Source: Blastococcus capsensis (GTDB taxonomy: Bacteria; Actinomycetota; Actinomycetes; Mycobacteriales; Geodermatophilaceae). From it: 64,000 bases of DNA. Made by a program: the position numbers and the translations under genes. The notes under the pieces were generated by a model that had not been told where the DNA came from, made no database searches, and was given only the letters and a program-made list of their open reading frames with translations. Within the stretch, counting starts at the first letter, position 1, and the number at the start of each line of letters is the position of its first letter. The stretch spans positions 1 through 64,000 of the forward strand of contig NZ_JASNNW010000015.1 in assembly GCF_030165005.1 (NCBI RefSeq). Direction: 5' to 3'. Shown here piece by piece: positions 1 through 64,000 of this stretch.

Positions 1-2
1 AC

Positions 3-203
3 AAATCCAAGTTGATCGCATTCCTGCAGGAGCGGCTGAATCCGCACCTGGTCAAATGGGCGTGCCGGAAATACAAGCGATTGCACCGTGCCCAAGCCAA
101 GGCCCGCAGGCGACTCGCCCAGATCGCCAGCACAAACCCGGGCCTGTTCGTTCACTGGCGGCACGGAGCACTCCCGAGTGGTTCAACGACGGGAGCCGTG
201 TGA
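3..203 (+). CDS. ltrA: Group II intron reverse transcriptase/maturase, C-terminal end (partial)
   Basis: This is the last 66 codons of an intron-encoded protein; the reading frame is open to the left edge of the window, so the start is missing. The visible part has the basic arrangement found at the C-terminus of group II maturases: LNPHLVKWACRKYKRL, then a run of Arg/Ala residues, then PGLFVHWRHG near the end. This is the maturase (domain X) and DNA-binding tail. The stop codon at 201-203 lies within domain V of the intron RNA. The protein would help the intron splice and retrohome. Catalytic RT motifs are outside the window, so activity cannot be judged. Confidence 0.85.
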   Translation, partial: KSKLIAFLQERLNPHLVKWACRKYKRLHRAQAKARRRLAQIASTNPGLFVHWRHGALPSGSTTGAV

Positions 204-263
204 CGGGAGACTGTCACGCACGGTTCTAAGAGCGCCGGGGGGTGAAATTCCCCCCGGCGACTC
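193..263 (+). ncRNA. Group II intron domains V and VI
   Basis: Bases 193-226 form the 34-nt domain V: GAGCCGUG pairs with CGCACGGUUC around an inner stem (GACGG/CUGUC) and a GAGA-type loop. Bases 230-263 form domain VI: GAG and a 10-bp GC stem (233-242 with 250-259), with A260 unpaired before the closing CUC. This bulged A is the expected lariat branch point. Both domains match the bacterial group II pattern closely, so the ribozyme 3' end looks intact. Confidence 0.85.
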
Positions 264-268
264 GCCAC

Positions 269-448
269 CGGCTCAAGACCTTCGCCCCGGGCTGGCAGCA
301 CACCATGAGCGACGACGGCGTGCTCACCGTCATCACACCCTCCGGCGTGACCCGGATCAGCCGGCCGCCCGGCTTCCGCGTGCTCACCGGACCACCGGAA
401 CCACCGCCACCACAACCGGACCCGGCGGACGACCCGCCACCCTTCTGA
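269..448 (+). CDS. 3' exon of a 13E12/DUF222-type HNH endonuclease gene
   Basis: After the intron the frame continues with RLKTFAPGWQHTMSDDG and then VTRTSRPPG-like residues and a proline-rich end. In the DUF222/13E12 repeat family of actinobacterial HNH proteins the HNH motif ends with HHRLKT and is followed by a segment of this kind, so the intron appears to have entered within or just after the His-His of the HNH motif, between codons. The 5' exon is outside the window. The gene can only work if the intron splices. Family assignment rests on about 60 residues and is moderate. Confidence 0.6.
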   Translation, partial: RLKTFAPGWQHTMSDDGVLTVITPSGVTRISRPPGFRVLTGPPEPPPPQPDPADDPPPF

Positions 449-648
449 CCCGACCGTCAGACCGGGAGCACCGCGGCAACATCCGCGGGACCCAGCACGC
501 GCGGCCGGGCGCCGGGAGTGGCGTCGACCCCTCCAGCTGGTTCCGGGATCCGGCCTGACCGGCTCGTCGTCGTCCCCGGTGCCCGATAGCGTGACGGGGA
601 CCACGTCGACCGGCCGGCCCGCTCCGGCCCTGCACCTCGGGAGCCGGC

Positions 649-2184
<1,536 letters not shown>

Positions 2185-2258
2185 GCGAAGGATCCGCGGC
2201 TCCGTCTCCCCCCGAGGGGTGAGGCGCGCTCAACGGCCACCGGCCAGCCACCGATGCC

Positions 2259-2290
2259 ACCACGGGTCGCCCGTCCGGGCGTCCCGTGGT
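2259..2290. terminator. GC-rich hairpin between acyl-CoA ligase and NlpC/P60 gene
   Basis: Bases 2259-2272 and 2277-2290 form a 14-bp stem with one T-T mismatch around a 4-base loop (GTCC). It lies 75 bases after the ligase stop and ends shortly before the ribosome site (GGAAGAGG) of the next gene. There is no T tract. It could end the upstream transcript or act as a leader hairpin of the hydrolase gene. Confidence 0.5.
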
Positions 2291-2309
2291 CGCCGGGAAG
2301 AGGCAGGTC

Positions 2310-3656
2310 GTGGGCAGCGGAACGCGGAGCAGCACGGTGGGGACCGGTTCCGGTTCCCCGGCCGGGGCGGTCGAGCGGGCCGGAGGACGGATCGCACGGC
2401 GGATCGCCGGGACGGTCGTCGTGGTCGCGGTCGCCGTCGGCCTCACTCCCTCGGCTGCCGGAGCCGCGCCGCGGCGGCCCGGTGACAGCCAGATCCAGGC
2501 CGCGCAGGAGCAGGCCCGCGCCGTCGAAGACCGCATCCGCGGGCTCAGCGGGCGGCTGACCGCCGCGCAGCGGTCGGTGGACGATGCGCGCGCCGAGTCG
2601 GCGATCGCGCTGGATCAGTACCAGGCCACCCAGGAGGCCTCGGAGGCCGCCCGGGCCCATGCCGACGGCGCCGCAGCCGCCTCCGCACAGGCTGCCGCCG
2701 AGCTGGGTGGGGCACGGGGCGACGTCGCCTCCTTCGCCCGGCGCAGCTACATGGACGGCAGCACGTATGCCGGCGCCGCGGCGCTGATCAGCGCCGGCGA
2801 CCCCGGTCAGCTGGTCGAGCGGGCCGCGCTGCTCGAGGCGGCCGGCAGCCACCGGAGCGACGTCCTGCAGCGGGTCGCCGAGCTGAAGGTGGTGGCCGAT
2901 CGCGCCGATGTGGTCGCGCAGACCGCGCTGGTCGAAGCCGACGCCCTCCAGGCCGAGGCCGCCGCGACGCTGGAGGTCGCGCGGACGGCCGAGATCTCCG
3001 CGCGGGCCCAGGCAGCCGCGCTCGTCACCCAGCAGGCGCAGCTGCAGCAGGAGCTGGGCGCGGCCCAGCAGGAACTGGAGACCCTCGTCGGCGCCCGCGA
3101 CGCCGCCGAGCGGGCCGCGGCCGTGATCGCCGCTCCCGCCCCGGCTCCGCGCCCGGCCCCGGCCCCGGTCCCGGATCCCCCGTCGTCCGGGGGTGGCGGT
3201 CGACCGGCGCCCACCCCGGCGCCGGCACCCGCCGGTCCCGGCAGTGCCTCCGCCGCCCAGACGGCCATCGACGCCGCCATGGCCTACCTCGGCACCCCCT
3301 ACGCCTGGGGTGGTGGCGGCACCCGCGGACCCGGCGAGGGTCAGGACCCCGACGAGGGCATCGTCGGCTTCGACTGCAGCGGCCTGACCCAGTACGCCTA
3401 CGCCCGCGCCGGCATCCCCATCCCGCGCAACAGCCGGGCGCAGTACGCGGCGCTGCCCAAGGCGTCCAGCGACGATCTCCGCCCCGGTGACCTGGTGTTC
3501 TGGGGCACGGACACCAACAACCCGAACTCGATCACCCACGTGGCCCTGTACCTGGGGGGCGACCAGGTGGTGCAGGCGCCGCAGAGCGGTGACGTCGTGA
3601 AGGTGTCGCCCATGTGGTGGCAGGGCTACGTCGGCGCAGTGCGACCTTCCGCGTGA
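2310..3656 (+). CDS. Secreted NlpC/P60 peptidoglycan endopeptidase with coiled coil
   Basis: A RipA-like cell wall hydrolase of about 448 residues. An N-terminal signal sequence (basic stretch, then a Val/Ala-rich core ending SAAGAAP) directs export. A long Ala/Glu/Gln-rich coiled coil covers roughly residues 60-270, followed by a Pro-rich linker and a C-terminal NlpC/P60 domain. The catalytic Cys is in FDCSG (about residue 356), the His in THVALYLGG, and a further conserved segment is PQSGDVVKV. It should cut gamma-D-Glu/diaminopimelate stem-peptide bonds. I chose GTG 2310 because GGAAGAGG lies about 8 bases upstream; GTG 2286 is in frame and would add eight residues but falls in the hairpin. 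Confidence 0.85.
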   Translation: MGSGTRSSTVGTGSGSPAGAVERAGGRIARRIAGTVVVVAVAVGLTPSAAGAAPRRPGDSQIQAAQEQARAVEDRIRGLSGRLTAAQRSVDDARAESAIALDQYQATQEASEAARAHADGAAAASAQAAAELGGARGDVASFARRSYMDGSTYAGAAALISAGDPGQLVERAALLEAAGSHRSDVLQRVAELKVVADRADVVAQTALVEADALQAEAAATLEVARTAEISARAQAAALVTQQAQLQQELGAAQQELETLVGARDAAERAAAVIAAPAPAPRPAPAPVPDPPSSGGGGRPAPTPAPAPAGPGSASAAQTAIDAAMAYLGTPYAWGGGGTRGPGEGQDPDEGIVGFDCSGLTQYAYARAGIPIPRNSRAQYAALPKASSDDLRPGDLVFWGTDTNNPNSITHVALYLGGDQVVQAPQSGDVVKVSPMWWQGYVGAVRPSA

Positions 3657-3739
3657 CGACAGCTCCGGGAGCATCGCAGCGAGGCACGAGCGAGGAGCGG
3701 ACCGGGGCGCGGAGTCGCGCCATGGGCAGCGCCTGATCG
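3654..3739 (+). repeat. Dispersed 3'-end repeat, copy A
   Basis: Starting at the stop codon of the NlpC/P60 gene, about 86 bases closely resemble the sequence that starts at the stop of the catalase gene (48130-48218). Shared blocks include CGGGAGCATCGCAG, GAGGAGCGGA and GGCGCGGA, and both end in CGCCTGATCG. The two copies have the same position relative to the gene before them, suggesting a 3'-UTR element rather than chance. Confidence 0.6.
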
Positions 3740-3763
3740 GGGCCACCGACGGGCAGGAGGAAG

Positions 3764-3797
3764 GCGTCGGGCAGCCACGGGGGGAGCTGCCCGACGC
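3764..3797 (+). terminator. Strong hairpin terminator after NlpC/P60 gene
   Basis: GCGTCGGGCAGC (3764-3775) and GCTGCCCGACGC (3786-3797) are perfect 12-bp arms around a 10-base loop, 107 bases after the stop codon. No T run follows, as is usual in GC-rich actinobacteria. Confidence 0.7.
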
Positions 3798-3960
3798 AGG
3801 CCCGAGGCTAGCAGTCCGCGCCCGCGCCCGGCAGGGGTCCGCGCACCGGGTCGTGGACACAAGTCGGCGAGCCGGATCACCGTCGGTGACGGCGGCCCGA
3901 CCGGATGATGTAGGACACTGGACGAGGGGCCGGGACGACACCGCCCCGTCGAGACCTGCC

Positions 3961-3987
3961 CGTGCCGGGCGGTCGCGGCCCGGCACG
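3961..3987 (+). promoter_or_regulatory. Leader hairpin upstream of moxR
   Basis: CGTGCCGGGC (3961-3970) pairs perfectly with GCCCGGCACG (3978-3987) around a 7-base loop. It ends four bases before the ribosome site AGGGAG of the moxR-type gene. It may stabilise the leader or affect translation of the operon. The rest of the interval from 3798 to 3960 shows no gene; TAGGAC near 3911 is a possible -10 element. Confidence 0.4.
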
Positions 3988-4000
3988 ACCAGGGAGTCAC

Positions 4001-5287
4001 GTGTCCAGCGCTGCCAGCACCCCGACCGAGAGCGTGCCCGCCCCGTCACAGGCGCCGGTCCCGCCCTCGGTCGACGCCGCCCGGCTGGAACGGGTCCTCT
4101 TCGAGATCAAGCGGGTCATCGTCGGCCAGGACCGGCTGGTCGAGCGGATGCTCGTGGCGCTGCTGGCCCGCGGGCACGTGCTCCTCGAAGGTGTGCCCGG
4201 GGTGGCCAAGACCCTGGCGGTCGAGACGCTGGCGACGGTCGTGGGAGGCTCGTTCTCCCGCCTGCAGTTCACCCCCGATCTGGTGCCGGCCGACATCATC
4301 GGCACCCGCATCTACAAGGCCGGCCAGGACGCCTTCGACACCGAGCTCGGGCCAGTCTTCGCCAATTTCGTCCTCACCGACGAGATCAACCGCGCGCCGG
4401 CCAAGGTGCAGTCCGCCCTGCTCGAGGTCATGGCCGAACGGCAGGTCTCCATCGGCGGCGTCACGCACCCGCTGCCCGACCCGTTCCTCGTGCTGGCGAC
4501 GCAGAACCCGATCGAGTCCGAGGGCGTCTACCCGCTGCCCGAGGCCCAGCGCGACCGCTTCCTCATGAAGGTGCTCGTCGACTACCCGACCGCCGAGGAG
4601 GAGCGGGAGATCATCTACCGGATGGGCTCCGAGCGGCCGGTGGCCGAGACGGTGCTGGGGCCCGACGAGCTGCGCCGGCTGCAGCGGACCGCCTCGCGGG
4701 TCTTCGTGCACCACGCTCTGGTCGACTACGTCGTCCGCCTGGTGGTGGCCACCCGCTCGCCGCGCGAGCACGGCATGGAGGACGTCGCCAACTGGGTATC
4801 CTACGGCGCCAGCCCGCGTGCCTCGCTCGGGCTGATCGCCGCGAGCCGCGCGCTCGCGCTGGTCCGCGGCCGGGACTACGTGCTGCCGCAGGACGTCCTC
4901 GACGTCACCGCCGACGTGCTCCGGCACCGGCTGGTGCTGTCCTACGACGCGCTCGCCGACGGCGTGCCCGCCGACCACATCGTGAAGCGGATCGTCCAGA
5001 CGGTGCCGCTTCCGCAGGTCGCTCCCCGTCAGGGCGCCTCCGGCGGCCCGGGGCAGCCTGGCGGACCGTCGGTGCCGACCGGGCCCTTCTACGGCCCCCC
5101 GCAGGGCATGCCCCACGGGGCGCCCTGGGGTCAGGGCGGGCCGCAGGGTCCGGGTGGTCCGCAGTACGGCCCCGGTCCCCAGGGCCACGCGCCCCACGCC
5201 AACGCACCGCACGCCAACGGCGGCGCACACATGGCGGACGGGGAGGGCCGGCACAACGGCACCGCGTCCGGACCGCAGCAGGCGTGA
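4001..5287 (+). CDS. MoxR-type AAA+ ATPase
   Basis: A 428-residue MoxR ATPase, thought to act as a chaperone or maturation factor for proteins with VWA domains. Walker A is GVPGVAKT at about residue 64, Walker B with TDEINRAPAK near 125, and sensor 1 ATQNPIE near 166. The last 80 residues are a Gly/Pro/Gln/His-rich disordered tail ending QQA, unusual for the family. I prefer GTG 4001, which has AGGGAG five bases upstream, over GTG 3962. Its stop overlaps the next start (GTGA), so it is translationally coupled to the DUF58 and VWA genes. Together they form the common MoxR-DUF58-VWA module. Confidence 0.9.
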   Translation: MSSAASTPTESVPAPSQAPVPPSVDAARLERVLFEIKRVIVGQDRLVERMLVALLARGHVLLEGVPGVAKTLAVETLATVVGGSFSRLQFTPDLVPADIIGTRIYKAGQDAFDTELGPVFANFVLTDEINRAPAKVQSALLEVMAERQVSIGGVTHPLPDPFLVLATQNPIESEGVYPLPEAQRDRFLMKVLVDYPTAEEEREIIYRMGSERPVAETVLGPDELRRLQRTASRVFVHHALVDYVVRLVVATRSPREHGMEDVANWVSYGASPRASLGLIAASRALALVRGRDYVLPQDVLDVTADVLRHRLVLSYDALADGVPADHIVKRIVQTVPLPQVAPRQGASGGPGQPGGPSVPTGPFYGPPQGMPHGAPWGQGGPQGPGGPQYGPGPQGHAPHANAPHANGGAHMADGEGRHNGTASGPQQA

Positions 5288-6309
5288 TCGGTCGCCGTCG
5301 CCGGGAGGAGGTCCCGCCGGCTCCCGAGCACCCCGGTCTGCTGCTGCACCCGGCGACGCCGGGATCGGCGGCCGGCCCGGGCGGCGACGACGGCACGCCG
5401 CCGCGGTTCACCGACGGCCCGGCCGACGTCCTGCTCCGGCGGCTGGAACTCACCGTCCGGCGCCGGCTCGACGGGTTGCTGCAGGGTGACCACCTCGGGC
5501 TGGTGCCCGGCTCGGGCAGCGAGGCCGGCGACTCGCGGACCTACCACCCCGGGGACGACGTCCGGCGGATGGACTGGCCGGTCACCGCGCGAACCCAGGT
5601 GCCGCACGTCCGGGAGACGATCGCCGACCGCGAGCTGGAGACCTGGGCCGTCGTCGACCTGTCGGCCAGCCTCGATTTCGGCACCGCGAACTGCCAGAAG
5701 CGCGACCTCGCGATCGCCGGGCTGGCCGCCGTCGGTCACCTCACCGTGCACGGCGGCAACCGGCTCGGCGCCGTCGTCACCACCGGCGAGCGGGTCGACC
5801 GCTTCCCGGCGATGCCCGGGCGGCTGGCGGCGGAGCGGTTGCTCCGGTCGGTGGTGGCCACGCCGCGCGCGGCCAGCGGCCGCCGGGGTGACCTGGCCGC
5901 GGCGCTGGAGACGCTGCGCCGGCCGCCGCGCCGACGCGGCCTGGTCGTGGTGATCTCCGACTTCCTCGGTGATGCCGACTGGGAGCGCCCGCTGCGGGCG
6001 CTGGGGACGCTGCACGAGCTGCTGGCGATCGAGGTGGTCGACCCGCGCGAGCTCGAGCTGCCCGACGTCGGCCTGCTCACCGTGGTCGACCCGGAGACCG
6101 GGCAGACCCTCGAGGTGCCGACCGGCAACGCCGAGTTCCGGGCCCGCTATGCCGAGGGCGCGGCCGCGCAGCGGGCCGCCGTCGCCGCCGCGCTGCGCCG
6201 GGCCGGTGCGGGCCACCTGCAACTGCGGACCGACCGTGACTGGCTCATGGACGTCGTCCGCTTCGTCGCCGAACGCCGGCGCGCCGGCAACGGAGGTGCC
6301 TCCCGATGA
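5284..6309 (+). CDS. DUF58 domain protein
   Basis: A 341-residue protein with the DUF58 signature: the conserved YHPGDDVRRMDWPVTAR block near residue 90 and a VWA-like core with VVDLSASLDF near 120 and VVVISDFLGD near 222. DUF58 proteins almost always sit beside MoxR ATPases; their exact biochemical role is unknown, but they are presumed substrates or partners. The start is GTG 5284, overlapping the moxR stop by four bases; the frame is open further upstream, but that part is a shadow of moxR. The first 40 residues are Pro/Gly-rich and poorly conserved. Confidence 0.85.
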   Translation: MIGRRRREEVPPAPEHPGLLLHPATPGSAAGPGGDDGTPPRFTDGPADVLLRRLELTVRRRLDGLLQGDHLGLVPGSGSEAGDSRTYHPGDDVRRMDWPVTARTQVPHVRETIADRELETWAVVDLSASLDFGTANCQKRDLAIAGLAAVGHLTVHGGNRLGAVVTTGERVDRFPAMPGRLAAERLLRSVVATPRAASGRRGDLAAALETLRRPPRRRGLVVVISDFLGDADWERPLRALGTLHELLAIEVVDPRELELPDVGLLTVVDPETGQTLEVPTGNAEFRARYAEGAAAQRAAVAAALRRAGAGHLQLRTDRDWLMDVVRFVAERRRAGNGGASR

Positions 6310-7262
6310 CGTTCCAGTCCCCGTGGTGGCTGCTGGCCCTGCTGGTGGTCGCCGCGCTCGTGGCGGTGTACGTGGTGCTGCAGCTGCGGCGCAAGGCGTA
6401 CGCCGCCCGGTTCACCAACGTGGCGCTGCTGGGCTCGCTGGTGCCCAAGCGGCCCGGGTGGAAACGGCACCTGGCCTTCGGCGTCGTCGCGCTGGGGCTG
6501 GCGACGCTGGTCGTGTCGCTGGCGGTGCCCAGCACGGAGGTGCGGGTGCCGCGGGAGAAGGCGACCGTGGTGATGGCGGTCGACGTGTCGCTGTCCATGG
6601 AGGCCAGGGACGTCGAGCCCAGCCGGTTCCAGGCGATGCAGCGGGCGGCCGTCGACTTCGTGGACGTGCTGCCCGAGCGGATCAACCTCGGCCTGGTCTC
6701 GTTCGCCGGTACCGCGACCACCGTGGTGCCGCCGACCACCGACCGGGCCCAGGTGGCCGTTGCCATCGAGAACCTCGACCTGGCCGAGGCGACCGCCATC
6801 GGGGAGGCGGTGTTCACCTCGCTGTCGGCGATCGAGAACTTCCAGTCGCAGCTGGAGAGCAGCGGCGAGGAGGCGCCCCCGGCGCGCATCGTGCTGCTCT
6901 CGGACGGCTTCAACACCGTGGGCCGCGACGAGACCCAGGCGATCGATGCGGCGCGGGCCGCCGGCGTCCCGGTGTCCACGATCGCGTTCGGCACCGACTA
7001 CGGCACCCTCGACATCGACGGCGAGCAGGTGCCGGTCCCGGTCGACCGGGCGAGCCTCGAGGAGCTGGCCCAGGAGACCGGCGGCAGCTACAGCGAGGCG
7101 GCGAGCGCCGAGGAGCTGGAGCAGGTGTACGCCGACCTGGGCAGCCAGATCGGCTACACGACCGAGCCGAAGGACATCAGCTCGTGGTTCGTACGCGGTG
7201 GCGTCGTCGTGGTGCTCATCGGCGCCGTGCTCAGCCTGCTCTGGACCAACCGCCTCGTCTGA
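6306..7262 (+). CDS. VWA domain membrane protein (BatA-like)
   Basis: A 318-residue membrane-anchored von Willebrand factor A protein. Two N-terminal membrane segments (about residues 5-22 and 55-75) precede the VWA domain, whose metal-ion site DVSLS is at about residues 92-96 with TTDR near 146 and LLSDG near 198. A final membrane helix (GGVVVVLIGAVLSLLW) ends the protein. This is the Aerotolerance-type BatA layout. It overlaps the DUF58 gene by four bases and is the last gene of the MoxR operon. The MoxR ATPase probably remodels or activates it, which is inference from the family. Confidence 0.85.
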   Translation: MTFQSPWWLLALLVVAALVAVYVVLQLRRKAYAARFTNVALLGSLVPKRPGWKRHLAFGVVALGLATLVVSLAVPSTEVRVPREKATVVMAVDVSLSMEARDVEPSRFQAMQRAAVDFVDVLPERINLGLVSFAGTATTVVPPTTDRAQVAVAIENLDLAEATAIGEAVFTSLSAIENFQSQLESSGEEAPPARIVLLSDGFNTVGRDETQAIDAARAAGVPVSTIAFGTDYGTLDIDGEQVPVPVDRASLEELAQETGGSYSEAASAEELEQVYADLGSQIGYTTEPKDISSWFVRGGVVVVLIGAVLSLLWTNRLV

Positions 7263-7266
7263 CGAA

Positions 7267-7323
7267 GGACCCCGCTGTCCCCCACCACTCGCTGCGCTCG
7301 TGGCGGGCCCCTGCAGCGGGACC
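7267..7323. terminator. Bidirectional terminator between convergent genes
   Basis: GGACCCCGCTG at 7267-7277 pairs imperfectly with CAGCGGGACC at 7314-7323, and the interior can form a second stem from CCAC and GTGG around GCTCGCAGC-like sequence. It lies between the stop codons of the VWA gene and the MDR gene on the other strand. Confidence 0.55.
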
Positions 7324-7334
7324 GTTCCAGCCCG

Positions 7335-8306
7335 TTACCTGGCGGGGTCGAGGACGAGCTTGCCGGTGGTGCGGCGGGCGAGCAGGTCCTCGTGCGCCTG
7401 GCGGACGTCCGACAGCGGGTAGCGGCCGCCGATGACCGGGTGCAGCCGGCCGTCGGCGACCTGCTGCAGCAGGTCGGTCATCGCGGCGTCGAGCATCTCC
7501 GGGCGGGCCATGCAGTGGGCCAGCCAGAAGCCGATGACGGCGCGGCTGCGCTGCATCAGCGCACCCGGCGGTACGGACCTGGTCTCGGCACGGGAGGCCA
7601 TGCCGTAGGCGACCAGCCGGCCGAAGGGCGCCAGCGCAGACAGGGCGCCGGCGAAGACGTTGCCGCCGGTCATCTCCAGCACGATGTCGACGGGCTTGCC
7701 GCCGTTGGCCTCGCGGAGCGCGGCGGTGAACGCCTTCGGGTCCTCGTCGGCCAGCGCGGGGTCGACGGTGACGTGCGCGCCGAGGTCCTCGGTCAGCCTC
7801 CGCTTCTCCGGGCTGGAGGCGGTGGCGATCACCCGGCCGGCGCCCCAGCGGCGGGCCAGCTGCACCGCCAGCGAGCCCACGCCGCCGGCGCCGGCGATGA
7901 CGACGACCGACTCGCCCTCGGCGAGGTGCGCGCTGGTGCGCAGCAGGTGCCAGGCGGTGGTGCCCTGCAGCACGAGGGACAGCGCCTGCTCGTCGCTGAC
8001 GCCGTCCGGGACCGGCCAGGTCAGCCGCGGGGAGGCGACGGCCTTCTCGGCGTAGCCGCCGCCGTCGAGCAGGCCGACCACCCGCTGCCCGCCGCCGACC
8101 GGCGTGCCGACGAACTCCGCGCCCGGGACCAGTGGCAGCCGCTGCTCGGCGAGGTAGGAGTTCTCGATCTGGTGGGTGTCGGCGAAGTTGACGCCTGCGG
8201 CACTCACCTCGTAGAGCTGCTGACCCTCGCCCGGGGTCGGGTCGGGCAGGTCGACGACGTCAAGGACCTCAGGACCGCCGAAGCGGGTTATCTGCACAGC
8301 GCGCAC
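7335..8306 (-). CDS. Medium-chain NADPH:quinone reductase-like oxidoreductase
   Basis: A 323-residue zinc-independent MDR protein of the quinone oxidoreductase type. The N-terminus VRAVQITRFGGPEVL is typical, followed by the GroES-like fold with GVNFADT, and a Rossmann domain with AGAGGVGSLAVQLARR for NADPH. The C-terminal helix segment DLLARRTTGKLVLDP is also typical. No zinc-binding Cys cluster is visible. It likely reduces quinones or enones with NADPH; the true substrate is unknown. GTG 8306 is chosen because the family consensus starts there; an open frame continues 83 codons upstream with no similarity. It is divergent from the aminotransferase, sharing a 205-base promoter region. Confidence 0.85.
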   Translation of the reverse strand: MRAVQITRFGGPEVLDVVDLPDPTPGEGQQLYEVSAAGVNFADTHQIENSYLAEQRLPLVPGAEFVGTPVGGGQRVVGLLDGGGYAEKAVASPRLTWPVPDGVSDEQALSLVLQGTTAWHLLRTSAHLAEGESVVVIAGAGGVGSLAVQLARRWGAGRVIATASSPEKRRLTEDLGAHVTVDPALADEDPKAFTAALREANGGKPVDIVLEMTGGNVFAGALSALAPFGRLVAYGMASRAETRSVPPGALMQRSRAVIGFWLAHCMARPEMLDAAMTDLLQQVADGRLHPVIGGRYPLSDVRQAHEDLLARRTTGKLVLDPAR

Positions 8307-8511
8307 GGGGTTGAGGCCAGGGCTCGGCAGCTGCGGGCTTCCCGCCGCCAGCGGGCGCTGCGGGAGGACGAGGGACTGGCCGAAGGGCTGTCGACCTGGG
8401 ACGGTCAGCTGGTCAGCGAACCGGTCGTTGCGGCGCTCGGCACATCCACCGTGCCGATCTCCGCGGCGCTGGCTTGGTCTCGACCAATCCGCGACACCCA
8501 CAGGAGCCCGC

Positions 8512-9903
8512 ATGACCACCCCCATCGAGACACCGTCCGGCCCTGTCGATCGCACGGCGGCGCGCGCTGCGGATCACTTGTGGATGCACTTCGCGCGCCA
8601 GGGGCGGCACCCGGAGACCCCGGTGCCGGTGATCACCCGAGGGGAGGGCGCCTACCTGTGGGACAACCAGGGACGCCGCATCCTCGACGGCCTGTCCGGG
8701 CTGTTCGTCGTCCAGATCGGGCACGGCCGCCGGGAACTGGCGGAGGTGGCCGCCAAACAGATCTGCGAGCTCGCGTACTTCCCGGTGTGGGGGTACACGA
8801 CCCCCGTCCAGGCCGAGCTCGCGGAGCGTCTTGCCGGCATGGCGCCGGGCGACCTCAACAGGGTCTTCTTCACCTCCGGTGGGGGAGAGGCCGTCGAGTC
8901 GGCGTGGAAGGCGGCCAAGCAGTACTTCAAGCTGACGGGAAAGCCGCAGAAGCACAAGGTCATCAGCCGCTCGATCGCTTATCACGGCACGCCCCACGGG
9001 GCGCTGGCGATCACCGGGCTCCCGGCGATGAAGAAGGACTTCGAGCCGCTGGCCCCCGGCGGTTTCCGGGTGCCGAACACGAACCTCTACCGGCATCCCG
9101 AGTTCGCGGACGACCCCAAGGCCTTCGGCCTGTGGGCGGCCGACCGGATCGAGGAGGCCATCCTCTTCGAGGGTGCCGACACGGTCGCGGCGGTCTTCCT
9201 CGAGCCGGTGCAGAACTCCGGTGGGTGCCTCACGCCCCCACCCGGCTACTTCGACCGGGTGCGGGAGATCTGCGACCGGTACGACGTCCTGCTGGTCTCC
9301 GATGAGGTCATCTGCGCCTTCGGCCGGCACGGGGCCACGTTCGCCTGCGAGAAGTTCGGTTACACGCCCGACATGATCACCTGCGCCAAAGGCATGAGTT
9401 CCGGCTACGGGCCCATCGGCGCGATGATCGCTTCGGAACGTGTCATCGAGCCGTTCCTGCGCCCCGGCGTGGCCTTCCCGCACGGGTACACCTTCGGCGG
9501 CCACCCGGTCGCGGCGGCGCTGTCGCTGGCCAACCTCGACATCATGGAGCGCGAGGGGCTCAACCAGCGGGTCCTGGACAACGAGGAGGCGTTCGGGGCG
9601 ACGCTGCGGAAACTGCTCGATCTGCCGATCGTCGGCGACGTCCGCGGCGACGGCTACTTCTGGGCCGTCGAACTGGTCAAGGACAAGGCCACCCGCGAGA
9701 CCTTCAATACCGCCGAGCGGGAACTCCTGGTGCGTGGCTTCCTGCCGAGCGCCTTGTTCGGCAACGGCCTGTACTGCCGACCCGACGACCGTGGTGACGT
9801 CGTGATCCAGGTCGCCCCGCCGCTGATCACCGGGCAGGCGGAGTTCGACGAGATGGAGCAGATCCTGCGCGCCACCCTGACCGAGGCCTACGAGCTGATC
9901 TGA
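8512..9903 (+). CDS. Class III PLP-dependent aminotransferase (omega-transaminase type)
   Basis: A 463-residue fold-type I class III aminotransferase. The PLP-binding block is visible: EPVQNSGG, VSDEVICAFGR (the Asp near residue 264 binds the pyridine nitrogen) and the Schiff-base lysine in CAKGMSSGY near residue 293. The N-terminal DHLWMHFARQG and YLWDNQGRRILDGLSGL match enzymes that move amino groups from omega-amino acids, polyamines or beta-alanine to pyruvate or similar acceptors. ATG 8512 has AGGAG five bases upstream. Exact substrate cannot be set from sequence; no catabolic partner is adjacent, though an acyl-CoA ligase and an MDR enzyme lie within 8 kb. Confidence 0.85.
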   Translation: MTTPIETPSGPVDRTAARAADHLWMHFARQGRHPETPVPVITRGEGAYLWDNQGRRILDGLSGLFVVQIGHGRRELAEVAAKQICELAYFPVWGYTTPVQAELAERLAGMAPGDLNRVFFTSGGGEAVESAWKAAKQYFKLTGKPQKHKVISRSIAYHGTPHGALAITGLPAMKKDFEPLAPGGFRVPNTNLYRHPEFADDPKAFGLWAADRIEEAILFEGADTVAAVFLEPVQNSGGCLTPPPGYFDRVREICDRYDVLLVSDEVICAFGRHGATFACEKFGYTPDMITCAKGMSSGYGPIGAMIASERVIEPFLRPGVAFPHGYTFGGHPVAAALSLANLDIMEREGLNQRVLDNEEAFGATLRKLLDLPIVGDVRGDGYFWAVELVKDKATRETFNTAERELLVRGFLPSALFGNGLYCRPDDRGDVVIQVAPPLITGQAEFDEMEQILRATLTEAYELI

Positions 9904-9925
9904 CCCGGATCGGGGACAGCGGGCG

Positions 9926-9946
9926 GTGGGTGTCGGCGTCGTCGAC
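9926..9946 (+). repeat. 21-bp direct repeat, copy 1
   Basis: This 21-base segment, which contains GTGTCGGCGTCGTCGAC, recurs exactly at 20285-20305. Both copies lie between convergent genes, shortly after the stop of a plus-strand coding sequence, and weaker similarity continues for about 18 bases. The core GGCGTCGTCGACsCC is nearly palindromic, which fits a protein-binding site or terminator part. Confidence 0.45.
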
Positions 9947-10066
9947 CCCCGCCGTCGAGACGTCGTAGCACGCAAGGGCTGCAGGGCTGACAACCGACGG
10001 CGCAGGAGGCAGTCCAGTGCGAGCAGCCCCGGCGGACCAGCTGATGCTGGTCCGCATCGGAACCCG

Positions 10067-11464
10067 TCACCGCGTCGAGTCGGGGGTCGCCTCGAGCGGG
10101 GGAGGGCCGGCCGCGCCGGCGGGGTATTCCAGCAGCGGCACGGCGCCCTGCGCCCACGCCTGCAGCACCGGGTCGACGATCCGCCAGGCCTGCTCGGCCT
10201 CCTCGCCGCTCACCGAGAGTCGGCTGCCGCCGGACAGCAGATCGGTCAGCACCCGGCCGTACGCGGTGCGCTCGCCCGGGGCGGTCACCTGCACACCGGG
10301 CTGCCGGTTCTCCTCCGGCGCATCGAGCTCGATCCACAGCCGGTCGGCCGCCACCCGCTCGGCGTCATGCGGGTCGCACGCCGGCGCGGCGGTCCGGAAG
10401 TGGAGGCCCACCCCCTTGCGGAGCGTGCCCATCGCCTTTCCGGTGCGGAGGACGAACCGGGTGCCGGTCCACCGAGGGGTGGCCACCTCCAGGAGCAGCT
10501 CGGCGTAGGTCTCGGTGCCGCGAGCGGGGTCGACGCCGTCCTCGTCGGTGTACCCGGGCACGGCCCGACCGCCGGTCGCGCCCGCCCCCGTCAGCCTCCC
10601 GGCGGTGTAGCGGGCCCGGCGGGTCCGGTGGGAGACCTCCGCGGCGGAGAGCACTCGGACCGACCGGAGCAGGTCGAGCTTGGCTGCATGCAGCTCGCTC
10701 TCGGTCTGCCGGGCCGGCAGCTCCATCGCGAGGAGAGTCAGAGCTTGGAGCATGTGGTTCTGCATCACGTCCCGGACGGCGCCGTTCCGATCGTAGAAGT
10801 TCGCCCGGCCCTCGAGCCCCAGCGTCTCCTCCCACAGCACGTCGACCTGCGCGATGGAGGCGCTGTTCCAGACGGGGGCCAGCGAGTGGCCGGGCGCATG
10901 CAGGTCGAGCAGCGCCTGCACCGTCGGCATCCCGAGGAAGTGGTCGACGCGGAACGCAGCCTCCTCGATGCCGCCGGTCACGCGGGCGAGCAGCTCGTTC
11001 AGTGCCACCGCGCTCGCCAGATCGGTACCGAATGGCTTCTCCACCGCGATGCGGCTGCCGGCCGGTAGCTCCGCGCCGCCGAGCGCGCCCAGCATCGCCG
11101 GGAACAGTGCCGGGGGCAGGGCCAGGTAGACCGCTACCGCAGCCCGGTCGGGGGCATCGCCGCCGTCCTCGAAGGCGCGCACCGCGGCGGCGACGGTGCC
11201 CGGCTGCCCGGGGTCGACGGCCTGGTACCGGAGGCGATCGACGAGCGCGGTGCGCACCTCGGTCGACACGTCCCCGGCGTGCTGCTCCAGCCGGGTGGCC
11301 ACGTGGGTCCGGAAGGTCCGGTCGTCCCAGTCCTGGTGGGCGCTGCCCACGACCTGCAGGCCGTCGGGTATCCGGCCGTCGGCCGACAGCCGGGCGAGCG
11401 CGGGCAGCAGGAACCGCCCGGCCAGGTCGCCCGTGGCACCGAGCAGGAGCAACCGGCCGATCAC
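10067..11464 (-). CDS. zwf: Glucose-6-phosphate dehydrogenase-like protein, divergent
   Basis: A 465-residue member of the G6PDH family. The NADP fold motif GATGDLAGR is at residues 8-16, EKPFG follows, the substrate motif appears as RVDHFLGMPTVQ and the general-base region as RDVMQNHM. Compared with the classical GDLAKRK and RIDHYLGKE motifs, the lysine after GDLA is Gly and the lysine of LGKE is Met. In characterised enzymes both lysines contact the sugar phosphate, so substrate or activity may differ. GTG 11464 has GAGGAG six bases upstream. No opcA, tal or pgl lies beside it, unlike a main pentose phosphate zwf. It is best seen as a paralogue. Confidence 0.75.
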   Translation of the reverse strand: MIGRLLLLGATGDLAGRFLLPALARLSADGRIPDGLQVVGSAHQDWDDRTFRTHVATRLEQHAGDVSTEVRTALVDRLRYQAVDPGQPGTVAAAVRAFEDGGDAPDRAAVAVYLALPPALFPAMLGALGGAELPAGSRIAVEKPFGTDLASAVALNELLARVTGGIEEAAFRVDHFLGMPTVQALLDLHAPGHSLAPVWNSASIAQVDVLWEETLGLEGRANFYDRNGAVRDVMQNHMLQALTLLAMELPARQTESELHAAKLDLLRSVRVLSAAEVSHRTRRARYTAGRLTGAGATGGRAVPGYTDEDGVDPARGTETYAELLLEVATPRWTGTRFVLRTGKAMGTLRKGVGLHFRTAAPACDPHDAERVAADRLWIELDAPEENRQPGVQVTAPGERTAYGRVLTDLLSGGSRLSVSGEEAEQAWRIVDPVLQAWAQGAVPLLEYPAGAAGPPPLEATPDSTR

Positions 11465-11796
11465 GAGCGCTCCTCGAGGGGTGGGACGGTCGGCGTCCGG
11501 GTCGGTCCGGGGTGTGGTCCGGGTCGGGCGGACTGCGGGGCTGTGACCATGGCACGACCATCCTCGCCGAGCCCCGCGACCGGCGCCCACGCGGCCGGGG
11601 AGGCGGTAGCGATGCCCTGACCAGCTACCGGCAGGTGCTCGGCGCGGCCGTCGCCGAGGCCGATGAGTGGAAAGAGCTGAGCGTCAGCACCCGACGTCGA
11701 AACTGATCGCTCAGCCGGAGCCCTGATGAGTCGGCGACCCCGCAGGTCGGCCGGCTCCACCGACGGTCCGGCTTCCGGGGGCCGCGGGCGGTTCCC
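11465..11796. other. Gene-poor interval upstream of zwf-like gene
   Basis: No convincing gene is seen. The minus-strand frame of the SpoIIE fragment stays open across this stretch but loses all family similarity. The region should carry the promoter of the zwf-like gene. Confidence 0.4.
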
Positions 11797-12044
11797 CGGG
11801 TGAGCCCGCGCGGCGAGCAGGGCGACGTCGTCGTCGAACGCCGCGCCCAGCTCGGCCAGCAGCGCGTCGCAGAGCTGGTCCAACGTGAGCCCGGCACGAG
11901 CGAGCGTGGTCGCCGCCGTCCGCAGCAGCTCCGTCCCGTCGTCGATGGAGGAGCCGCGTCGTTCCACGAGACCGTCGGTGTCGTGGACGACGGTCGACCC
12001 GGGCTGCAGCGGTGGTGCATCACCGTCGGGCAAAGGTGTTACAC
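11797..12044 (-). pseudogene. Decayed SpoIIE/PP2C phosphatase, C-terminal fragment
   Basis: The minus strand encodes a short piece that matches the last third of SpoIIE-type serine phosphatases: HDTDGLVERRG (the TDG metal motif), then LDQLCDALLAELG and DDDVALLAARAHPG. The intact relative at 16623-18758 has LYTDGLVERRG and DDDVALIAVRLH in the same order. The N-terminal sensor and the first half of the phosphatase domain are missing; the coding sequence is cut off at the vapB promoter. It therefore cannot be an active phosphatase. Confidence 0.7.
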
Positions 12045-12045
12045 T
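12040..12045 (+). promoter_or_regulatory. -10 element of a leaderless vapB transcript
   Basis: TACACT ends six bases before the GTG at 12052, so transcription should begin at or next to the start codon. No ribosome-binding site is present, consistent with a leaderless mRNA. Confidence 0.55.
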
Positions 12046-12051
12046 TCCGGG

Positions 12052-12315
12052 GTGCCCACCGCCCGACCGCGTCACATGGTCACCGAGACCGACGAGCTCG
12101 CCGTTGCTCTGGATGCTGCCGCTGCGCGTTGCCCAGGGCTCAGTCGTTCGCAACTGCTCACGAGGCTGGCACTCGACGGGCACCGGGCCGCGCAGCAGGC
12201 GCACGACGAGCGGCGGCGGCGGCGGCTCTCGGCCCTGCGGAGGCACAGCGGTGATCTGACCGGCGTCTACGGCTCCGGATATCTGGGGCGGCTGCGCGAA
12301 GAGTGGCCTGCGTGA
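12052..12315 (+). CDS. VapB-like antitoxin
   Basis: An 87-residue protein directly before a PIN toxin. The N-terminal half (TETDELAVALDAAAARCPGLSRSQLLTRLALDG) looks like a ribbon-helix-helix or related DNA-binding fold of VapB antitoxins. The C-terminal half, with a run of arginines, then GVYGSGYLGRLREEW, would wrap the toxin. Such proteins neutralise VapC and repress their own promoter. GTG 12052 is favoured by the -10 element just before it; ATG 12076 is an alternative without support. The stop overlaps the toxin start by four bases. The antitoxin class is assigned mainly from context. Confidence 0.7.
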   Translation: MPTARPRHMVTETDELAVALDAAAARCPGLSRSQLLTRLALDGHRAAQQAHDERRRRRLSALRRHSGDLTGVYGSGYLGRLREEWPA

Positions 12316-12698
12316 TCGTGCTGGATGCCAGCGTCCTCATCGCCTTCCTGGACGCCGAGGACGCCCAGCACGAGGCGGCGGTATCCCTGCTCGCCCGCGA
12401 GATCGACGATGAGTTCGCCGTCAACCCGCTGACGCTCGCGGAGGTGCTGGTCGCGCCCGCCCGGATCGGTCGTCTCGACGACACCCTCGCTGCCCTGCGA
12501 GACCTCGAGGTCCAGGAGCGGCCGTTTCCCTTCGACACCGCTGTCCGGCTCGCACAGCTGCGCGCCGGCACGGGTCTGCGGATGCCGGACTGCTGCGTCC
12601 TGCTCGCGGCCCAGGATGCGGCTGCCCGCGTCGCCGCCTTCGACGGCCGACTGGCGCAGGAAGCCGAAGGTGTCGGCCTCGTCGCGCTGCGCTCTTAG
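12312..12698 (+). CDS. VapC-family PIN domain toxin
   Basis: A 128-residue PIN-domain ribonuclease of the VapC type. All four acidic active-site positions can be seen: Asp in VLDAS near residue 4, Glu in NPLTLAEVL, Asp in MPDCCVLLAA and Asp in AFDGRL. VapC toxins cut tRNA or rRNA when the antitoxin is degraded. GTG 12312 forms a GTGA overlap with the antitoxin stop, so the pair is coupled; GTG 12303 would add three residues. Composition is like the neighbours, with no sign of very recent arrival. Confidence 0.85.
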   Translation: MIVLDASVLIAFLDAEDAQHEAAVSLLAREIDDEFAVNPLTLAEVLVAPARIGRLDDTLAALRDLEVQERPFPFDTAVRLAQLRAGTGLRMPDCCVLLAAQDAAARVAAFDGRLAQEAEGVGLVALRS

Positions 12699-12864
12699 CA
12701 CCGAACTCGGGCAATCACCGCTCGGCTGCGGTCCGGTGCCGACGAAAGTCCGGCGACAGGCGGTGACCCTATGGAGCTGTGGCCGGGATGAGGTGCGGCC
12801 ACCGCTCCGTTCTCGCGCAGCCGTTGCACCGCTGGCGTACGCAGCTCGGGTCGCATTCCGACGC

Positions 12865-12870
12865 TACGGT
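12865..12870 (+). promoter_or_regulatory. -10 element of the Phd/PIN chimera gene
   Basis: TACGGT ends seven bases before ATG 12878 and no ribosome site is present, so this gene may also be leaderless. Confidence 0.4.
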
Positions 12871-12877
12871 CCGCTAC

Positions 12878-13294
12878 ATGAGGTCGGTGACGCACCGGGA
12901 GATGCGCAACAACAGCGGAGACATCCTGCGGGCGGTGGCGGCGGGGGAGTCCGTGCAGGTGACCAACGACGGTCAGCCGGCCGCAGTGATCGTGCCGCCA
13001 GCCGGCGCCACGATCGAGGACCTGGTGGCGCAGGGGCAGGCGCGTGCGGCCAACCGTCATCCCGGCGACATCGACCTGTCTGCGGTCGGCGTCGTGCTGG
13101 ATACGGTCACGCTGGTCGATCTGACACGCGGTGACCTACTGACGGCCGGGGCGTTGCCCGGCCGGCTGCGCTCGAACGACGCAATACACCTGGCTGTCGC
13201 CCTGCGGGTCGGGGTGGACGAGATGCTCACCTACGGCTCGGAGTTGGCCGCGGCTGCAGGCGCGTCGGGACTGGCCGTCGCCCGTCCGGCCTGA
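12878..13294 (+). CDS. Phd-type antitoxin fused to a PIN toxin remnant
   Basis: A 138-residue chimera. Residues 1-50 are a good Phd/YefM-type antitoxin N-terminus (VTHREMRNNSGDILRAVAAG, then GQPAAVIVPP). From about residue 70 the sequence is the C-terminal half of a PIN toxin: LRSNDAIHLAVALRVG, then DEMLTYGSELAAAAG and GLAVARPA. The N-terminal PIN strand with the first catalytic Asp and the middle Glu are absent, and the usual final Asp in TYDxxLA is Gly. An internal deletion that joined antitoxin and toxin in frame explains it. The product may still bind DNA but should not be a nuclease. Confidence 0.7.
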   Translation: MRSVTHREMRNNSGDILRAVAAGESVQVTNDGQPAAVIVPPAGATIEDLVAQGQARAANRHPGDIDLSAVGVVLDTVTLVDLTRGDLLTAGALPGRLRSNDAIHLAVALRVGVDEMLTYGSELAAAAGASGLAVARPA

Positions 13295-13503
13295 TCCCTC
13301 CGCAGCCGCCGGCGGTGTGGCGCAACGTCACCACCGACGGGGCTGTCGCGACAGGCGCGATGCCGGTGAGGTCATGCGGGCGTTACGGCCGGCCCCGGAC
13401 CGGTCGTCCGACCCCGTCGCTGGGCGAGCGAGCCGGGTGGATCGCGTGCTCGTGGTTGCCGGGAGTCGGCATCGTCGCCCGCGACCATCCGGACGCCCGT
13501 CGG

Positions 13504-15752
13504 TCACCGGGTCCTCAGCTTGGCCCGGTACATGGCTGCGTCGGCCCGGGCGATCAGCGCCGCGGGGTCGTCGGCATCCCGGGGGAAGAGCGCCGCGCCG
13601 GAACTGGCGCTGATCCGGAGCGCCGAGCCGTCCTGCTCGAACGGGTCCGCGAGGGCGGAGTGCAGGTGTTCCTGCACCCGCCGGACCGTCTCGTCCGCGG
13701 TGGAGGATTCCCCGCCGGCCGGCCATGCTCCGTCGGTCGCCGGGAGGCCGGCGAGGACGACGAGGAACTCGTCGCCGCCGAGGCGGCCGAGGAGGTCACC
13801 GGCGCGGATGGCCGAACGGAGCCGGGTCGCTGCCCAGACCAGCGCGGAATCGCCGACGGCGTGGCCGAAGCGGTCGTTGACGGCCTTGAACCCGTTGAGG
13901 TCCAGCAGTACCGCCGCCACGCTCATGCCGTTCCGCCGGGCTCGTCGCAGCTCCAGCGCCAGGTGCTCGAGGAGGTGCGCCCGGTTGGGCAGTGCGGTCA
14001 GTCCGTCGTGGTGTGCGAGGTACGCCGTCCGCCGTTCCCGGTCGACGCGTGCGGTGACGTCGAGCTGGTTGCCGATGTAGTGCGTGATCTCGCCGTCCGC
14101 ACTGCGGACGGCGCTGATGCGCACCTCGTTCCAGAAGGCCGAGCCGTCGCGCCGGTAGTTCAGCAGGACGGCGTGGACGTCGCGGCCGGCGAGGATCCGT
14201 CGGCGGATCGGGTGCACCTGGCTCGTGTCGGTGTCCGAGCCCTGGAGAAAGCGGCAGTTGCGACCGAGGACCTCTGCCTCGGCGTAGCCGGTGATGCGCA
14301 GGAACGCCGCGTTGACGTAGACCAGCGGGAGATCGGGCAGGCGCGCGTCGGCGATGACGATGCCGTTGCTGGCGACGGCGACCGCCCGGAGCATCAGATC
14401 GGGCAGGTCGTCGTGGGCGACGCGTAGGAGCGCACCGTCGGCACGGTGGTCGGCGGCCGCCGGCGAGGGGACCGTTCCGTTGGTCATGGGGCGCACCTTC
14501 TCCAGCAACGGGCCGGCCGCGTCGAATACGCGCTGCCGGTCGTAGGTCAGCACGTAGTCGAGCCGACGCGCAGCGGGGTCGGCACGACCCCTGACACCGA
14601 CCTCATCACTTCGCCCGTCCGCCGGGGCCTCGCGCGCGGCCAGCGCGGCAGCGAAGTGCGGGCTGACGACCGTGACCACCCACTGGTCGGCCAGCGGGTC
14701 GTCGGAATCGAGCGCGGTGCCCACCACGCCCGGAGCGGGCTCATCGGGCATCCCCACCCCGGTCACGGCTGTCAGGGCGGTGACACTGCCGAGCGTCTCG
14801 TACCGGCGGCGGGTGCGCGCGTTCATGAGGTTCGCGTGCTGGCAGTTCGCGAGGACGACGGTCTGCTCGTCCAGGAGCAGGGCCTGGCGCTCGAGTTGGC
14901 GGGTCATCGAGGCGAGGAGCGGCACGCTGGTGCGCCGCGCACCCGACGCGGCGGCGAGGACCGCGAACGGCGTGCGCGCCGGCTCCGTCGCAGCGGCCTC
15001 GACGGTGGGAGCGGCCGGCCGGAGGCGCAGCGGCCGCATACCGGCCGGGAGCAGCGCATCCGGGCGCCCGAACATCCATCCCTGACCGAGTCGCGCTCCC
15101 ATCGCGAGGGCACGCTCGAGGTGCTGCTCGGTCTCGATCCCCTCGGCCAGGACGACCGCACCCGAGCGCTCCGCCTCGGCGCGCACGGCGTTGACCACGC
15201 CCGCGGCCTGCAGGCTCGTGCGATCGCGCACCAGGGCCAGGTCCAGCTTGATGACGTCCGGTCGGAGGAACGACACGAGCGCGAGTCCGGCGGGCTCGGC
15301 CCCGACGTCGTCGAGTGCCACCCGCCACCCGCCACCCGCCACCCGATCTCCCGCGCATCCCGTATCCCGCGGACGAGGTCGGCGGGGCGTTCCAGCAGGT
15401 CGCGCTCGGTCACTTCGAGCACGACCTGCACGAGGGGAGGTGTGAGTTGACCCAGCACGGCCAGGTCGGAGGGCGAGAGCGTGGCGAGCGTCGCCGGTTC
15501 GACGTTCACGAACAGCGTGGTGACCTCGGCGACTCCTGTCACCCCGCGCAGTGCGGACCGCAGGCACGCCTCGTCCAGCGCCGCGGTCGTCCCGGCCGCG
15601 GCCGCGGCCGAGAACAACTGCGATGGCGACTCCAGGGGGCCCGGTTTTCCTCGGGACAGCGCTTCCACGGCTACCAGGGAACCGTCGTACAGATCGACGA
15701 TCGGCTGGAACAGCGATCGCACCGGTAGCCCCAGGAGTTCTGGCGGGGTCAT
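13504..15752 (-). pseudogene. EAL-DICT-LOV-GGDEF cyclic-di-GMP enzyme, out of frame at a 7-bp repeat
   Basis: From ATG 15752 one frame encodes the first part of an EAL domain (VEALSRG, FVNVEP, LEVTERD). At 15317-15344 the frame is lost in a (GCCACCC)x4 tract; the other frame then continues VALDDVG, IKLDLALV, LAEGIE and runs to 13504. Later domains are a DICT-like sensory segment, a LOV domain with GRNCRFLQG (flavin-adduct Cys) and FWNEV, and a GGDEF domain with RLGGDEF and an RAGD inhibitory site five residues before it. A full product would make and/or degrade c-di-GMP under blue-light control. As read, ribosomes from 15752 stop at 14904 after 282 residues. Confidence 0.8.
15317..15344. repeat. 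Heptanucleotide tandem repeat (GCCACCC)x4 within coding sequence
   Basis: Four perfect copies of GCCACCC lie end to end inside the EAL coding region. A unit of seven is not a multiple of three, so each copy gained or lost changes the reading frame. Two copies give the natural EAL sequence EIGWRVALDDVG in one frame, and five copies would also be in frame; the four present are not. Confidence 0.9.
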
Positions 15753-15913
15753 GGACGGGAGCGTCCCACGGGTTTCGGCAGCGAGCGCGGCATCGTGGAT
15801 CCGTGTCCGGCCGCTTCCGTCCTCGCCCGCGGTGTCGTGCCCTGGTCACCGTCGTCCAGGGGGCCCGAAGTGCGTGGACGTCCGGCGTCGGCGCGCCTGT
15901 GTGCGCCCGGCTG

Positions 15914-16327
15914 TCAGGCGACGTCGGTGCGGGCGTCGGCCAGGTACTCTCGCACCGCCGGCTCGGGAACGCGGAAGGAGCGGCCGACGCGCACCGCGGC
16001 CAGTTCCCCGCCGTGCACGAGGCGGTACACGGTCATCTTCGACACGCGCATGATCGCCGCGACCTCGGCCACGGTCATGAATGCGACCACAGCGCGCGGA
16101 GCGGGCCGCTCGGTCACCGGGCCCGCCGCCATCGGGTGCATCGTCGCCGGCCGCATGGCCACCTGGCGCTGAGCCACCGGACCGACGCCGGGCTGCAGGC
16201 GGGCACCCGCCGGTGCGGGGCGTGCTGTCGAACGAGGTCCGGGCACGGCGGGACGGGCGTAGGGGCGCTGGCCGTAGGCGGCCTGACGGGGAAGAGCGGG
16301 AGCGGGGGAGCGCTGGGGCAGGGACAC
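15914..16327 (-). CDS. Excisionase-family helix-turn-helix DNA-binding protein
   Basis: A 137-residue protein. The last 60 residues are a MerR/excisionase-type winged HTH: FMTVAEVAAIMRVSKMTVYR, then GELAAVRVGRSFRVPEPAVREYL. This domain is very common in actinobacteria as a small transcription regulator. The first 75 residues are a Pro/Ala/Arg-rich low-complexity region, longer than in typical family members. GTG 16327 is preferred because GAGAGGA lies six bases upstream; the open frame extends further without similarity. It is co-directional with the c-di-GMP gene but 161 bases away. Target genes are unknown. Confidence 0.75.
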   Translation of the reverse strand: MSLPQRSPAPALPRQAAYGQRPYARPAVPGPRSTARPAPAGARLQPGVGPVAQRQVAMRPATMHPMAAGPVTERPAPRAVVAFMTVAEVAAIMRVSKMTVYRLVHGGELAAVRVGRSFRVPEPAVREYLADARTDVA

Positions 16328-16622
16328 GTCGTTCCTCTCGGTGGCGGTCCACGGGACGCGGGGCCGGCTGGCCGGCGGCGACGGTGTGCATCCGTGTGAG
16401 AACTGACGGTAAGGGGAGCGGGGGAGCCTGCGCGAGGACAGCAGCGACGAGACGAACCGGTCCGCTTCGTCAGGTGTTGACCGTGCGCCAGGCGAGGTCG
16501 ATGCGAGACGCGAGGTGACAGGCGGCAGGCGCCGGAGCACCAACCGGCTGGATGGTGGCCTGCACCACGGATCCGCGATTCCGGCGGGGCGGTGGGGAGA
16601 CAGACGGTGATGGGTGCCGGTG

Positions 16623-18758
16623 TCAGTCCGCGGGCACGTTCGGTGGCACCCGGGTCGGCCCCGCTTCGGCCGGCCGGGGCCGGTCCTGGCGGTGCAGCCG
16701 GACGGCGATCAGCGCGACGTCGTCGTCGGGGATGGCCGGCAGCATCTGGGCCAGCACCTCGTCGACGAGCTCGTCGAGGTCGCGGCCGACCAGCCCGGCC
16801 AGGGTCGCCTGCAGCCGTGCCAAGCCGTCGTCGAGGTCCTCGCCGCGGCGCTCGACGAGACCGTCGGTGTAGAGCAGGACCACCGCGTCACGATCGAGGG
16901 TGGTCACCGACTCCCGTCGGGTGGCGGAGGGGTCCACGCCGAGCAGCAGGTCGGCGCGCTCGGCGGTGAGGACCTCCACCCGTCCGTCGGCGGTCAGGAT
17001 CATCGGCGGGGGATGCCCGGCGTTCGACCAGCGCAGCCGGGTCAGCCCCTGCTCGCGCTCTCCCTCGGTCTGTTCGAGACGGGCGACGACGGCCGTGGCC
17101 AGGATCGCCGATCGGAGGGTCTGCATGACCCGGTCGGCCTGGGCGACGACGGCGGCGGGTCCGTCGTCGTCGCGGGCGCCCAACGTGCGCACGATGGTGC
17201 GGATCTGACCCATCGCCGCGGCCGCTTGGGTGTCGTGCCCGACGACGTCGCCGATGACCAGCGCGGTGGCCCCGCCGGGTTGGAGGAAGGCGTCGTACCA
17301 GTCTCCGCCGACCTCGGCGGCCTGGGCGGCCGGGACGTAACGGACCACGATCTGCCCGTGGTCGGGTTGGGGAGGGGCGGTCAGCAGCGACCGCTGGAAG
17401 CCCTCGGCCAGGTCGCGCTGCTGCCGGTAGAGGCGGGCGTTGTCCAGGACGAGGCCGGCGCGGTCGGCGACGTGCCGGACCGTGACCAGGTCCTCGGGGG
17501 TGAACGGTCCCCGCCCGGCGCCGTTGCACACGGTCAGCAAGCCGACCGGACCGGTGCGGCCGGGCAGCGGGAGGACGGCGAGCGCCTCGGGGGAGAGAGC
17601 GGCCATCAGATCCCGCGCCGGCCGGGTCGCCAGCATGTCCTGCGCGGCAGCCGCCGCGCCGGTGGGCAGGTGCTGGGCATGCCCGGTGCGCAGGGCGCGG
17701 ATGACGATCGCGTCGTCGTCCAAGGCCGACAGCCGGGACTGCGCGTAGGCCTCGGCGGTGCCGCGCAGAGCGGGATCGGCGTGCCAGGAGGCAGCGGCCC
17801 GCAACCCGCGACGGTCGCCTGCGGCGGAGGTGTCGTCGATCAGGGTGACGATGCACCAGTCGGCGACCGCGGGGGTGATCAGCCGCGCCAGCCGGGTGGC
17901 GGCATCGTCGGCGTCCAGGGTGCCGGCGAGGTTCTCGGTGATCCGGCTGAGCAGGTGCTGGCGGGCGGCGGCCCGCTCGGCCTGCTGGGCGGCCAGGGCG
18001 CGGGCGGTGATGTCGACGAAGTGCAGCGCGATCCCGGCCGGGCCCGGTACGGCTCGCACCTCGAGCCAGACGTCGAGCGGCTCGGGGTAGTAGGCATCCA
18101 GGGCCTGGGTCCGGCCGGTGGCCGCGGCGCGGCGGTAGTGCTCCTCGAACTCGGTGCCGACGGTGGCGGGGAACTGCTCCCACAGCGTCCTGCCCAGCAG
18201 CTGGTCGCGTGGGCGGCCGGCGATGCGCTCGGCCTCGGTGTTGACGTGGGTGATCACCCAGTCGTGGTCCATGGCGACGAACCCGACCGCCATCGAGTCG
18301 ACGATCTGGGCGATGTGCTCCTGCTCGGCGCGCCGTTCGGTGATGTCCCAGGCTGCGCCGATCACCCGCACGGTGGTCCCGGCCTCATCGGCCAGCGCGC
18401 GGCCGCGGGCGGCCAGCCACCGGGTGCCCCCGTCGGGGAGGGCCACCCGGTACTCCGCGGAGTACTCCCCGACGGTGTCGACCGCGTGCTGCAGCAGGGC
18501 GGTGACCCGGTCGATGTCCTCCGGGTGCACCCGGGCGGTGAACGACTCGAAGCTCCGGTCGAAAGAGGCGGGGTGGTAGCCGAACAGCTCGATCAGCCGC
18601 TCGTCCCAGCCCAGGTCGTCGGCGGCGAGGACCCAGTCGAACATGCCGACGCCGGCCGCGGTCACCGCCAGGTCCAGCAGGGCTCGGCGTGCTGCATCCG
18701 GCTCCCCGGGCAGCTCGGGCACCTGTGTCGCAGGCGTGTCGCCACCGTGCTCGCTCAT
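16623..18758 (-). CDS. PAS-PAS-GAF-SpoIIE (PP2C) serine phosphatase
   Basis: A 711-residue signalling phosphatase of the RsbU/P type. Two PAS domains (about residues 25-150 and 150-265; motifs WDITERRAEQ and HFVDITARA), a GAF domain (about 280-430) and a C-terminal SpoIIE-type PP2C domain (about 475-700). The metal-binding motifs are intact: GGDWYDAF, GDVVGHDTQAAAAMG, LYTDGLVERRG and DDDVALIAVRLH. Such enzymes dephosphorylate STAS anti-sigma antagonists in response to a signal sensed by PAS or GAF. ATG 18758 has GGAG just upstream. A RsbW-like ATPase is the next gene upstream on the same strand, which supports a partner-switching role. Confidence 0.85.
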   Translation of the reverse strand: MSEHGGDTPATQVPELPGEPDAARRALLDLAVTAAGVGMFDWVLAADDLGWDERLIELFGYHPASFDRSFESFTARVHPEDIDRVTALLQHAVDTVGEYSAEYRVALPDGGTRWLAARGRALADEAGTTVRVIGAAWDITERRAEQEHIAQIVDSMAVGFVAMDHDWVITHVNTEAERIAGRPRDQLLGRTLWEQFPATVGTEFEEHYRRAAATGRTQALDAYYPEPLDVWLEVRAVPGPAGIALHFVDITARALAAQQAERAAARQHLLSRITENLAGTLDADDAATRLARLITPAVADWCIVTLIDDTSAAGDRRGLRAAASWHADPALRGTAEAYAQSRLSALDDDAIVIRALRTGHAQHLPTGAAAAAQDMLATRPARDLMAALSPEALAVLPLPGRTGPVGLLTVCNGAGRGPFTPEDLVTVRHVADRAGLVLDNARLYRQQRDLAEGFQRSLLTAPPQPDHGQIVVRYVPAAQAAEVGGDWYDAFLQPGGATALVIGDVVGHDTQAAAAMGQIRTIVRTLGARDDDGPAAVVAQADRVMQTLRSAILATAVVARLEQTEGEREQGLTRLRWSNAGHPPPMILTADGRVEVLTAERADLLLGVDPSATRRESVTTLDRDAVVLLYTDGLVERRGEDLDDGLARLQATLAGLVGRDLDELVDEVLAQMLPAIPDDDVALIAVRLHRQDRPRPAEAGPTRVPPNVPAD

Positions 18759-18938
18759 GCTCTCCGTCGCCCCACGTCCACCGCGGCCGCAGCCCGGCCG
18801 CACACGCCTTGTCGGGCGGCGGCCTGCTCATTGTGGAGGATGTCGCGGACCGCCTGGGCCACGTCGTGACATCGCCGTCGCTGGCGGCCGGTCGTCTCCC
18901 CGGACCTGGCGCGCAGCCCTGCCCGGGCGCCGGGTGGG

Positions 18939-19385
18939 TCAGTCGGAGGCAAGACTGATGCAGGCCCAGACGTGCTTGCGCATCCCGGCGGCCGCCCACC
19001 CGTGGGCGGCGGCGAGCCGGGCGATCAGGTACAGGCCCAGTCCGCCGAGTGCGGGGTCGCGGTCGATCGCCGGTATCGGCGGATGGTCGGGACGGGCGTC
19101 GCTGACGTCGATGAGCCAGCCGGAGGAGCACCCGGTCACCGTGACGACGATCGGCTGACCGCTGTGTCGCAGCCCGTTGGAGGCGAGCTCCTCGAAGGCC
19201 AGCATCAGCCGGTCGACGTCGTCGACGTCTGCGCCTTCGGGCAGCCCGTCGCCGGCCAGGTCGTCGCGGAGGCTCCCGCGCGCGGCAGTGAGCTGAGCCG
19301 GGCGGTCGATCGTCCAGCGCCACACCCGGTCGACCCGGTCACTGACATCCGGCGGCGGAAGCTGCTGCCAGGGCTCCGTGCTCAT
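18939..19385 (-). CDS. RsbW-like ATP-binding protein (anti-sigma kinase fold)
   Basis: A 148-residue GHKL ATPase of the RsbW/SpoIIAB type. The N box is LAFEELASNGLRHSG near residue 68, and DPALGGLGLYLIARLA carries the G box. These proteins bind a sigma factor or phosphorylate a STAS antagonist. AGGAG lies a few bases before ATG 19385. A decayed SpoIIE frame ends at 19382 and overlaps this start, suggesting the gene once followed a phosphatase in an operon. The partner sigma factor or STAS protein is not adjacent; the SigF locus is 17 kb away. Confidence 0.8.
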   Translation of the reverse strand: MSTEPWQQLPPPDVSDRVDRVWRWTIDRPAQLTAARGSLRDDLAGDGLPEGADVDDVDRLMLAFEELASNGLRHSGQPIVVTVTGCSSGWLIDVSDARPDHPPIPAIDRDPALGGLGLYLIARLAAAHGWAAAGMRKHVWACISLASD

Positions 19386-19494
19386 CTGCTCCTGCGGTCC
19401 GTGTGCGGCCTCTGTTCGACCTGTGCCATGTCCGTTCCCACGCGGTCCGGGGATGGTCCCGGCCGGTCGCCGACCCACCCCGAAGGGGCGGGTG

Positions 19495-19591
19495 AGGTCC
19501 GTGGACCGGCCTTCGGCGACCGGGGCTGCTCCCCGCGGTGCAGGCGGACCGCGACCCGCGCGACGTCGTCGCCGGTCGCCGTCCACCAGTC
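19495..19591 (-). pseudogene. SpoIIE C-terminal fragment upstream of the ATPase gene
   Basis: The minus strand reads TGDDVARVAVRLHRGEQPR, a degraded form of the DDDVALIAVRLH end of SpoIIE phosphatases. The rest of the phosphatase is gone. The frame stays open to a stop at 19382-19384, overlapping the ATPase start. It is a short remnant and cannot act as an enzyme. Confidence 0.5.
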
Positions 19592-19878
19592 GTTCGACGA
19601 CACGGTCGCACGCCGGGTGCCGAGCCCGCCCGGCGAGGTGGCGCAGTGTGGTCCTCGACAGGGACGGCCGGCCGACGACCGGATCGTGGCCGGCTGGTCG
19701 TGGCGGCGGCAGCCGATCCTCGATCCGGCAGTGCTCACAGCCGCGAGCAGCCGGCAGCTGCGCGGGTCGGAGGGCGGGCGCGTGCCCGTACGATCGACCG
19801 GTCTCGGGACGTCGCCCTGTGTCCCCGCTATCGGAGGAGTTCGTGACTCCCCGACGACGTGGCCGATGTCGTCGCCGG

Positions 19879-20228
19879 GTGGAGCGCGCGATCGCCACCC
19901 ACGGTGCCTACGACACCGAGTACCGGGTCGTGCTCGCCGACGGCCGGCACCGCTGGGTGGCCGCCCGCGGGCGGGTCGTGGGCGGCGAGGAGGGCAATCC
20001 CGCCCGCCTCATCGGCGTGGCCCACGACACCACCGCCCGCTGGCGCAGTTCGCGGGTCAGGACCTCGACGAACTGTGCGATCAGTTGCTGGCCCGCATGC
20101 TGCCCGCCGAGGTGGACGACGACGTCGCGCTGATCGCGGTGCGGCTGCACCCACGCGACGCGCGCCCTGCGTCGGCGGACTCGGACGGCGCTCCGGGCGA
20201 GGCCCCCTGCGCCGCCCTGCCCAGTTGA
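19879..20228 (+). pseudogene. PAS-SpoIIE phosphatase remnant with internal deletion and frameshift
   Basis: The plus strand first encodes part of a PAS domain (YDTEYRVVLADGRHRWVAAR, then LIGVAHDTTA), then after a change of frame near 20044 the end of a SpoIIE domain (GQDLDELCDQLLARMLPAE, DDDVALIAVRLHPRD). The same two blocks are about 550 residues apart in the intact protein at 16623-18758. GAF and most of the phosphatase are therefore deleted. It points in the opposite direction to the intact copy. Confidence 0.65.
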
Positions 20229-20284
20229 CCTGACGTGCGCGGCTGGGCCCGGTCGCTCCTGCTGGCCTGGCTCTTCCCCCGAGA

Positions 20285-20305
20285 GTGGGTGTCGGCGTCG
20301 TCGAC
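20285..20305 (+). repeat. 21-bp direct repeat, copy 2
   Basis: Exact second copy of the sequence at 9926-9946. Here the core GGCGTCGTCGACGCC is a perfect 7-bp palindrome around a central T. It lies between the SpoIIE remnant (plus) and the TRIC-like gene (minus), again a convergent junction. Confidence 0.45.
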
Positions 20306-20425
20306 GCCTGCGGCAGTGATGTCAGCCGCTCGCGGGTTCGACGCGGGCTGCCGAAGCGGGTGGCCGGCCGGCTCCGCATCCTCGGCCGTACAGGAGGGCG
20401 TCCGGGTGACGCACCGAGCGGTACG

Positions 20426-21061
20426 TCAGGGGTCCTCGGGCGGAGGGCTCCCCGGCGGGACGGGCGCGTTCACGTCGAAGTGGACTCCCACCATGCGGAT
20501 GACGAAGCACAGTGCGGCGGCGCCGATGGTCGCGATCGGTCCCCGCGCATCCAGGAGCTCGACGACGACGACAGCGGTGGCCCCGACGAGCGCCGGGATG
20601 GCGTAGAGCCCGCTGGTGAGCACCGACGGGACGCGCCGGATCAGCACGTCGCGGAGGGTGCCGCCGCCCACCGCGGTGAGGACGCCGACGATCACCGCCT
20701 GCGCCGGGCCGAAGCCCAGATCGATCGCCTTGAGCGCGCCGGTGACGGCGAACAGGCTCAGCCCGGCGGCGTCCAGGACGTTGATCGTCCGGTTGATCCG
20801 CTCGAGGTGGGAGCCGGCGAAGAAGGCGATCAGGCCGCCGGCCGCGGCGACGGTCAGGTAGCGCCCGTCCAGGAAGGTGGCCGGGGGCAGGCTGCCGAGG
20901 AAGACGTCCCGGATGGTGCCGCCACCCAGGGCGGTGATCATGCCGAGGGTCACCACACCGACGATGTCCAGCCGGGTCGCGCGCAGCGCGGTCAGGGCGC
21001 CGTTGAGGGCGAAGGCGAAGGTGCCGCCGAGGTCGAGGATCACCAGCGCCGTGGTCTCCAT
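20426..21061 (-). CDS. TRIC/UPF0126 family cation channel-like membrane protein
   Basis: A 211-residue membrane protein with about seven hydrophobic helices and two copies of the hallmark GGGTxRD motif: GGGTIRDV near residue 46 and GGGTLRDV near 131. This internal repeat is the signature of the UPF0126/TRIC family, trimeric cation channels in bacteria and animals; a link to glycine or potassium transport has been proposed. ATG 21061 lies at the start of the family consensus; the longer open frame has no hydrophobic or conserved sequence. The last 20 residues are Pro-rich. It is divergent from the LLM oxidoreductase gene. Confidence 0.85.
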   Translation of the reverse strand: METTALVILDLGGTFAFALNGALTALRATRLDIVGVVTLGMITALGGGTIRDVFLGSLPPATFLDGRYLTVAAAGGLIAFFAGSHLERINRTINVLDAAGLSLFAVTGALKAIDLGFGPAQAVIVGVLTAVGGGTLRDVLIRRVPSVLTSGLYAIPALVGATAVVVVELLDARGPIATIGAAALCFVIRMVGVHFDVNAPVPPGSPPPEDP

Positions 21062-21236
21062 GGGTGGTTCCGTTGCTCCGTCCCCCGAGCCGCCGGTGTG
21101 CCGGTGCCACCTTTCCAGAACGGAGATCCGCACTTCTCACATCCGCGGGAACGGTGGTGGGCGAGAATGTCCGCGTGCGTTCCCACGAGAGATGCGGAAG
21201 CCGATCCGGCCGACTCCCCACCTGCGCAGGACGGCG

Positions 21237-22148
21237 ATGACGCCGACCCTGGCGGCTCTGGTGCTGCCCGACCGGCATCCGGTCGCCAGCTTCCTCGCCG
21301 ACGTCCAGGAGGCCGAGCGGGCCGGCGTCCGGGCGGTCTGGACCTACGACCACCTCACCTGGCCGCTGCTCGCCGACGGCCCCTGGTACGGCGCCGTCCC
21401 GCTGCTGGCCGCCGCGGCGATGTGCACGGAGACGGTGCGGCTGGGCACGCAGGTCGCCTCCCCGAACTTCCGGCACCCCGTGCCGTTCGCCAAGGAGCTG
21501 ATGACCCTCGACCAGCTCACCGGCGGGCGGCTGGAGGTCGGGGTCGGCGCCGGGACGGAGGGCCCGGATGCGCTCGTGCTGGGGGATCCGCCGCTGTCCC
21601 GTGCCGAGCGGGCCGAGCGCTTCGCCGAGTGGCTGGGCCTCCTCGACCAGCTGCTGCGCGAACCGGTGACGACGGTGCACGGACCGCGCTACACCGCGGT
21701 CGATGCCCATCAGCTGCCCGGCTGCGTGCAGCAACCACGGCTGCCGTTCACCGTCGCCGCCACCGGGCCGCGCGCCCTGCAGCTGGCCGCCCGGTACGGA
21801 CAGGGCTGGGTGACCTACGGGCCCTACGGTCCGTCGGTGGAGCCGGAGGAGTGGTTCGCCGCCGTGGCCGACCAGTCGCGGCGGCTGACCGGCGCGCTGG
21901 CGGCAGAGGGGCGGGCGGCGGACGCCGTCCGGCGCAGCGCCCAGTTCGGCCTGGAGATGCACTGGCCGTTCGAGAGCCGGGAGCGGTACGCGGACGCACT
22001 GGGCCGGCTGACCGAGGCCGGGATCGACGAGGTCAGCGTGCACTGGCCGCGGCCCGACGGCCGTGGCGTCCCGGCCGCGGCGCTGTCGATGGTCGTGGAC
22101 GCGCACGGCTCGGCAGGCCGACGACCGGAGCGCGGGGGCGGAAACTAG
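21237..22148 (+). CDS. LLM class flavin-dependent oxidoreductase (probably F420-dependent)
   Basis: A 303-residue luciferase-like TIM-barrel oxidoreductase. Features include AERAGVRAVWTYDHLTWP near the N-terminus, TVRLGTQVASPNFRHPVPFAKELMTLD and the family core TGGRLEVGVGAGTEG near residue 97, where the cofactor binds. In actinobacteria most members of this subgroup use F420, otherwise FMN. The reaction is unknown. ATG 21237 starts the conserved sequence and has AGGAC upstream. It is followed by a hairpin and then a LarE-like gene. Confidence 0.8.
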   Translation: MTPTLAALVLPDRHPVASFLADVQEAERAGVRAVWTYDHLTWPLLADGPWYGAVPLLAAAAMCTETVRLGTQVASPNFRHPVPFAKELMTLDQLTGGRLEVGVGAGTEGPDALVLGDPPLSRAERAERFAEWLGLLDQLLREPVTTVHGPRYTAVDAHQLPGCVQQPRLPFTVAATGPRALQLAARYGQGWVTYGPYGPSVEPEEWFAAVADQSRRLTGALAAEGRAADAVRRSAQFGLEMHWPFESRERYADALGRLTEAGIDEVSVHWPRPDGRGVPAAALSMVVDAHGSAGRRPERGGGN

Positions 22149-22150
22149 CG

Positions 22151-22184
22151 GCAACCGCTCGGCCGGGCTGCGACCGAGCGTTGC
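22151..22184. terminator. Hairpin after LLM oxidoreductase gene
   Basis: GCAACCGCTCGG (22151-22162) pairs with CCGAGCGTTGC (22174-22184) with one bulged C, three bases after the stop codon. It is well placed as a terminator, although the LarE-like gene starts 46 bases later on the same strand and some read-through is possible. Confidence 0.6.
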
Positions 22185-22229
22185 GATGAGGATGCCGAAT
22201 CCGTTCGGCCGCCGGAGGGAGGTGCCCGC

Positions 22230-23039
22230 ATGACGCCGCAGCTCCTGGCGTGGCTGGCCGCAGTGCCGCAGCGGGCGATCGCCTGCAGCGGCGGGATCGA
22301 CAGCCTGACCCTCGCCACGGCCGCCCACCGCGCTGCCCCGGGCACGACGCTCGTCGTGCACAGCATCACGCCCGCGGTACCCGCGGCCGCGACCGCACGG
22401 GTGCTGGAGGCGGCCGCAGCGGAGCCGTGGGACCTCCGCATCGTGCGGTCCCGCGAGTTCGAGGACGACCGCTACCTGAGCAACCCGCTCGACCGGTGCT
22501 TCGTCTGCAAGTCCCATCTCTACGACGCCATGACCGACGCCGTCGAGGCGGTGGGCGGAACGCACACGCTGCTCAGCGGGGCGAACGTCGACGACCTCGG
22601 CGAGTACCGGCCCGGCCTGCGCGCCGCGGCCGAGCACGGGGTGCGGCACCCCTACGTCGAGATCGGCGCGGCCAAGGCCGACGTCCGGGCGATGGCGCGG
22701 GACCTGGGGCTCGAGCATGCCGACCTACCGGCCTCCCCGTGCCTGGCGAGCCGCCTGTACACCGGCACGGTGGTGACCGCCGCCCGGCTGCACGCCGTCG
22801 AGGTCGGTGAGGCGGTCCTCACCGCGCGGACCGGTGCGGCCGTCGTGCGCTGCCGCGTCCGGGAGGACGTCGTACGGATCGAGGTCGGGAACGCAGAACG
22901 GCCACGCGTCACCCCGGACGTCGTCGCCGCGGTGCTGGCCGCCATGCGCGCCGTCGACCCGGGCATCCGGTCGGCGGTGCTCGACCGCGAGCCCTATCGG
23001 CCGGGTCGCGCGTTCACCCTGACGCCGGTCCGGCCCTGA
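22230..23039 (+). CDS. larE: LarE-like sulfur transferase (PP-loop ATPase)
   Basis: A 269-residue PP-loop protein of the LarE family, which supplies sulfur to the nickel-pincer cofactor of lactate racemase. The ATP-binding motif CSGGIDS is at residues 19-25. Three cysteines match the iron-sulfur form of LarE: C90 and C93 in RCFVCK and C171 in SPCLASR. In that form they bind a [4Fe-4S] cluster that carries an extra sulfide, instead of sacrificing one Cys. No larB, larC or larA is in the window, so the gene is an orphan here and its target is unknown. ATG 22230 has GGAGG seven bases upstream. Confidence 0.75.
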   Translation: MTPQLLAWLAAVPQRAIACSGGIDSLTLATAAHRAAPGTTLVVHSITPAVPAAATARVLEAAAAEPWDLRIVRSREFEDDRYLSNPLDRCFVCKSHLYDAMTDAVEAVGGTHTLLSGANVDDLGEYRPGLRAAAEHGVRHPYVEIGAAKADVRAMARDLGLEHADLPASPCLASRLYTGTVVTAARLHAVEVGEAVLTARTGAAVVRCRVREDVVRIEVGNAERPRVTPDVVAAVLAAMRAVDPGIRSAVLDREPYRPGRAFTLTPVRP

Positions 23040-23056
23040 CCGGCCCCAGCGGCGAC

Positions 23057-23070
23057 GGGTCCCGGGACCC
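23057..23070. terminator. Palindrome between convergent larE-like and zinc-ribbon genes
   Basis: GGGTCCCGGGACCC is a perfect 14-base palindrome, flanked by CCGGCCC at about 23040 and GGGCCGG at about 23081, which can pair outside it. The position between two stop codons suggests a bidirectional terminator. No T tract is present. Confidence 0.4.
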
Positions 23071-23167
23071 TCGACGCGGGTGGGCCGGAGCATCGCCGTC
23101 GGACGCCCCGGCGAGGCGGTCCGGCGCACCGGACGCCGGCCGTGGCGCGCACGACCGCTCGAGCGGC

Positions 23168-23377
23168 TCAGCCGCCGACGGGGACCGCGGTGCCGCAGAT
23201 CCCGCAGACCTCCAGCTGCCGTCGCTTCCACCGCAGCACCGGCACGAAGAACACCGAGAACTGGCGGAACTGCCGGATCCGCGTGAACCGCGAGGTGTTG
23301 CCGCAGCGCGGGCAGGTGCGGACCTCCCCGGGACCGAGATCGCGCCGCTTGGTCCCGAAACCGAAGAGGAAGAACAC
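23168..23377 (-). CDS. Small zinc-ribbon protein
   Basis: A 69-residue protein with two CxxC pairs, CPRC near residue 22 and CGIC near residue 58, which should bind one zinc ion. Between them is a basic/aromatic stretch (RFTRIRQFRQF). It belongs to the small zinc-ribbon family often annotated in actinobacteria without known function. GTG 23377 is chosen since the conserved sequence VFFLFGFGTKRR begins there; the frame upstream is open but not conserved. It is convergent with the larE-like gene and divergent from the DAHP synthase gene. Confidence 0.65.
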   Translation of the reverse strand: MFFLFGFGTKRRDLGPGEVRTCPRCGNTSRFTRIRQFRQFSVFFVPVLRWKRRQLEVCGICGTAVPVGG

Positions 23378-23489
23378 GCTGCCAGCGTGGCACAGGGCAC
23401 GCACCGCGACCCCTGCTCGCGGCGGGACCGGCAGCGGTCCGCTCGTCGGCGTCCACGTCGCACGGGAGCTGTGGTTGGCTCGGGGGCAG

Positions 23490-24755
23490 GTGGAACGACG
23501 GAGGAGGCACCCCATTCCGGCTGACCAGATCCTGGATGTCGCGACGCGGATCGCCGATCAGCTGCTGGCCGTCCAGACGCAGGTCAACGGGCAGATCGAT
23601 GCCACGCTGGCCCGGCTGCTGCCCGAGGTCCAGCAGCGACTGGGCGTGGAGCCGGCGAACGACGTCGACCTCTCCGACCTGGTGAACGCCCGGATCACCG
23701 GCCTGAGCGTCGTCGTGACGCCGGCCGCGGTCGCGACGGTCGTCCCGCTGCCGGCGGCGTCCGCGGCCACGACCCGGGCCGGACGCCGGGCGGTGACCGC
23801 CGTCGTCGAGGGGGCCGACGACCGGCTGGCCGTCATCGCCGGCCCCTGCTCCATCCACGACCCGGCCGCCGCGCTGGAGTACGCCGGGTTCCTCGCCCGC
23901 ATGCGGGAGCGGCACGGCGACGACCTGGAGATCCTGATGCGCACCTACACCGAGAAGCCGCGGACGGAGGTCGACTGGAAGGGCTTCGCCTACGACCCGT
24001 ACCTGGACGGTTCCAGCCGCATCAGCGTCGGCCTCGTGGCGACGCGGATGCTCATGTGCCGGATCACCGGCCTGGGCGTACCGGTGGCGGCCGAGCCGTT
24101 GAACGCGCTGACGCCGCAGTACGTCAACGGGCTGGTCACCTACAACGGCGTCGGCGCGCGCAACGTCACCGACCAGACCGCCCGGGAACGGGTGTCCGGT
24201 TTCTCCTCCGTCGTCGGCTTCAAGAACTCGCCCGAGGGCAGCATCGAGACGGCGATCCAGGCGGTCCGGACGGCCCGGGCGCCGCACGAGTTCCTGGGCG
24301 TCGACCACCACGGGGTCAGCGCCCAGCTGTCGACGACCGGCAACGACACCGGCCATGTGATCCTGCGTGGCAGCAAGGACGGCCCCAACTACTCCGCTGC
24401 TCACATCGCCGACACCAAGCGGCAGCTGTCGGAGCGCGGTCTGCCGGAGGTGGTCGTGGTCGACGCCTCCCACGGCAACAGCCAGAAGAACCACCTGCGC
24501 CAGATCGACGTCGTGCACGACCTGGCCGGGCAGGTGGCCGCCGGCGAGCGGGCGATCCGCGGCGTGATGGTGGAGAGCAACCTGGTGGCGGGACGGCAGG
24601 ACCTGGACCGCCGGGATCCCGGCGCGCTGGAGTACGGCAAGAGCGTCACCGACGCCTGCGTCGACCTTCCGACGACCGAGCAGATGCTGGCCGAGCTGGC
24701 CGAGGCCAGCCGGGTCCGGCGCGGCGCGGGGCCGAGGTCTCCGGCGTCCCGGTGA
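23490..24755 (+). CDS. aroF: 3-deoxy-7-phosphoheptulonate (DAHP) synthase, class I
   Basis: First enzyme of the shikimate pathway, joining phosphoenolpyruvate and erythrose 4-phosphate. The class I (AroG-like) core is complete: AGPCSIHD with the metal-binding Cys, TYTEKPRTEVDWKG, the GVGARN region, VGFKNSPEG, VDHHG, VILRGSKDGPNYS, VDASHGNS and GVMVESNLV. An N-terminal 70-residue extension precedes the barrel. Many actinobacteria use the unrelated class II enzyme. Start uncertain: GTG 23490 is the first normal codon, but a perfect GGAGGAGG (23500-23507) sits six bases before an in-frame ATT at 23514, which could be the real start. Then the protein would be 413 residues. Confidence 0.85.
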   Translation: MERRRRHPIPADQILDVATRIADQLLAVQTQVNGQIDATLARLLPEVQQRLGVEPANDVDLSDLVNARITGLSVVVTPAAVATVVPLPAASAATTRAGRRAVTAVVEGADDRLAVIAGPCSIHDPAAALEYAGFLARMRERHGDDLEILMRTYTEKPRTEVDWKGFAYDPYLDGSSRISVGLVATRMLMCRITGLGVPVAAEPLNALTPQYVNGLVTYNGVGARNVTDQTARERVSGFSSVVGFKNSPEGSIETAIQAVRTARAPHEFLGVDHHGVSAQLSTTGNDTGHVILRGSKDGPNYSAAHIADTKRQLSERGLPEVVVVDASHGNSQKNHLRQIDVVHDLAGQVAAGERAIRGVMVESNLVAGRQDLDRRDPGALEYGKSVTDACVDLPTTEQMLAELAEASRVRRGAGPRSPASR

Positions 24756-24807
24756 CCGCTGCGGTCGTGCCGCGACGCGCACCTGCGCGACGCTCGGACT
24801 CCGCTGC

Positions 24808-25302
24808 ATGGAATCCAGTTGTGCGGGGCACAACCGAACGGTGAAGACCGCTGTCGTCGCCGTCCTGGGCGGCCTGTTGACCCTTGCCGGGATCGGCCTC
24901 CTCGTCCTCCCCGGACCCGGCTTCGTGCTCGTGGCGGCAGGACTGGCCGTGCTGGCCACCCGCTTCTCCTGGGCCAGGAGGCCGCTCGACTACGCGAAGG
25001 ACAAGGCGGAGCAGGGCATCGAGGAGGTCGGCAGGAGCCCCTGGCGGGCAGCCGGTGCCGTCGTCGCCGCGCTCGTGCTCGTCGCGCTGGGCGTCCTCGC
25101 CCTGATCGGGGTGGAGCTGCCGTTCGTCAACGCGGTCAGCGCCGTCGTGCTGATCATCTCCGGACTGTTCCTGGTCGGCACGGTGATCTTCGCGCGCCGC
25201 CTGGAGAAGCAGGAGCAAACGCGGGCGCACCGCCCCGCCGGAACACCCCTCGACGGTGGCGGTGCCTACCGCGCCGCCCGGCCCGCCGCCGACCGACCGT
25301 GA
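24808..25302 (+). CDS. PGPGW-domain membrane protein (TIGR02611-like)
   Basis: A 164-residue integral membrane protein. The first hydrophobic block contains LVLPGPGFVLVAAGLAVLATRF, the hallmark of the small PGPGW family, and a second pair of helices covers about residues 83-131. Function is not known. ATG 24808 is the first start; GTG 24841, eleven codons later, is equally possible and has no better ribosome site. A perfect hyphenated palindrome (24818-24834) falls between them and would be promoter DNA if the later start is right. The C-terminus is hydrophilic and variable. Confidence 0.65.
   Translation: MESSCAGHNRTVKTAVVAVLGGLLTLAGIGLLVLPGPGFVLVAAGLAVLATRFSWARRPLDYAKDKAEQGIEEVGRSPWRAAGAVVAALVLVALGVLALIGVELPFVNAVSAVVLIISGLFLVGTVIFARRLEKQEQTRAHRPAGTPLDGGGAYRAARPAADRP
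24818..24834. promoter_or_regulatory. Hyphenated palindrome GTTGTGC-GGG-GCACAAC
   Basis: Seven-base perfect arms around GGG, 6 bases before GTG 24841. The relative AT content and symmetry fit a repressor operator, but it would be coding if translation starts at 24808. Confidence 0.35.
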
Positions 25303-25374
25303 CGACGGCACCCCGGCCGGTCGACGGGATGCGCCCGGCAGGGCCGTACCGGTCCCTCTGATCCCTACGGCTGC

Positions 25375-26262
25375 TCACCGCCTCCCGGGGCGGGGGGAGC
25401 GGCGCAGGAAGTCGTCGGCGATCTCGTCGAACGTGGCCCAGCGGACGCCGTCGTGCCCGTTGATGTGCTCGATGAGCCGCTCGAGCATCAGCAGCACCTG
25501 CGGGCGTCCCGAGACGTCGGGGTGGATGGTCATCGTGAAGGCCGCGTAGTCGAGCTCGCGGTGCACCCAGTCGAACTGGTCCCGCCACATCTGCTCGATG
25601 TCCCGTGGGTTGACGAAGCCGTGGCTGTTCGGGCTGGACTTGATGAACATCATCGGCGGCAGGTCGTCGAGGTACCAGTTGGCCGGGATCTCGACCAGGT
25701 CGGTCTCGTCACCGCGGACGAGCGGCTTCATCCAGCTGTCCGCCGGCTCGGCGTAGTCGATCTTCGTCCACGAGTCGCCCACCCGGACGTAGTACGGCTC
25801 GAAGTCCCGGTGCATGAGCGAGTGGTCGTACTTGATACCGCGATCGAGCAGCAGTTCGTTGGTGACGCCGCTGAACTCCCACCAGGGGGCGACGTATCCG
25901 GTGGGGCGCCGCCCGGTCCTCGTCTCGATGATCTCGATGCAGCGGTCGAGCACGGCCTGCTCCTGCTCCCGGCTCATCGCGATCGGGTTCTCGTGGCTGT
26001 AGCCGTGCACGCCGATCTCGTGGCCGGCCGCGACGCACTCGTCGAACTGCACCGGGAACGTCTCGATCGAGTGCCCCGGCCAGAAGAACGTCTGAGTCAG
26101 GCCGTTGCGCTGGAACAGCTCGAGGAGGCGGGGAACGCCGACCTCGCCGGCGAACACGCCTCGGGAGATGTCGTCGGGGGAGTCCGCCCCGCCGTATGAA
26201 CCGAGCCAGCCGCCGACGGCGTCGATGTCGACGCCGAAGGCCACGAGGATCTCCTTGCTCAT
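25375..26262 (-). CDS. Polysaccharide deacetylase family protein (HpPgdA/PuuE-like)
   Basis: A 295-residue carbohydrate esterase 4 fold protein of the cytoplasmic HpPgdA/PuuE subgroup. The N-terminal [17 protein letters not shown] has the metal-binding Asp, the second motif is [14 protein letters not shown] with both metal His, and APWWEFSG and [10 protein letters not shown] follow. No signal peptide is present, so it acts inside the cell. Members of this subgroup act on N-acyl bonds of sugars, ureides or amides; the substrate here is unknown. ATG 26262 starts the conserved region. It lies 55 bases downstream of the asparaginase gene on the same strand, perhaps as one transcript of amide hydrolases. 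Confidence 0.75.
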
Positions 26263-26317
26263 CGTTCCGCTTCCTTCCAGTGGTGGGCCGCATCCCCCGG
26301 CCGGGTCCGGCGAGGCA

Positions 26318-27286
26318 TCAGAGAGCGAGCTGCTGGGCCAGCACGCGCTGCGGATCTTCCGGCGCGACGGCGAGGGCCGCGGCCAGGAGCAGCCGTCCCT
26401 GCCAGGGGCTGAGGTCGCCGGCGAAGACGGCGCCGACCCGCGCCAGACGAGCACCCCCGGCGGCGTAGAGGGGGACGACCGGACCCGCCTGCACCCGGGA
26501 GCAGATGAGCACGGGGACGCCGTCGGCGACGAGCTGCTCGACGGCCTCGGCGACCGCCGGGGGAACGTTGCCGGCGCCGAACGCCTCGAGCACCACGCCG
26601 GCGGCCCCGGCAGCCACCGCGGCGTGCAGCAGGGCGGCGTCCGCGCCCAGGTAGCAGGCGACGACGTCGACCCGTGGCAGGTCGGCCGCCGGGTCGAGCG
26701 GCAGCGGCACCGGGCGGACGGGCCTGCACAGGGGCAGCGCCGAGTCGCCGGCCAGCCGGAGCGCCGGGCCTCGCCCGGGCGCCCCGAACGCCCCGCTGCG
26801 CAGGGTGTCGATCTTGCGCACGCCGCGGGCGGCGAAGGCCACGCCGTCGAAGCAGAGCAGGACGCCGAGGTCCCGGGCGGCGGGGGAGGCGGCGACGCGC
26901 AGCGCGTCGGCGAGATTGGCCGGGCCGTCCGGCGCCGCGGCGTCGAACGGGCGCTGCGCCCCGGTGAAGACGATCGGGCGCGGATCATCGTGCAGGAGGT
27001 CGGTGAAGAACACCGTCTCCTCCATGGTGTCGGTGCCCTGCGTGACGACGACGCCGTCCACACCCTCGGCCAGGCACCGGCGGGCTTCGGCCACCAGTTC
27101 CCGCAGGTCCGTCGTCGTGAACGCGAAACTGCCGACGGTGCCGAGGTCGCTCGTCGTCACGCTCAGCCCACCGAGCGGCCCGGCCGCCGCCAGCAGCTCC
27201 GCGGCGGGGGTGACGGCCGCGAGCCCGCCCGGGCCCTGCCGGCTGGCGATGGTCCCTCCCGTGGCCAGCAGATGTACCCGTGCCAC
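26318..27286 (-). CDS. ansA: Asparaginase
   Basis: A 322-residue L-asparaginase, releasing ammonia from asparagine to give aspartate. Both catalytic threonine motifs are present: ATGGTIAS at residues 8-15 and [12 protein letters not shown] near residue 80. The family element [13 protein letters not shown] is present too. No signal peptide is seen, so a cytoplasmic enzyme is likely. GTG 27286 has AAGGAG eight bases upstream. It is divergent from the lipid kinase gene across about 260 bases and co-directional with the deacetylase. Confidence 0.85.
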
Positions 27287-27545
27287 GCCTGCTCCTTCCC
27301 GGCCGCACCCGGCCACCATCGATGACGCGCCCAGCGTCCCCTGCGCGCCGTCGGTCGGCGACCGCACGACGTCAGCGTGCTGGACGGCGTCGTACGGCCA
27401 CGCCGCACCGCACGTGGCCCGACGCCCCGGTGCGCGGGACCGGGGCGCCCGGTCGGGTGACAGTGGTGTTGGCTGCCGGGTATGCCGGGCAGTCAGTGGC
27501 CGGCGCGTGGCGTCACGACGGTCCCCGACGAAGGCAGGAGGCGCG

Positions 27546-29315
<1,770 letters not shown>

Positions 29316-29316
<1 letters not shown>

Positions 29317-30086
29317 TGGGGATTCTCGAAGGCAAGAAGGTCCTGATCACCGGGGTGCTGACGGAGGCGTCGATCGCCTTCGCCACCGCGCGGCTCGCGC
29401 AGGAGCAGGGCGCCACGGTGGTCCTGTCCAACTTCGGCCGCGCCCTGTCGCTCTGCCAGCGGATCGCCAAGCGGCTGCCGCAGGAGGCCGCGGTCGTGGA
29501 GCTCGACGTCACCGATACCGAGCACCTGGCCACGCTGGCCGACCGGCTGCGCGAGCAGGGCGTCGACCGCCTCGACGGCGTCGTCCACTCGATCGGCTTC
29601 GCGCCGCAGGAGGCGATGGGGGAGGGGTTTCCCGAGGTTGCCTGGGAGCACGCCGCGACGGCCTTCCAGGTGTCGGCCTGGTCCTACGCCTCGCTCACCC
29701 AGGCCTGCCGTCCGCTACTGGCGAACCCGTCCTCGGTCGTCGGGCTGACCTTCGACGCCTCCGTGGCCTGGCCGGTCTACGGCTGGATGGGCGCGGCGAA
29801 GGCGGCGCTGGAGTCCACCTCCCGCTACGTGGCCCGCGAGCTCGGCCCCGACGGCGTGCGGTCCAACATCGTCGCGGCCGGCCCGCTGCGCAGCATGGCC
29901 ATGAAGTCCATCCCGGGCAGCAAGCAGTTCGAGGAGGCCTGGGAGGGCCGCGCCCCGCTCGGCTGGTCGGTCACCGACACCGAGCCCGCGGGCAAGGCCG
30001 TCGTCGCCCTGCTCTCGGACTGGTTCCCCGCAACCACCGGAGAGATCGTGCACGTCGACGGGGGATTCCACGCCGTAGGCGTGTGA
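29316..30086 (+). CDS. inhA: Enoyl-ACP reductase InhA/FabI
   Basis: A 256-residue NADH-dependent enoyl-ACP reductase, the last reductive step of FAS-II elongation. It has the FabI/InhA pattern: LITGVLTEASIAFATARLA near the N-terminus, HSIGFAP, and the catalytic YGWMGAAKAALES (Tyr and Lys) near residues 155-168. It ends DGGFHAVGV. The gene starts one base before the fabG stop ends. Its last codons lie in the first copy of a duplicated hairpin, so the 3' end of the gene is also part of a repeat. Actinobacterial InhA is the classical isoniazid target; sensitivity cannot be told from this. Confidence 0.92.
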
Positions 30087-30115
30087 GGTCATAGAGCCAC
30101 GCCGTCGGCGTGTGA
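30068..30115 (+). repeat. Duplicated hairpin at the inhA 3' end
   Basis: CCACGCCGTAGGCGTGTGA (30068-30086, the end of inhA with its stop) recurs as CCACGCCGTCGGCGTGTGA at 30097-30115, period 29. Each copy forms CACGCC-GTN-GGCGTG. The tandem pair sits directly before the hemH start region. Confidence 0.75.
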
Positions 30116-30151
30116 ATGCATCCGTCGCGCATCCCGGGAGAGAAGAACAGC

Positions 30152-31291
30152 GTGCCACGCGCAACCGTCGACATCACGCCCGAGGGACAGCGACCCGACG
30201 AGGACCCTTCGCTCGCCGTCCGCAACAACGGCGGTACGCCGCCGTCGACGGAGCCGGCCCCGGCCGGGCGCCGCGAGGCGCTGCTGCTGCTGTCCTTCGG
30301 GGGTGCCGAGGGCCACGACGACGTTCTGCCGTTCCTGGAGAACGTCACCCGCGGCCGCGGCATCCCCCGGGAACGCCTGGAGGAGGTGGCCGAGCACTAC
30401 CACCACTTCGGCGGCGTGAGCCCGATCAACGACCAGAACAAGGCACTGCTCGCGGCGCTCGAGGAGGAGCTGACCGCGGCCGGCATCGACCTGCCGGTGT
30501 ACTGGGGGAACAGGAACTGGGCGCCCTACGTCGAGGACGTCTGGGCGCAGATGGCCGACGACGGCATCGAGCACGTCTACGTCCTGGCCACGTCGGCCTA
30601 CGCCTCTTTCTCCGGCTGCCGGCAGTACCACGAGGACATCGCCCGGGCCCGCGTGGCTACGACCTCCCCGACCCGCCCAGGCGGCCCGACGGCGGAGAAG
30701 CTGCCGCACTACTACGACACCCCGGGGTTCGTGCAGGCGAACGCCGACGCGCTGGCCGCGGCCCTGGCCACCTTGCCCGCCGAGCTCCGCGACGGCGCTC
30801 GTCTGGTCGCGACGGCGCACAGCATCCCGGACACCATGGCTGCCGTCGCCGGGCCCGACGGGCACGCCTACGAGGCGGAGCTGATGGCCGCCGCCGAGCG
30901 GGTGGTGGCCCAGGTCGCGCCGGACCGGCCGTTCGACCTGGTGTGGCAGAGCCGCAGCGGTCCGCCGTCGATGCCGTGGCTCGAGCCAGACGTCAACGAC
31001 CACCTGCGCGCGCTCGCCCAGGCCGGCGAGTCCGCCGTCGTCCTGTTCCCGGTCGGGTTCGTCAGTGATCACCTCGAGGTGATCTGGGACCTCGACAACG
31101 AGGCGAAGGAGACCGCCGAGGAGGTCGGCCTGGTCTTCGCCCGCGCGGCCACGGCGGGCACCCACCCGGCGTTCGTGGAGTCGTTGCGCGGCCTGCTGGA
31201 GGAGCGCCGCGCCGGTGGCCTGCCTCGCCTGGGCACGAACTGCCCGGCCGCCTGCTGTTTCGTCGCGCGTCCCGCCCGCCCGACCGCCTGA
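30152..31291 (+). CDS. hemH: Ferrochelatase (coproporphyrin ferrochelatase, CpfC type)
   Basis: A 379-residue ferrochelatase, inserting iron into coproporphyrin III (actinobacterial route) or protoporphyrin. Motifs: LLLLSFGGAEGHDDVLPFLENVT, YHHFGGVSPIND, LATSAYASFSGCRQY, TAHSIP with the metal-binding His, and GFVSDHLEVIWDLDNEA with the catalytic Glu. Cysteines in SGCRQ and the terminal NCPAACC could bind the [2Fe-2S] cluster typical of actinobacterial enzymes. GTG 30152 has GGGAGAGAAG upstream; ATG 30116 is in frame and abuts the duplicated hairpin. The fabG-inhA-hemH order matches mycobacteria. Confidence 0.88.
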   Translation: MPRATVDITPEGQRPDEDPSLAVRNNGGTPPSTEPAPAGRREALLLLSFGGAEGHDDVLPFLENVTRGRGIPRERLEEVAEHYHHFGGVSPINDQNKALLAALEEELTAAGIDLPVYWGNRNWAPYVEDVWAQMADDGIEHVYVLATSAYASFSGCRQYHEDIARARVATTSPTRPGGPTAEKLPHYYDTPGFVQANADALAAALATLPAELRDGARLVATAHSIPDTMAAVAGPDGHAYEAELMAAAERVVAQVAPDRPFDLVWQSRSGPPSMPWLEPDVNDHLRALAQAGESAVVLFPVGFVSDHLEVIWDLDNEAKETAEEVGLVFARAATAGTHPAFVESLRGLLEERRAGGLPRLGTNCPAACCFVARPARPTA

Positions 31292-31305
31292 GTCCCGCCC
31301 GGTCG

Positions 31306-31383
31306 GCGCCTTTGTGGGTGTTCCTCGCGCCTTGCCGGTCCTGCAGGACCCGCAGAGCGCGAACAACACCCACAAGGCGGCCG
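31306..31383. terminator. 78-bp imperfect palindrome between convergent hemH and argG
   Basis: The arms 31306-31344 and 31345-31383 match at about 33 of 39 positions around CTGCAG. Clear blocks are CTTTGTGGGTGTT with AACACCCACAAG, and GGTCCTG with CAGGACC. It begins 15 bases after the hemH stop and ends 8 bases before the argG stop. It probably ends both transcripts. Confidence 0.7.
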
Positions 31384-31390
31384 GATGGCG

Positions 31391-32874
<1,484 letters not shown>

Positions 32875-32891
32875 GAAGCGGGTCCGGTTCT

Positions 32892-33623
32892 TCAGCGCGG
32901 CACCGCGTTGTACGCGGCGGTCACCGCCTCGCGGACGGCGGCGGCGAGCGGGCGCAGGGCGGCGTCCCGTCGTGCGGCCTGGGCGTGGTTGACCGCCGCG
33001 CCGGGGGCATCGGCCATCGCCAGGTCCAGGACGGCGGCCACCCGCAGCGCCCGGCCGAGCATCGACAGCGCGAGCGGGTCGTGGTCGTCCGGCAGCCCCG
33101 GGGCCGGCTTCGGGCGGGCGAGGCCGGCCAGCAGCTCCGGTACCTCGGGGTGCCAGCGGGCCAGATCCAGCTCGGCCAGGGTGCGGGCGGAGTCGGTGAT
33201 CGCCAGGTCCAGGCCGCCCGACGCGGCACGCAGCGTCCCCTCGACCGGAGGCGGGGCGACGGAGTGGAGCTCGAACGCCGTCCACTGCAGAACCTCCGGT
33301 CCGATCGGTTCGGGCACGAGGACCACCCGATCGCCGACGGCGGCCTGACCGGCCTCCAGGGCCTGCGGCGCCAGGCCCGGCACCGCAGGGAGGCCGCGGA
33401 CGTCGCCGGGGGCGGGGAGCACCAGGCGCAACCGGGTCTCGCCCAGCCCGCGCAGGGAGCTGAGCGCCTCGCCGAGGGGAACCGCGCCGTCGGTGCCCGG
33501 CAGCCCGCTCACCCGGTGGGCGGCGTCCCCGGTGACGGCGTGGAGGGCCTCGTCGAAGGAGGTGCGTCCGGTGAGCCAGGCGGTGGCCCACACGGCGAGC
33601 CGGCCGGCCGGGAAGTCGTGCAC
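32892..33623 (-). CDS. Conserved hypothetical actinobacterial protein
   Basis: A 243-residue protein with no domain I recognise. It begins MHDFPAGRLAVWATAWLTGRTSFDEALHAV-like and is rich in Ala, Leu and Pro without signal peptide or membrane helix. Two features suggest a real, soluble protein: a consistent codon pattern and an ordered series of amphipathic segments. The stop lies 17 bases upstream of the argG operator, and the gene is read in the same direction, so it may precede argG but argG has its own promoter. It is divergent from the NfeD gene. Confidence 0.55.
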   Translation of the reverse strand: MHDFPAGRLAVWATAWLTGRTSFDEALHAVTGDAAHRVSGLPGTDGAVPLGEALSSLRGLGETRLRLVLPAPGDVRGLPAVPGLAPQALEAGQAAVGDRVVLVPEPIGPEVLQWTAFELHSVAPPPVEGTLRAASGGLDLAITDSARTLAELDLARWHPEVPELLAGLARPKPAPGLPDDHDPLALSMLGRALRVAAVLDLAMADAPGAAVNHAQAARRDAALRPLAAAVREAVTAAYNAVPR

Positions 33624-33686
33624 CGATCGAGGCTACGTCGGGGCCGCGGCACCCCTCCGAGGCGCTCCCTCTGCCAGACTCCGGAC

Positions 33687-34124
33687 ATGGCTGCCTGGTT
33701 GCTGTGGCTGATCGGCGCGGGACTGCTCGCCGTCGGTGAGGTGATGACCCTCGATCTGATGCTGCTCATGCTGGCCGGCGGCGCGCTCGGTGGCATGACC
33801 GTCGCCCTGCTGGGCGGGGCGGCCATCCTGCAGATCGTCACGTTCATCGTCGTCTCCGGCGTGCTGCTCGCCCTCGTCCGGCCCATCGCCACCAAGCACC
33901 TGACCAACCGGACGCCCCTCCAGCTCGACGGCGTCGACACGCTCATCGGGAAGACGGCGAAGGTGACCGCGGACGTCGACTCGTCGGGCGGCCGCATCCG
34001 GTTGGGTGCCGACGAGTGGACCGCCCGCAGCCAGCACGGCGGCGAGTCCTTCGCCGTGGGGGAGACGGTGCGCATCCTCCAGGTGGACGGCGCCACCGCC
34101 ATCGTCGGCGACGCGCTGGAGTGA
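33687..34124 (+). CDS. NfeD-like membrane protein
   Basis: A 145-residue short NfeD protein: two N-terminal hydrophobic segments (about residues 3-55) and a C-terminal OB-fold domain (DTLIGKTAKVTADV, then GGRIRLGADEWTARSQ and GETVRILQVDGATAIV). NfeD proteins pair with SPFH/stomatin proteins in membrane quality control. The SPFH gene follows 77 bases later. CAGACT ends six bases before the ATG, so a leaderless transcript is possible. Confidence 0.85.
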   Translation: MAAWLLWLIGAGLLAVGEVMTLDLMLLMLAGGALGGMTVALLGGAAILQIVTFIVVSGVLLALVRPIATKHLTNRTPLQLDGVDTLIGKTAKVTADVDSSGGRIRLGADEWTARSQHGGESFAVGETVRILQVDGATAIVGDALE

Positions 34125-34201
34125 TCGATCCACAGGGGTGATGACCGCAGCGGACCCGACGGGGCAGGATCAGCGCTGACCCCCGAGGAAGGGAGCCCGC
34201 C

Positions 34202-35419
34202 GTGGACGCGGCACTCATCGCACTGATCGTCGTCGCCCTGCTGGTGATCGTCGTGATCGCCAAGAGCGTGACCATCGTTCCGCAAGCCCAGGCGAAGGTC
34301 GTCGAGCGGCTGGGCCGGTACAGCCGGACGCTCTCGCCCGGCCTGTCGATCCTGGTGCCGTTCATCGACCGGGTGCGGGCGACGATCGACCTGCGCGAGC
34401 AGGTCGTCTCCTTCCCGCCGCAGCCGGTCATCACCGCCGACAACCTGCAGGTCGGCATCGACACCGTCGTCTACTTCCAGGTCACCGACCCGCGGCTGGC
34501 GGTCTACGGCATCGCGAACTACATCACCGGCATGGAGCAGCTGACGACGACGACGCTGCGCAACGTCGTCGGCGGGCTGAACCTCGAGGGCGCGCTCACC
34601 GGTCGCGACGGCATCAACAGCCAGCTGCGCTCGGTCCTCGACGGCACCACCGGCCCCTGGGGCCTGCGGGTGGCGCGGGTGGAGATCAAGGCGATCGACC
34701 CGCCGCTGTCCATCCAGGACTCCATGGAGAAGCAGATGCGCGCCGACCGCGACAAGCGCGCGATCATCCTCACCGCCGAGGGTCAGCGGCAGGCGTCGAT
34801 CACGTCGGCCGAGGGTGAGAAGGCCGCCGCGATCCTGTCCGCGGAGGGCAAGAAGCAGGCGGCGATCCTGGAGGCGGAGGCCGAGCGGCAGAGCCGGATC
34901 CTGCGTGCCGAAGGTGAGCGGGCGGCGCTGTACCTGCAGGCCCAGGGCCAGGCGAAGTCGATCGAGACGGTCTTCCAGGCCATCCACGACGGCAAGCCCG
35001 ACCAGGGGCTGCTGGCCTACCAGTACCTGCAGACGCTGCCGCAGATCGCGCAGGGTGACGCGAACAAGATGTGGATCGTCCCGAGCGAGTTCAGCAAGGC
35101 GCTCGAGGGGCTGGCCAGCCTCGGGGGCGCCCAGGAGGGGAAGTCCTGGATGGACGTCGACCCGTCCCGGGGCGCCTCCGGTGCCGGCTCACCGGACGGC
35201 GGCGGTCTGGACACCAGCAGCTGGTTCGAGTCGCAGCTGCCCCGGGCGGCCGACCAGCCCGAGGCGAAGATCGAGCTGTCCAGCATCACCGACTCCGCGC
35301 CGGCGATCCCCACCCCGCCGCCGCTGTCCCAGGTCACCGAGGACGTGCGGGACAGCGGGCCCGCGGCCGACCCGGTGGTGCGGGAGCAGTTCAACGCGAA
35401 CGGCGACGGCCAGCAGTAG
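34202..35419 (+). CDS. SPFH/Band 7 (stomatin/prohibitin-like) protein
   Basis: A 405-residue stomatin-like protein. An N-terminal membrane helix (residues 4-20) leads into the SPFH domain (about 25-195; VPQAQAKVVERLGRYSRTL, VTDPRLAVYGIANY). A helical region with repeating AEGE/AEGQ units (about 195-260) drives oligomerisation. The C-terminal 90 residues are hydrophilic. With NfeD it likely scaffolds membrane microdomains. GTG 34202 has GAAGGGAG upstream. Confidence 0.88.
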   Translation: MDAALIALIVVALLVIVVIAKSVTIVPQAQAKVVERLGRYSRTLSPGLSILVPFIDRVRATIDLREQVVSFPPQPVITADNLQVGIDTVVYFQVTDPRLAVYGIANYITGMEQLTTTTLRNVVGGLNLEGALTGRDGINSQLRSVLDGTTGPWGLRVARVEIKAIDPPLSIQDSMEKQMRADRDKRAIILTAEGQRQASITSAEGEKAAAILSAEGKKQAAILEAEAERQSRILRAEGERAALYLQAQGQAKSIETVFQAIHDGKPDQGLLAYQYLQTLPQIAQGDANKMWIVPSEFSKALEGLASLGGAQEGKSWMDVDPSRGASGAGSPDGGGLDTSSWFESQLPRAADQPEAKIELSSITDSAPAIPTPPPLSQVTEDVRDSGPAADPVVREQFNANGDGQQ

Positions 35420-35441
35420 CCCCGGAGCCCGCGCCTCGCCA

Positions 35442-35501
35442 GGCGTAGGAGGCTGTGCATACGGATCGGCGGCCGAAGCCGTATGCACAGCCTCCTATGC
35501 C
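35442..35501. terminator. Long near-perfect palindrome between SPFH and sigF genes
   Basis: Arms 35442-35464 and 35479-35501 match at 22 of 23 positions (core TAGGAGGCTGTGCATACGG and its complement) around a 14-base loop that itself contains TCGG-CGG-CCGA. It fills the gap between two convergent stop codons. The stem is unusually long for a terminator. Confidence 0.7.
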
Positions 35502-35505
35502 GAGG

Positions 35506-36453
35506 TCAGTCCTTGAGCAGGCCCTCGCGCAGCTTGGCCAGCGTCTGGCTCAGCAGCCGGGAGACGTGCATCTGCGAGATGCCGATGTCGGCTGCGATCT
35601 GCGACTGCGTCATGTTGCCGAAGAACCGCAGGATCAGGATGCGGCGCTCGCGGGCCGGGATCGTCGCCAGCAGCGGCTGCAGCGACTCGCGGTACTCCAC
35701 GCCTTCCAGGGCGGCGTCCTCCTCGCCCAGCGTGGCCGCCAGGGTGGGGGAGTCGTCGTCGCCCGAGAGCCGCTCGTCCAGCGAGCTGCTGCGGTAGGCG
35801 TTGGCCACGGCGAGGCCCTCCAGCACCTCCGCGCGGGGGATGCCCAGGTGCTCGGCCAGCTCGCTGGGCGTGGGGGCCCGGCCGTTCTTCTGCGCCAGCT
35901 CGCCGACGGCGGCGTTCAGCGAGAGGTGCAGCTCCTGCAGCCGGCGCGGCACGCGGACCGACCAGCCCTGATCGCGGAAGTGCCGCTTGATCTCACCGGT
36001 GATCGTCGGCACCGCGAAGGAGAGGAACTCGACCCCGCGGGTCGGGTCGAAACGGTCGATCGCGGCGATCAGGCCGAGGGTGCCGACCTGCAGCAGGTCG
36101 TCGAAGGGCTCGCCGCGGTTGCTGAACCGGCGGGCGAAGTGCCGGACGAGGGGCAGGTGCTCCTCGACGAGGATCTCCCGCAGCCGCTCGCGGCGCGGGT
36201 CGTCCTTCTCCAGCGACGCGAGCTCGGCGAACAGCGGTGCCGTGCGCTCGGCCCGCTTCCGGTTCTCCGACAGCGGGGGCGCGTCGGGCTCGACCACCGG
36301 TGCGGCCGGTACGGCCGTCGGCGCCTCTTCCGCCTCCGCGGCGGTGGCGTCGGGCGTGTCGACGGCCGGCTCGTCCGAGGGGCCGGCCAGCCCCTCGTGG
36401 GTGGCGTCCAGTGGCTCCTCCTCGACGGAGTCGGTGGCAGCCGACCGGCTCAC
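35506..36453 (-). CDS. sigF: RNA polymerase sigma factor SigF/SigB family
   Basis: A 315-residue alternative sigma factor. Region 2 is LVRHFARRFSNRGEPFDDLLQVGTLGL-like (about residues 100-140), region 3 contains VRVPRRLQELHL, and region 4 ends with SQIAADIGISQMHVSRLLSQ, the HTH for the -35 element. The first 70 residues are an acidic, Pro/Ala-rich extension not seen in short SigF proteins. GTG 36453 overlaps the stop of the UsfX-like gene (GTGA), so the pair is co-translated. It should control a general stress or stationary-phase regulon. Confidence 0.9.
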   Translation of the reverse strand: MSRSAATDSVEEEPLDATHEGLAGPSDEPAVDTPDATAAEAEEAPTAVPAAPVVEPDAPPLSENRKRAERTAPLFAELASLEKDDPRRERLREILVEEHLPLVRHFARRFSNRGEPFDDLLQVGTLGLIAAIDRFDPTRGVEFLSFAVPTITGEIKRHFRDQGWSVRVPRRLQELHLSLNAAVGELAQKNGRAPTPSELAEHLGIPRAEVLEGLAVANAYRSSSLDERLSGDDDSPTLAATLGEEDAALEGVEYRESLQPLLATIPARERRILILRFFGNMTQSQIAADIGISQMHVSRLLSQTLAKLREGLLKD

Positions 36454-36947
36454 CGGGCCACCGAGAGATTCTGCCCCGAGTCGCTGCCCACCCCGGTCGT
36501 GTGGTGACCGGGGAGGTGCTTCTCGAGGGAGATGACGGCGACCGGCGCGTCGGATTCGTTCCCGGCGGGAACCTCCCGCTGGGTGGCGCGGCGGCCCTCG
36601 ACCGCATCCACGAGCGCGGCGAGGATCGCCCAGCCGAAGCCGTCGGTCGGCACCTCCGTGCCGGTCGCGGTGGGCACCCAGGCGTCGATGCGCAACCCGA
36701 CCCGGGTGATCTCGAAGACCACGGTCAGCGGGGCGTCGCCCAGGACGATCGACGTCAGCGTCGCGCAGGCCTCGTCGACGGCGAGGCGGAGATCCTCCAC
36801 CGCGTCGAGGTCGTAGTCCATGCGTATCGCCAGGTCACCGGCCATCGCCCGCACCGCGGGCAGCTGGGTCGGTGTGGTGGGCACCCGCAGCTCCAGCCGC
36901 TCCGGGCGTCGTCCGTCCTGCGCGAGGGTGCCCCTCGAGTCGACCAT
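36450..36947 (-). CDS. Anti-sigma factor of the UsfX/RsbW type
   Basis: A 165-residue GHKL-fold protein directly upstream of sigF. The best match is the DLDAVEDLRLAVDEACATL segment near residue 42, equivalent to DFDAVADLRLAVDEVC in mycobacterial UsfX. As in UsfX, the usual N-box Asn of RsbW (EACTN) is not present and the glycine boxes are weak, so kinase activity may be reduced. It should bind SigF and be released by a STAS antagonist. ATG 36947 starts the protein. Confidence 0.85.
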   Translation of the reverse strand: MVDSRGTLAQDGRRPERLELRVPTTPTQLPAVRAMAGDLAIRMDYDLDAVEDLRLAVDEACATLTSIVLGDAPLTVVFEITRVGLRIDAWVPTATGTEVPTDGFGWAILAALVDAVEGRRATQREVPAGNESDAPVAVISLEKHLPGHHTTGVGSDSGQNLSVAR

Positions 36948-37070
36948 CCGTCGTCCGCTCCTTCGTTGCCGGCGCGCTCGGCCCTCGAGTCGCGGCGGTT
37001 CCTCGCGCCGGGCGACCCGGCCACAGGTGGGGCGCGGACCGGCATCCCGGCTGCTGCACAAGGAGGCTGC

Positions 37071-37097
37071 GTACCCCGGCGGGACAGCCGCAGAAAC
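37071..37097 (-). promoter_or_regulatory. Candidate SigF-type promoter of usfX-sigF
   Basis: On the minus strand GTTT (37097-37094) is followed after 17 bases by GGGTAC (37076-37071), close to the SigB/SigF consensus GTTT-N(14-16)-GGGTAT. It lies 124 bases before the UsfX-like start, suggesting autoregulation of sigF. Confidence 0.4.
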
Positions 37098-37172
37098 GTG
37101 GCCGTCCACACGGGGTTCGCACTGCCCGAGCGCGGTTGCCGCGGCCGGGCCCCTGCTGTTTCCTGGCCGGAG

Positions 37173-38993
37173 ATGAGCGCCAGTTCCGACAGTCTGCCAC
37201 CCGGCCCCGACGTCCCTCCGGACGAGGGCTCCGCTGTGCTGCTCGCCGCCCTCGAGAACGCGCCGGACGCCATGTTCTGCCTGGTCGCCGATGCCGCGGA
37301 ACCGCTCTGGGTGAACGCCCGCGCGCGGCAGCTGGAGGCGCGCCGCAACGGGCTGCCCGAGATCTCCGGGCGCCCGGTGGCCGACCTGGTGGACACCGCG
37401 CTGCGCACCGGCCAGGCCCAGACCGTGCACGGGAGCCTGGGGAACGACGGCCCGATGACGACGGCGACCGCCCGGCCCATGACGGTGGGCGGACGCGCCG
37501 GGGCGCTGGTCCTGCTCGAGGCGCTGGCGACCGACGACGTCCACCGGGCGCAGCTGTCGCTGCTGCCACCGTCGTTGCCGATGCTGCCCGACGTCAGCCT
37601 GTCCGGCAGCTACCACCAGGCCACCGACCTCTCCGTCGCCGGCGGTGACTGGTACGACGCCGTCCCCCTCGGCAACGGACGGGTCGCGCTCGTGGTCGGC
37701 GACGCAGTGGGGCACGGGGTGCCCGCAGCCGGCGCGATGAGCCGCTTGCGCGGGGCGATGCGCTCCACGCTGCTGCGCGACGCGGAGCCGGCGGGCGTGG
37801 TCGCGGCGCTCGATGCCTTCGCCGCCCAGATGGACGACGTCGAGGGCACGTCGGTGTTCTACGGCGTCCTGGACGCCGCCTCGGGGCGGCTCGTGTACAG
37901 CGCGGCCGGCCATCCCGCGCCCCTGGTGGTGCTGCCGGACGGGAGCACGTCCTTCCTCGCGATGACCCCGCGGCCACCGCTGGGAAGCATGCCCGGCACC
38001 CAGGCCCCCGTGCACGAGGAGGTCCTGCCCCAGGGCGCCACCCTCGTCCTGTTCTCCAACGGCGCCCTCGCCGGCACCGGGATCGCCCCCGCGGAGGCGC
38101 TGGACCGGCTGGGAGAGGTCGCCCGGGAAGTGCTGGACGCGCCGGGTGCCCTCGACGTCGAGGCCGCGGCCGGGCTCGCCGCAGCGGTCGCCGAAGGGGT
38201 GCGCCGGCCGCACGGCTGGCTCGACGACGTCGCCGTCCTGGTGGCCCACCGCCGGGCCACCGCGCAGCAGTCGCTCCGGATGGACCTGGTCGCGGTGCCC
38301 TCGGCGTTGCCCGGGGTGCGCCGCCGGCTCAGCGCCTGGCTGAGCGAGCTCGGCATGGGGGAACAGGACCGGGTCGCCGTGATGGTGGCGGTCGGGGAAG
38401 CCTGCGCGAACTCCGCCGAGCACGCCTACCGCGGCAGCGAGCCCGGGCCGATGTCGGTGACCGCGCAGGTCGATGTCGACGGCGTCCTGACCGTGACCGT
38501 GCGCGACGAGGGGGCCTGGCGACCGCCGGACCGCGACCCCGGCGACCGCGGGCGTGGCCTGCTGATCATGCGCCAGCTGGTCGACGGCGTGACGCTGGCG
38601 GAGGACGGCGGTACCACGGTCACGTTGAGCTTCCGGCTACGCCGCACGCCGGAGGAGGACCTCGACGAGCACCGCCTGCCCGACAACGCCGACGTCGTGG
38701 TCGACCGGAGCGGCGAGCGGCCGGTCGTGCGGGCCAGGGGCGCGGTCGACGCCGCGGCCGCCGAGCAACTACGGATCCGCATGCTGGAGGCCAGCCACGG
38801 CGGCGCCGGCCCGACGGAGCTCGATCTCGCCGGGGTGAGCCTGTTCAGCAGTGCCGCCGTGCGGGTGGTCCTGGCGATGGCGCGCATCGCGCGGGACGAG
38901 TCCTGGCGGCTGGTGGTGCACGCGCCCGAGGGCGGCGTCACCCGCCACGTCCTGGAGATCAGCGGGCTGGACGGTCTGGTCGACCTCCGCTGA
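37173..38993 (+). CDS. PAS-PP2C-ATPase-STAS single-chain partner-switch protein
   Basis: A 606-residue protein combining four modules: a PAS-like sensor (about residues 20-115), a SpoIIE-type PP2C phosphatase (about 145-360; GGDWYDAVP, VGDAVGHGVPAAGAMSRL), a RsbW-like ATPase (about 370-490; AVGEACANSAEHAY and DRGRGLLIMRQ) and a STAS domain (about 510-606; LDLAGVSLFSSAAVRVV). The phosphatase TDG motif is SNG here, losing one metal-binding Asp, while DDVAVLVA is kept. It is divergent from usfX-sigF and very likely feeds signals to SigF. ATG 37173 is chosen since the open frame upstream overlaps the usfX promoter. Confidence 0.85.
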   Translation: MSASSDSLPPGPDVPPDEGSAVLLAALENAPDAMFCLVADAAEPLWVNARARQLEARRNGLPEISGRPVADLVDTALRTGQAQTVHGSLGNDGPMTTATARPMTVGGRAGALVLLEALATDDVHRAQLSLLPPSLPMLPDVSLSGSYHQATDLSVAGGDWYDAVPLGNGRVALVVGDAVGHGVPAAGAMSRLRGAMRSTLLRDAEPAGVVAALDAFAAQMDDVEGTSVFYGVLDAASGRLVYSAAGHPAPLVVLPDGSTSFLAMTPRPPLGSMPGTQAPVHEEVLPQGATLVLFSNGALAGTGIAPAEALDRLGEVAREVLDAPGALDVEAAAGLAAAVAEGVRRPHGWLDDVAVLVAHRRATAQQSLRMDLVAVPSALPGVRRRLSAWLSELGMGEQDRVAVMVAVGEACANSAEHAYRGSEPGPMSVTAQVDVDGVLTVTVRDEGAWRPPDRDPGDRGRGLLIMRQLVDGVTLAEDGGTTVTLSFRLRRTPEEDLDEHRLPDNADVVVDRSGERPVVRARGAVDAAAAEQLRIRMLEASHGGAGPTELDLAGVSLFSSAAVRVVLAMARIARDESWRLVVHAPEGGVTRHVLEISGLDGLVDLR

Positions 38994-39051
38994 GGTGTGA
39001 CGCTGTGTCCGGGAGCGTTTGCGGAACGGCTCCGGTGCACACCCACCGCCC

Positions 39052-40059
39052 GTGAGACTGCGGCGTAGCGACGTGCACGGCCCCGGGTACCGACGCCGGC
39101 GGGCCGGGCGCGGTTTCGCCTACTACGACACCGACGGCGCCCTCATCAGGGACGACCGCCTGGACCGGATCCGGCAGCTGGCCATCCCGCCGGCCTGGAA
39201 GGACGTCTGGATCTGCCCCTGGCCGGGCGGCCACATCCAGGCGACCGGCGTCGACGCCGCCGGCCGCCGTCAGTACCGCTACCACGACGAGTGGCGGACC
39301 CGGCGCGACGCGGAGAAGCACGAGCGGGTCCTGGAGATCGCCCGTGAGCTCCCCGATGTCCGGGATGCGGTCCAGGCCGGGTTGCGGACCCGCGGCCTGA
39401 ACCGCGACCGGGTGCTCGCCACCGCCATCCGGATGCTCGACCTCGGTGCCTTCCGGGTGGGCAGCGAGCAGTACGAGGAAGAGAACGGGACCTACGGACT
39501 GGCCACCCTGAAGCGGGCGCACGTGTCGGTCCGTGGCGAGCGGACCTTCTACTCCTACACCGCCAAGGGTGGCATCGAACGCGAGGTCGAGATCACCGAC
39601 CGGCCCACGGCCACCGTGGTCCGCCAGCTGCTGGAGCGCCCGGCCGACGCCGGGGAGGACCTGCTCGCCTACCAGACCGAGGACGGCGAGTGGCAGGACG
39701 TGACCAGCGCGGAGGTCAACTCCTATCTCAAGGAGATCAGCGGAGCCGAGATCACCGCGAAGGACTTCCGGACCTGGACGGCGACCGTGCTGATGGCGGC
39801 CGCGCTGGCGGAGGCGCCGCCGCCGCCCTCGAAAACTGCCCGCAAGCGGGTGATCAGCGCCGCCTACAAGCGGGTCAGCGAGCAGCTGGGGAACACGCCG
39901 GCGGTCTGCAAGGCCAGCTACGTCGACCCGCGGGTGGTCGACCGCTTCGAGCACGGTGAGACGGTGGCCCAGGCGCTCCAGGTGGCCGACCAGGTGGAGG
40001 CCGACCGGGACACCCAGAAGGTCCTGGAGCAGGCGGTCTGCCAGCTGCTGTCGGCCTGA
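39052..40059 (+). CDS. DNA topoisomerase IB (poxvirus type)
   Basis: A 335-residue type IB topoisomerase that relaxes supercoils through a 3'-phosphotyrosine. The N-terminus VRLRRSDVHGPGYRRRRAG and IPPAWKDVWICP, GHIQATGVDAAGRRQYRYH match bacterial members. The catalytic Arg/Lys regions RVGSEQYEEENGTYGLATL and DFRTWTAT are present, with the nucleophile Tyr in KASYVDPRVV at about residue 290. GTG 39052 begins the conserved sequence; a TTG at 39019 is less likely. Confidence 0.88.
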   Translation: MRLRRSDVHGPGYRRRRAGRGFAYYDTDGALIRDDRLDRIRQLAIPPAWKDVWICPWPGGHIQATGVDAAGRRQYRYHDEWRTRRDAEKHERVLEIARELPDVRDAVQAGLRTRGLNRDRVLATAIRMLDLGAFRVGSEQYEEENGTYGLATLKRAHVSVRGERTFYSYTAKGGIEREVEITDRPTATVVRQLLERPADAGEDLLAYQTEDGEWQDVTSAEVNSYLKEISGAEITAKDFRTWTATVLMAAALAEAPPPPSKTARKRVISAAYKRVSEQLGNTPAVCKASYVDPRVVDRFEHGETVAQALQVADQVEADRDTQKVLEQAVCQLLSA

Positions 40060-40063
40060 ACGC

Positions 40064-40103
40064 GAGGAAGGCCCCCGCCGGTGATCCGGTGGGGGCCTTC
40101 CTC
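40064..40103. terminator. Bidirectional terminator between topoisomerase and STAS genes
   Basis: Arms 40064-40081 and 40086-40103 pair at 17 of 18 positions around TGAT. It lies between convergent stop codons. Confidence 0.8.
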
Positions 40104-40129
40104 GGGTGCCGGGACGGACCCGGCGTCGA

Positions 40130-40528
40130 TCAGCGTGCCGGGCTGTCGGCGATCGTGAACAGGTCGATGAGGCCGGTGACCTCGAGCGGCCGGGTGACGG
40201 CACGCGTGGTGGCGATCAGCTGCAGGGCGACCTCACGGCTACGGGCCGACTTCTGGGTCTCGACGAGCACGGCGAGGCCGGCGGAGCCCAGGAACTGGAC
40301 GCCGGAGAGGTCGATCACGAGCTCACGCGGCTGCGCCTCGAGCTGGCTGTCCAGCGTGGAACGGAGCACGGGGGCAGTGAAGGTGTCCACCTCCCCGACG
40401 ACCGTGACCGTGACCGTGCCGTCCTCGTCGGTGGAGGTCGAGAGCGTGATCACGTCGTCGAAGGGGGCCTCGGTGCCTTCGGTCGACACGTCGGGCTGCC
40501 CCTCGGCGGGCAGGTCGGAAGTGGTCAC
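40130..40528 (-). CDS. STAS-domain anti-sigma factor antagonist
   Basis: A 132-residue RsbV/SpoIIAA-like protein. After a 25-residue acidic N-terminal tail, the STAS fold has GEVDTFTAPVLRSTL and the phosphorylation loop IDLSGVQFLGSAGLAVLVE, where the Ser in GSAG is the usual site. Unphosphorylated, it would bind an anti-sigma factor such as the UsfX-like protein 3 kb away and free the sigma factor. GTG 40528 has GAGGAG upstream. Confidence 0.85.
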   Translation of the reverse strand: MTTSDLPAEGQPDVSTEGTEAPFDDVITLSTSTDEDGTVTVTVVGEVDTFTAPVLRSTLDSQLEAQPRELVIDLSGVQFLGSAGLAVLVETQKSARSREVALQLIATTRAVTRPLEVTGLIDLFTIADSPAR

Positions 40529-40729
40529 GGACTGTTGCTCCTCTCGGCGGCACCCGGACGGCGGACCGCCCGGACAATCTACCGCTGGGCGGTCCGGGGA
40601 CTCGACGTCCCCGTCCCACCGGTGTCGAACACGGTGTGTGCCGGACCACCGGTCCGGCACGGGCGGCTTGCTGCTGAACCGCTGACCCAACGTAGACAAC
40701 CGACCGCGCGCGCGCCAACCCACCCCCCG

Positions 40730-40753
40730 GGAGACACCCGTGGGGGTGTCTCC
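40730..40753. terminator. Hairpin between STAS and DUF5709 genes
   Basis: GGAGACACCC (40730-40739) pairs perfectly with GGGTGTCTCC (40744-40753) around GTGG. It is 35 bases after the DUF5709 stop on the minus strand and likely ends that transcript. The region 40529-40729 shows no gene. Confidence 0.65.
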
Positions 40754-40788
40754 GGAGGGTGGGTCGGCGGAGATGCGGCGGTGTGGGA

Positions 40789-41202
40789 TCAGCCCCCGGT
40801 GATGTGGACGGCCCCCTCCTCGGGCCCCTCTCCACCCACCGGGACGTCGGCGGTGGCCTCGACGTCGTCGGCCGTGCGGTTGGTCCCCGAGTCGGTGTCC
40901 GGGCTGGTGGAGGTGTCCTGCTCCAGCTGGGCTTCGGCCCGGTTCGGGTCCTCGGCGGGCCGGACGTCCGGCGAGTCGTCGGAGATCTCCCGGTCGAGCC
41001 GGCCGGAGAGGGACTCGCCCTCGGACTGCTCGAACGCCGTGGTGCCGAAGTCGGCGCTGGCGCCGGCCCGTTCGCCGGGCAGCGGCGCGAACTGGGGGTC
41101 CTCCTTCCACGCCTGCGTGGGGGAGTCGTCCTGGGCCACCTCGGGGATGCCGTCGTCCGCCGGGAAGATGTCGCGCGCGGTCTGGCCCTCGGGCTGGGTC
41201 AT
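40789..41202 (-). CDS. DUF5709 family acidic protein
   Basis: A 137-residue, very acidic, probably disordered protein without signal or membrane segment. The SLSGRLDREISDDSPD segment near residue 64 resembles the actinobacterial DUF5709 family. Function is unknown. ATG 41202 has GGAGG seven bases upstream. It is divergent from the DUF1360 gene. Confidence 0.65.
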   Translation of the reverse strand: MTQPEGQTARDIFPADDGIPEVAQDDSPTQAWKEDPQFAPLPGERAGASADFGTTAFEQSEGESLSGRLDREISDDSPDVRPAEDPNRAEAQLEQDTSTSPDTDSGTNRTADDVEATADVPVGGEGPEEGAVHITGG

Positions 41203-41395
41203 GCGGTGCCTCCGTCTCTGCGCGGCGTGCGCGCGTCGTTCTCGTGGCGTCCGTCGCCGGGCGCCGGAGCCGGTTCCGGGACCGGCGTCGGACCACCGCC
41301 CTACCCGGGCCGTGCGCCGCCATGCGCCGGTGTGCATCGGCCCACTCCCCGACGGGCGCCGCATGGCCGGCCCGCGGCGGGGTAGCCGGGAGGGC

Positions 41396-41971
41396 ATGGC
41401 GATCGCAGACGAGGTCCAGCGGGTCGGGGCTCCGCTCTTCCGGTGGGCGCGGGTCCAGAAGCGCGAGTACACCAACGGGGAGGCGCGCCCGCTGGGCGGC
41501 TCCCTGGGCGCGATGGGGGTGTACTCGAGCCTGGTGGCGGCCGGTGCGGTGGCGGTGCGCGCGTCCGGCCGTCAGCTGCCCGAGCGGATCCCGCTGGGCG
41601 ACGCCGCACTGCTCACCATCGCGACCTTCCGGCTCGCCCGCCGGCTGGCCAAGGACCCGGTGACCGCGCCGATCCGGGCGCCGTTCACCGCCTTCCAGGG
41701 CGCTTCGGGTCCCGCGGAGATCGAGGAGGAGGTGCGGGAGCACGGCGGGGTGAAACATGCCGTCGGTGAGCTGCTCACCTGCCCGTTCTGCCTGGCACAG
41801 TGGGTGGGGACGGCGTTCGTCTTCGGTTACGTCTCCGCCCCGCGGGCGACCCGCCTCGCAGCCCTCACCATGACCACCGTCGCCGGCTCCGACGTCCTGC
41901 AGTTCGTCTACGACTCGATCCAGAACGGCGCGCTGGCCCCCGCGCAGGGCCAGGGGGACGAGCAGTCCTGA
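41396..41971 (+). CDS. DUF1360 membrane protein
   Basis: A 191-residue protein with hydrophobic segments near residues 35-65 and 130-165. The family marker LLTCPFCLAQWVGT near residue 123 has a CxxC pair and sits at the start of a membrane helix. FRLARRLAKDPVTAPIRAPF precedes it. DUF1360 proteins are widespread in actinobacteria and bacilli with no proven function. ATG 41396 has GGGAGGG upstream. It precedes the ku operon in the same direction but 138 bases away. Confidence 0.8.
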   Translation: MAIADEVQRVGAPLFRWARVQKREYTNGEARPLGGSLGAMGVYSSLVAAGAVAVRASGRQLPERIPLGDAALLTIATFRLARRLAKDPVTAPIRAPFTAFQGASGPAEIEEEVREHGGVKHAVGELLTCPFCLAQWVGTAFVFGYVSAPRATRLAALTMTTVAGSDVLQFVYDSIQNGALAPAQGQGDEQS

Positions 41972-42109
41972 TCCTCCGGCCGGCGCGCCCCCCGTCCTCC
42001 GGAGGAGGGATCGGGCGCGCCGTTCGGAGTGCCGCAGGCGCCGGTCCGGACCTATCCTGCGATCTTGACCCGGGAGCGCCCGGGGCACCGGGTGCGTGGG
42101 AGGAGCGGC

Positions 42110-43108
42110 ATGCGTTCGATCTGGCGCGGCGCCGTGTCGTTCGGCCTGGTCAGCATCGGGGTGAAGCTGTACTCGGCCACCGAGGACCACGACATCCGGT
42201 TCCACCAGGTGCACGCCGCCGACGGCGGCCGGGTGAAGTACAAGCGGGTCTGCTCGATCGACGGCGAAGAAGTCGAGTACGGCGACATCGCCAAGGGGTA
42301 CGAGCTGCCCGACGGCCAGCTGGTCATCCTCACCGACGCGGACTTCGAGGAGTTGCCGCTCTCCTCCCGGCGGGAGATCGAGGTGCTGGAGTTCGTCGAC
42401 CAGGACCAGATCGACCCGATCCACTTCGAGAAGACGTACTACCTGGAGCCCGACGGCCCGGCCACCCGCCCCTACGTGCTGCTGCGCGACGCGCTGGAGA
42501 ACGCCGGCCAGGTGGCCATCACCAAGATCGCCATCCGTCAGCGGGAATCCCTGGCCGCGCTGCGCGTCCGGGAGGGCGTGCTGGTCCTGCACACGATGCG
42601 GTGGCCCGACGAGATCCGGCGTCCGGACTTCGCCTTCCTGGACGAGGACGTCGCCGTCCGGCCGCAGGAGCTGCAGATGGCCGAGGCGCTGATCTCCTCG
42701 ATGTCCGGCGACTTCGACCCCGGTGAGTTCACCGACGACTACCGCGAGGCGATGGCCGCCCTGCTCGAGGCGAAGGCGACCGGCGGCGATGTCCAGCCGG
42801 TGCCCGAGGTCGCCGACAGCGGCGCCGCCGTCGTGGACCTGATGAGCGCGCTGCGCCGCAGCGTGGAGCGCGCCCGCGGCGGCGAGGAGGAGCCCGCCGC
42901 GCCGGTGAAGAAGGCGGCTCCGGTGAAGAAGGCCGCGCCCGCCAGGAAGGCGGCGGCGAAGAAGGCGGCACCGGCCGCGGACGACGAGGCCCCGGCGACG
43001 AAGCGCAGCACAGCGAAGAAGGCTCCGGCGGCGAAGAAGACCGCGGCTCCGGCGGAGAAGGCCGCCGGTGGCAAGCCGCCGGCCAAGCGGACCCGCCGCA
43101 GCGCCTGA
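42110..43108 (+). CDS. ku: Ku, DNA end-binding protein of bacterial NHEJ
   Basis: A 332-residue bacterial Ku. The core starts MRSIWRGAVSFGLVSIGVKLYSATE and includes KRVCSIDGEEVEYGDIAKGYEL and FEKTYYLEP. It forms a homodimeric ring on double-strand ends. From about residue 260 it carries a Lys/Ala/Pro-rich tail with repeated PxKKA units, which in other actinobacteria binds DNA and stimulates ligase. ATG 42110 has GGGAGGAG upstream. It is directly followed by the ligase gene (one base between stop and next start). Confidence 0.92.
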   Translation: MRSIWRGAVSFGLVSIGVKLYSATEDHDIRFHQVHAADGGRVKYKRVCSIDGEEVEYGDIAKGYELPDGQLVILTDADFEELPLSSRREIEVLEFVDQDQIDPIHFEKTYYLEPDGPATRPYVLLRDALENAGQVAITKIAIRQRESLAALRVREGVLVLHTMRWPDEIRRPDFAFLDEDVAVRPQELQMAEALISSMSGDFDPGEFTDDYREAMAALLEAKATGGDVQPVPEVADSGAAVVDLMSALRRSVERARGGEEEPAAPVKKAAPVKKAAPARKAAAKKAAPAADDEAPATKRSTAKKAPAAKKTAAPAEKAAGGKPPAKRTRRSA

Positions 43109-43109
43109 C

Positions 43110-44081
43110 GTGACCGCCCCCGATCCGGGCGAGCTCCCGCTGCCGATGCTCGCGGTCGCGGGGGAGCTGCCGTCGGCCGACGACGCCGCCTGGGGTTACG
43201 AGTTCAAGTGGGACGGCGTCCGCGCCGTCGCCGCCGTGCGCGACGGCCGGCTGGAGCTGCGGTCCCGCAAGGGCGGGAACATCACCGTCCGCTATCCCGA
43301 GCTCGCCGCGCTGCCCGCGGGAGTCGACGGCCCCAGCGCCGTGGTCGACGGCGAGATCGTCGCGATGGACGAGGCGGGCCGGCCCGACTTCGGCGCGCTG
43401 CAGAACCGCATGCACCGGACGGGGCCGGAGGTCGTCCGGCTCGCGGTCGCCCGCCCGGTCACCTACCTCGTCTTCGACCTTCTCGCGCACGACGGCCAGG
43501 ACCTCACCGGCCTGCCCTACGCCGAGCGCCGGTCCCTCCTGGACGAGCTGACGCCCGGCGGGCACCGCTGGGTGACCACTCCGTGGTTCCGCGGCGGGGG
43601 CGAGCGGGTGCACGCCGCCAGCCGGGCGAACGAACTCGAGGGCGTCGTCGCCAAGCGGCTGGACTCGCCCTACCGGCCGGGCGCGCGCAGCCCCGACTGG
43701 CGGAAGGTCAAGAACGTCCGCGCGCAGTCGGTCGTCGTCGGCGGATGGCGCCCCGGTGCCGGCCGGCGGGCGGGCACGATCGGCTCCCTGCTGTTCGGGG
43801 TGCACGACGACGCCGGCCGCCTGGTCTACGCCGGGCACGTGGGCACCGGCTTCACCGACCGGGCGCTGCGCGATCTGCAGGGCAGCCTCGCCCCCCGGCG
43901 CACCAGCCCGTTCGCCGGTGCGCTGCCGCGGGAGGTCACCCGGGACGCGCGCTGGGTGGAGCCGGAGCTCGTCGGGGAGGTGGCGTTCACCGGCTGGACG
44001 GCGGAAGGCCGGCTGCGCCACCCGTCGTGGCGCGGCCTGCGCGAGGACGTCGACGTCGCCGACGTGGTGGTGGAGCCGTGA
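43110..44081 (+). CDS. ATP-dependent DNA ligase (LigD ligase domain)
   Basis: A 323-residue stand-alone ligase. Nucleotidyltransferase motif I is EFKWDGVRA with the adenylated Lys near residue 33, followed by DGEIVAMDEAGRPDF (motif III/IV region), LEGVVAKRLDSPYRPG (motif IV) and DWRKVKN (motif V). The OB-fold runs to the end. It corresponds to the ligase domain of multi-domain LigD and seals ends held by Ku. GTG 43110 follows the ku stop by one base. It overlaps the polymerase gene by four bases. Confidence 0.9.
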   Translation: MTAPDPGELPLPMLAVAGELPSADDAAWGYEFKWDGVRAVAAVRDGRLELRSRKGGNITVRYPELAALPAGVDGPSAVVDGEIVAMDEAGRPDFGALQNRMHRTGPEVVRLAVARPVTYLVFDLLAHDGQDLTGLPYAERRSLLDELTPGGHRWVTTPWFRGGGERVHAASRANELEGVVAKRLDSPYRPGARSPDWRKVKNVRAQSVVVGGWRPGAGRRAGTIGSLLFGVHDDAGRLVYAGHVGTGFTDRALRDLQGSLAPRRTSPFAGALPREVTRDARWVEPELVGEVAFTGWTAEGRLRHPSWRGLREDVDVADVVVEP

Positions 44082-44995
44082 GACAACGGGTACGGGTCGA
44101 CGGGCGGCAGCTGGAGGTCTCGAACCTCGACAAGGTGCTGTTCCCGGAGGTGTCGTTCACCAAGGCCCAGGTGATCGACTACTACGTGCGGATCGCGCCG
44201 GCCCTCCTGCCGCACCTCTCGGGCCGGCCGGTGACCTTCACCCGGTGGCCCGACGGGGTGGAGGGGCAGGCGTTCTTCGAGAAGAACAGCGCCCGGCACG
44301 CGCCCGACTGGGTCCGCAAGGTCACGGTGCCCAGCCCCGGCAGCTCCAAGGGCCGGGAGACTCTGGAGATGGTCATCCTCGAGACGGTGGCGGACCTGGC
44401 CTGGGCGGCGAACCTCGCGGCGCTGGAGCTGCACGTGCCGCAGTGGCAGGTGGGCAGCAAGCTGCAGCCGGCCCTGCCGGACCTGCTGGTGCTGGACCTC
44501 GATCCGGGCCCGGGCACCGGCATCACCGAGTGCTGCCACCTCGCCGAGCGGTTGCGCGTCCGGCTGGTCGACGACGGGCTGGACCCGGTGGTCAAGACGT
44601 CGGGGTCCAAGGGGATGCAGGTGTACGCCCCCATCCGCGTGAGCGACCGCGACCACCCCAGCCGGTACGCCAAGAAGCTGGCCCAGAAGCTCACCGCGGA
44701 GACTCCGGACCTGGTCGTCTGGCGGATGGAGAAGGCGCTGCGACCAGGCAAGGTCCTGGTCGACTGGAGCCAGAACAACACGGCCAAGACCACGGTGGCG
44801 CCCTACTCGCTGCGTGCCCGGCCCGATGCCACCGTCTCCACCCCGATCGGCTGGGACGAGGTCGACGCGGTCCGCGACGGCGCGGACCCGGGCGCGCTGC
44901 GCTTCCGCACCGCGGAGGTGCTGGACCGGGTGGAGGAGTGGGGCGACCTGTTCGACATCGCCGACCGGCGCAGGGCCCGGCTGCCACAGGTCTGA
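44078..44995 (+). CDS. ligD: LigD polymerase/primase domain protein
   Basis: A 305-residue archaeo-eukaryotic primase-type NHEJ polymerase. Motifs: EVSNLDKVLFPE, VTFTRWPDGVEGQAFFEKN, the metal-binding LVLDLDPGPG near residue 140, VVKTSGSKGMQVYAPI and VLVDWSQNNTAKTTVAPYSLR. It fills gaps and adds nucleotides during end joining. Here it is a separate gene instead of being fused to the ligase as in mycobacterial LigD; a phosphoesterase domain is not found in the window. Confidence 0.9.
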   Translation: MRQRVRVDGRQLEVSNLDKVLFPEVSFTKAQVIDYYVRIAPALLPHLSGRPVTFTRWPDGVEGQAFFEKNSARHAPDWVRKVTVPSPGSSKGRETLEMVILETVADLAWAANLAALELHVPQWQVGSKLQPALPDLLVLDLDPGPGTGITECCHLAERLRVRLVDDGLDPVVKTSGSKGMQVYAPIRVSDRDHPSRYAKKLAQKLTAETPDLVVWRMEKALRPGKVLVDWSQNNTAKTTVAPYSLRARPDATVSTPIGWDEVDAVRDGADPGALRFRTAEVLDRVEEWGDLFDIADRRRARLPQV

Positions 44996-45029
44996 GGACC
45001 GCCCCGGCGCCGGTGAGATCATCTCCGGT

Positions 45030-45905
45030 ATGGCTCTTGCGCAGGACGACCGCTTCACCGACGTCGGGCGGCTGGTCGTCCGATGTCCGGACCGGCCCGG
45101 GATCGTCGCCGTCCTCAGCGGTCTGATGGCCGACGTCGGCGCGAACATCACCGACTCCCAGCAGCACTCCTCGGACCCCAGCGGGGGGACGTTCACCCTG
45201 CGGCTGGAGTTCGTGCTCGCGGGGCTGGCCGAGCGGCGGGCCGAGCTGGAGCGGCGGCTGGCCGGGCTGGCGGGGGAGTGGCGGCTGACCTGGCGTCTGG
45301 TCGACGCCAGTCACCGGCCGACGATCGCCGTGTTCGTGAGCCGCACCGACCACGTCCTGCAGGAACTCGTCTACCGGGTGCGCGCCGGCGACCTCCGTGC
45401 CGACATCGTTGCCGTCATCTCCAACCACCCCGACCTCGAGCCGGTCGCGGCGGCGGCGGGCATCCCGTTCCACCAGGTGCCGGTGGCGCCGGACACGAAG
45501 GCCGCGGCCGAGACTCGCGCGCTGGAGATCGTCGGCGATGCCGACCTGGTCGTGCTCGCGCGGTACATGCAGATCGTGTCCCCGGAGTTCTGCGCGCGGT
45601 TCCCCGAGCGGCTGATCAACATCCACCACAGCTTCCTGCCGGCGTTCGTGGGCGCGAACCCCTACCGGGCGGCGCACGACCGCGGGGTGAAGCTGATCGG
45701 GGCCACCGCGCACTACGTGACCGCGGAACTCGACGCCGGGCCGATCATCGAGCAGGAGGTGGCGCGCGTGGACCACCGCGCCACGGTGGAGGACATGCGC
45801 CGGGTGGGCCGGTACGTGGAGCGGCAGGTGCTCGCCCAGGCGGTCACCTGGCACGTGGAGGACCGGGTGATCGTCGAAGGCGACCGCACGATCGTCTTCG
45901 CCTGA
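45030..45905 (+). CDS. purU: Formyltetrahydrofolate deformylase
   Basis: A 291-residue PurU: an N-terminal ACT domain (residues 12-95; VRCPDRPGIVAVLSGLMAD) and a C-terminal formyltransferase fold. Catalytic residues are seen in NIHHSFLPAFVGANPY and GATAHYVTAELDAGPII (Asn, His, Asp set). It releases formate from 10-formyl-THF, feeding PurT or one-carbon balance. ATG 45030 has no ribosome site; GATCAT ends seven bases before it, so the mRNA may be leaderless. Confidence 0.9.
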   Translation: MALAQDDRFTDVGRLVVRCPDRPGIVAVLSGLMADVGANITDSQQHSSDPSGGTFTLRLEFVLAGLAERRAELERRLAGLAGEWRLTWRLVDASHRPTIAVFVSRTDHVLQELVYRVRAGDLRADIVAVISNHPDLEPVAAAAGIPFHQVPVAPDTKAAAETRALEIVGDADLVVLARYMQIVSPEFCARFPERLINIHHSFLPAFVGANPYRAAHDRGVKLIGATAHYVTAELDAGPIIEQEVARVDHRATVEDMRRVGRYVERQVLAQAVTWHVEDRVIVEGDRTIVFA

Positions 45906-45960
45906 AGGGCCGCGACGATGGCGGGATGGGCGGCGGTGACGGAGGCCACCGGCGCGAATC

Positions 45961-45980
45961 TTTGAATTGACCAGATCAAA
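45961..45980. promoter_or_regulatory. AT-rich palindromic operator candidate before fur-katA
   Basis: TTTGA and TCAAA flank ATTGACCAGA; 14 of 20 positions are self-complementary. The island is strikingly AT-rich for this genome and ends 23 bases before the fur-type start. It is a candidate site for the encoded Fur-family repressor. Confidence 0.5.
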
Positions 45981-46003
45981 ACAACGGGGTTGAGTGGTCC
46001 CCG

Positions 46004-46477
46004 ATGGAGACGACCTGGCCGCAGCAGTTGCGGGATGCCGGGCTGCGGGTGACGCGGCCTCGCCTGTCCGTGCTCAGCGTGCTGGCCGGCCACCCGCACG
46101 CGGACGCCGAGACGATCGTGACGGGAGCTCGGCAGCTGCACCCGTCGCTGTCGCCCCAGGCCGTCTACGGGGTGCTCAAGGCGTTCGTCGCCGCGGGGCT
46201 CGCCCGCCGCATCGAGCCGGCCGGCGCGCCGGCGTTGTTCGAGCTGCGGGTGGACGACAACCACCACCACCTGGTCTGCCGCTCGTGTGGCGCGGTCGCC
46301 GACGTGGACTGCACCCTGGGTGCAGCCCCCTGTCTGACCCCGTCCGACGCGGCCGGCTTCGTCGTCGACGAGGCCGAGGTCGTCTTCTGGGGTCTCTGCC
46401 GGATCTGCCGGGCAGACACCTCAGCTCAGTCAGCGCAGATCCACGAGCACGACATCCGAGGAGGAGCAGGAGCATGA
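46004..46477 (+). CDS. Fur family transcriptional regulator (FurA/CatR type)
   Basis: A 157-residue Fur-type repressor. An N-terminal winged helix ([36 protein letters not shown]) is followed by metal-binding residues ([15 protein letters not shown] and GLCRICR, each a CxxC pair). Upstream of a catalase gene it matches FurA-KatG or CatR-CatA pairs, in which peroxide relieves repression. The stop overlaps the catalase start by four bases. Confidence 0.88.
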
Positions 46478-48132
46478 CCGACGTCGCATCGCAGGGCACC
46501 GCGCCCAGCCAGGCCGGCAAGCCGGTCCTGACCAACCGTCAGGGCCACCCGGTCTACGACAACCAGAACCAGCGCACCGTGGGCGCCCGGGGCCCAGCCA
46601 CGCTGGAGAACTACCAGTTCCTCGAGAAGATCAGCCACTTCGACCGGGAGCGCATCCCGGAGCGCGTCGTGCACGCCCGCGGGGTCACCGCCTACGGCTA
46701 CTTCGAGGCCGACGGCACCGTCGGTGACGAGCCGATCAGCAACTACACCCGCGCCAAGCTGTTCCAGGAGAAGGGCAAGCGCACCGACGTCGCGCTGCGG
46801 TTCTCCACCGTGGCCGGTGGCCGCGACTCCTCCGAGATGGCCCGCGACCCGCGTGGCTTCGCGGTGAAGTTCTACACCGAGGACGGCAACTGGGACCTCG
46901 TCGGCAACAACCTGGGTGTCTTCTTCATCCGGGACGCCATCAAGTTCCCCGACTTCATCCACTCGCAGAAGCCCGACCCGGTCACCTTCGAGGCCAACGT
47001 CGCCGAGCGCGCGTTCGACTTCTTCAGCCAGGCCCCCGAGGCCCTGCACATGGTCTCGCTCGTCTTCAGCCCCCGCGGCCTGCCGGCGACCTACCGGCAC
47101 ATGCAGGGCTTCGGCGTGAACACCTACAAGTGGGTGAACGCCCAGGGCGAGGCCGTCCTGGTCAAGTACCACTGGCTGCCCCGGCAGGGTGTCAAGTCCC
47201 TGACCGCCGCCGACGGCGCGGCGATCCAGGCGCAGAGCACCGGGTCCCACACCAAGGACCTCTACGACTCGATCGCCGCCGGTGACTTCCCGTCCTGGGA
47301 GCTGCACGTCCAGCTGATGAGCGACGACGAGCACCCGGAGCTGGACTTCGATCCGCTCGACGACACCAAGGTGTGGCCGGAGGAGGTCTTCCCGCTCCGC
47401 AAGATCGGCACCATGACGCTGAACCGGATGCCGGAGGACTTCTTCTCCGAGAACGAGCAGATCGCCTTCGGTACCGGCGTGCTGGTCGACGGATTGGACT
47501 TCTCCGACGACAAGATGCTGGTCGGCCGGACCTTCTCCTACTCCGACACCCAGCGCTACCGGGTGGGCCCGAACTACCTGCAGCTGCCGGTCAACCGCCC
47601 CAAGGTGCAGGTGAACACCAACCAGCAGGGCGGCCCGATGTCCTACGGCCGCGACGTCGTGGGTGACAATCCGCACGTCAACTACGAGCCGTCGATCACC
47701 GGCGGCCTGCGCGAGGCCACCTACCCGACGCAGGACGAGCAGGGTCCGGTCATCACCGGCCGGCTCACCCGCAAGCGGATCCCGCGCACCAACGATTACA
47801 AGCAGGCCGGCGAGCGCTACCTGCTGTCGGAGCAGTGGGAGAGGGACGACCTGGTGAGCAACCTGGTCGGGGCGCTGCAGCAGTGCCGCCGCGAGATCCA
47901 GGAGCGGATGGTCTGGCACTTCTTCCTGTGCGAGGACGAGTGGGGCCAGCGCGTCGGCGACGCCCTCGGCATCACCGCGGACGACGTCCGCGGCCTGCCG
48001 CCGCTGCAGAGCCAGACCCTGTCCGAGGAGGAGCAGCAGCGCGCCGCCAACCTCGGCAAGAACGGCCGGCGCGACGTCACGGGCCTCGTCATGACGCACT
48101 GCGTGCCGAACGAGCACGTCACCGTCGCCTGA
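46474..48132 (+). CDS. katA: Monofunctional heme catalase
   Basis: A 552-residue clade-type catalase that splits hydrogen peroxide. Heme-pocket residues: distal His in RVVHARG near residue 66, Asn in [19 protein letters not shown], and proximal Tyr in [13 protein letters not shown] near residue 356. The N-terminal [14 protein letters not shown] is typical of small-subunit catalases, while the C-terminus extends by about 60 residues beyond them but has no flavodoxin-like domain. GGAGGAGCAGGAG precedes ATG 46474. Co-translated with the Fur-family regulator. Confidence 0.92.
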
Positions 48133-48218
48133 CAGCCGCGGGAGCATCGCAGGGAGCGCCGGCGACCGAGGAGCGGATCGCGGCGCGGAAGGCGATGGAT
48201 GACGCCGTCGCCTGATCG
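48130..48218 (+). repeat. Dispersed 3'-end repeat, copy B
   Basis: Begins in the catalase stop codon and resembles 3654-3739 over its whole length (shared CGGGAGCATCGCAG, GAGGAGCGGA, GGCGCGGA and CGCCTGATCG). See copy A. Confidence 0.6.
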
Positions 48219-48240
48219 ATCGCACCACCAGCACGGCAAC

Positions 48241-48272
48241 GGGCCGCGACCGGGGTCTCCCGGTCGCGGCCC
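48241..48272. terminator. Terminator after katA
   Basis: GGGCCGCGACCGGG (48241-48254) and CCCGGTCGCGGCCC (48259-48272) are perfect 14-bp arms around GTCT. Remaining bases to 48418 show no gene. Confidence 0.8.
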
Positions 48273-48418
48273 GCTCCTGTCATGGCTGCCCGTTCCCGCC
48301 CGGATGCCTGCGACGGCGGTCGACGGGGGCGCGTGACCGCCCCTGTGCGTATGGGGGCGGTCATGGGTGCGGTCGGAACGGGCACCTTGCTGGGAGACTC
48401 GGTCCGGGGCGCCCCGGT

Positions 48419-49369
48419 TCAGTCTCGAGGTCGCTTGTCCTGGTCGGCCAGGAAGCGCTCGAACTCCGCGCCGATCTCCTCGGCGCTGGGCACCTCGCCG
48501 GCGCTGCCCAGCAGGTCGGTGCCCTCACGGGCGGCGGTGAACGAGTCGTACTGCTGCTCCAGCGCCGCGACGACGGCCGCGTTCTCGTCCGACCGCCCGA
48601 TCTGCTCGTCGATCTCGGTGCGGTTGGCCTCCGCGGCCTGCCGCAACGCCTCCGTGGGCAGGTGCAGGCCGGTCAGCCGCTCGAGGTGCTCGATCAGCGT
48701 CACCGACGCGGCGGGATAGGTGGCCTGGGCGAGGTAGTGCGGTACGTGCGCGGCGACCCCGAGGGCGTCCACCCCGGCCTGGCCCATGCGCAGCTCGAGC
48801 AGCGCCGAGACGCTGCCGGGGATGCGCATCTCGCCCCAGTACACCGGATACGGCTCGATCAGCTGGCGGCGTGTGGCGTGCGCGGTCACGGTGACGGGCC
48901 GGGTGTGCGGCACCGGCATCGGGATGGCCTGCAGGGCGACGACGGAGGTCACGCCGAGCCGCTCGACGAGCCCGCCCACGGCGGCGACGAACCGCTCCCA
49001 GGCGTAGTCCGGCTCGGCGCCGTGCAGCAGCAGGAACTGCTCGCCGGCGTCGTCCTCCACCGCGTGCAGCAGGATCTCCGGCGCGCTGAACGACTCGTAC
49101 CGGTCGCTGGTGAAGGTCATGCGCGGCCGGCGGGCCCGGTAGTCGACGAGGCTGTCGGCGTCGAAGCGGGCGATCACCTCGTGCTGCAGCGCGGCGAGCA
49201 GGTGCGCGCCGGCCAGGGTGCCGGCGGAGGCGGCGTCGAAATCGCCGGCGAGGTCGTGCACCAGCACCAGCCCGCGGCGCTGCGACGGGTCGGCAACCGG
49301 CGACTCGCGGGCGAGGAAACGGTCGGCCGCGGGGAGCAGTTCGACCAGGTCCTCCGGTTGCTGGAGCAC
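48419..49369 (-). CDS. PAC2 family protein
   Basis: A 316-residue PAC2 (proteasome assembly chaperone-like) protein common in actinobacteria. Recognisable parts are GLVLVHDLAGDFDAASAG, EQFLLLHGAEPDYAWERFVAAV, and GVAAHVPHYLAQATYPAA. Its role in bacteria is not proven; a link with proteasome or pupylation has been suggested. The C-terminal 70 residues are charged and helical. GTG 49369 has AGGAGG upstream. Confidence 0.82.
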   Translation of the reverse strand: MLQQPEDLVELLPAADRFLARESPVADPSQRRGLVLVHDLAGDFDAASAGTLAGAHLLAALQHEVIARFDADSLVDYRARRPRMTFTSDRYESFSAPEILLHAVEDDAGEQFLLLHGAEPDYAWERFVAAVGGLVERLGVTSVVALQAIPMPVPHTRPVTVTAHATRRQLIEPYPVYWGEMRIPGSVSALLELRMGQAGVDALGVAAHVPHYLAQATYPAASVTLIEHLERLTGLHLPTEALRQAAEANRTEIDEQIGRSDENAAVVAALEQQYDSFTAAREGTDLLGSAGEVPSAEEIGAEFERFLADQDKRPRD

Positions 49370-49481
49370 GGTCTGACCTCCTGAGGGTTCGTTCGACGCG
49401 ATGAGCGACCACGCCTGCCGGTACAGCCCCGCTTGGGTTCGCGGCATTCCCTCCGGGCCCGTCGTCGCCCGGATGGGTCGC

Positions 49482-50792
49482 TCAGCGCGCCGACCCCTCC
49501 GGGCCGTCGCCCTCCGGCGGGCCCGTCGGCGCGGACGCCTTCTCGCGGATCAGATGAGCGCCGGTGGCGTCAGCGGTGATCTGCGCGCGCGTCCCGTCGG
49601 GTAAGACCTCCGGCGACTTCCCGTCGAGCTGGTCCCGCGCGTATCGGTAGGAGACGGCGATGAGCGCGGTCACCGGGACGGCGAGGAAGGCGCCGATGAT
49701 GCCCGCGAGGCTGGCGCCCGCGGTGACGGCCAGGATGACCACGGCGGCGTGCAGGTTCAGCCCGCGGCCCTGGAGGATCGGCTGGAGGACGTTGCCCTCG
49801 ATCTGCTGCACGAGGAGCACGATGCCCAGCACGATCAGCGCGGTCGTGAAGCCGCTGTCGACCAGTGCGATCAGCACCGCGAACCCGCCGGCGACGAAGG
49901 CGCCGATGATCGGGATGAACGCGCCGAAGAAGGTGAGCACGGCCAGTGGCAGGACCAGCGGCACACCGAGGATCCACAGGCCCAGGCCGATGAAGAAGGC
50001 GTCGGCGAACCCGACGATGGCCTGCTGGCGGATGAACTCGGAGAGCGTCGCCCACGTCTTGTAGGACAGCGCGGCCACGTGCGGTGCGGCGGGCGGGCCC
50101 GTCTGCGCGGCCAGCCACGGCACCCAGCGCGGCCCGTCCTTGAGGAAGAAGAAGGTCAGGAGGAGGGCGAGGACGAGGTTGATCAGTCCGGAGCCGATGG
50201 CCGCGGCGCCGGTGACGGCGTAGCTGGCGATGTTCTGCGCGTTGCCCTGGATCGAGTTGATCGCGTCGTCGACGGCGTCGCCGATCTGCTGCTCGCCCAG
50301 GTTGAACGGTGGGCCCGTCAGCCATGCCTGCAGCTGCTGCAGACCCGCGCTGACGCCTGCCCCGAGCTCCTCCACCTGCCCCACGACCGGCGGTGCGATC
50401 AGCGCGATGATGCCGCCGAACGTCGCGAGGAAGGCGATCAGCACGGTCGCCGCCGCCAGGGCACCCGGCCAGCCGTGCTTCCTGAGGAACCGGGTGGGCG
50501 GCCACAGCACGGTGGTGATGAGCAGCCCGAGGACGACGGGCAGCAGGACGACCCAGAGCTTGCCCAGGACGTACCCCAGGACGATCAGCCCGCCGACGAT
50601 CAGCAGCAGCTCGGCAGAGGCGACGGCCAGCGACCGGCTCGCCCGTCGGAGGCGTCGCCCGCGCTCGTTGGTCGGGGCGGGCGCATGCGTCGCGGGCACG
50701 ACGCCGGCCTCCGGCGTCGGCTGGTCGGGTTCGACATCGTGGGCGGTCTCGTCCGGTGGCGGCTCGGTGCGACCGGGCAAGCGGATCCTCAT
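49482..50792 (-). CDS. AI-2E family transporter (TqsA/PerM-like)
   Basis: A 436-residue membrane protein with about eight helices. The family pattern includes LIGVIGAFIAVPVTALIAVSYRYARD-like sequence near the C-terminal helices, the segment FLKDGPRWVPWL and FFGAFIPIIGAFVAGGFAVL. The first 60 and last 45 residues are hydrophilic. The family name comes from TqsA, but most members have other or unknown substrates. It is 76 bases from the divergent PPOX gene. Confidence 0.85.
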   Translation of the reverse strand: MRIRLPGRTEPPPDETAHDVEPDQPTPEAGVVPATHAPAPTNERGRRLRRASRSLAVASAELLLIVGGLIVLGYVLGKLWVVLLPVVLGLLITTVLWPPTRFLRKHGWPGALAAATVLIAFLATFGGIIALIAPPVVGQVEELGAGVSAGLQQLQAWLTGPPFNLGEQQIGDAVDDAINSIQGNAQNIASYAVTGAAAIGSGLINLVLALLLTFFFLKDGPRWVPWLAAQTGPPAAPHVAALSYKTWATLSEFIRQQAIVGFADAFFIGLGLWILGVPLVLPLAVLTFFGAFIPIIGAFVAGGFAVLIALVDSGFTTALIVLGIVLLVQQIEGNVLQPILQGRGLNLHAAVVILAVTAGASLAGIIGAFLAVPVTALIAVSYRYARDQLDGKSPEVLPDGTRAQITADATGAHLIREKASAPTGPPEGDGPEGSAR

Positions 50793-50869
50793 GTCCTGAT
50801 CTCAGCACAGTCGCCCATGGGCGACCGGCCGAGAAACGATCGTCACACCTCCGTCGTAGCGTTCGGGGC

Positions 50870-51337
50870 ATGCCGAAGATCGCCACCGCCGACCGGGCCG
50901 ACCGGGATGCGCTCCTGGAGTTCCTCCGCCCGCGGCACCGGGCCGTGCTGCTCACCCGCCGCGGCGGTGGTGGCGTCCAGCTGTCCCCGGTGACGTGCGG
51001 GGTCGATGCCGAAGGGCGGGTGGTGGTCTCGACGTATCCGCAGCGGGCGAAGGCGGTCAACGCCCGGCGGGACGCCGCGGTGTCCCTGTGCGTCCTGTCC
51101 GACGAGTGGGACGGGCCCTGGGTTCAGCTCGACGGCGAAGCGGAGGTGCTCGACCTGCCCGACGCGCTCGAGCCACTGGTGGACTACTACCGCGCGATCA
51201 GCGGGGAGCACCCCGACTGGGCGGAGTACCGCACGGCGATGACGCGCCAGGGCAAGTCGCTGTTGCGGATCACCGTGACCGGATGGGGCCCGATCGCCAC
51301 GGGCGGATTTCCGGCCGACATCGTTGACAAGCTCTGA
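50870..51337 (+). CDS. PPOX class F420-dependent oxidoreductase
   Basis: A 155-residue split-barrel flavoenzyme. Motifs: FLRPRHRAVLLTRRGGGGVQLSPV at the N-terminus, then VVVSTYPQRAKAVNARRDAAVSLCV and WVQLDGEAEVLD. It matches the actinobacterial subgroup that uses F420H2. Substrate unknown. No ribosome site; TAGCGT ends seven bases before ATG 50870, so leaderless expression is likely. Confidence 0.82.
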   Translation: MPKIATADRADRDALLEFLRPRHRAVLLTRRGGGGVQLSPVTCGVDAEGRVVVSTYPQRAKAVNARRDAAVSLCVLSDEWDGPWVQLDGEAEVLDLPDALEPLVDYYRAISGEHPDWAEYRTAMTRQGKSLLRITVTGWGPIATGGFPADIVDKL

Positions 51338-51351
51338 ACCTTGCCCAAGGT
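51324..51351 (+). promoter_or_regulatory. Promoter and palindromic operator of the SatD-like gene
   Basis: TTGACA (51324-51329) is a consensus -35 within the end of the PPOX gene. ACCTTG-CC-CAAGGT (51338-51351) is a perfect palindrome in the spacer region, followed by two direct AAGGTGAG copies. This suggests repression, possibly by the HTH protein encoded just downstream. Confidence 0.5.
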
Positions 51352-51375
51352 GAGGAAAGGTGAGAGGCTTGCGTA

Positions 51376-51963
51376 ATGCCTTTCGTGCTGACCGTCGACC
51401 AGCGTGCGAGCCGGCGCGGTCCCGACCGGGTGGCCGACGTGCTGACGCAGCTGAACGGCGTCGTGGATGCGCTGCTGGCGTTCGAGCGGACCGCGGGTGA
51501 CGAGTTCCAGGGTGTGCTCGGCGAGCCCGAGGTCGTCGTCGACGTCGCGATGCGGCTGGTCCGGCTGGGCGGCTGGAGCATCGGCATCGGCGCCGGGGCG
51601 GTCCAGACGCCGCTGCCGGGTAGCACGCGCGCCGGCACCGGGCCGGCGTTCCTCTGCGCCCGCCGGGCCGTCGACGCAGCGAAGCAGCGCCCCATGAGGC
51701 TCGCCGTCCGCGGCGCGGTGCCGCCCGATGCCGGCGACGCGCAGGCGGTGCTCAGCGCGCTGGCCGTGCTGGTGGGACGCCGCAGCCTCCAGGCGTGGGA
51801 GGCGATCGACCTGGTGGAGGACGGGCGCACCCAGGCCGAGGCCGCGGCCGAGCTCGGGATCTCCCGCCAGGCCGTGGGCCAGCGGCTGGCCGCGGCCTCC
51901 TGGGACCTGGAACGGGATCTACGGCCCACGGCAGTCCGGCTGCTCGGGCGGGCCGCCGGATGA
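51376..51963 (+). CDS. SatD-like helix-turn-helix protein
   Basis: A 195-residue protein of the SatD type. The first 130 residues (LTVDQRASRRGPDRV, then FERTAGDEFQGVLGEP and RLVRLGGWSIGIGAG) match the family, and the C-terminus contains an HTH (TQAEAAAELGISRQAVGQRLAAA). SatD proteins are poorly understood; the HTH implies DNA binding. GAGAGG lies nine bases upstream of ATG 51376. The stop overlaps the start of the membrane gene by four bases (ATGA). Confidence 0.75.
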   Translation: MPFVLTVDQRASRRGPDRVADVLTQLNGVVDALLAFERTAGDEFQGVLGEPEVVVDVAMRLVRLGGWSIGIGAGAVQTPLPGSTRAGTGPAFLCARRAVDAAKQRPMRLAVRGAVPPDAGDAQAVLSALAVLVGRRSLQAWEAIDLVEDGRTQAEAAAELGISRQAVGQRLAAASWDLERDLRPTAVRLLGRAAG

Positions 51964-52481
51964 CCGTCGCCGTCCTCCTCCTGCTCGGCCTGGTGACCCT
52001 GACCGGTCTGGCTCTCGTCGTCCGCGGCGACCGCCCCGGACCGTCCGGCGCGAGCGCGATCGCGCTGGTCGGCGCACTGGCGGTGGCGGCGGGCTTCGCG
52101 TGGCCGGCCGAAGGCACGCCGGGGCCGGTGCAGGTCGGCGCGCTGCTCGCGGCGCTCGCCGCCGTGACCGGTGGCGGTCCGGTGGCGACGGCAGTGCTGC
52201 GCGCCGCCGACCCCGCAGCCGCAGGAGTGTCCGGCGGACCGCAGGACCCCGACATCCTCCGCGGCGGAGCCTGGATCGGGGTCCTGGAGCGCGGTGCGGT
52301 CGCCGGCACGCTGCTGGTCGGCTGGCCCGAGGGGCTGGCGGTCATCCTGGCCGTCAAGGGGCTGGGCCGGTTCTCCGAGCTCCGCGCCCCCGCCGCGGCC
52401 GAGCGCTTCATCGTCGGCACGCTGGCCAGCGCCCTGTGGGCAGCCGCGTGCGTGGGCGTCGCGGTGCTGCTGCGCGGCTGA
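51960..52481 (+). CDS. Membrane protein paired with the SatD-like gene
   Basis: A 173-residue integral membrane protein with four or five helices (about residues 1-20, 32-48, 58-72, 110-130 and 150-172). No family motif is recognised with certainty; LAVILAVKGLGRFSELRAPAAAERFIVGTLAS is the most conserved-looking part. The translational coupling to the SatD-like gene is a frequent arrangement in actinobacteria, so they likely work together. Confidence 0.65.
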   Translation: MTVAVLLLLGLVTLTGLALVVRGDRPGPSGASAIALVGALAVAAGFAWPAEGTPGPVQVGALLAALAAVTGGGPVATAVLRAADPAAAGVSGGPQDPDILRGGAWIGVLERGAVAGTLLVGWPEGLAVILAVKGLGRFSELRAPAAAERFIVGTLASALWAAACVGVAVLLRG

Positions 52482-52595
52482 TCGGACGTCGAGCAGGATG
52501 GCCGCCGGGGCGGGGACGTGCCGCGCGAGCGGTGCATCGCCGTCCGCGTCGACGTCGCGAGTTCCCGGTGATGGCTCGGCTGGTGTCGCTCGCCC

Positions 52596-52601
52596 TACGC
52601 T
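52596..52601 (+). promoter_or_regulatory. -10 element of the leaderless ccm operon
   Basis: TACGCT ends six bases before GTG 52608 with no ribosome site, so the ccm transcript probably starts at the ccmA start codon. Confidence 0.5.
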
Positions 52602-52607
52602 GGGGCC

Positions 52608-53270
52608 GTGCTCGGGCAGCCTGCGACCGACGGCGACCGGCGGTTCCCGGCCGGATCGCCGCCCGCCGCTGTCCCATGGGCGCTGCAGATGACCGGGGTC
52701 AGCCGGATCCACGGCGGCCGCGCGGTGTGGGCAGCGCTCGATCTCTCCCTGGCCGCGGGGACCCTGACGGTGGTGACCGGCCCCAACGGGTCGGGCAAGA
52801 GCACGCTGCTGCGCATGGCGTCCGGGCTGCTGCGTCCGAGCAGCGGCAGCCGGGAGTGCGCCGGCCGAGCCCTGTACGTCCGCGGCGGGGGAGGCCTGCG
52901 CGGTGCGCAGACCGTCGTGGACGCCGTGGCGGCCACCGCCGGGCTGGCCGGCCGGCGGGGGGCCGCCGATGCCGCGGTGGACCTGCTCGGCATCCGGGCC
53001 CTCGCGCACCGCCGGGTCGGCACGCTGTCGGCCGGTGAGCGCGTCCGTGCCGCGATGGCCGCCGCGGTCGCCTGCCGTCCGGCGCTGCTCTGCCTGGACG
53101 AGCCCACGGCCGCACTCGACACCCGAGGCACGGAGGATCTCGCCGCGGTCCTCGATGCGCTGCGCGCCGACGGGCGGACGGTCCTGGTCGCCACCCACCA
53201 GCCGGGCGCTCTCCTGACCGCGGCGGACGCGCACCTGGAGATCGACGACGGACGAGTGGTGCTGCGGTGA
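52608..53270 (+). CDS. ccmA: CcmA, heme ABC exporter ATP-binding subunit
   Basis: A 220-residue ABC ATPase. Walker A is GPNGSGKST near residue 62, the signature is LSAGERVR (LSGGQ variant) and Walker B is LLCLDEPTAALD. In System I cytochrome c maturation, CcmA with CcmB releases holo-CcmE from CcmCD using ATP. It starts an operon of nine genes joined by 4-base overlaps. The first 25 residues are an extra hydrophilic extension. Confidence 0.85.
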   Translation: MLGQPATDGDRRFPAGSPPAAVPWALQMTGVSRIHGGRAVWAALDLSLAAGTLTVVTGPNGSGKSTLLRMASGLLRPSSGSRECAGRALYVRGGGGLRGAQTVVDAVAATAGLAGRRGAADAAVDLLGIRALAHRRVGTLSAGERVRAAMAAAVACRPALLCLDEPTAALDTRGTEDLAAVLDALRADGRTVLVATHQPGALLTAADAHLEIDDGRVVLR

Positions 53271-53923
53271 CGGAGCCGACCACCGGCGCTGCGACCGCGG
53301 CGGTGTTCCGCCGGGAGGTGGCCGTGGAGCTGGCCGGCCGCGAGGCGCTGGTCACCACGGCGCCGTTCGCATCCGCCTTCGTGGTGCTGGCCGGTCTGGC
53401 CTTCGGGCCCGGCCCGCAGCAACTGGCGGCCACGGCCGGTGGGACGGCGTGGCTGGCGGTGCTGGTCGCCACGGTGCCGTTGGCCCGCGCCGTGGCCGGC
53501 GCCGAGATGGCGGAGGACAGCTGGGACGCGCTGCGCGGGCTCGTCGCCCCCGGCCCGCTCTTCGCCGGCAAGCTGCTGGCGACCTGGGCGGCCCTGGCCC
53601 TGACCTGGGTGCTGTCCGCTGCTCTGGTCACCGTGCTGTTCGAGGTCCCGGTCCTGCCCGGGGCGCTGTACGGCGGGGCGGTGGGCACGCTGGCGCTCGC
53701 GGCAGCGACGACGACGTTCGGTGTGCTCGTGGCCTCCGGCGCCCGGCGAGGCGGGCTGCTGGCGGCCCTGATCCTGCCGGCGGGCCTCCCGGCCCTGCTC
53801 GCCGGCACCCAGCTGGCGACTCCCGGAGTTGCCGTGCTCCCCTGGGGCATCCTCATGACCCTGTACGCCGTGGCCGTGCTGACCGCCGCCTGGGCCGTGT
53901 TCCCCGTCCTGCTGGAGGAGTGA
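53267..53923 (+). CDS. ccmB: CcmB, heme exporter membrane subunit
   Basis: A 218-residue membrane protein with six hydrophobic helices. The segment FRREVAVELAGREALVTTAPFAS at the N-terminus and DSWDALRGLVAPGPLFAGKLLATW match CcmB. Together with CcmA it forms the ABC transporter of System I. GTG 53267 overlaps the ccmA stop by four bases; ccmC starts four bases after its end. Confidence 0.88.
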   Translation: MTEPTTGAATAAVFRREVAVELAGREALVTTAPFASAFVVLAGLAFGPGPQQLAATAGGTAWLAVLVATVPLARAVAGAEMAEDSWDALRGLVAPGPLFAGKLLATWAALALTWVLSAALVTVLFEVPVLPGALYGGAVGTLALAAATTTFGVLVASGARRGGLLAALILPAGLPALLAGTQLATPGVAVLPWGILMTLYAVAVLTAAWAVFPVLLEE

Positions 53924-53927
53924 TCGG

Positions 53928-54665
53928 ATGACGTCCCCCTCTCCCTGCACGGCGGACCGCCTCCTGGGCGCAGCCACGGCGGTGGTCGCGAGCGTCGCGG
54001 TGGCCCTCGCGCTCGTCGCCGCGCCGACCGACGCCGTGCAGGGCGAGCCGCAGCGGCTGATGTACGTGCACGTGCCGGCCGCGTGGCTGGCCTACCTGGC
54101 CTTCGCGGCGGTCCTCGTCGCCAGCGTGGCCCATCTCCTGACCCGGGACCTGCGCTGGGACCGCCGGGCGCAGGCCGCCGCGGAGCTCGGGGTCGGGATG
54201 ACCGCGTTGGCGATCGCGCTCGGCAGCGTCTGGGGCCGGCCGGTCTGGGGCGTGTGGTGGGTCTGGGACCCTCGTCTGGTCACCACCGCCGTCCTGCTGC
54301 TCGTGTACGTGGGCTACCTGGGGGTCCGTGGCCTCGGGGACGACCGTGCGGCGGGGGCCCGCCGTGCTGCGGCCGTGGGCATCCTGGGGTTCGTCAACGT
54401 GCCCGTCGTGCACTTCTCGGTGGTGTGGTGGCGCACCCTGCACCAGCCGGCCACGGTGCTGTCGCCGGACCCGGCACCGATGGACCCGTGGATGGCGGCC
54501 GCCCTGGGGGCCGCGGTCGCGGCGTTCACGCTGGCCGGGGTGCTGGTGGTGCGGCGCCGGCTGCGGGACCTGGCCTCGGCCGACGCCCCCGTGGCGGGAG
54601 CCGCGCGCCCCCCGGCGGATGCTCCGGCCGAGGCGCTCGCCGTCGTCCCGAGGGCCCAGCGGTGA
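53928..54665 (+). CDS. ccmC: CcmC, heme delivery protein
   Basis: A 245-residue heme-handling protein with six membrane helices. The tryptophan-rich WWD motif is WGVWWVWDPRLVTTA near residue 105, flanked by two conserved His: YVHVPAAW near residue 48 and VHFSVVWW near residue 163. It hands heme to CcmE. The C-terminal 40 residues are hydrophilic and unusual. Confidence 0.9.
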   Translation: MTSPSPCTADRLLGAATAVVASVAVALALVAAPTDAVQGEPQRLMYVHVPAAWLAYLAFAAVLVASVAHLLTRDLRWDRRAQAAAELGVGMTALAIALGSVWGRPVWGVWWVWDPRLVTTAVLLLVYVGYLGVRGLGDDRAAGARRAAAVGILGFVNVPVVHFSVVWWRTLHQPATVLSPDPAPMDPWMAAALGAAVAAFTLAGVLVVRRRLRDLASADAPVAGAARPPADAPAEALAVVPRAQR

Positions 54666-54760
54666 GCGGTTGGGGGTGGGTGGCCGCGGGATACCTGCTG
54701 ACGGGAGGCACCTGGGCCGCGTACTGGTCCTGGACCCGTCCGGGGCGGAAGCCGCGGTGA
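54662..54760 (+). CDS. ccmD: CcmD-like small membrane protein
   Basis: A 32-residue protein between ccmC and ccmE: one membrane helix (WGWVAAGYLLTGGTWAAYW) and a basic tail (TRPGRKPR), as in CcmD, which stabilises the CcmABC-CcmE complex. GTG 54662 overlaps the ccmC stop, and its own stop overlaps the ccmE start. Assignment rests on size, topology and position. Confidence 0.75.
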   Translation: MSGWGWVAAGYLLTGGTWAAYWSWTRPGRKPR

Positions 54761-55200
54761 CCGCGGCCGATGTCGCGACCGCCCGCCGGCAGCTGCCCGT
54801 GCGGCTGCTGCTGGTCGCGGGCGTGGTCCTCGTCGCGGTCGGCGTGCTGGCGGTCGCCGGACTGCAGGGCAGCCTCGTCTACTACCGGACCACCAGCGAG
54901 CTGGTGGCCGATCCGGAGCTGCAGGGCCAGCGGGTCCGCCTCGGCGGACTCGTGGTGGCCGGGACGGTCGGGACCACGGCGGAGGGGGTGCGGTTCGAGC
55001 TGACCGACGGGGTGCAGGACGTGCTAGTGATCAACGCCGGCCAGCCCCGCGGGGTCTTCCAGGAGGGCCAGGGTGCCGTGGTCGAGGGCAGCCTGGGCGC
55101 CGACGGCGTCTTCCGCTCGGACGTGCTCCTGGTCAGGCACGACAACGAGTACCGTGCCCCGGCGGGCGGGACCGGCCGCCCCGCGGAGGACGGCGGATGA
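54757..55200 (+). CDS. ccmE: CcmE, periplasmic heme chaperone
   Basis: A 147-residue chaperone with an N-terminal anchor helix (about residues 15-38) and an OB-fold (YYRTTSELVAD; VRLGGLVVAGTV; VFQEGQGAVVEGSL). The covalent heme-binding His is in VRHDNEYRAP at residue 128, the HxxxY form of proteobacterial CcmE rather than the CxxxY form. It carries heme from CcmC to CcmF. Confidence 0.9.
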   Translation: MTAADVATARRQLPVRLLLVAGVVLVAVGVLAVAGLQGSLVYYRTTSELVADPELQGQRVRLGGLVVAGTVGTTAEGVRFELTDGVQDVLVINAGQPRGVFQEGQGAVVEGSLGADGVFRSDVLLVRHDNEYRAPAGGTGRPAEDGG

Positions 55201-57209
55201 GGCAGCTGCTCGGCTCGTTCGGGCTGACGCTGGGTCTGGTGTGCTCCACGGCCGCCACCATGGCGTGGGCCGTGGCGGCCCGGCGGCGGGAGGCCGGCGA
55301 GGCGGGCCGGTGGGCGCGGATCGGCACGTACGGTGCCCTGCTCGGCGCCGTCGTCGCCGTCGTCGTGATGGTCGACGCACTCGTCCAGCACGACTTCTCC
55401 GTGCGATACGTCGCCGAGAACGGCGGACGGGCGGTGCCGCTGTACTACACCGTGATCAGCCTGTGGGCGGCGCTGGAGGGGTCGCTGCTGCTGTGGCTGC
55501 TGGTGCTGACCGGGCTGACCGCGCTGGCGATGGTGCGCGTCCATCCCCGAGCCGGGGACCTGCACCCCTGGGCGATCTCGGTGCTGTCCGTGCTGGGCGC
55601 CTTCTTCTTCGCGCTGGCCCTGTTCGCCGGGAACGCCTTCGACCGGGTGAGCCCGGTTCCCACCGACGGGCCGGGACCGAACCCGCTGCTGCAGGACCAC
55701 CCCCTGATGGGGGTCCACCCGCCGCTGCTCTACCTCGGCTACGTGGGCATGGCCGTTCCGTTCGCCTACGCGATCGCGGCCCTCGTCACCGGGCGCACCG
55801 GCCCGGCGTGGGTGGCCGTGGTCCGCGCCTGGACGCTCACCGCGTGGGCGTTCCTCACCGCCGGCGTCGTCATGGGCGGGTGGTGGGCCTACGAGGTGCT
55901 CGGGTGGGGCGGCTACTGGGCGTGGGACCCGGTGGAGAACGTCTCGGTGCTGCCGTGGTTCACCGCCACCGCGCTGCTGCACTCGGTCATGGTGCAGCGG
56001 CGGCGGCCGACCTTGCGGCTGTGGAACCTCACCCTGGCGATCGCCACCTTCGTCCTCGTCCTGTTCGGCACGTTCCTCACCCGCAGCGGGGTGGTCGAGA
56101 GCGTCCACGCGTTCACCCGGTCGGCGATCGGTCCGGTGCTGCTCGGGTTCCTGCTGGCCGTGGTCCTGGGTGCCGGTCTCCTGTTCCTGTGGCGCTCGGA
56201 CCGCCTGGGCGACGACGAGCCACTGCTGGCGACGGTCTCCCGGGAGACGTCCTTCCTGGCGAACAACCTCCTCCTGGCGGGCCTGGCGTTCACCATCCTG
56301 CTCGGCACCACCTTCCCGATCGCCGTCGAGGCGGTGACCGGCGACCGGCTCAGCGTCGGCGCTCCGTACTTCACGCGGATGACCGTGCCGCTGGCGCTCC
56401 TCGTCATCCTGCTGATGGGGATCGGCCCCCTCCTGCCGTGGGGGCGGGCCCAGGGCCGGCGCGTGGCCCGGCAGCTGCTGCCCTCCGCCCTCGCCGGCCT
56501 GGCCACCGTCGGTCTGCTGGGCCTGTCCGGGCTGCGCGGGGTCCCCGCACTGCTCACCTTCGGGCTGGCGGTGTTCGTCGCCGGGGCCACGCTGACCAGG
56601 GTGGTGCTGGACGTGGCGCGGACGCGGGCGCTGCGACCGGGCCCCCTCGCGGGCGCGGCCGGGCGGACCCTGCTCGACCGGCGGCGCACCTACGGCGGGT
56701 TGCTCGTGCACCTGGGCTTCGTGCTCGCGGCGGTGGCGGTGGCGGCGTCGTCGACCTACAGCAGTTCGGCGACCCAGCAGCTGGCGGTGGGCGACACCGT
56801 GCGCGTCGGGAACTGGACGGCGACCCTGCAGGAGGTGCGGCGGTCGGCCGATGACCGGCGGACGTCGGTGGCGGCCGACCTGCTGCTGCGCGAGGACGGT
56901 CGCGACGTCGGCGTCCACGCCCCGCAGCTGAGCACCTATCCGACGCTCACCCAGGCGGTCGGGACGCCGTCGGTGCGGACGACCCTCACCGAGGACGCCT
57001 ACCTGGTCCTCACGGAGGTGGACCCGGACGACGGCACGGCCACCGTGCGGCTGGTGGTCAACCCGATGGTGCTGTGGCTGTGGATGTCGGTCCCGGTCAT
57101 GATCGTGGGTGCGGTGGCGGCCGGCTGGCCCCGCCGGCTGCCGCGCGAGCCGGCCGCGGCGGCGCTGCCCCGGGACCCGGCACACCAGGCCGAGGAGGTG
57201 AAGGTGTGA
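55197..57209 (+). CDS. ccmF: CcmF, cytochrome c heme lyase subunit
   Basis: A 670-residue membrane protein with about fifteen helices. It has the WWD motif WGGYWAWDPVENVSVLPWF near residue 237 and conserved His in HPPLLYLGYVG and in the helix with LLHSVM, for heme binding. The C-terminal periplasmic part runs from about 530. It attaches heme to apocytochrome CXXCH motifs with CcmH. ATGA overlaps join it to ccmE, and GTGA to ccmG. Confidence 0.92.
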   Translation: MRQLLGSFGLTLGLVCSTAATMAWAVAARRREAGEAGRWARIGTYGALLGAVVAVVVMVDALVQHDFSVRYVAENGGRAVPLYYTVISLWAALEGSLLLWLLVLTGLTALAMVRVHPRAGDLHPWAISVLSVLGAFFFALALFAGNAFDRVSPVPTDGPGPNPLLQDHPLMGVHPPLLYLGYVGMAVPFAYAIAALVTGRTGPAWVAVVRAWTLTAWAFLTAGVVMGGWWAYEVLGWGGYWAWDPVENVSVLPWFTATALLHSVMVQRRRPTLRLWNLTLAIATFVLVLFGTFLTRSGVVESVHAFTRSAIGPVLLGFLLAVVLGAGLLFLWRSDRLGDDEPLLATVSRETSFLANNLLLAGLAFTILLGTTFPIAVEAVTGDRLSVGAPYFTRMTVPLALLVILLMGIGPLLPWGRAQGRRVARQLLPSALAGLATVGLLGLSGLRGVPALLTFGLAVFVAGATLTRVVLDVARTRALRPGPLAGAAGRTLLDRRRTYGGLLVHLGFVLAAVAVAASSTYSSSATQQLAVGDTVRVGNWTATLQEVRRSADDRRTSVAADLLLREDGRDVGVHAPQLSTYPTLTQAVGTPSVRTTLTEDAYLVLTEVDPDDGTATVRLVVNPMVLWLWMSVPVMIVGAVAAGWPRRLPREPAAAALPRDPAHQAEEVKV

Positions 57210-57784
57210 CCACGCCGACCGGCGTCTCGTCCGAGCCGGCACCTCGACGCCGCCGCTGGCCGGCCGTCCTGGTCTTCGTCACGGTCGTCGCGCTGGTCGG
57301 CGGCCTGTTCGCCGCGCGGCTGGGCGGCGACTCCCCGGCGTCGACCTCGGCGCTGATCGGGCAGCCCGCCCCGCCGCTGGCAGGGGAGACGCTCGACGGG
57401 AGCCGGTTCGACCTCGCCGACTGGCGGGGCGAGGTGGTGCTGGTCAACCTGTGGGCATCGTGGTGCGAGCCCTGCCGGCGCGAACACCCCCTGCTGACGT
57501 CCACGGCGGCGTCCCTCGGACCGCGGGGCCTGCGGATCGTGGGGGTCGACGTGCGGGACGACCCCGACGATGCCCGCGCCTTCCTGGCGGAGTTCGGGGG
57601 AGCCCGCTGGCCCACCGTCACCGATCCGGAGGGAACCCACGCGGTCGCCTGGGGAACCTTCGCGCTGCCCGAGACCTACCTCGTCGGCCGGGACGGCACG
57701 GTCGTGGCCAAGACGATCGGCGAGGTCGACGCGGACTGGATCACCGAGCAGGTGGTCCCGCTGCTCGGTGTCGACGCACCGTGA
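57206..57784 (+). CDS. ccmG: CcmG/DsbE-type thioredoxin
   Basis: A 192-residue membrane-anchored thiol-disulfide protein. An N-terminal helix (about residues 18-36) anchors it outside the membrane; the thioredoxin fold has LWASWCEPCRREHP with the active CxxC near residues 87-90 and the cis-Pro in LPETYLV. It keeps the apocytochrome CXXCH cysteines reduced. It overlaps its neighbours at both ends. Confidence 0.9.
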   Translation: MTTPTGVSSEPAPRRRRWPAVLVFVTVVALVGGLFAARLGGDSPASTSALIGQPAPPLAGETLDGSRFDLADWRGEVVLVNLWASWCEPCRREHPLLTSTAASLGPRGLRIVGVDVRDDPDDARAFLAEFGGARWPTVTDPEGTHAVAWGTFALPETYLVGRDGTVVAKTIGEVDADWITEQVVPLLGVDAP

Positions 57785-58974
57785 TGCCCGTGCGTCGGGC
57801 GGCGGGCGCGGCGGTCGTCGTGGGGGTGGTGGTCCTCGCGGTGCTGGGACTGCTGCGCGCCGCCGCGCCGCAGGGCTCCCCGTCGATCCCCGAACAGGTC
57901 CAGGCCGTGGCGGCCGGCCTGCGTTGCCCGACCTGCCAGGGTCAGTCGGTCGCCGACAGCGCGTCGGTCCTCGCCGCGAGCGCCCGGCAGGTGATCGAGG
58001 ACCAGCTCCGGGAAGGCCGGACCCCGGACCAGGTCCGGCAGTACTTCGTCGACCGCTACGGGGAGCAGGTCCTGCTCAGCCCCGATGCGTCCGGCGCCGG
58101 ACTGCTGGCCTGGTTGCTGCCGGCCCTGGCCGTCGCGGCCGGTGGGGTCTTCGCCTGGCGCTGGCTGCACCGGGCGCGCAGCGCGCCGGCGGAACCGGCG
58201 GAGGACGCCGTGGGAGGAGCGGCTCGCCGGGCCCTCGCGGCGCACCGTGCCGGTGCGCTGGTGCCGGACGACTCCCCGGCCGGCGAGTCGTTGCGGGAAG
58301 CCCTGGATGCCCGGCTGGCCGCGGCGGAGGACGACCCGGCCGACGCCGAGGCGGTGGCCGGGGCCGACCGGCGGCTGGCCGCGGCCGTCCGTCGGTACCG
58401 CGCGCGGGAGACGTCCGCGCGGGTGCGGGCTCCCGGCGCAGTGCTGCCGCGACGGGTGGTCACGGCCGGGGCGGCGGTCGTCCTGCTCGCGGCTGCGGGG
58501 GTGGGCGTGGGTTTGGCGGTGGGAGACCGGGGCACCGGGGATCCGGTCACGGGGGACGTCCCGGGGGCGGCGGACCCCGCGGCGGGTGTCGCGGCGCTGC
58601 GGGCCGAGGCAGAAGCCCGACCGCAGGATCCGGCCGCGTGGCTGGCCCTCGGCCGTGCCCTCGACCGCGCGCGGCAGGTCGACCCGGCGGTCGAGGCGTA
58701 CGACCGGGCACTGGCGCTGGAGCCGGCGGCCGACGACGTCGCCCTGCTCCGCGGCAACGTGCTGGTCCGGGCGGGCCGGGGTGCGGAGGCGCTGCCGGCG
58801 ATGCGGGAACTCGCCGGGCGGTACCCCGACGACCCGGACGTCCTGCTCGTCCTCGGTCTGGCGCAGGAGGCGGCCGGGGCGCACGAGGCGATCGACACCC
58901 TGAGCCGCTTCCTCGAGCTCGCCCCGAACTCTCCGGCGGCTCCCGGCGTCCGGGCGCTGCTGGGGGACCGGTGA
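57784..58974 (+). CDS. ccmH: CcmH-CcmI fusion (apocytochrome thioreduction and chaperone)
   Basis: A 396-residue protein joining two System I components. The N-terminal part has a signal/anchor helix and the CcmH redox motif LRCPTCQGQSVADS near residue 44, followed by the three-helix domain and a membrane helix near 110. The second half has another membrane helix near 230 and TPR repeats (DPAAWLALGRALDRARQVDPAVEAYDRAL) as in CcmI, which binds the apocytochrome C-terminus. Fusions of this kind occur in some proteobacteria. Confidence 0.88.
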   Translation: MPVRRAAGAAVVVGVVVLAVLGLLRAAAPQGSPSIPEQVQAVAAGLRCPTCQGQSVADSASVLAASARQVIEDQLREGRTPDQVRQYFVDRYGEQVLLSPDASGAGLLAWLLPALAVAAGGVFAWRWLHRARSAPAEPAEDAVGGAARRALAAHRAGALVPDDSPAGESLREALDARLAAAEDDPADAEAVAGADRRLAAAVRRYRARETSARVRAPGAVLPRRVVTAGAAVVLLAAAGVGVGLAVGDRGTGDPVTGDVPGAADPAAGVAALRAEAEARPQDPAAWLALGRALDRARQVDPAVEAYDRALALEPAADDVALLRGNVLVRAGRGAEALPAMRELAGRYPDDPDVLLVLGLAQEAAGAHEAIDTLSRFLELAPNSPAAPGVRALLGDR

Positions 58975-59345
58975 GATCCCTGGCCGCGGTGGCGGCGCTG
59001 TTCCTCGCCGCCTGCGGGACGACCGACCCCGCGCCGGTGCCCGCCGGGCCGCCGGCGAGCGAGTTGCGGATCGGCATGCAGGAGTACGCGTTCTCGCTGT
59101 CGGTGGGCACGCTGGAGGCCGGACCGGTCACCGTCGTGGTGACCAACGCCGGCGGCGCGGCCCACGACGTCGTGCTGAGGCAGGGCGACCGGGAGATCGG
59201 TCGCAGCGCCGTCCTGCCCCCGGGGGAACGCCAGATCCTCGAGGTCCAGGTGGCGCGCGGCAGCCCGGTCCACCTCGAGTGCACGCTGACGGGCCACTCC
59301 CCGGCCGGTATGCACGCCTCGGTGAGCGTCGCCGCCGCCAGGTGA
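58971..59345 (+). CDS. Cupredoxin-type copper lipoprotein
   Basis: A 124-residue secreted lipoprotein with lipobox LAAC at residues 12-15. The rest is a cupredoxin fold: EYAFSLSVGTLEAGPVTVVVTN and all type 1 copper ligands, His65 (AAHDV), Cys104, His109 and Met114 in C-x4-H-x4-M spacing. It is likely a small electron carrier outside the membrane. It overlaps ccmH by four bases and ends the operon; the bc complex and oxidase genes face it. Confidence 0.82.
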   Translation: MRSLAAVAALFLAACGTTDPAPVPAGPPASELRIGMQEYAFSLSVGTLEAGPVTVVVTNAGGAAHDVVLRQGDREIGRSAVLPPGERQILEVQVARGSPVHLECTLTGHSPAGMHASVSVAAAR

Positions 59346-59352
59346 AACAGCC

Positions 59353-59408
59353 AGGCCCCGTCCAGAGGCTCGCCGCGAGCTTGCGAGCGGTGAGGAGGAC
59401 GGGGTCCT
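59353..59408. terminator. Bidirectional terminator between the ccm and qcr operons
   Basis: AGGCCCCGTCC (59353-59363) pairs with GGACGGGGTCCT (59397-59408); a second stem can form inside from GCTCGC and GCGAGC. TTT follows on the plus strand. It lies between the last plus-strand gene and the cytochrome b gene end. Confidence 0.65.
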
Positions 59409-59411
59409 TTC

Positions 59412-60713
59412 TCAGCCGCGCTGCCGCTTCGCGTACCAGTAGGCGACCACGGCCGCGAGGAGCGGCGCGGCCACCAGTGCGACCCGCAGGACCCGCATCA
59501 CCGTCTGCGGGGAGACGACCAGGATCTCGGCGATGGTGGCGCTCGCCGCGCCGAGGGACAGGACCGTGACCAGGACCGCGACCGCCGTGACGAACGCGAC
59601 CCGGCCGGGTGCTTCGACCGCACTCTCGTTCACGTCGAGCTCGGCCGCCGGCCGCCGCCGGAACAGGCGCTCCACGAGGGGGTAGCCCAGGACGGCGACG
59701 CCGATGAGCCCCGGCAGCAGGATCCCCCCGAGCAGCGGGTTGGTGATCGTGGTGCCCAGGACGGCGACGTCGACCGCGGGCAGCAGCGCGATCCCGCCCT
59801 CGGCGAACAGCATGTACCAGTCCGGGTACATGTCGTTGCTGGCCGCGCCCGCCACGTACGGGCCGACGTGCACCACGTCGCTGAAGGGCACCAGCACGGC
59901 GGCGAGCACGAGCACCGCGGTCGTCAGCAGGGCGAGCAGCAGCAGGCGGGAACGCAGCCCCTCGCCGCTGGGGGCGGCGACGGCCGTCCGGCCGCCCGGT
60001 ATCCTCCGTCCCGGCAGCACGGTGTGCCGGTGACGGACGACCAGCCACAGGTGGAGGCCGAGCACGGCCACGAACACCACCGGCAGCACCAGCACGTGCA
60101 ACCAGAACAGCCGTGGGACGGCGTCGGAGGCGTCCGGTCCACCGAACACCAGATCGGCCAGCTCCGGGCCCAGCCAGGGGATGCTGGAGGCGATCGTGTA
60201 GCCGATCCGGACGCTGCTCCCGGTGACGACGTCGTAGATCAGGTTCTGCCCGGTCCAACCCAGCACGATCGCCAGCAGGAGCAGCACCAGGCCGATCAGG
60301 TAGTTGGTCACCCGGCGCCCGCGGAAGGCCCCGCCGAGGAACACCCGCAGCAGGTGGCCGAGGATCGTCGCGACGAACAGGTAACTGGCCACCCGGTGCA
60401 CCCGCCGCAGCAGCTGCCCGCCGGGGACGTCCTCGCTGATGGTCACCACGGAGGAGAAGGCGGCCGGCAGCTCGCGTCCGGCGTACAACGCCGAGGACCC
60501 GTCGTGGACCACCGGCTGCGCGGAGGGTGCGTAGAAGAACGTCAGGACCGCGCCGGTCAGGAGCAGCACCAGGAAGCACACCACCGCGACCGGCCCGAGC
60601 AGCATGGACCAGTGCGTGGGGACGACGAGCTCGCGCAGCCACCGCGGCGCGCCGTTCCGGGCGGTCCGGTCGCCGCAGCGGCCGGGGGTCTCCTGTCGTT
60701 CGACGACGGTCAT
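59412..60713 (-). CDS. qcrB: Cytochrome b subunit of a bc-type complex
   Basis: A 433-residue cytochrome b with about nine helices. The two heme-ligand pairs are H-x13-H in RVHRVASYLFVATILGHLL and H-x14-H in WLHVLVLPVVFVAVLGLHLW. The quinol-site motif PEWY is PDWY here (SNDMYPDWYMLF). It is about 110 residues shorter than the main actinobacterial QcrB, lacking that long C-terminal tail. It overlaps the Rieske gene by four bases. Confidence 0.85.
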   Translation of the reverse strand: MTVVERQETPGRCGDRTARNGAPRWLRELVVPTHWSMLLGPVAVVCFLVLLLTGAVLTFFYAPSAQPVVHDGSSALYAGRELPAAFSSVVTISEDVPGGQLLRRVHRVASYLFVATILGHLLRVFLGGAFRGRRVTNYLIGLVLLLLAIVLGWTGQNLIYDVVTGSSVRIGYTIASSIPWLGPELADLVFGGPDASDAVPRLFWLHVLVLPVVFVAVLGLHLWLVVRHRHTVLPGRRIPGGRTAVAAPSGEGLRSRLLLLALLTTAVLVLAAVLVPFSDVVHVGPYVAGAASNDMYPDWYMLFAEGGIALLPAVDVAVLGTTITNPLLGGILLPGLIGVAVLGYPLVERLFRRRPAAELDVNESAVEAPGRVAFVTAVAVLVTVLSLGAASATIAEILVVSPQTVMRVLRVALVAAPLLAAVVAYWYAKRQRG

Positions 60714-61516
60714 CCGCGCACCGGTCCCACCGGCACCGGGAAGCCCGCGGTCGCCACCAGGAAGCCCGCACGGTCCACGCCCAGTGGCAGCTGGGGGAGC
60801 GGGCGGGAGGCCGGTCCGAACGTCGGCACCGCGCCGTGCGCGGCATCGAACGTCGCCTGATGGCAGGGGCAGAACAGCTGGTCGGAGGTCTCCTGGTACA
60901 GCCCGACCGGGCAGCCGGCGTGCGTGCAGATCTTCGAGTAGACGACGATGCGCCGACCCACCACCCACTCGAGCACGGTCGGGGGCTCGGCATCACCGGA
61001 CAGCCGGACGAGGACGGCGGACGCGGAGTCGACACGCGTCGAGCCCTCGGGCCACACCGTGCCGAAGCCACCGACGGGGACCTCGTCCGCCCGGATGCGA
61101 TCGCCGTCGGCGGTCACCACGTGGACGCCGCGCCGCCACGGGGTCCCGCGGGGCTCGTCCCGCCCCAGCCAGGCGAGCAGCCCGATGCCGCCCAGCGCGC
61201 CGAGCCCGGCGCCACCGAGGACCCACCGGCGGCGCACCGGGTGCCGGGCGACCGCGGCCGCCACCGGGGCGTCCCCGGCCCGGCGCTCGTCGGGCCAGAC
61301 CCGTTCGGCGGTGGTGCGCGGCCGGACCTGGGCGACGAAGAAGGCGGCGCCGAGCAGGCCGATGCCCAGGACCGAGCCGATCACCTCGGTCGGCCACCCG
61401 GCGACCAGCCCGACCACGAAGGCGGCGACCAGCAGCAGCGTGGCTCCGGCGACCGCGGCCGGGACGGGGCCGCGCAGGACACTCCGATCGGGGGCGTCCG
61501 GGCCGGCCGCGCTCAC
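60710..61516 (-). CDS. qcrA: Rieske iron-sulfur subunit
   Basis: A 268-residue Rieske protein. The [2Fe-2S] ligands are in CTHAGC and CPCHQATFD near residues 200-223. Three N-terminal hydrophobic segments (about 18-36, 40-58 and 90-108) match the three-helix layout of actinobacterial QcrA, but it is shorter than those. A twin-arginine-like RRRWVLGGAG precedes the third helix. GTG 61516 overlaps the diheme cytochrome gene end. Confidence 0.88.
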   Translation of the reverse strand: MSAAGPDAPDRSVLRGPVPAAVAGATLLLVAAFVVGLVAGWPTEVIGSVLGIGLLGAAFFVAQVRPRTTAERVWPDERRAGDAPVAAAVARHPVRRRWVLGGAGLGALGGIGLLAWLGRDEPRGTPWRRGVHVVTADGDRIRADEVPVGGFGTVWPEGSTRVDSASAVLVRLSGDAEPPTVLEWVVGRRIVVYSKICTHAGCPVGLYQETSDQLFCPCHQATFDAAHGAVPTFGPASRPLPQLPLGVDRAGFLVATAGFPVPVGPVRG

Positions 61517-62385
61517 CTCCGGGCTCCCGCGTCGTCGCCTGCGGCCGGGCCCTCGGGGCTCTGCGGCACGTCGTCGGCCGGGGGCACGCCGGGCGGAGGG
61601 ACCGCCGGCTGCCGCCTGGTCCGCACGACGAGGACGAGCGCGCCCACCACGACCAGGGCGAGCACGCCGGTGACCGCGCCCGCGTACACCCGGCCGATGC
61701 CGGTCAGCCCCAGGGGTGTCGGGTCGGCGGACGCCAGCTCCTGCACGTAGGCCGCGATGTCCGCGGCCTCCTGCTCGCTGAGCGTCTCGTCCCCGAACTG
61801 CGGCATCTCGAACGGGCCCACCCGAATGGCCTCGACGACGCCGGTGGGGTCGACGTCCGTGACGTCGGGGGCCAGTGACCCGTCCGCGGAGATCCCGCCC
61901 TGCCCGGCCGCGCTGTGGCAGGGGGCGCAGTTGGTGAGCCACGGGAGCTGGCCCCGACCGGCATCGCCGGGCAGCACCTCGGGGATGACCCCTTCGAGGT
62001 CGAAGGCACCGGTCATCCACGCGACCACCGCACGCCGCTGTTCCGCCGTCAGCTGCTCCTCGATCGCGCCCACCTCGTCGTGCACGATCGGCATCCGGCC
62101 GGTCCGGATCGTGAGATCCACGTACGCCACCGGCAGGCCGCGCAGGTCCGGCCCGGCGGCGGCCCCGGTCCCGGGGACGCCGCTGCCGTTGTTGGCGTGG
62201 CACAGCCCGCAGTACCGCTGGTACAGCGATCCACCTGCGGTGACGTCCACGATCGCCGGCTCGGGCGCCGGGGCGGCGTCGGCCGGTTGCACCAGGAGGG
62301 TCAGCCCCACGCATCCCGCAACGAGCGCGAGCAGGGGGAGCAGCGTTCCGCCCCGCCGCTGTCCCCGTCGGTCGGACGGGGTCAC
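61513..62385 (-). CDS. qcrC: Diheme cytochrome c (QcrC-like)
   Basis: A 290-residue membrane-bound diheme cytochrome: signal helix at residues 15-40, heme motifs CGLCH near 59 and CAPCH near 156, Met ligands probably in GRMPIV and FEMPQFG, and a C-terminal anchor helix near 240-262. This is the QcrC layout that in actinobacteria replaces cytochrome c1 and wires the bc complex directly to the oxidase. GTG 62385 overlaps the upstream gene by four bases. Confidence 0.88.
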   Translation of the reverse strand: MTPSDRRGQRRGGTLLPLLALVAGCVGLTLLVQPADAAPAPEPAIVDVTAGGSLYQRYCGLCHANNGSGVPGTGAAAGPDLRGLPVAYVDLTIRTGRMPIVHDEVGAIEEQLTAEQRRAVVAWMTGAFDLEGVIPEVLPGDAGRGQLPWLTNCAPCHSAAGQGGISADGSLAPDVTDVDPTGVVEAIRVGPFEMPQFGDETLSEQEAADIAAYVQELASADPTPLGLTGIGRVYAGAVTGVLALVVVGALVLVVRTRRQPAVPPPGVPPADDVPQSPEGPAAGDDAGARR

Positions 62386-62780
62386 GGGTGCTCCAGCGTG
62401 TAGAGGTAGGCGACGATGTCGTCGACGTCCTCGACGGTCACGCCGACGTCGGGCATGAGGGTGTCGGGGTTGATCTCCTGCGGGGCCAGGATCCACAGGG
62501 CGAGATTGTCCGGGGTGTTCGGAAGGCTTCCGGCGATGGTGCGGCGGTCGGCGATGCCGCCCAGCGGGGGACCGACGCTGCCCTGCGGTCCGGGCACCCC
62601 CGGGACCTGGTGGCAGGCGAGGCAGCCGTACTCGCGCAGCAGTTCCTGCCCCGCCTGGGGGGCGCCGGGGGGCTCCCCGGTGTCCTCGGTGAGACTGCTG
62701 CAGCCGCTCAGGACGACGATCCCGGCCAGCAGGCCTGCCGCCGTCGGCGCGCCGGCGCGCCATCGCCCGGTCACCAGCAC
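62382..62780 (-). CDS. Monoheme cytochrome c lipoprotein
   Basis: A 132-residue protein with lipobox LSGC near residues 24-27 and one heme motif CLACH near 53. MPDVGVTVEDVDDIVAYL near the end provides the Met ligand and final helix typical of class I cytochromes. As a lipid-anchored carrier it may link the bc complex and oxidase, or be an extra oxidase subunit. It is the second gene upstream of qcrA in the run. Confidence 0.85.
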   Translation of the reverse strand: MLVTGRWRAGAPTAAGLLAGIVVLSGCSSLTEDTGEPPGAPQAGQELLREYGCLACHQVPGVPGPQGSVGPPLGGIADRRTIAGSLPNTPDNLALWILAPQEINPDTLMPDVGVTVEDVDDIVAYLYTLEHP

Positions 62781-62787
62781 GCTCCCC

Positions 62788-63273
62788 TCACCAGCACGGT
62801 CCGATCGCCAGCACGGGCACGATCCCCAGCCCGACCATGCCCAGCGACAGCAGGTTCATGTACAGGCCGCCGGTGACGAGGAAGCGGTTGCGCGCAGTGT
62901 CCGGCACGGCGTCCCAGGCGCGGGCCGGGTACTCACGCGCCTGCTCGCGCTGCACCCGACGGCGTTCGCTCGTCGGCCACAGCGGCGGCCGTGGTGCGAC
63001 GGGGGCCTCCACCTCGCCGGTCCTGGGGTCGGGCAGGTGCCGCAGCGTCCACCACGCCGCGTAGCAGGCAGCGGCGACGGCGGCCGTGAGGACCACCGTC
63101 AGGATCACGAGGAACACCGGCAGCCCGAGGCCCTCGGTCGGGCAGCTCAGCTCGATCGTCCAGTAGCCGACCAGCAGGTGCAGCAGCCAGGCAGCCGTGC
63201 CACCCGCCACCGCGAACCAGAAGACGATCGGCCGGACGCCCGGCCGCTTCGTCTCCGGGGTCGCCGCCGTCAC
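62788..63273 (-). CDS. Membrane protein of unknown function in the respiratory operon
   Basis: A 161-residue protein with three hydrophobic helices (about residues 13-38, 45-70 and 138-158). A charged segment with PPLWPTSERRRVQREQ lies between. No family is recognised. It overlaps the oxidase subunit III gene by four bases, so it is probably a small subunit or assembly factor of the oxidase. Confidence 0.65.
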   Translation of the reverse strand: MTAATPETKRPGVRPIVFWFAVAGGTAAWLLHLLVGYWTIELSCPTEGLGLPVFLVILTVVLTAAVAAACYAAWWTLRHLPDPRTGEVEAPVAPRPPLWPTSERRRVQREQAREYPARAWDAVPDTARNRFLVTGGLYMNLLSLGMVGLGIVPVLAIGPCW

Positions 63274-63878
63274 CAGAACCTCGGGGTGAGGTAGAGGGTG
63301 AAGGCGATCACCAGCCAGGAACCGACGACGAAGTACCAGTAGTGGGCCACGATGACCGCCATCTGCTGCTCGCGCGGCCGCATCCGGTCCCCGCGCACCT
63401 TCAGGGCGACGACGGCGAACCCGATGAGGACGAGAACGGCGTTGATGTGGTGGAACCCGGCGAGAGCCAGGACCAGCGAGCCGTAGACGTCCCGCTGCGG
63501 ATCGATGTCGTTGGCCGGGTAGTCGGCCAACTGGATGGCCAGGAACGCCGCGCCGAGGACCAGTGCGGCGGCCAGCGCGGCGGGCAGCCGCCCACCGGCG
63601 CGCCCGGAGCGTGCCGCGACGTGGACGACCACGGTCGGCACCGCGCTGAGGACCAGCAGCGCCGAGGCGATCCCGGTGCGCCACAGGACCGGGTCCTCGG
63701 CCGGCGGCGGCGGCCATGCCTGGGCGCCGGACCGAAGGTAGTAGTAGGAGAAGATCAGCGCGGCCAGCATCGAGATCAGCACCCAGAGGGTCAGCTGCAT
63801 CCCCCACCAGCCGGAGTCCCTCGCGATGGCCGGGGCGGGCCGGGGCGCCGGGTCGCCGGCGTACCCGCTGGTCCTCAC
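63270..63878 (-). CDS. ctaE: Cytochrome c oxidase subunit III
   Basis: A 202-residue heme-copper oxidase subunit III with five helices. Typical parts are WWGMQLTLWVLISMLAALIFSYYYLR near residue 25, LALAGFHHINAVLVLIGF and IVAHYWYFVVGSWLVIAFTLYL at the end. GTG 63878 has GGGAGGA upstream and overlaps the next upstream gene by four bases. Confidence 0.88.
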   Translation of the reverse strand: MRTSGYAGDPAPRPAPAIARDSGWWGMQLTLWVLISMLAALIFSYYYLRSGAQAWPPPPAEDPVLWRTGIASALLVLSAVPTVVVHVAARSGRAGGRLPAALAAALVLGAAFLAIQLADYPANDIDPQRDVYGSLVLALAGFHHINAVLVLIGFAVVALKVRGDRMRPREQQMAVIVAHYWYFVVGSWLVIAFTLYLTPRFW

Positions 63879-64000
63879 GATCCGTCCTCCCTGCTCCAGG
63901 TCCACGCGATCCCGACGCACACCGCGCCGAGGAGGCCCGCGAGCGAGAGCGGGTAGACCGAGACGAGCACGCCGCCCAGGGCCAGCACGAGGAACAACGC
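63875..64000 (-). CDS. Partial membrane protein, probable oxidase subunit (C-terminal end)
   Basis: The frame is open from the right edge of the window and ends with the last 41 codons ALFLVLALGG, then VSVYPLSLAG and TWSREDGS. It holds two hydrophobic segments and overlaps ctaE by four bases. It is the end of another subunit, possibly subunit I or a small subunit IV; too little is present to decide. Confidence 0.6.
   Translation of the reverse strand, partial: ALFLVLALGGVLVSVYPLSLAGLLGAVCVGIAWTWSREDGS

Follow-up and report, generated by a model that had tools for sequence, protein, structure and literature searches.

The window analysed here, 64,000 nucleotides of Blastococcus capsensis DNA (contig NZ_JASNNW010000015.1, positions 1 to 64,000), carries on its minus strand a gene that is split between two reading frames (Table 1). 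The frame opened by the ATG at 15752 ends at a TGA (14906-14904), and the frame that continues the domains is open over the entire downstream half. The frames change at four perfect units of GCCACCC, which read as GGGTGGC on the coding strand (minus strand 15350-15301, GAGATC (GGGTGGC)x4 ACTCGACGACGTCGGG). Tandem Repeats Finder, run on the window, returned 15317-15345 with a period of 7, 4.1 copies and 100% matches, and the two-unit pattern gave three overlapping matches in the window compared to 0.01 expected by chance. The assertion of the earlier note that a heptamer tract splits this gene is borne out by repeat finding, ORFs and Pfam alike, and its frame arithmetic for the copy number was upheld by the ORF analysis. 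Its statement that two or five copies restore the EAL reading holds for two copies; five copies restore the frame but add seven residues before the Asp-Asp motif, the residues of which we take to be metal-binding. No additional stop codon was found in the upstream or the downstream half of the split gene, and a promoter and terminator scan gave no match. As a tandem repeat inside a reading frame, with a unit length that is no multiple of three, the tract has the make-up of a contingency locus; at the same time, the frame is broken relative to intact orthologues, as in a pseudogene.

Table 1. Position and content of the split gene, its tandem tract and the associated reading frames.
Feature	Coordinates	Strand	Content
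Upstream half of split gene	15345..15752	-	Start codon and N-terminal EAL up to the tract; VEAL, FVNVEP, LEVTER
Tandem tract (GCCACCC)x4	15317..15344		Two additional units (14 bp) compared to the six closest orthologues
ORF read in the four-unit state	14904..15752	-	282 codons; N-terminal EAL and out-of-frame tail
Downstream half, other frame	13504..15315	-	C-terminal EAL, DICT, LOV, GGDEF; RAGD I-site, RLGGDEF
Possible re-initiated ORF	13504..14907	-	467 codons; partial DICT, LOV, GGDEF, no EAL; expression would be conjectural

Were the break at the tract absent, the gene would encode an EAL-DICT-LOV-GGDEF protein. The Pfam EAL match is divided at the tract into profile positions 16-150 on the upstream piece and 151-236 (of 236) on the downstream piece, and as the tract splits the domain, a continuous EAL domain with catalytic motifs is not encoded by this gene in the present genome. 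Downstream of the second EAL piece, Pfam places DICT, PAS/LOV and GGDEF, in this order. The downstream half contains the LOV cysteine motif and its companions (GRNCRFLQG, NYRRDG, WNEVRIS and GNQLDV), among them the positions that presumably bind the flavin, and it aligns to LOV structures; the pattern reads GRNCRFLQG, NYRRDGSAFWNEV, GNQLDV, followed by RAGDLLGRLGGDEF, in which the GGDEF signature and the RxxD I-site of a diguanylate cyclase are found (Pfam GGDEF, E 1e-39). The best PDB match of this half is a diguanylate cyclase, 8c05 (E 2.6e-45), which we take to be the LOV-activated diguanylate cyclase LadC, with many LOV domains next. The LOV, DICT, GGDEF and I-site motifs are all intact in sequence and by Pfam, in line with what the earlier note had claimed, and from such motifs blue-light sensing and c-di-GMP turnover are predicted.

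A second gene of this type is encoded elsewhere in the same genome (contig C8; 814 codons from stop to stop). This paralogue is intact, with the Pfam order EAL, DICT, PAS(LOV), GGDEF, a continuous EAL domain (profile 3-236 of 236) and both GRNCRFLQ and RLGGDEF; the heptamer tract was not seen in its translation. Since an intact paralogue with the same Pfam order is present, loss of the split gene may be tolerated. In a syntenic relative (G021), the corresponding interval holds gene pieces only (80-90% identity), located between long flanks matching at 83-87%. This remnant shows that the gene can be lost; it is uninformative on copy number, because the tract-bearing part is missing there. Several other genes in the neighbourhood are partial. 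A C-terminal SpoIIE fragment (11464-12246, minus strand, profile 119-191 of 192) lies beside the split gene and a PAS_3 fragment (19378-20133, plus strand, profile 27-89 of 89) on its other side, and complete versions of such domains are found in a PAS-GAF-SpoIIE gene at 16626-18803. The frame at 12779-13291 (plus strand) begins as a Phd-type antitoxin (profile 1-42 of 74; 29.6 bits, just under the Pfam cut-off of 29.8) and continues as the C-terminal portion of a PIN domain (41-118 of 120), as if a deletion had fused a toxin-antitoxin pair. At 12303-12698 lies a PIN-domain gene that is nearly complete.

The family search matched the gene at E <= 1e-40 in 23 of 112 genomes. These are the present genome, 14 genomes with a full-length orthologue (out of the 111 other family genomes), the one with the remnant (G021) and seven weaker ones that were discounted as matches to paralogues or domains (G039, G050, G075, G083, G093, G106 and G108; 168-186 bits). 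More distant paralogue-type matches (L046-L054) were left out of the copy-number comparison. All 14 orthologues read in a single frame from the EAL motif through ALDD and the LOV motif to GGDEF, including that of G049, which matches as two pieces and is one open frame; the strict FVNV-type pattern was matched in one of the 14. The six closest orthologues belong to genomes of one genus (g9), and four of them score identically to named loci of Modestobacter, including M. caceresii (L037).

In these six genes, the residues GWRVA before the EAL Asp-Asp motif are encoded by two near-identical heptamers, differing at one base (GGC TGG CGG GTG GCG CTG GAC GAC). The Gly codon in the window is GGG, a synonymous third-base difference from the six, and for this reason the heptamer units are identical here. 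The two-heptamer spelling is found in 6 of the 14 orthologues, and the other eight are spelled differently with an equal number of residues. In all 14, GW is followed by two residues and by LDD preceded by A (GWx[VI]ALDD) with no insert, and neither a third unit nor a seven-residue insert nor any other length from GW to ALDD was found among them. A natural counterpart therefore exists here for the two-unit form only. The comparison of copy number among relatives, from which the earlier note had expected variation at a switching locus, went against it: there was no variation and no scar, and the site is equally long in each of the 14 full-length orthologues, in which the tract is neither conserved nor length-variable. 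Within the genus, a run of three units was found in 1 of 23 genomes, namely in the present one and at this place only (backward-read control, 0 of 23). This genus is probably Blastococcus, as G017, another of its members, gives the same match statistics as Blastococcus sp. LR1.

The reading favoured here, at a probability of about 0.64, is that the frame-breaking four-unit tract originated from a recent slip of replication in codons already resembling a repeat. One silent change of the Gly third base would have produced a perfect two-unit repeat, to which slippage would have added two units, 14 bp in total. The EAL domain would thereby have been broken just before the Asp-Asp motif, and the product is likely an inactive EAL stub, so that in this genome the enzyme is presumably off or, at a minimum, has no functional EAL domain. 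Such a history would illustrate clearly how a catalytic motif prone to repeats can, in G+C-rich DNA, become a frameshifting tract through a silent change and subsequent slippage. Other EAL genes with GWRVA before the Asp-Asp motif may be predisposed to the same slip. Simple slippage has to be weighed against the intact state of the remaining gene and against the appearance of the tract: four pure units of a length other than a multiple of three would also be expected of a young contingency locus.

The repair genes of the genome bear on how such a slip would persist. NucS is present (131.9 bits), and a MutS_V domain was not found in this assembly (99.95% complete) with a profile that was positive in 11 of 14 known genomes used as control. 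NucS was reported not to correct indels (PMC8228993), and a mycobacterial study proposed the missing MutS/L as one explanation of why frameshifts are frequent in homopolymer runs (PMC10159617). With NucS and without a MutS domain, slippage would be easier both to fix and to reverse. Reversion, which would proceed through loss of two units, is conceivable given that no MutS hit was obtained and that indels reportedly escape correction by NucS; nothing shows that reversals are frequent or selected.

The age of the break was assessed from dN/dS in an alignment of the 14 orthologues, with pairwise values for the six close ones and five others. For the downstream half, the window gene gave 0.28-0.32 with the six close orthologues compared to 0.20-0.34 among those six (15 pairs), and thus sits in the upper part of the range of the intact genes; for the upstream half, the values were 0.17-0.25 and 0.15-0.45, respectively. 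The dN to the outgroup (L009) was 0.205 for the downstream half, with 0.204 and 0.208 for two intact genes, and 0.338 for the upstream half, with 0.286 and 0.335 for the intact ones. Relaxed selection is not clear in either half, dN/dS being inside the range of intact genes. A protein tree built from the downstream half groups the window gene with the six g9 genes at 94/94 support, slightly short of the threshold set by the program; the window gene has a longer end branch there, 0.23 compared to a median of 0.13. As dN/dS in the two halves is much like that in intact genes, the break looks recent, and with a recent break dN/dS cannot separate a dead gene from a switching gene. The description "unlike old pseudogenes" in the earlier note is thus supported in so far as long-standing decay is not seen in the coding sequence. 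An old pseudogene was considered and is ruled out by the lack of further stops together with dN/dS in the intact range. Either the break would be recent or the gene would often be in frame, and the present data are consistent with both.

The frequency of comparable repeats was surveyed in 880,001 bases of this genome (about a fifth, on contigs that were hand-picked and not random) and in 418,001 bases each of two relatives (G006 and G021). Arrays of at least three copies, with a unit of 5-14 bases not divisible by three, numbered eight in this genome, none in G006 and four in G021, the latter all with a unit of 5 and approximately three copies. Arrays with a unit of 7-8 and at least four copies were found three times in the 880 kb of this genome versus none in the 836 kb of the two relatives; these small numbers count to some extent against simple slippage as a full account. 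Besides the present tract, the three comprise an 8x5 array on contig C1 (L150:13905-13944, CTGCGAGC x5) and a 7x4.9 array on contig C14 (L170:6336-6369, CCGCTGA x4.9), both perfect and, judged by eye, intergenic. A nine-base array that keeps the frame is present in the same genome as well (L158:17016-17114, AGGCGGCGG x11). A genome-wide enrichment of such tracts is only suggested by these counts, which are small and come from non-random stretches, and a set of gene-breaking tracts hinting at a phase-variable repertoire was not seen in this non-random fifth of the genome.

Across the class, 394 genomes were sampled for the heptamer; runs of at least three units were present in 10 of them, the present genome among these, and the control, the pattern read in reverse, likewise gave 10 rows. 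Two units are found in 45 of the 112 family genomes, with the control being commoner (about 60 rows). Since the control is as frequent as the heptamer, such slippage appears ordinary and the GCCACCC unit not special; a special role of the heptamer was rejected on these grounds, the control being equally or more frequent. In translations of one array each from the nine other class genomes with at least three units (a second array of G233 excluded), the EAL Asp-Asp motif was absent. One of these class genomes, G233, contains the heptamer in seven perfect units (contig C229:19367-19415). Nine two-unit loci were inspected, of which one is of EAL type (L233; G021 C1:1043969-1043982). This locus belongs to another EAL-type gene, in which GWRVALDDVG is encoded in frame from two perfect GGGTGGC units, and it may be a ready substrate for the same slip.

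An error could also underlie the four-unit tract. The true gene would then be in frame, and the tract would be an assembly or sequencing artefact or a variant acquired in laboratory culture. That the sequence is a single draft assembly of 51 contigs leaves room for this explanation, but the tract is pure and lies within a contig of 158 kb, and its 28 bases are shorter than ordinary reads, which should span it; an artefact is accordingly held to be improbable. A similarly low probability is given to a fission of the gene, in which re-initiation at ATGA would yield a LOV-GGDEF protein without EAL and convert a two-way enzyme into a one-way cyclase. The arrangement at the end of the stub is suited to this, since the stop at 14906-14904 overlaps the ATG at 14907, and the frame opened by this ATG runs through LOV and GGDEF to 13504. 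However, this ATG is part of a Ser-Met-Thr stretch in 13 of the 14 orthologues, so the overlap follows from ordinary coding and may be coincidence. In the orthologues, the first stop of the equivalent frame forms an ATGA overlap in 2 of 14 and a GTGA overlap in 8 of 14; 12 of these frames, all eight GTGA cases included, stop 37 or 61 bases past the site, and the two others reach ATGA at 409 and 277 bases. Furthermore, a purine-rich ribosome site is not evident by eye upstream of the putative new start, and this start would remove the first part of DICT. Coupling the fission to slippage would result in a heritable domain-splitting switch, toggling between the fused two-unit enzyme and a four-unit state with a dead EAL and an ATGA-started LOV-GGDEF cyclase. 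If true, a change in copy number would reverse how blue light acts on c-di-GMP, which goes beyond a simple off state; among the readings considered, this one is regarded as the least probable.

The earlier note had proposed a phase-variable switch. On this account, the copy number would change so frequently that a clonal population comprises ON (two-unit) and OFF (four-unit) cells, with heritable differences between cells in light-dependent c-di-GMP turnover. In its favour are the purity of the frame-shifting heptamer tract within an otherwise intact gene, the coding constraint still visible and the fact that no MutS domain was found. Moreover, reversible frameshift indels were reported in an actinobacterium, Mycobacterium tuberculosis (PMC8339072), and a c-di-GMP phosphodiesterase of Clostridioides difficile is reported to be phase-variable, in this case by DNA inversion (PMC9286219). 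On the other hand, neither a second copy number nor a scar was found in the 14 orthologues, the three-unit run is confined to 1 of 23 genomes of the genus, the tract has four units only, the syntenic relative has a remnant gene and the other two long arrays sampled appear not to break genes. A long-lived contingency locus in the family is unsupported for the species compared, the site being invariant in the 14 orthologues. The claim of phase variation thus lacks proof and loses weight through the invariant length of the site in all the orthologues compared, and we consider it an unlikely, though not far-fetched, account of the tract. If populations hold both copy numbers, a light-controlled second-messenger enzyme would be under repeat-driven phase variation.

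Whether read as a recent slip or as a switch, the locus can be set beside several known systems. Heptanucleotide and other simple-sequence-repeat contingency loci are known in Haemophilus and Neisseria, where they are reported to be variable. The tract shares with them a short tandem unit that is not a multiple of three, but it has four units here and no variant is known. In M. tuberculosis, population data are reported to reveal frame-breaking and frame-restoring indels as well as scars (PMC8339072). Both cases concern an actinobacterium in which an indel has broken a reading frame and another indel could mend it; the present case differs in that it comprises one genome and a heptamer tract, with no restored form or scar seen. 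A search of titles and abstracts, a scope outside which most subscription journals lie, found no report of repeat-driven phase variation of a light-controlled c-di-GMP enzyme. A review of variation in c-di-GMP genes, in the portion available, gives the C. difficile promoter switch as the reversible case and mentions no switch by a coding repeat (PMC10333796). PdcB of C. difficile is described as switching by inversion of a promoter-bearing segment, and this switching was demonstrated (PMC9286219). Like pdcB, the split gene is one of c-di-GMP turnover, here proposed as a heritable on/off unit; unlike it, the switching element would be a coding repeat. LadC is a LOV-activated diguanylate cyclase, the abstract of which mentions no EAL or DICT (PMC10396304). 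The order of LOV and then GGDEF is common to both proteins, whereas the present gene is split and encodes EAL and DICT ahead of LOV. A similar arrangement is found within the genome itself, where the paralogue on contig C8 shares the Pfam domain order with the split gene and differs from it by a single open frame and a continuous EAL domain.
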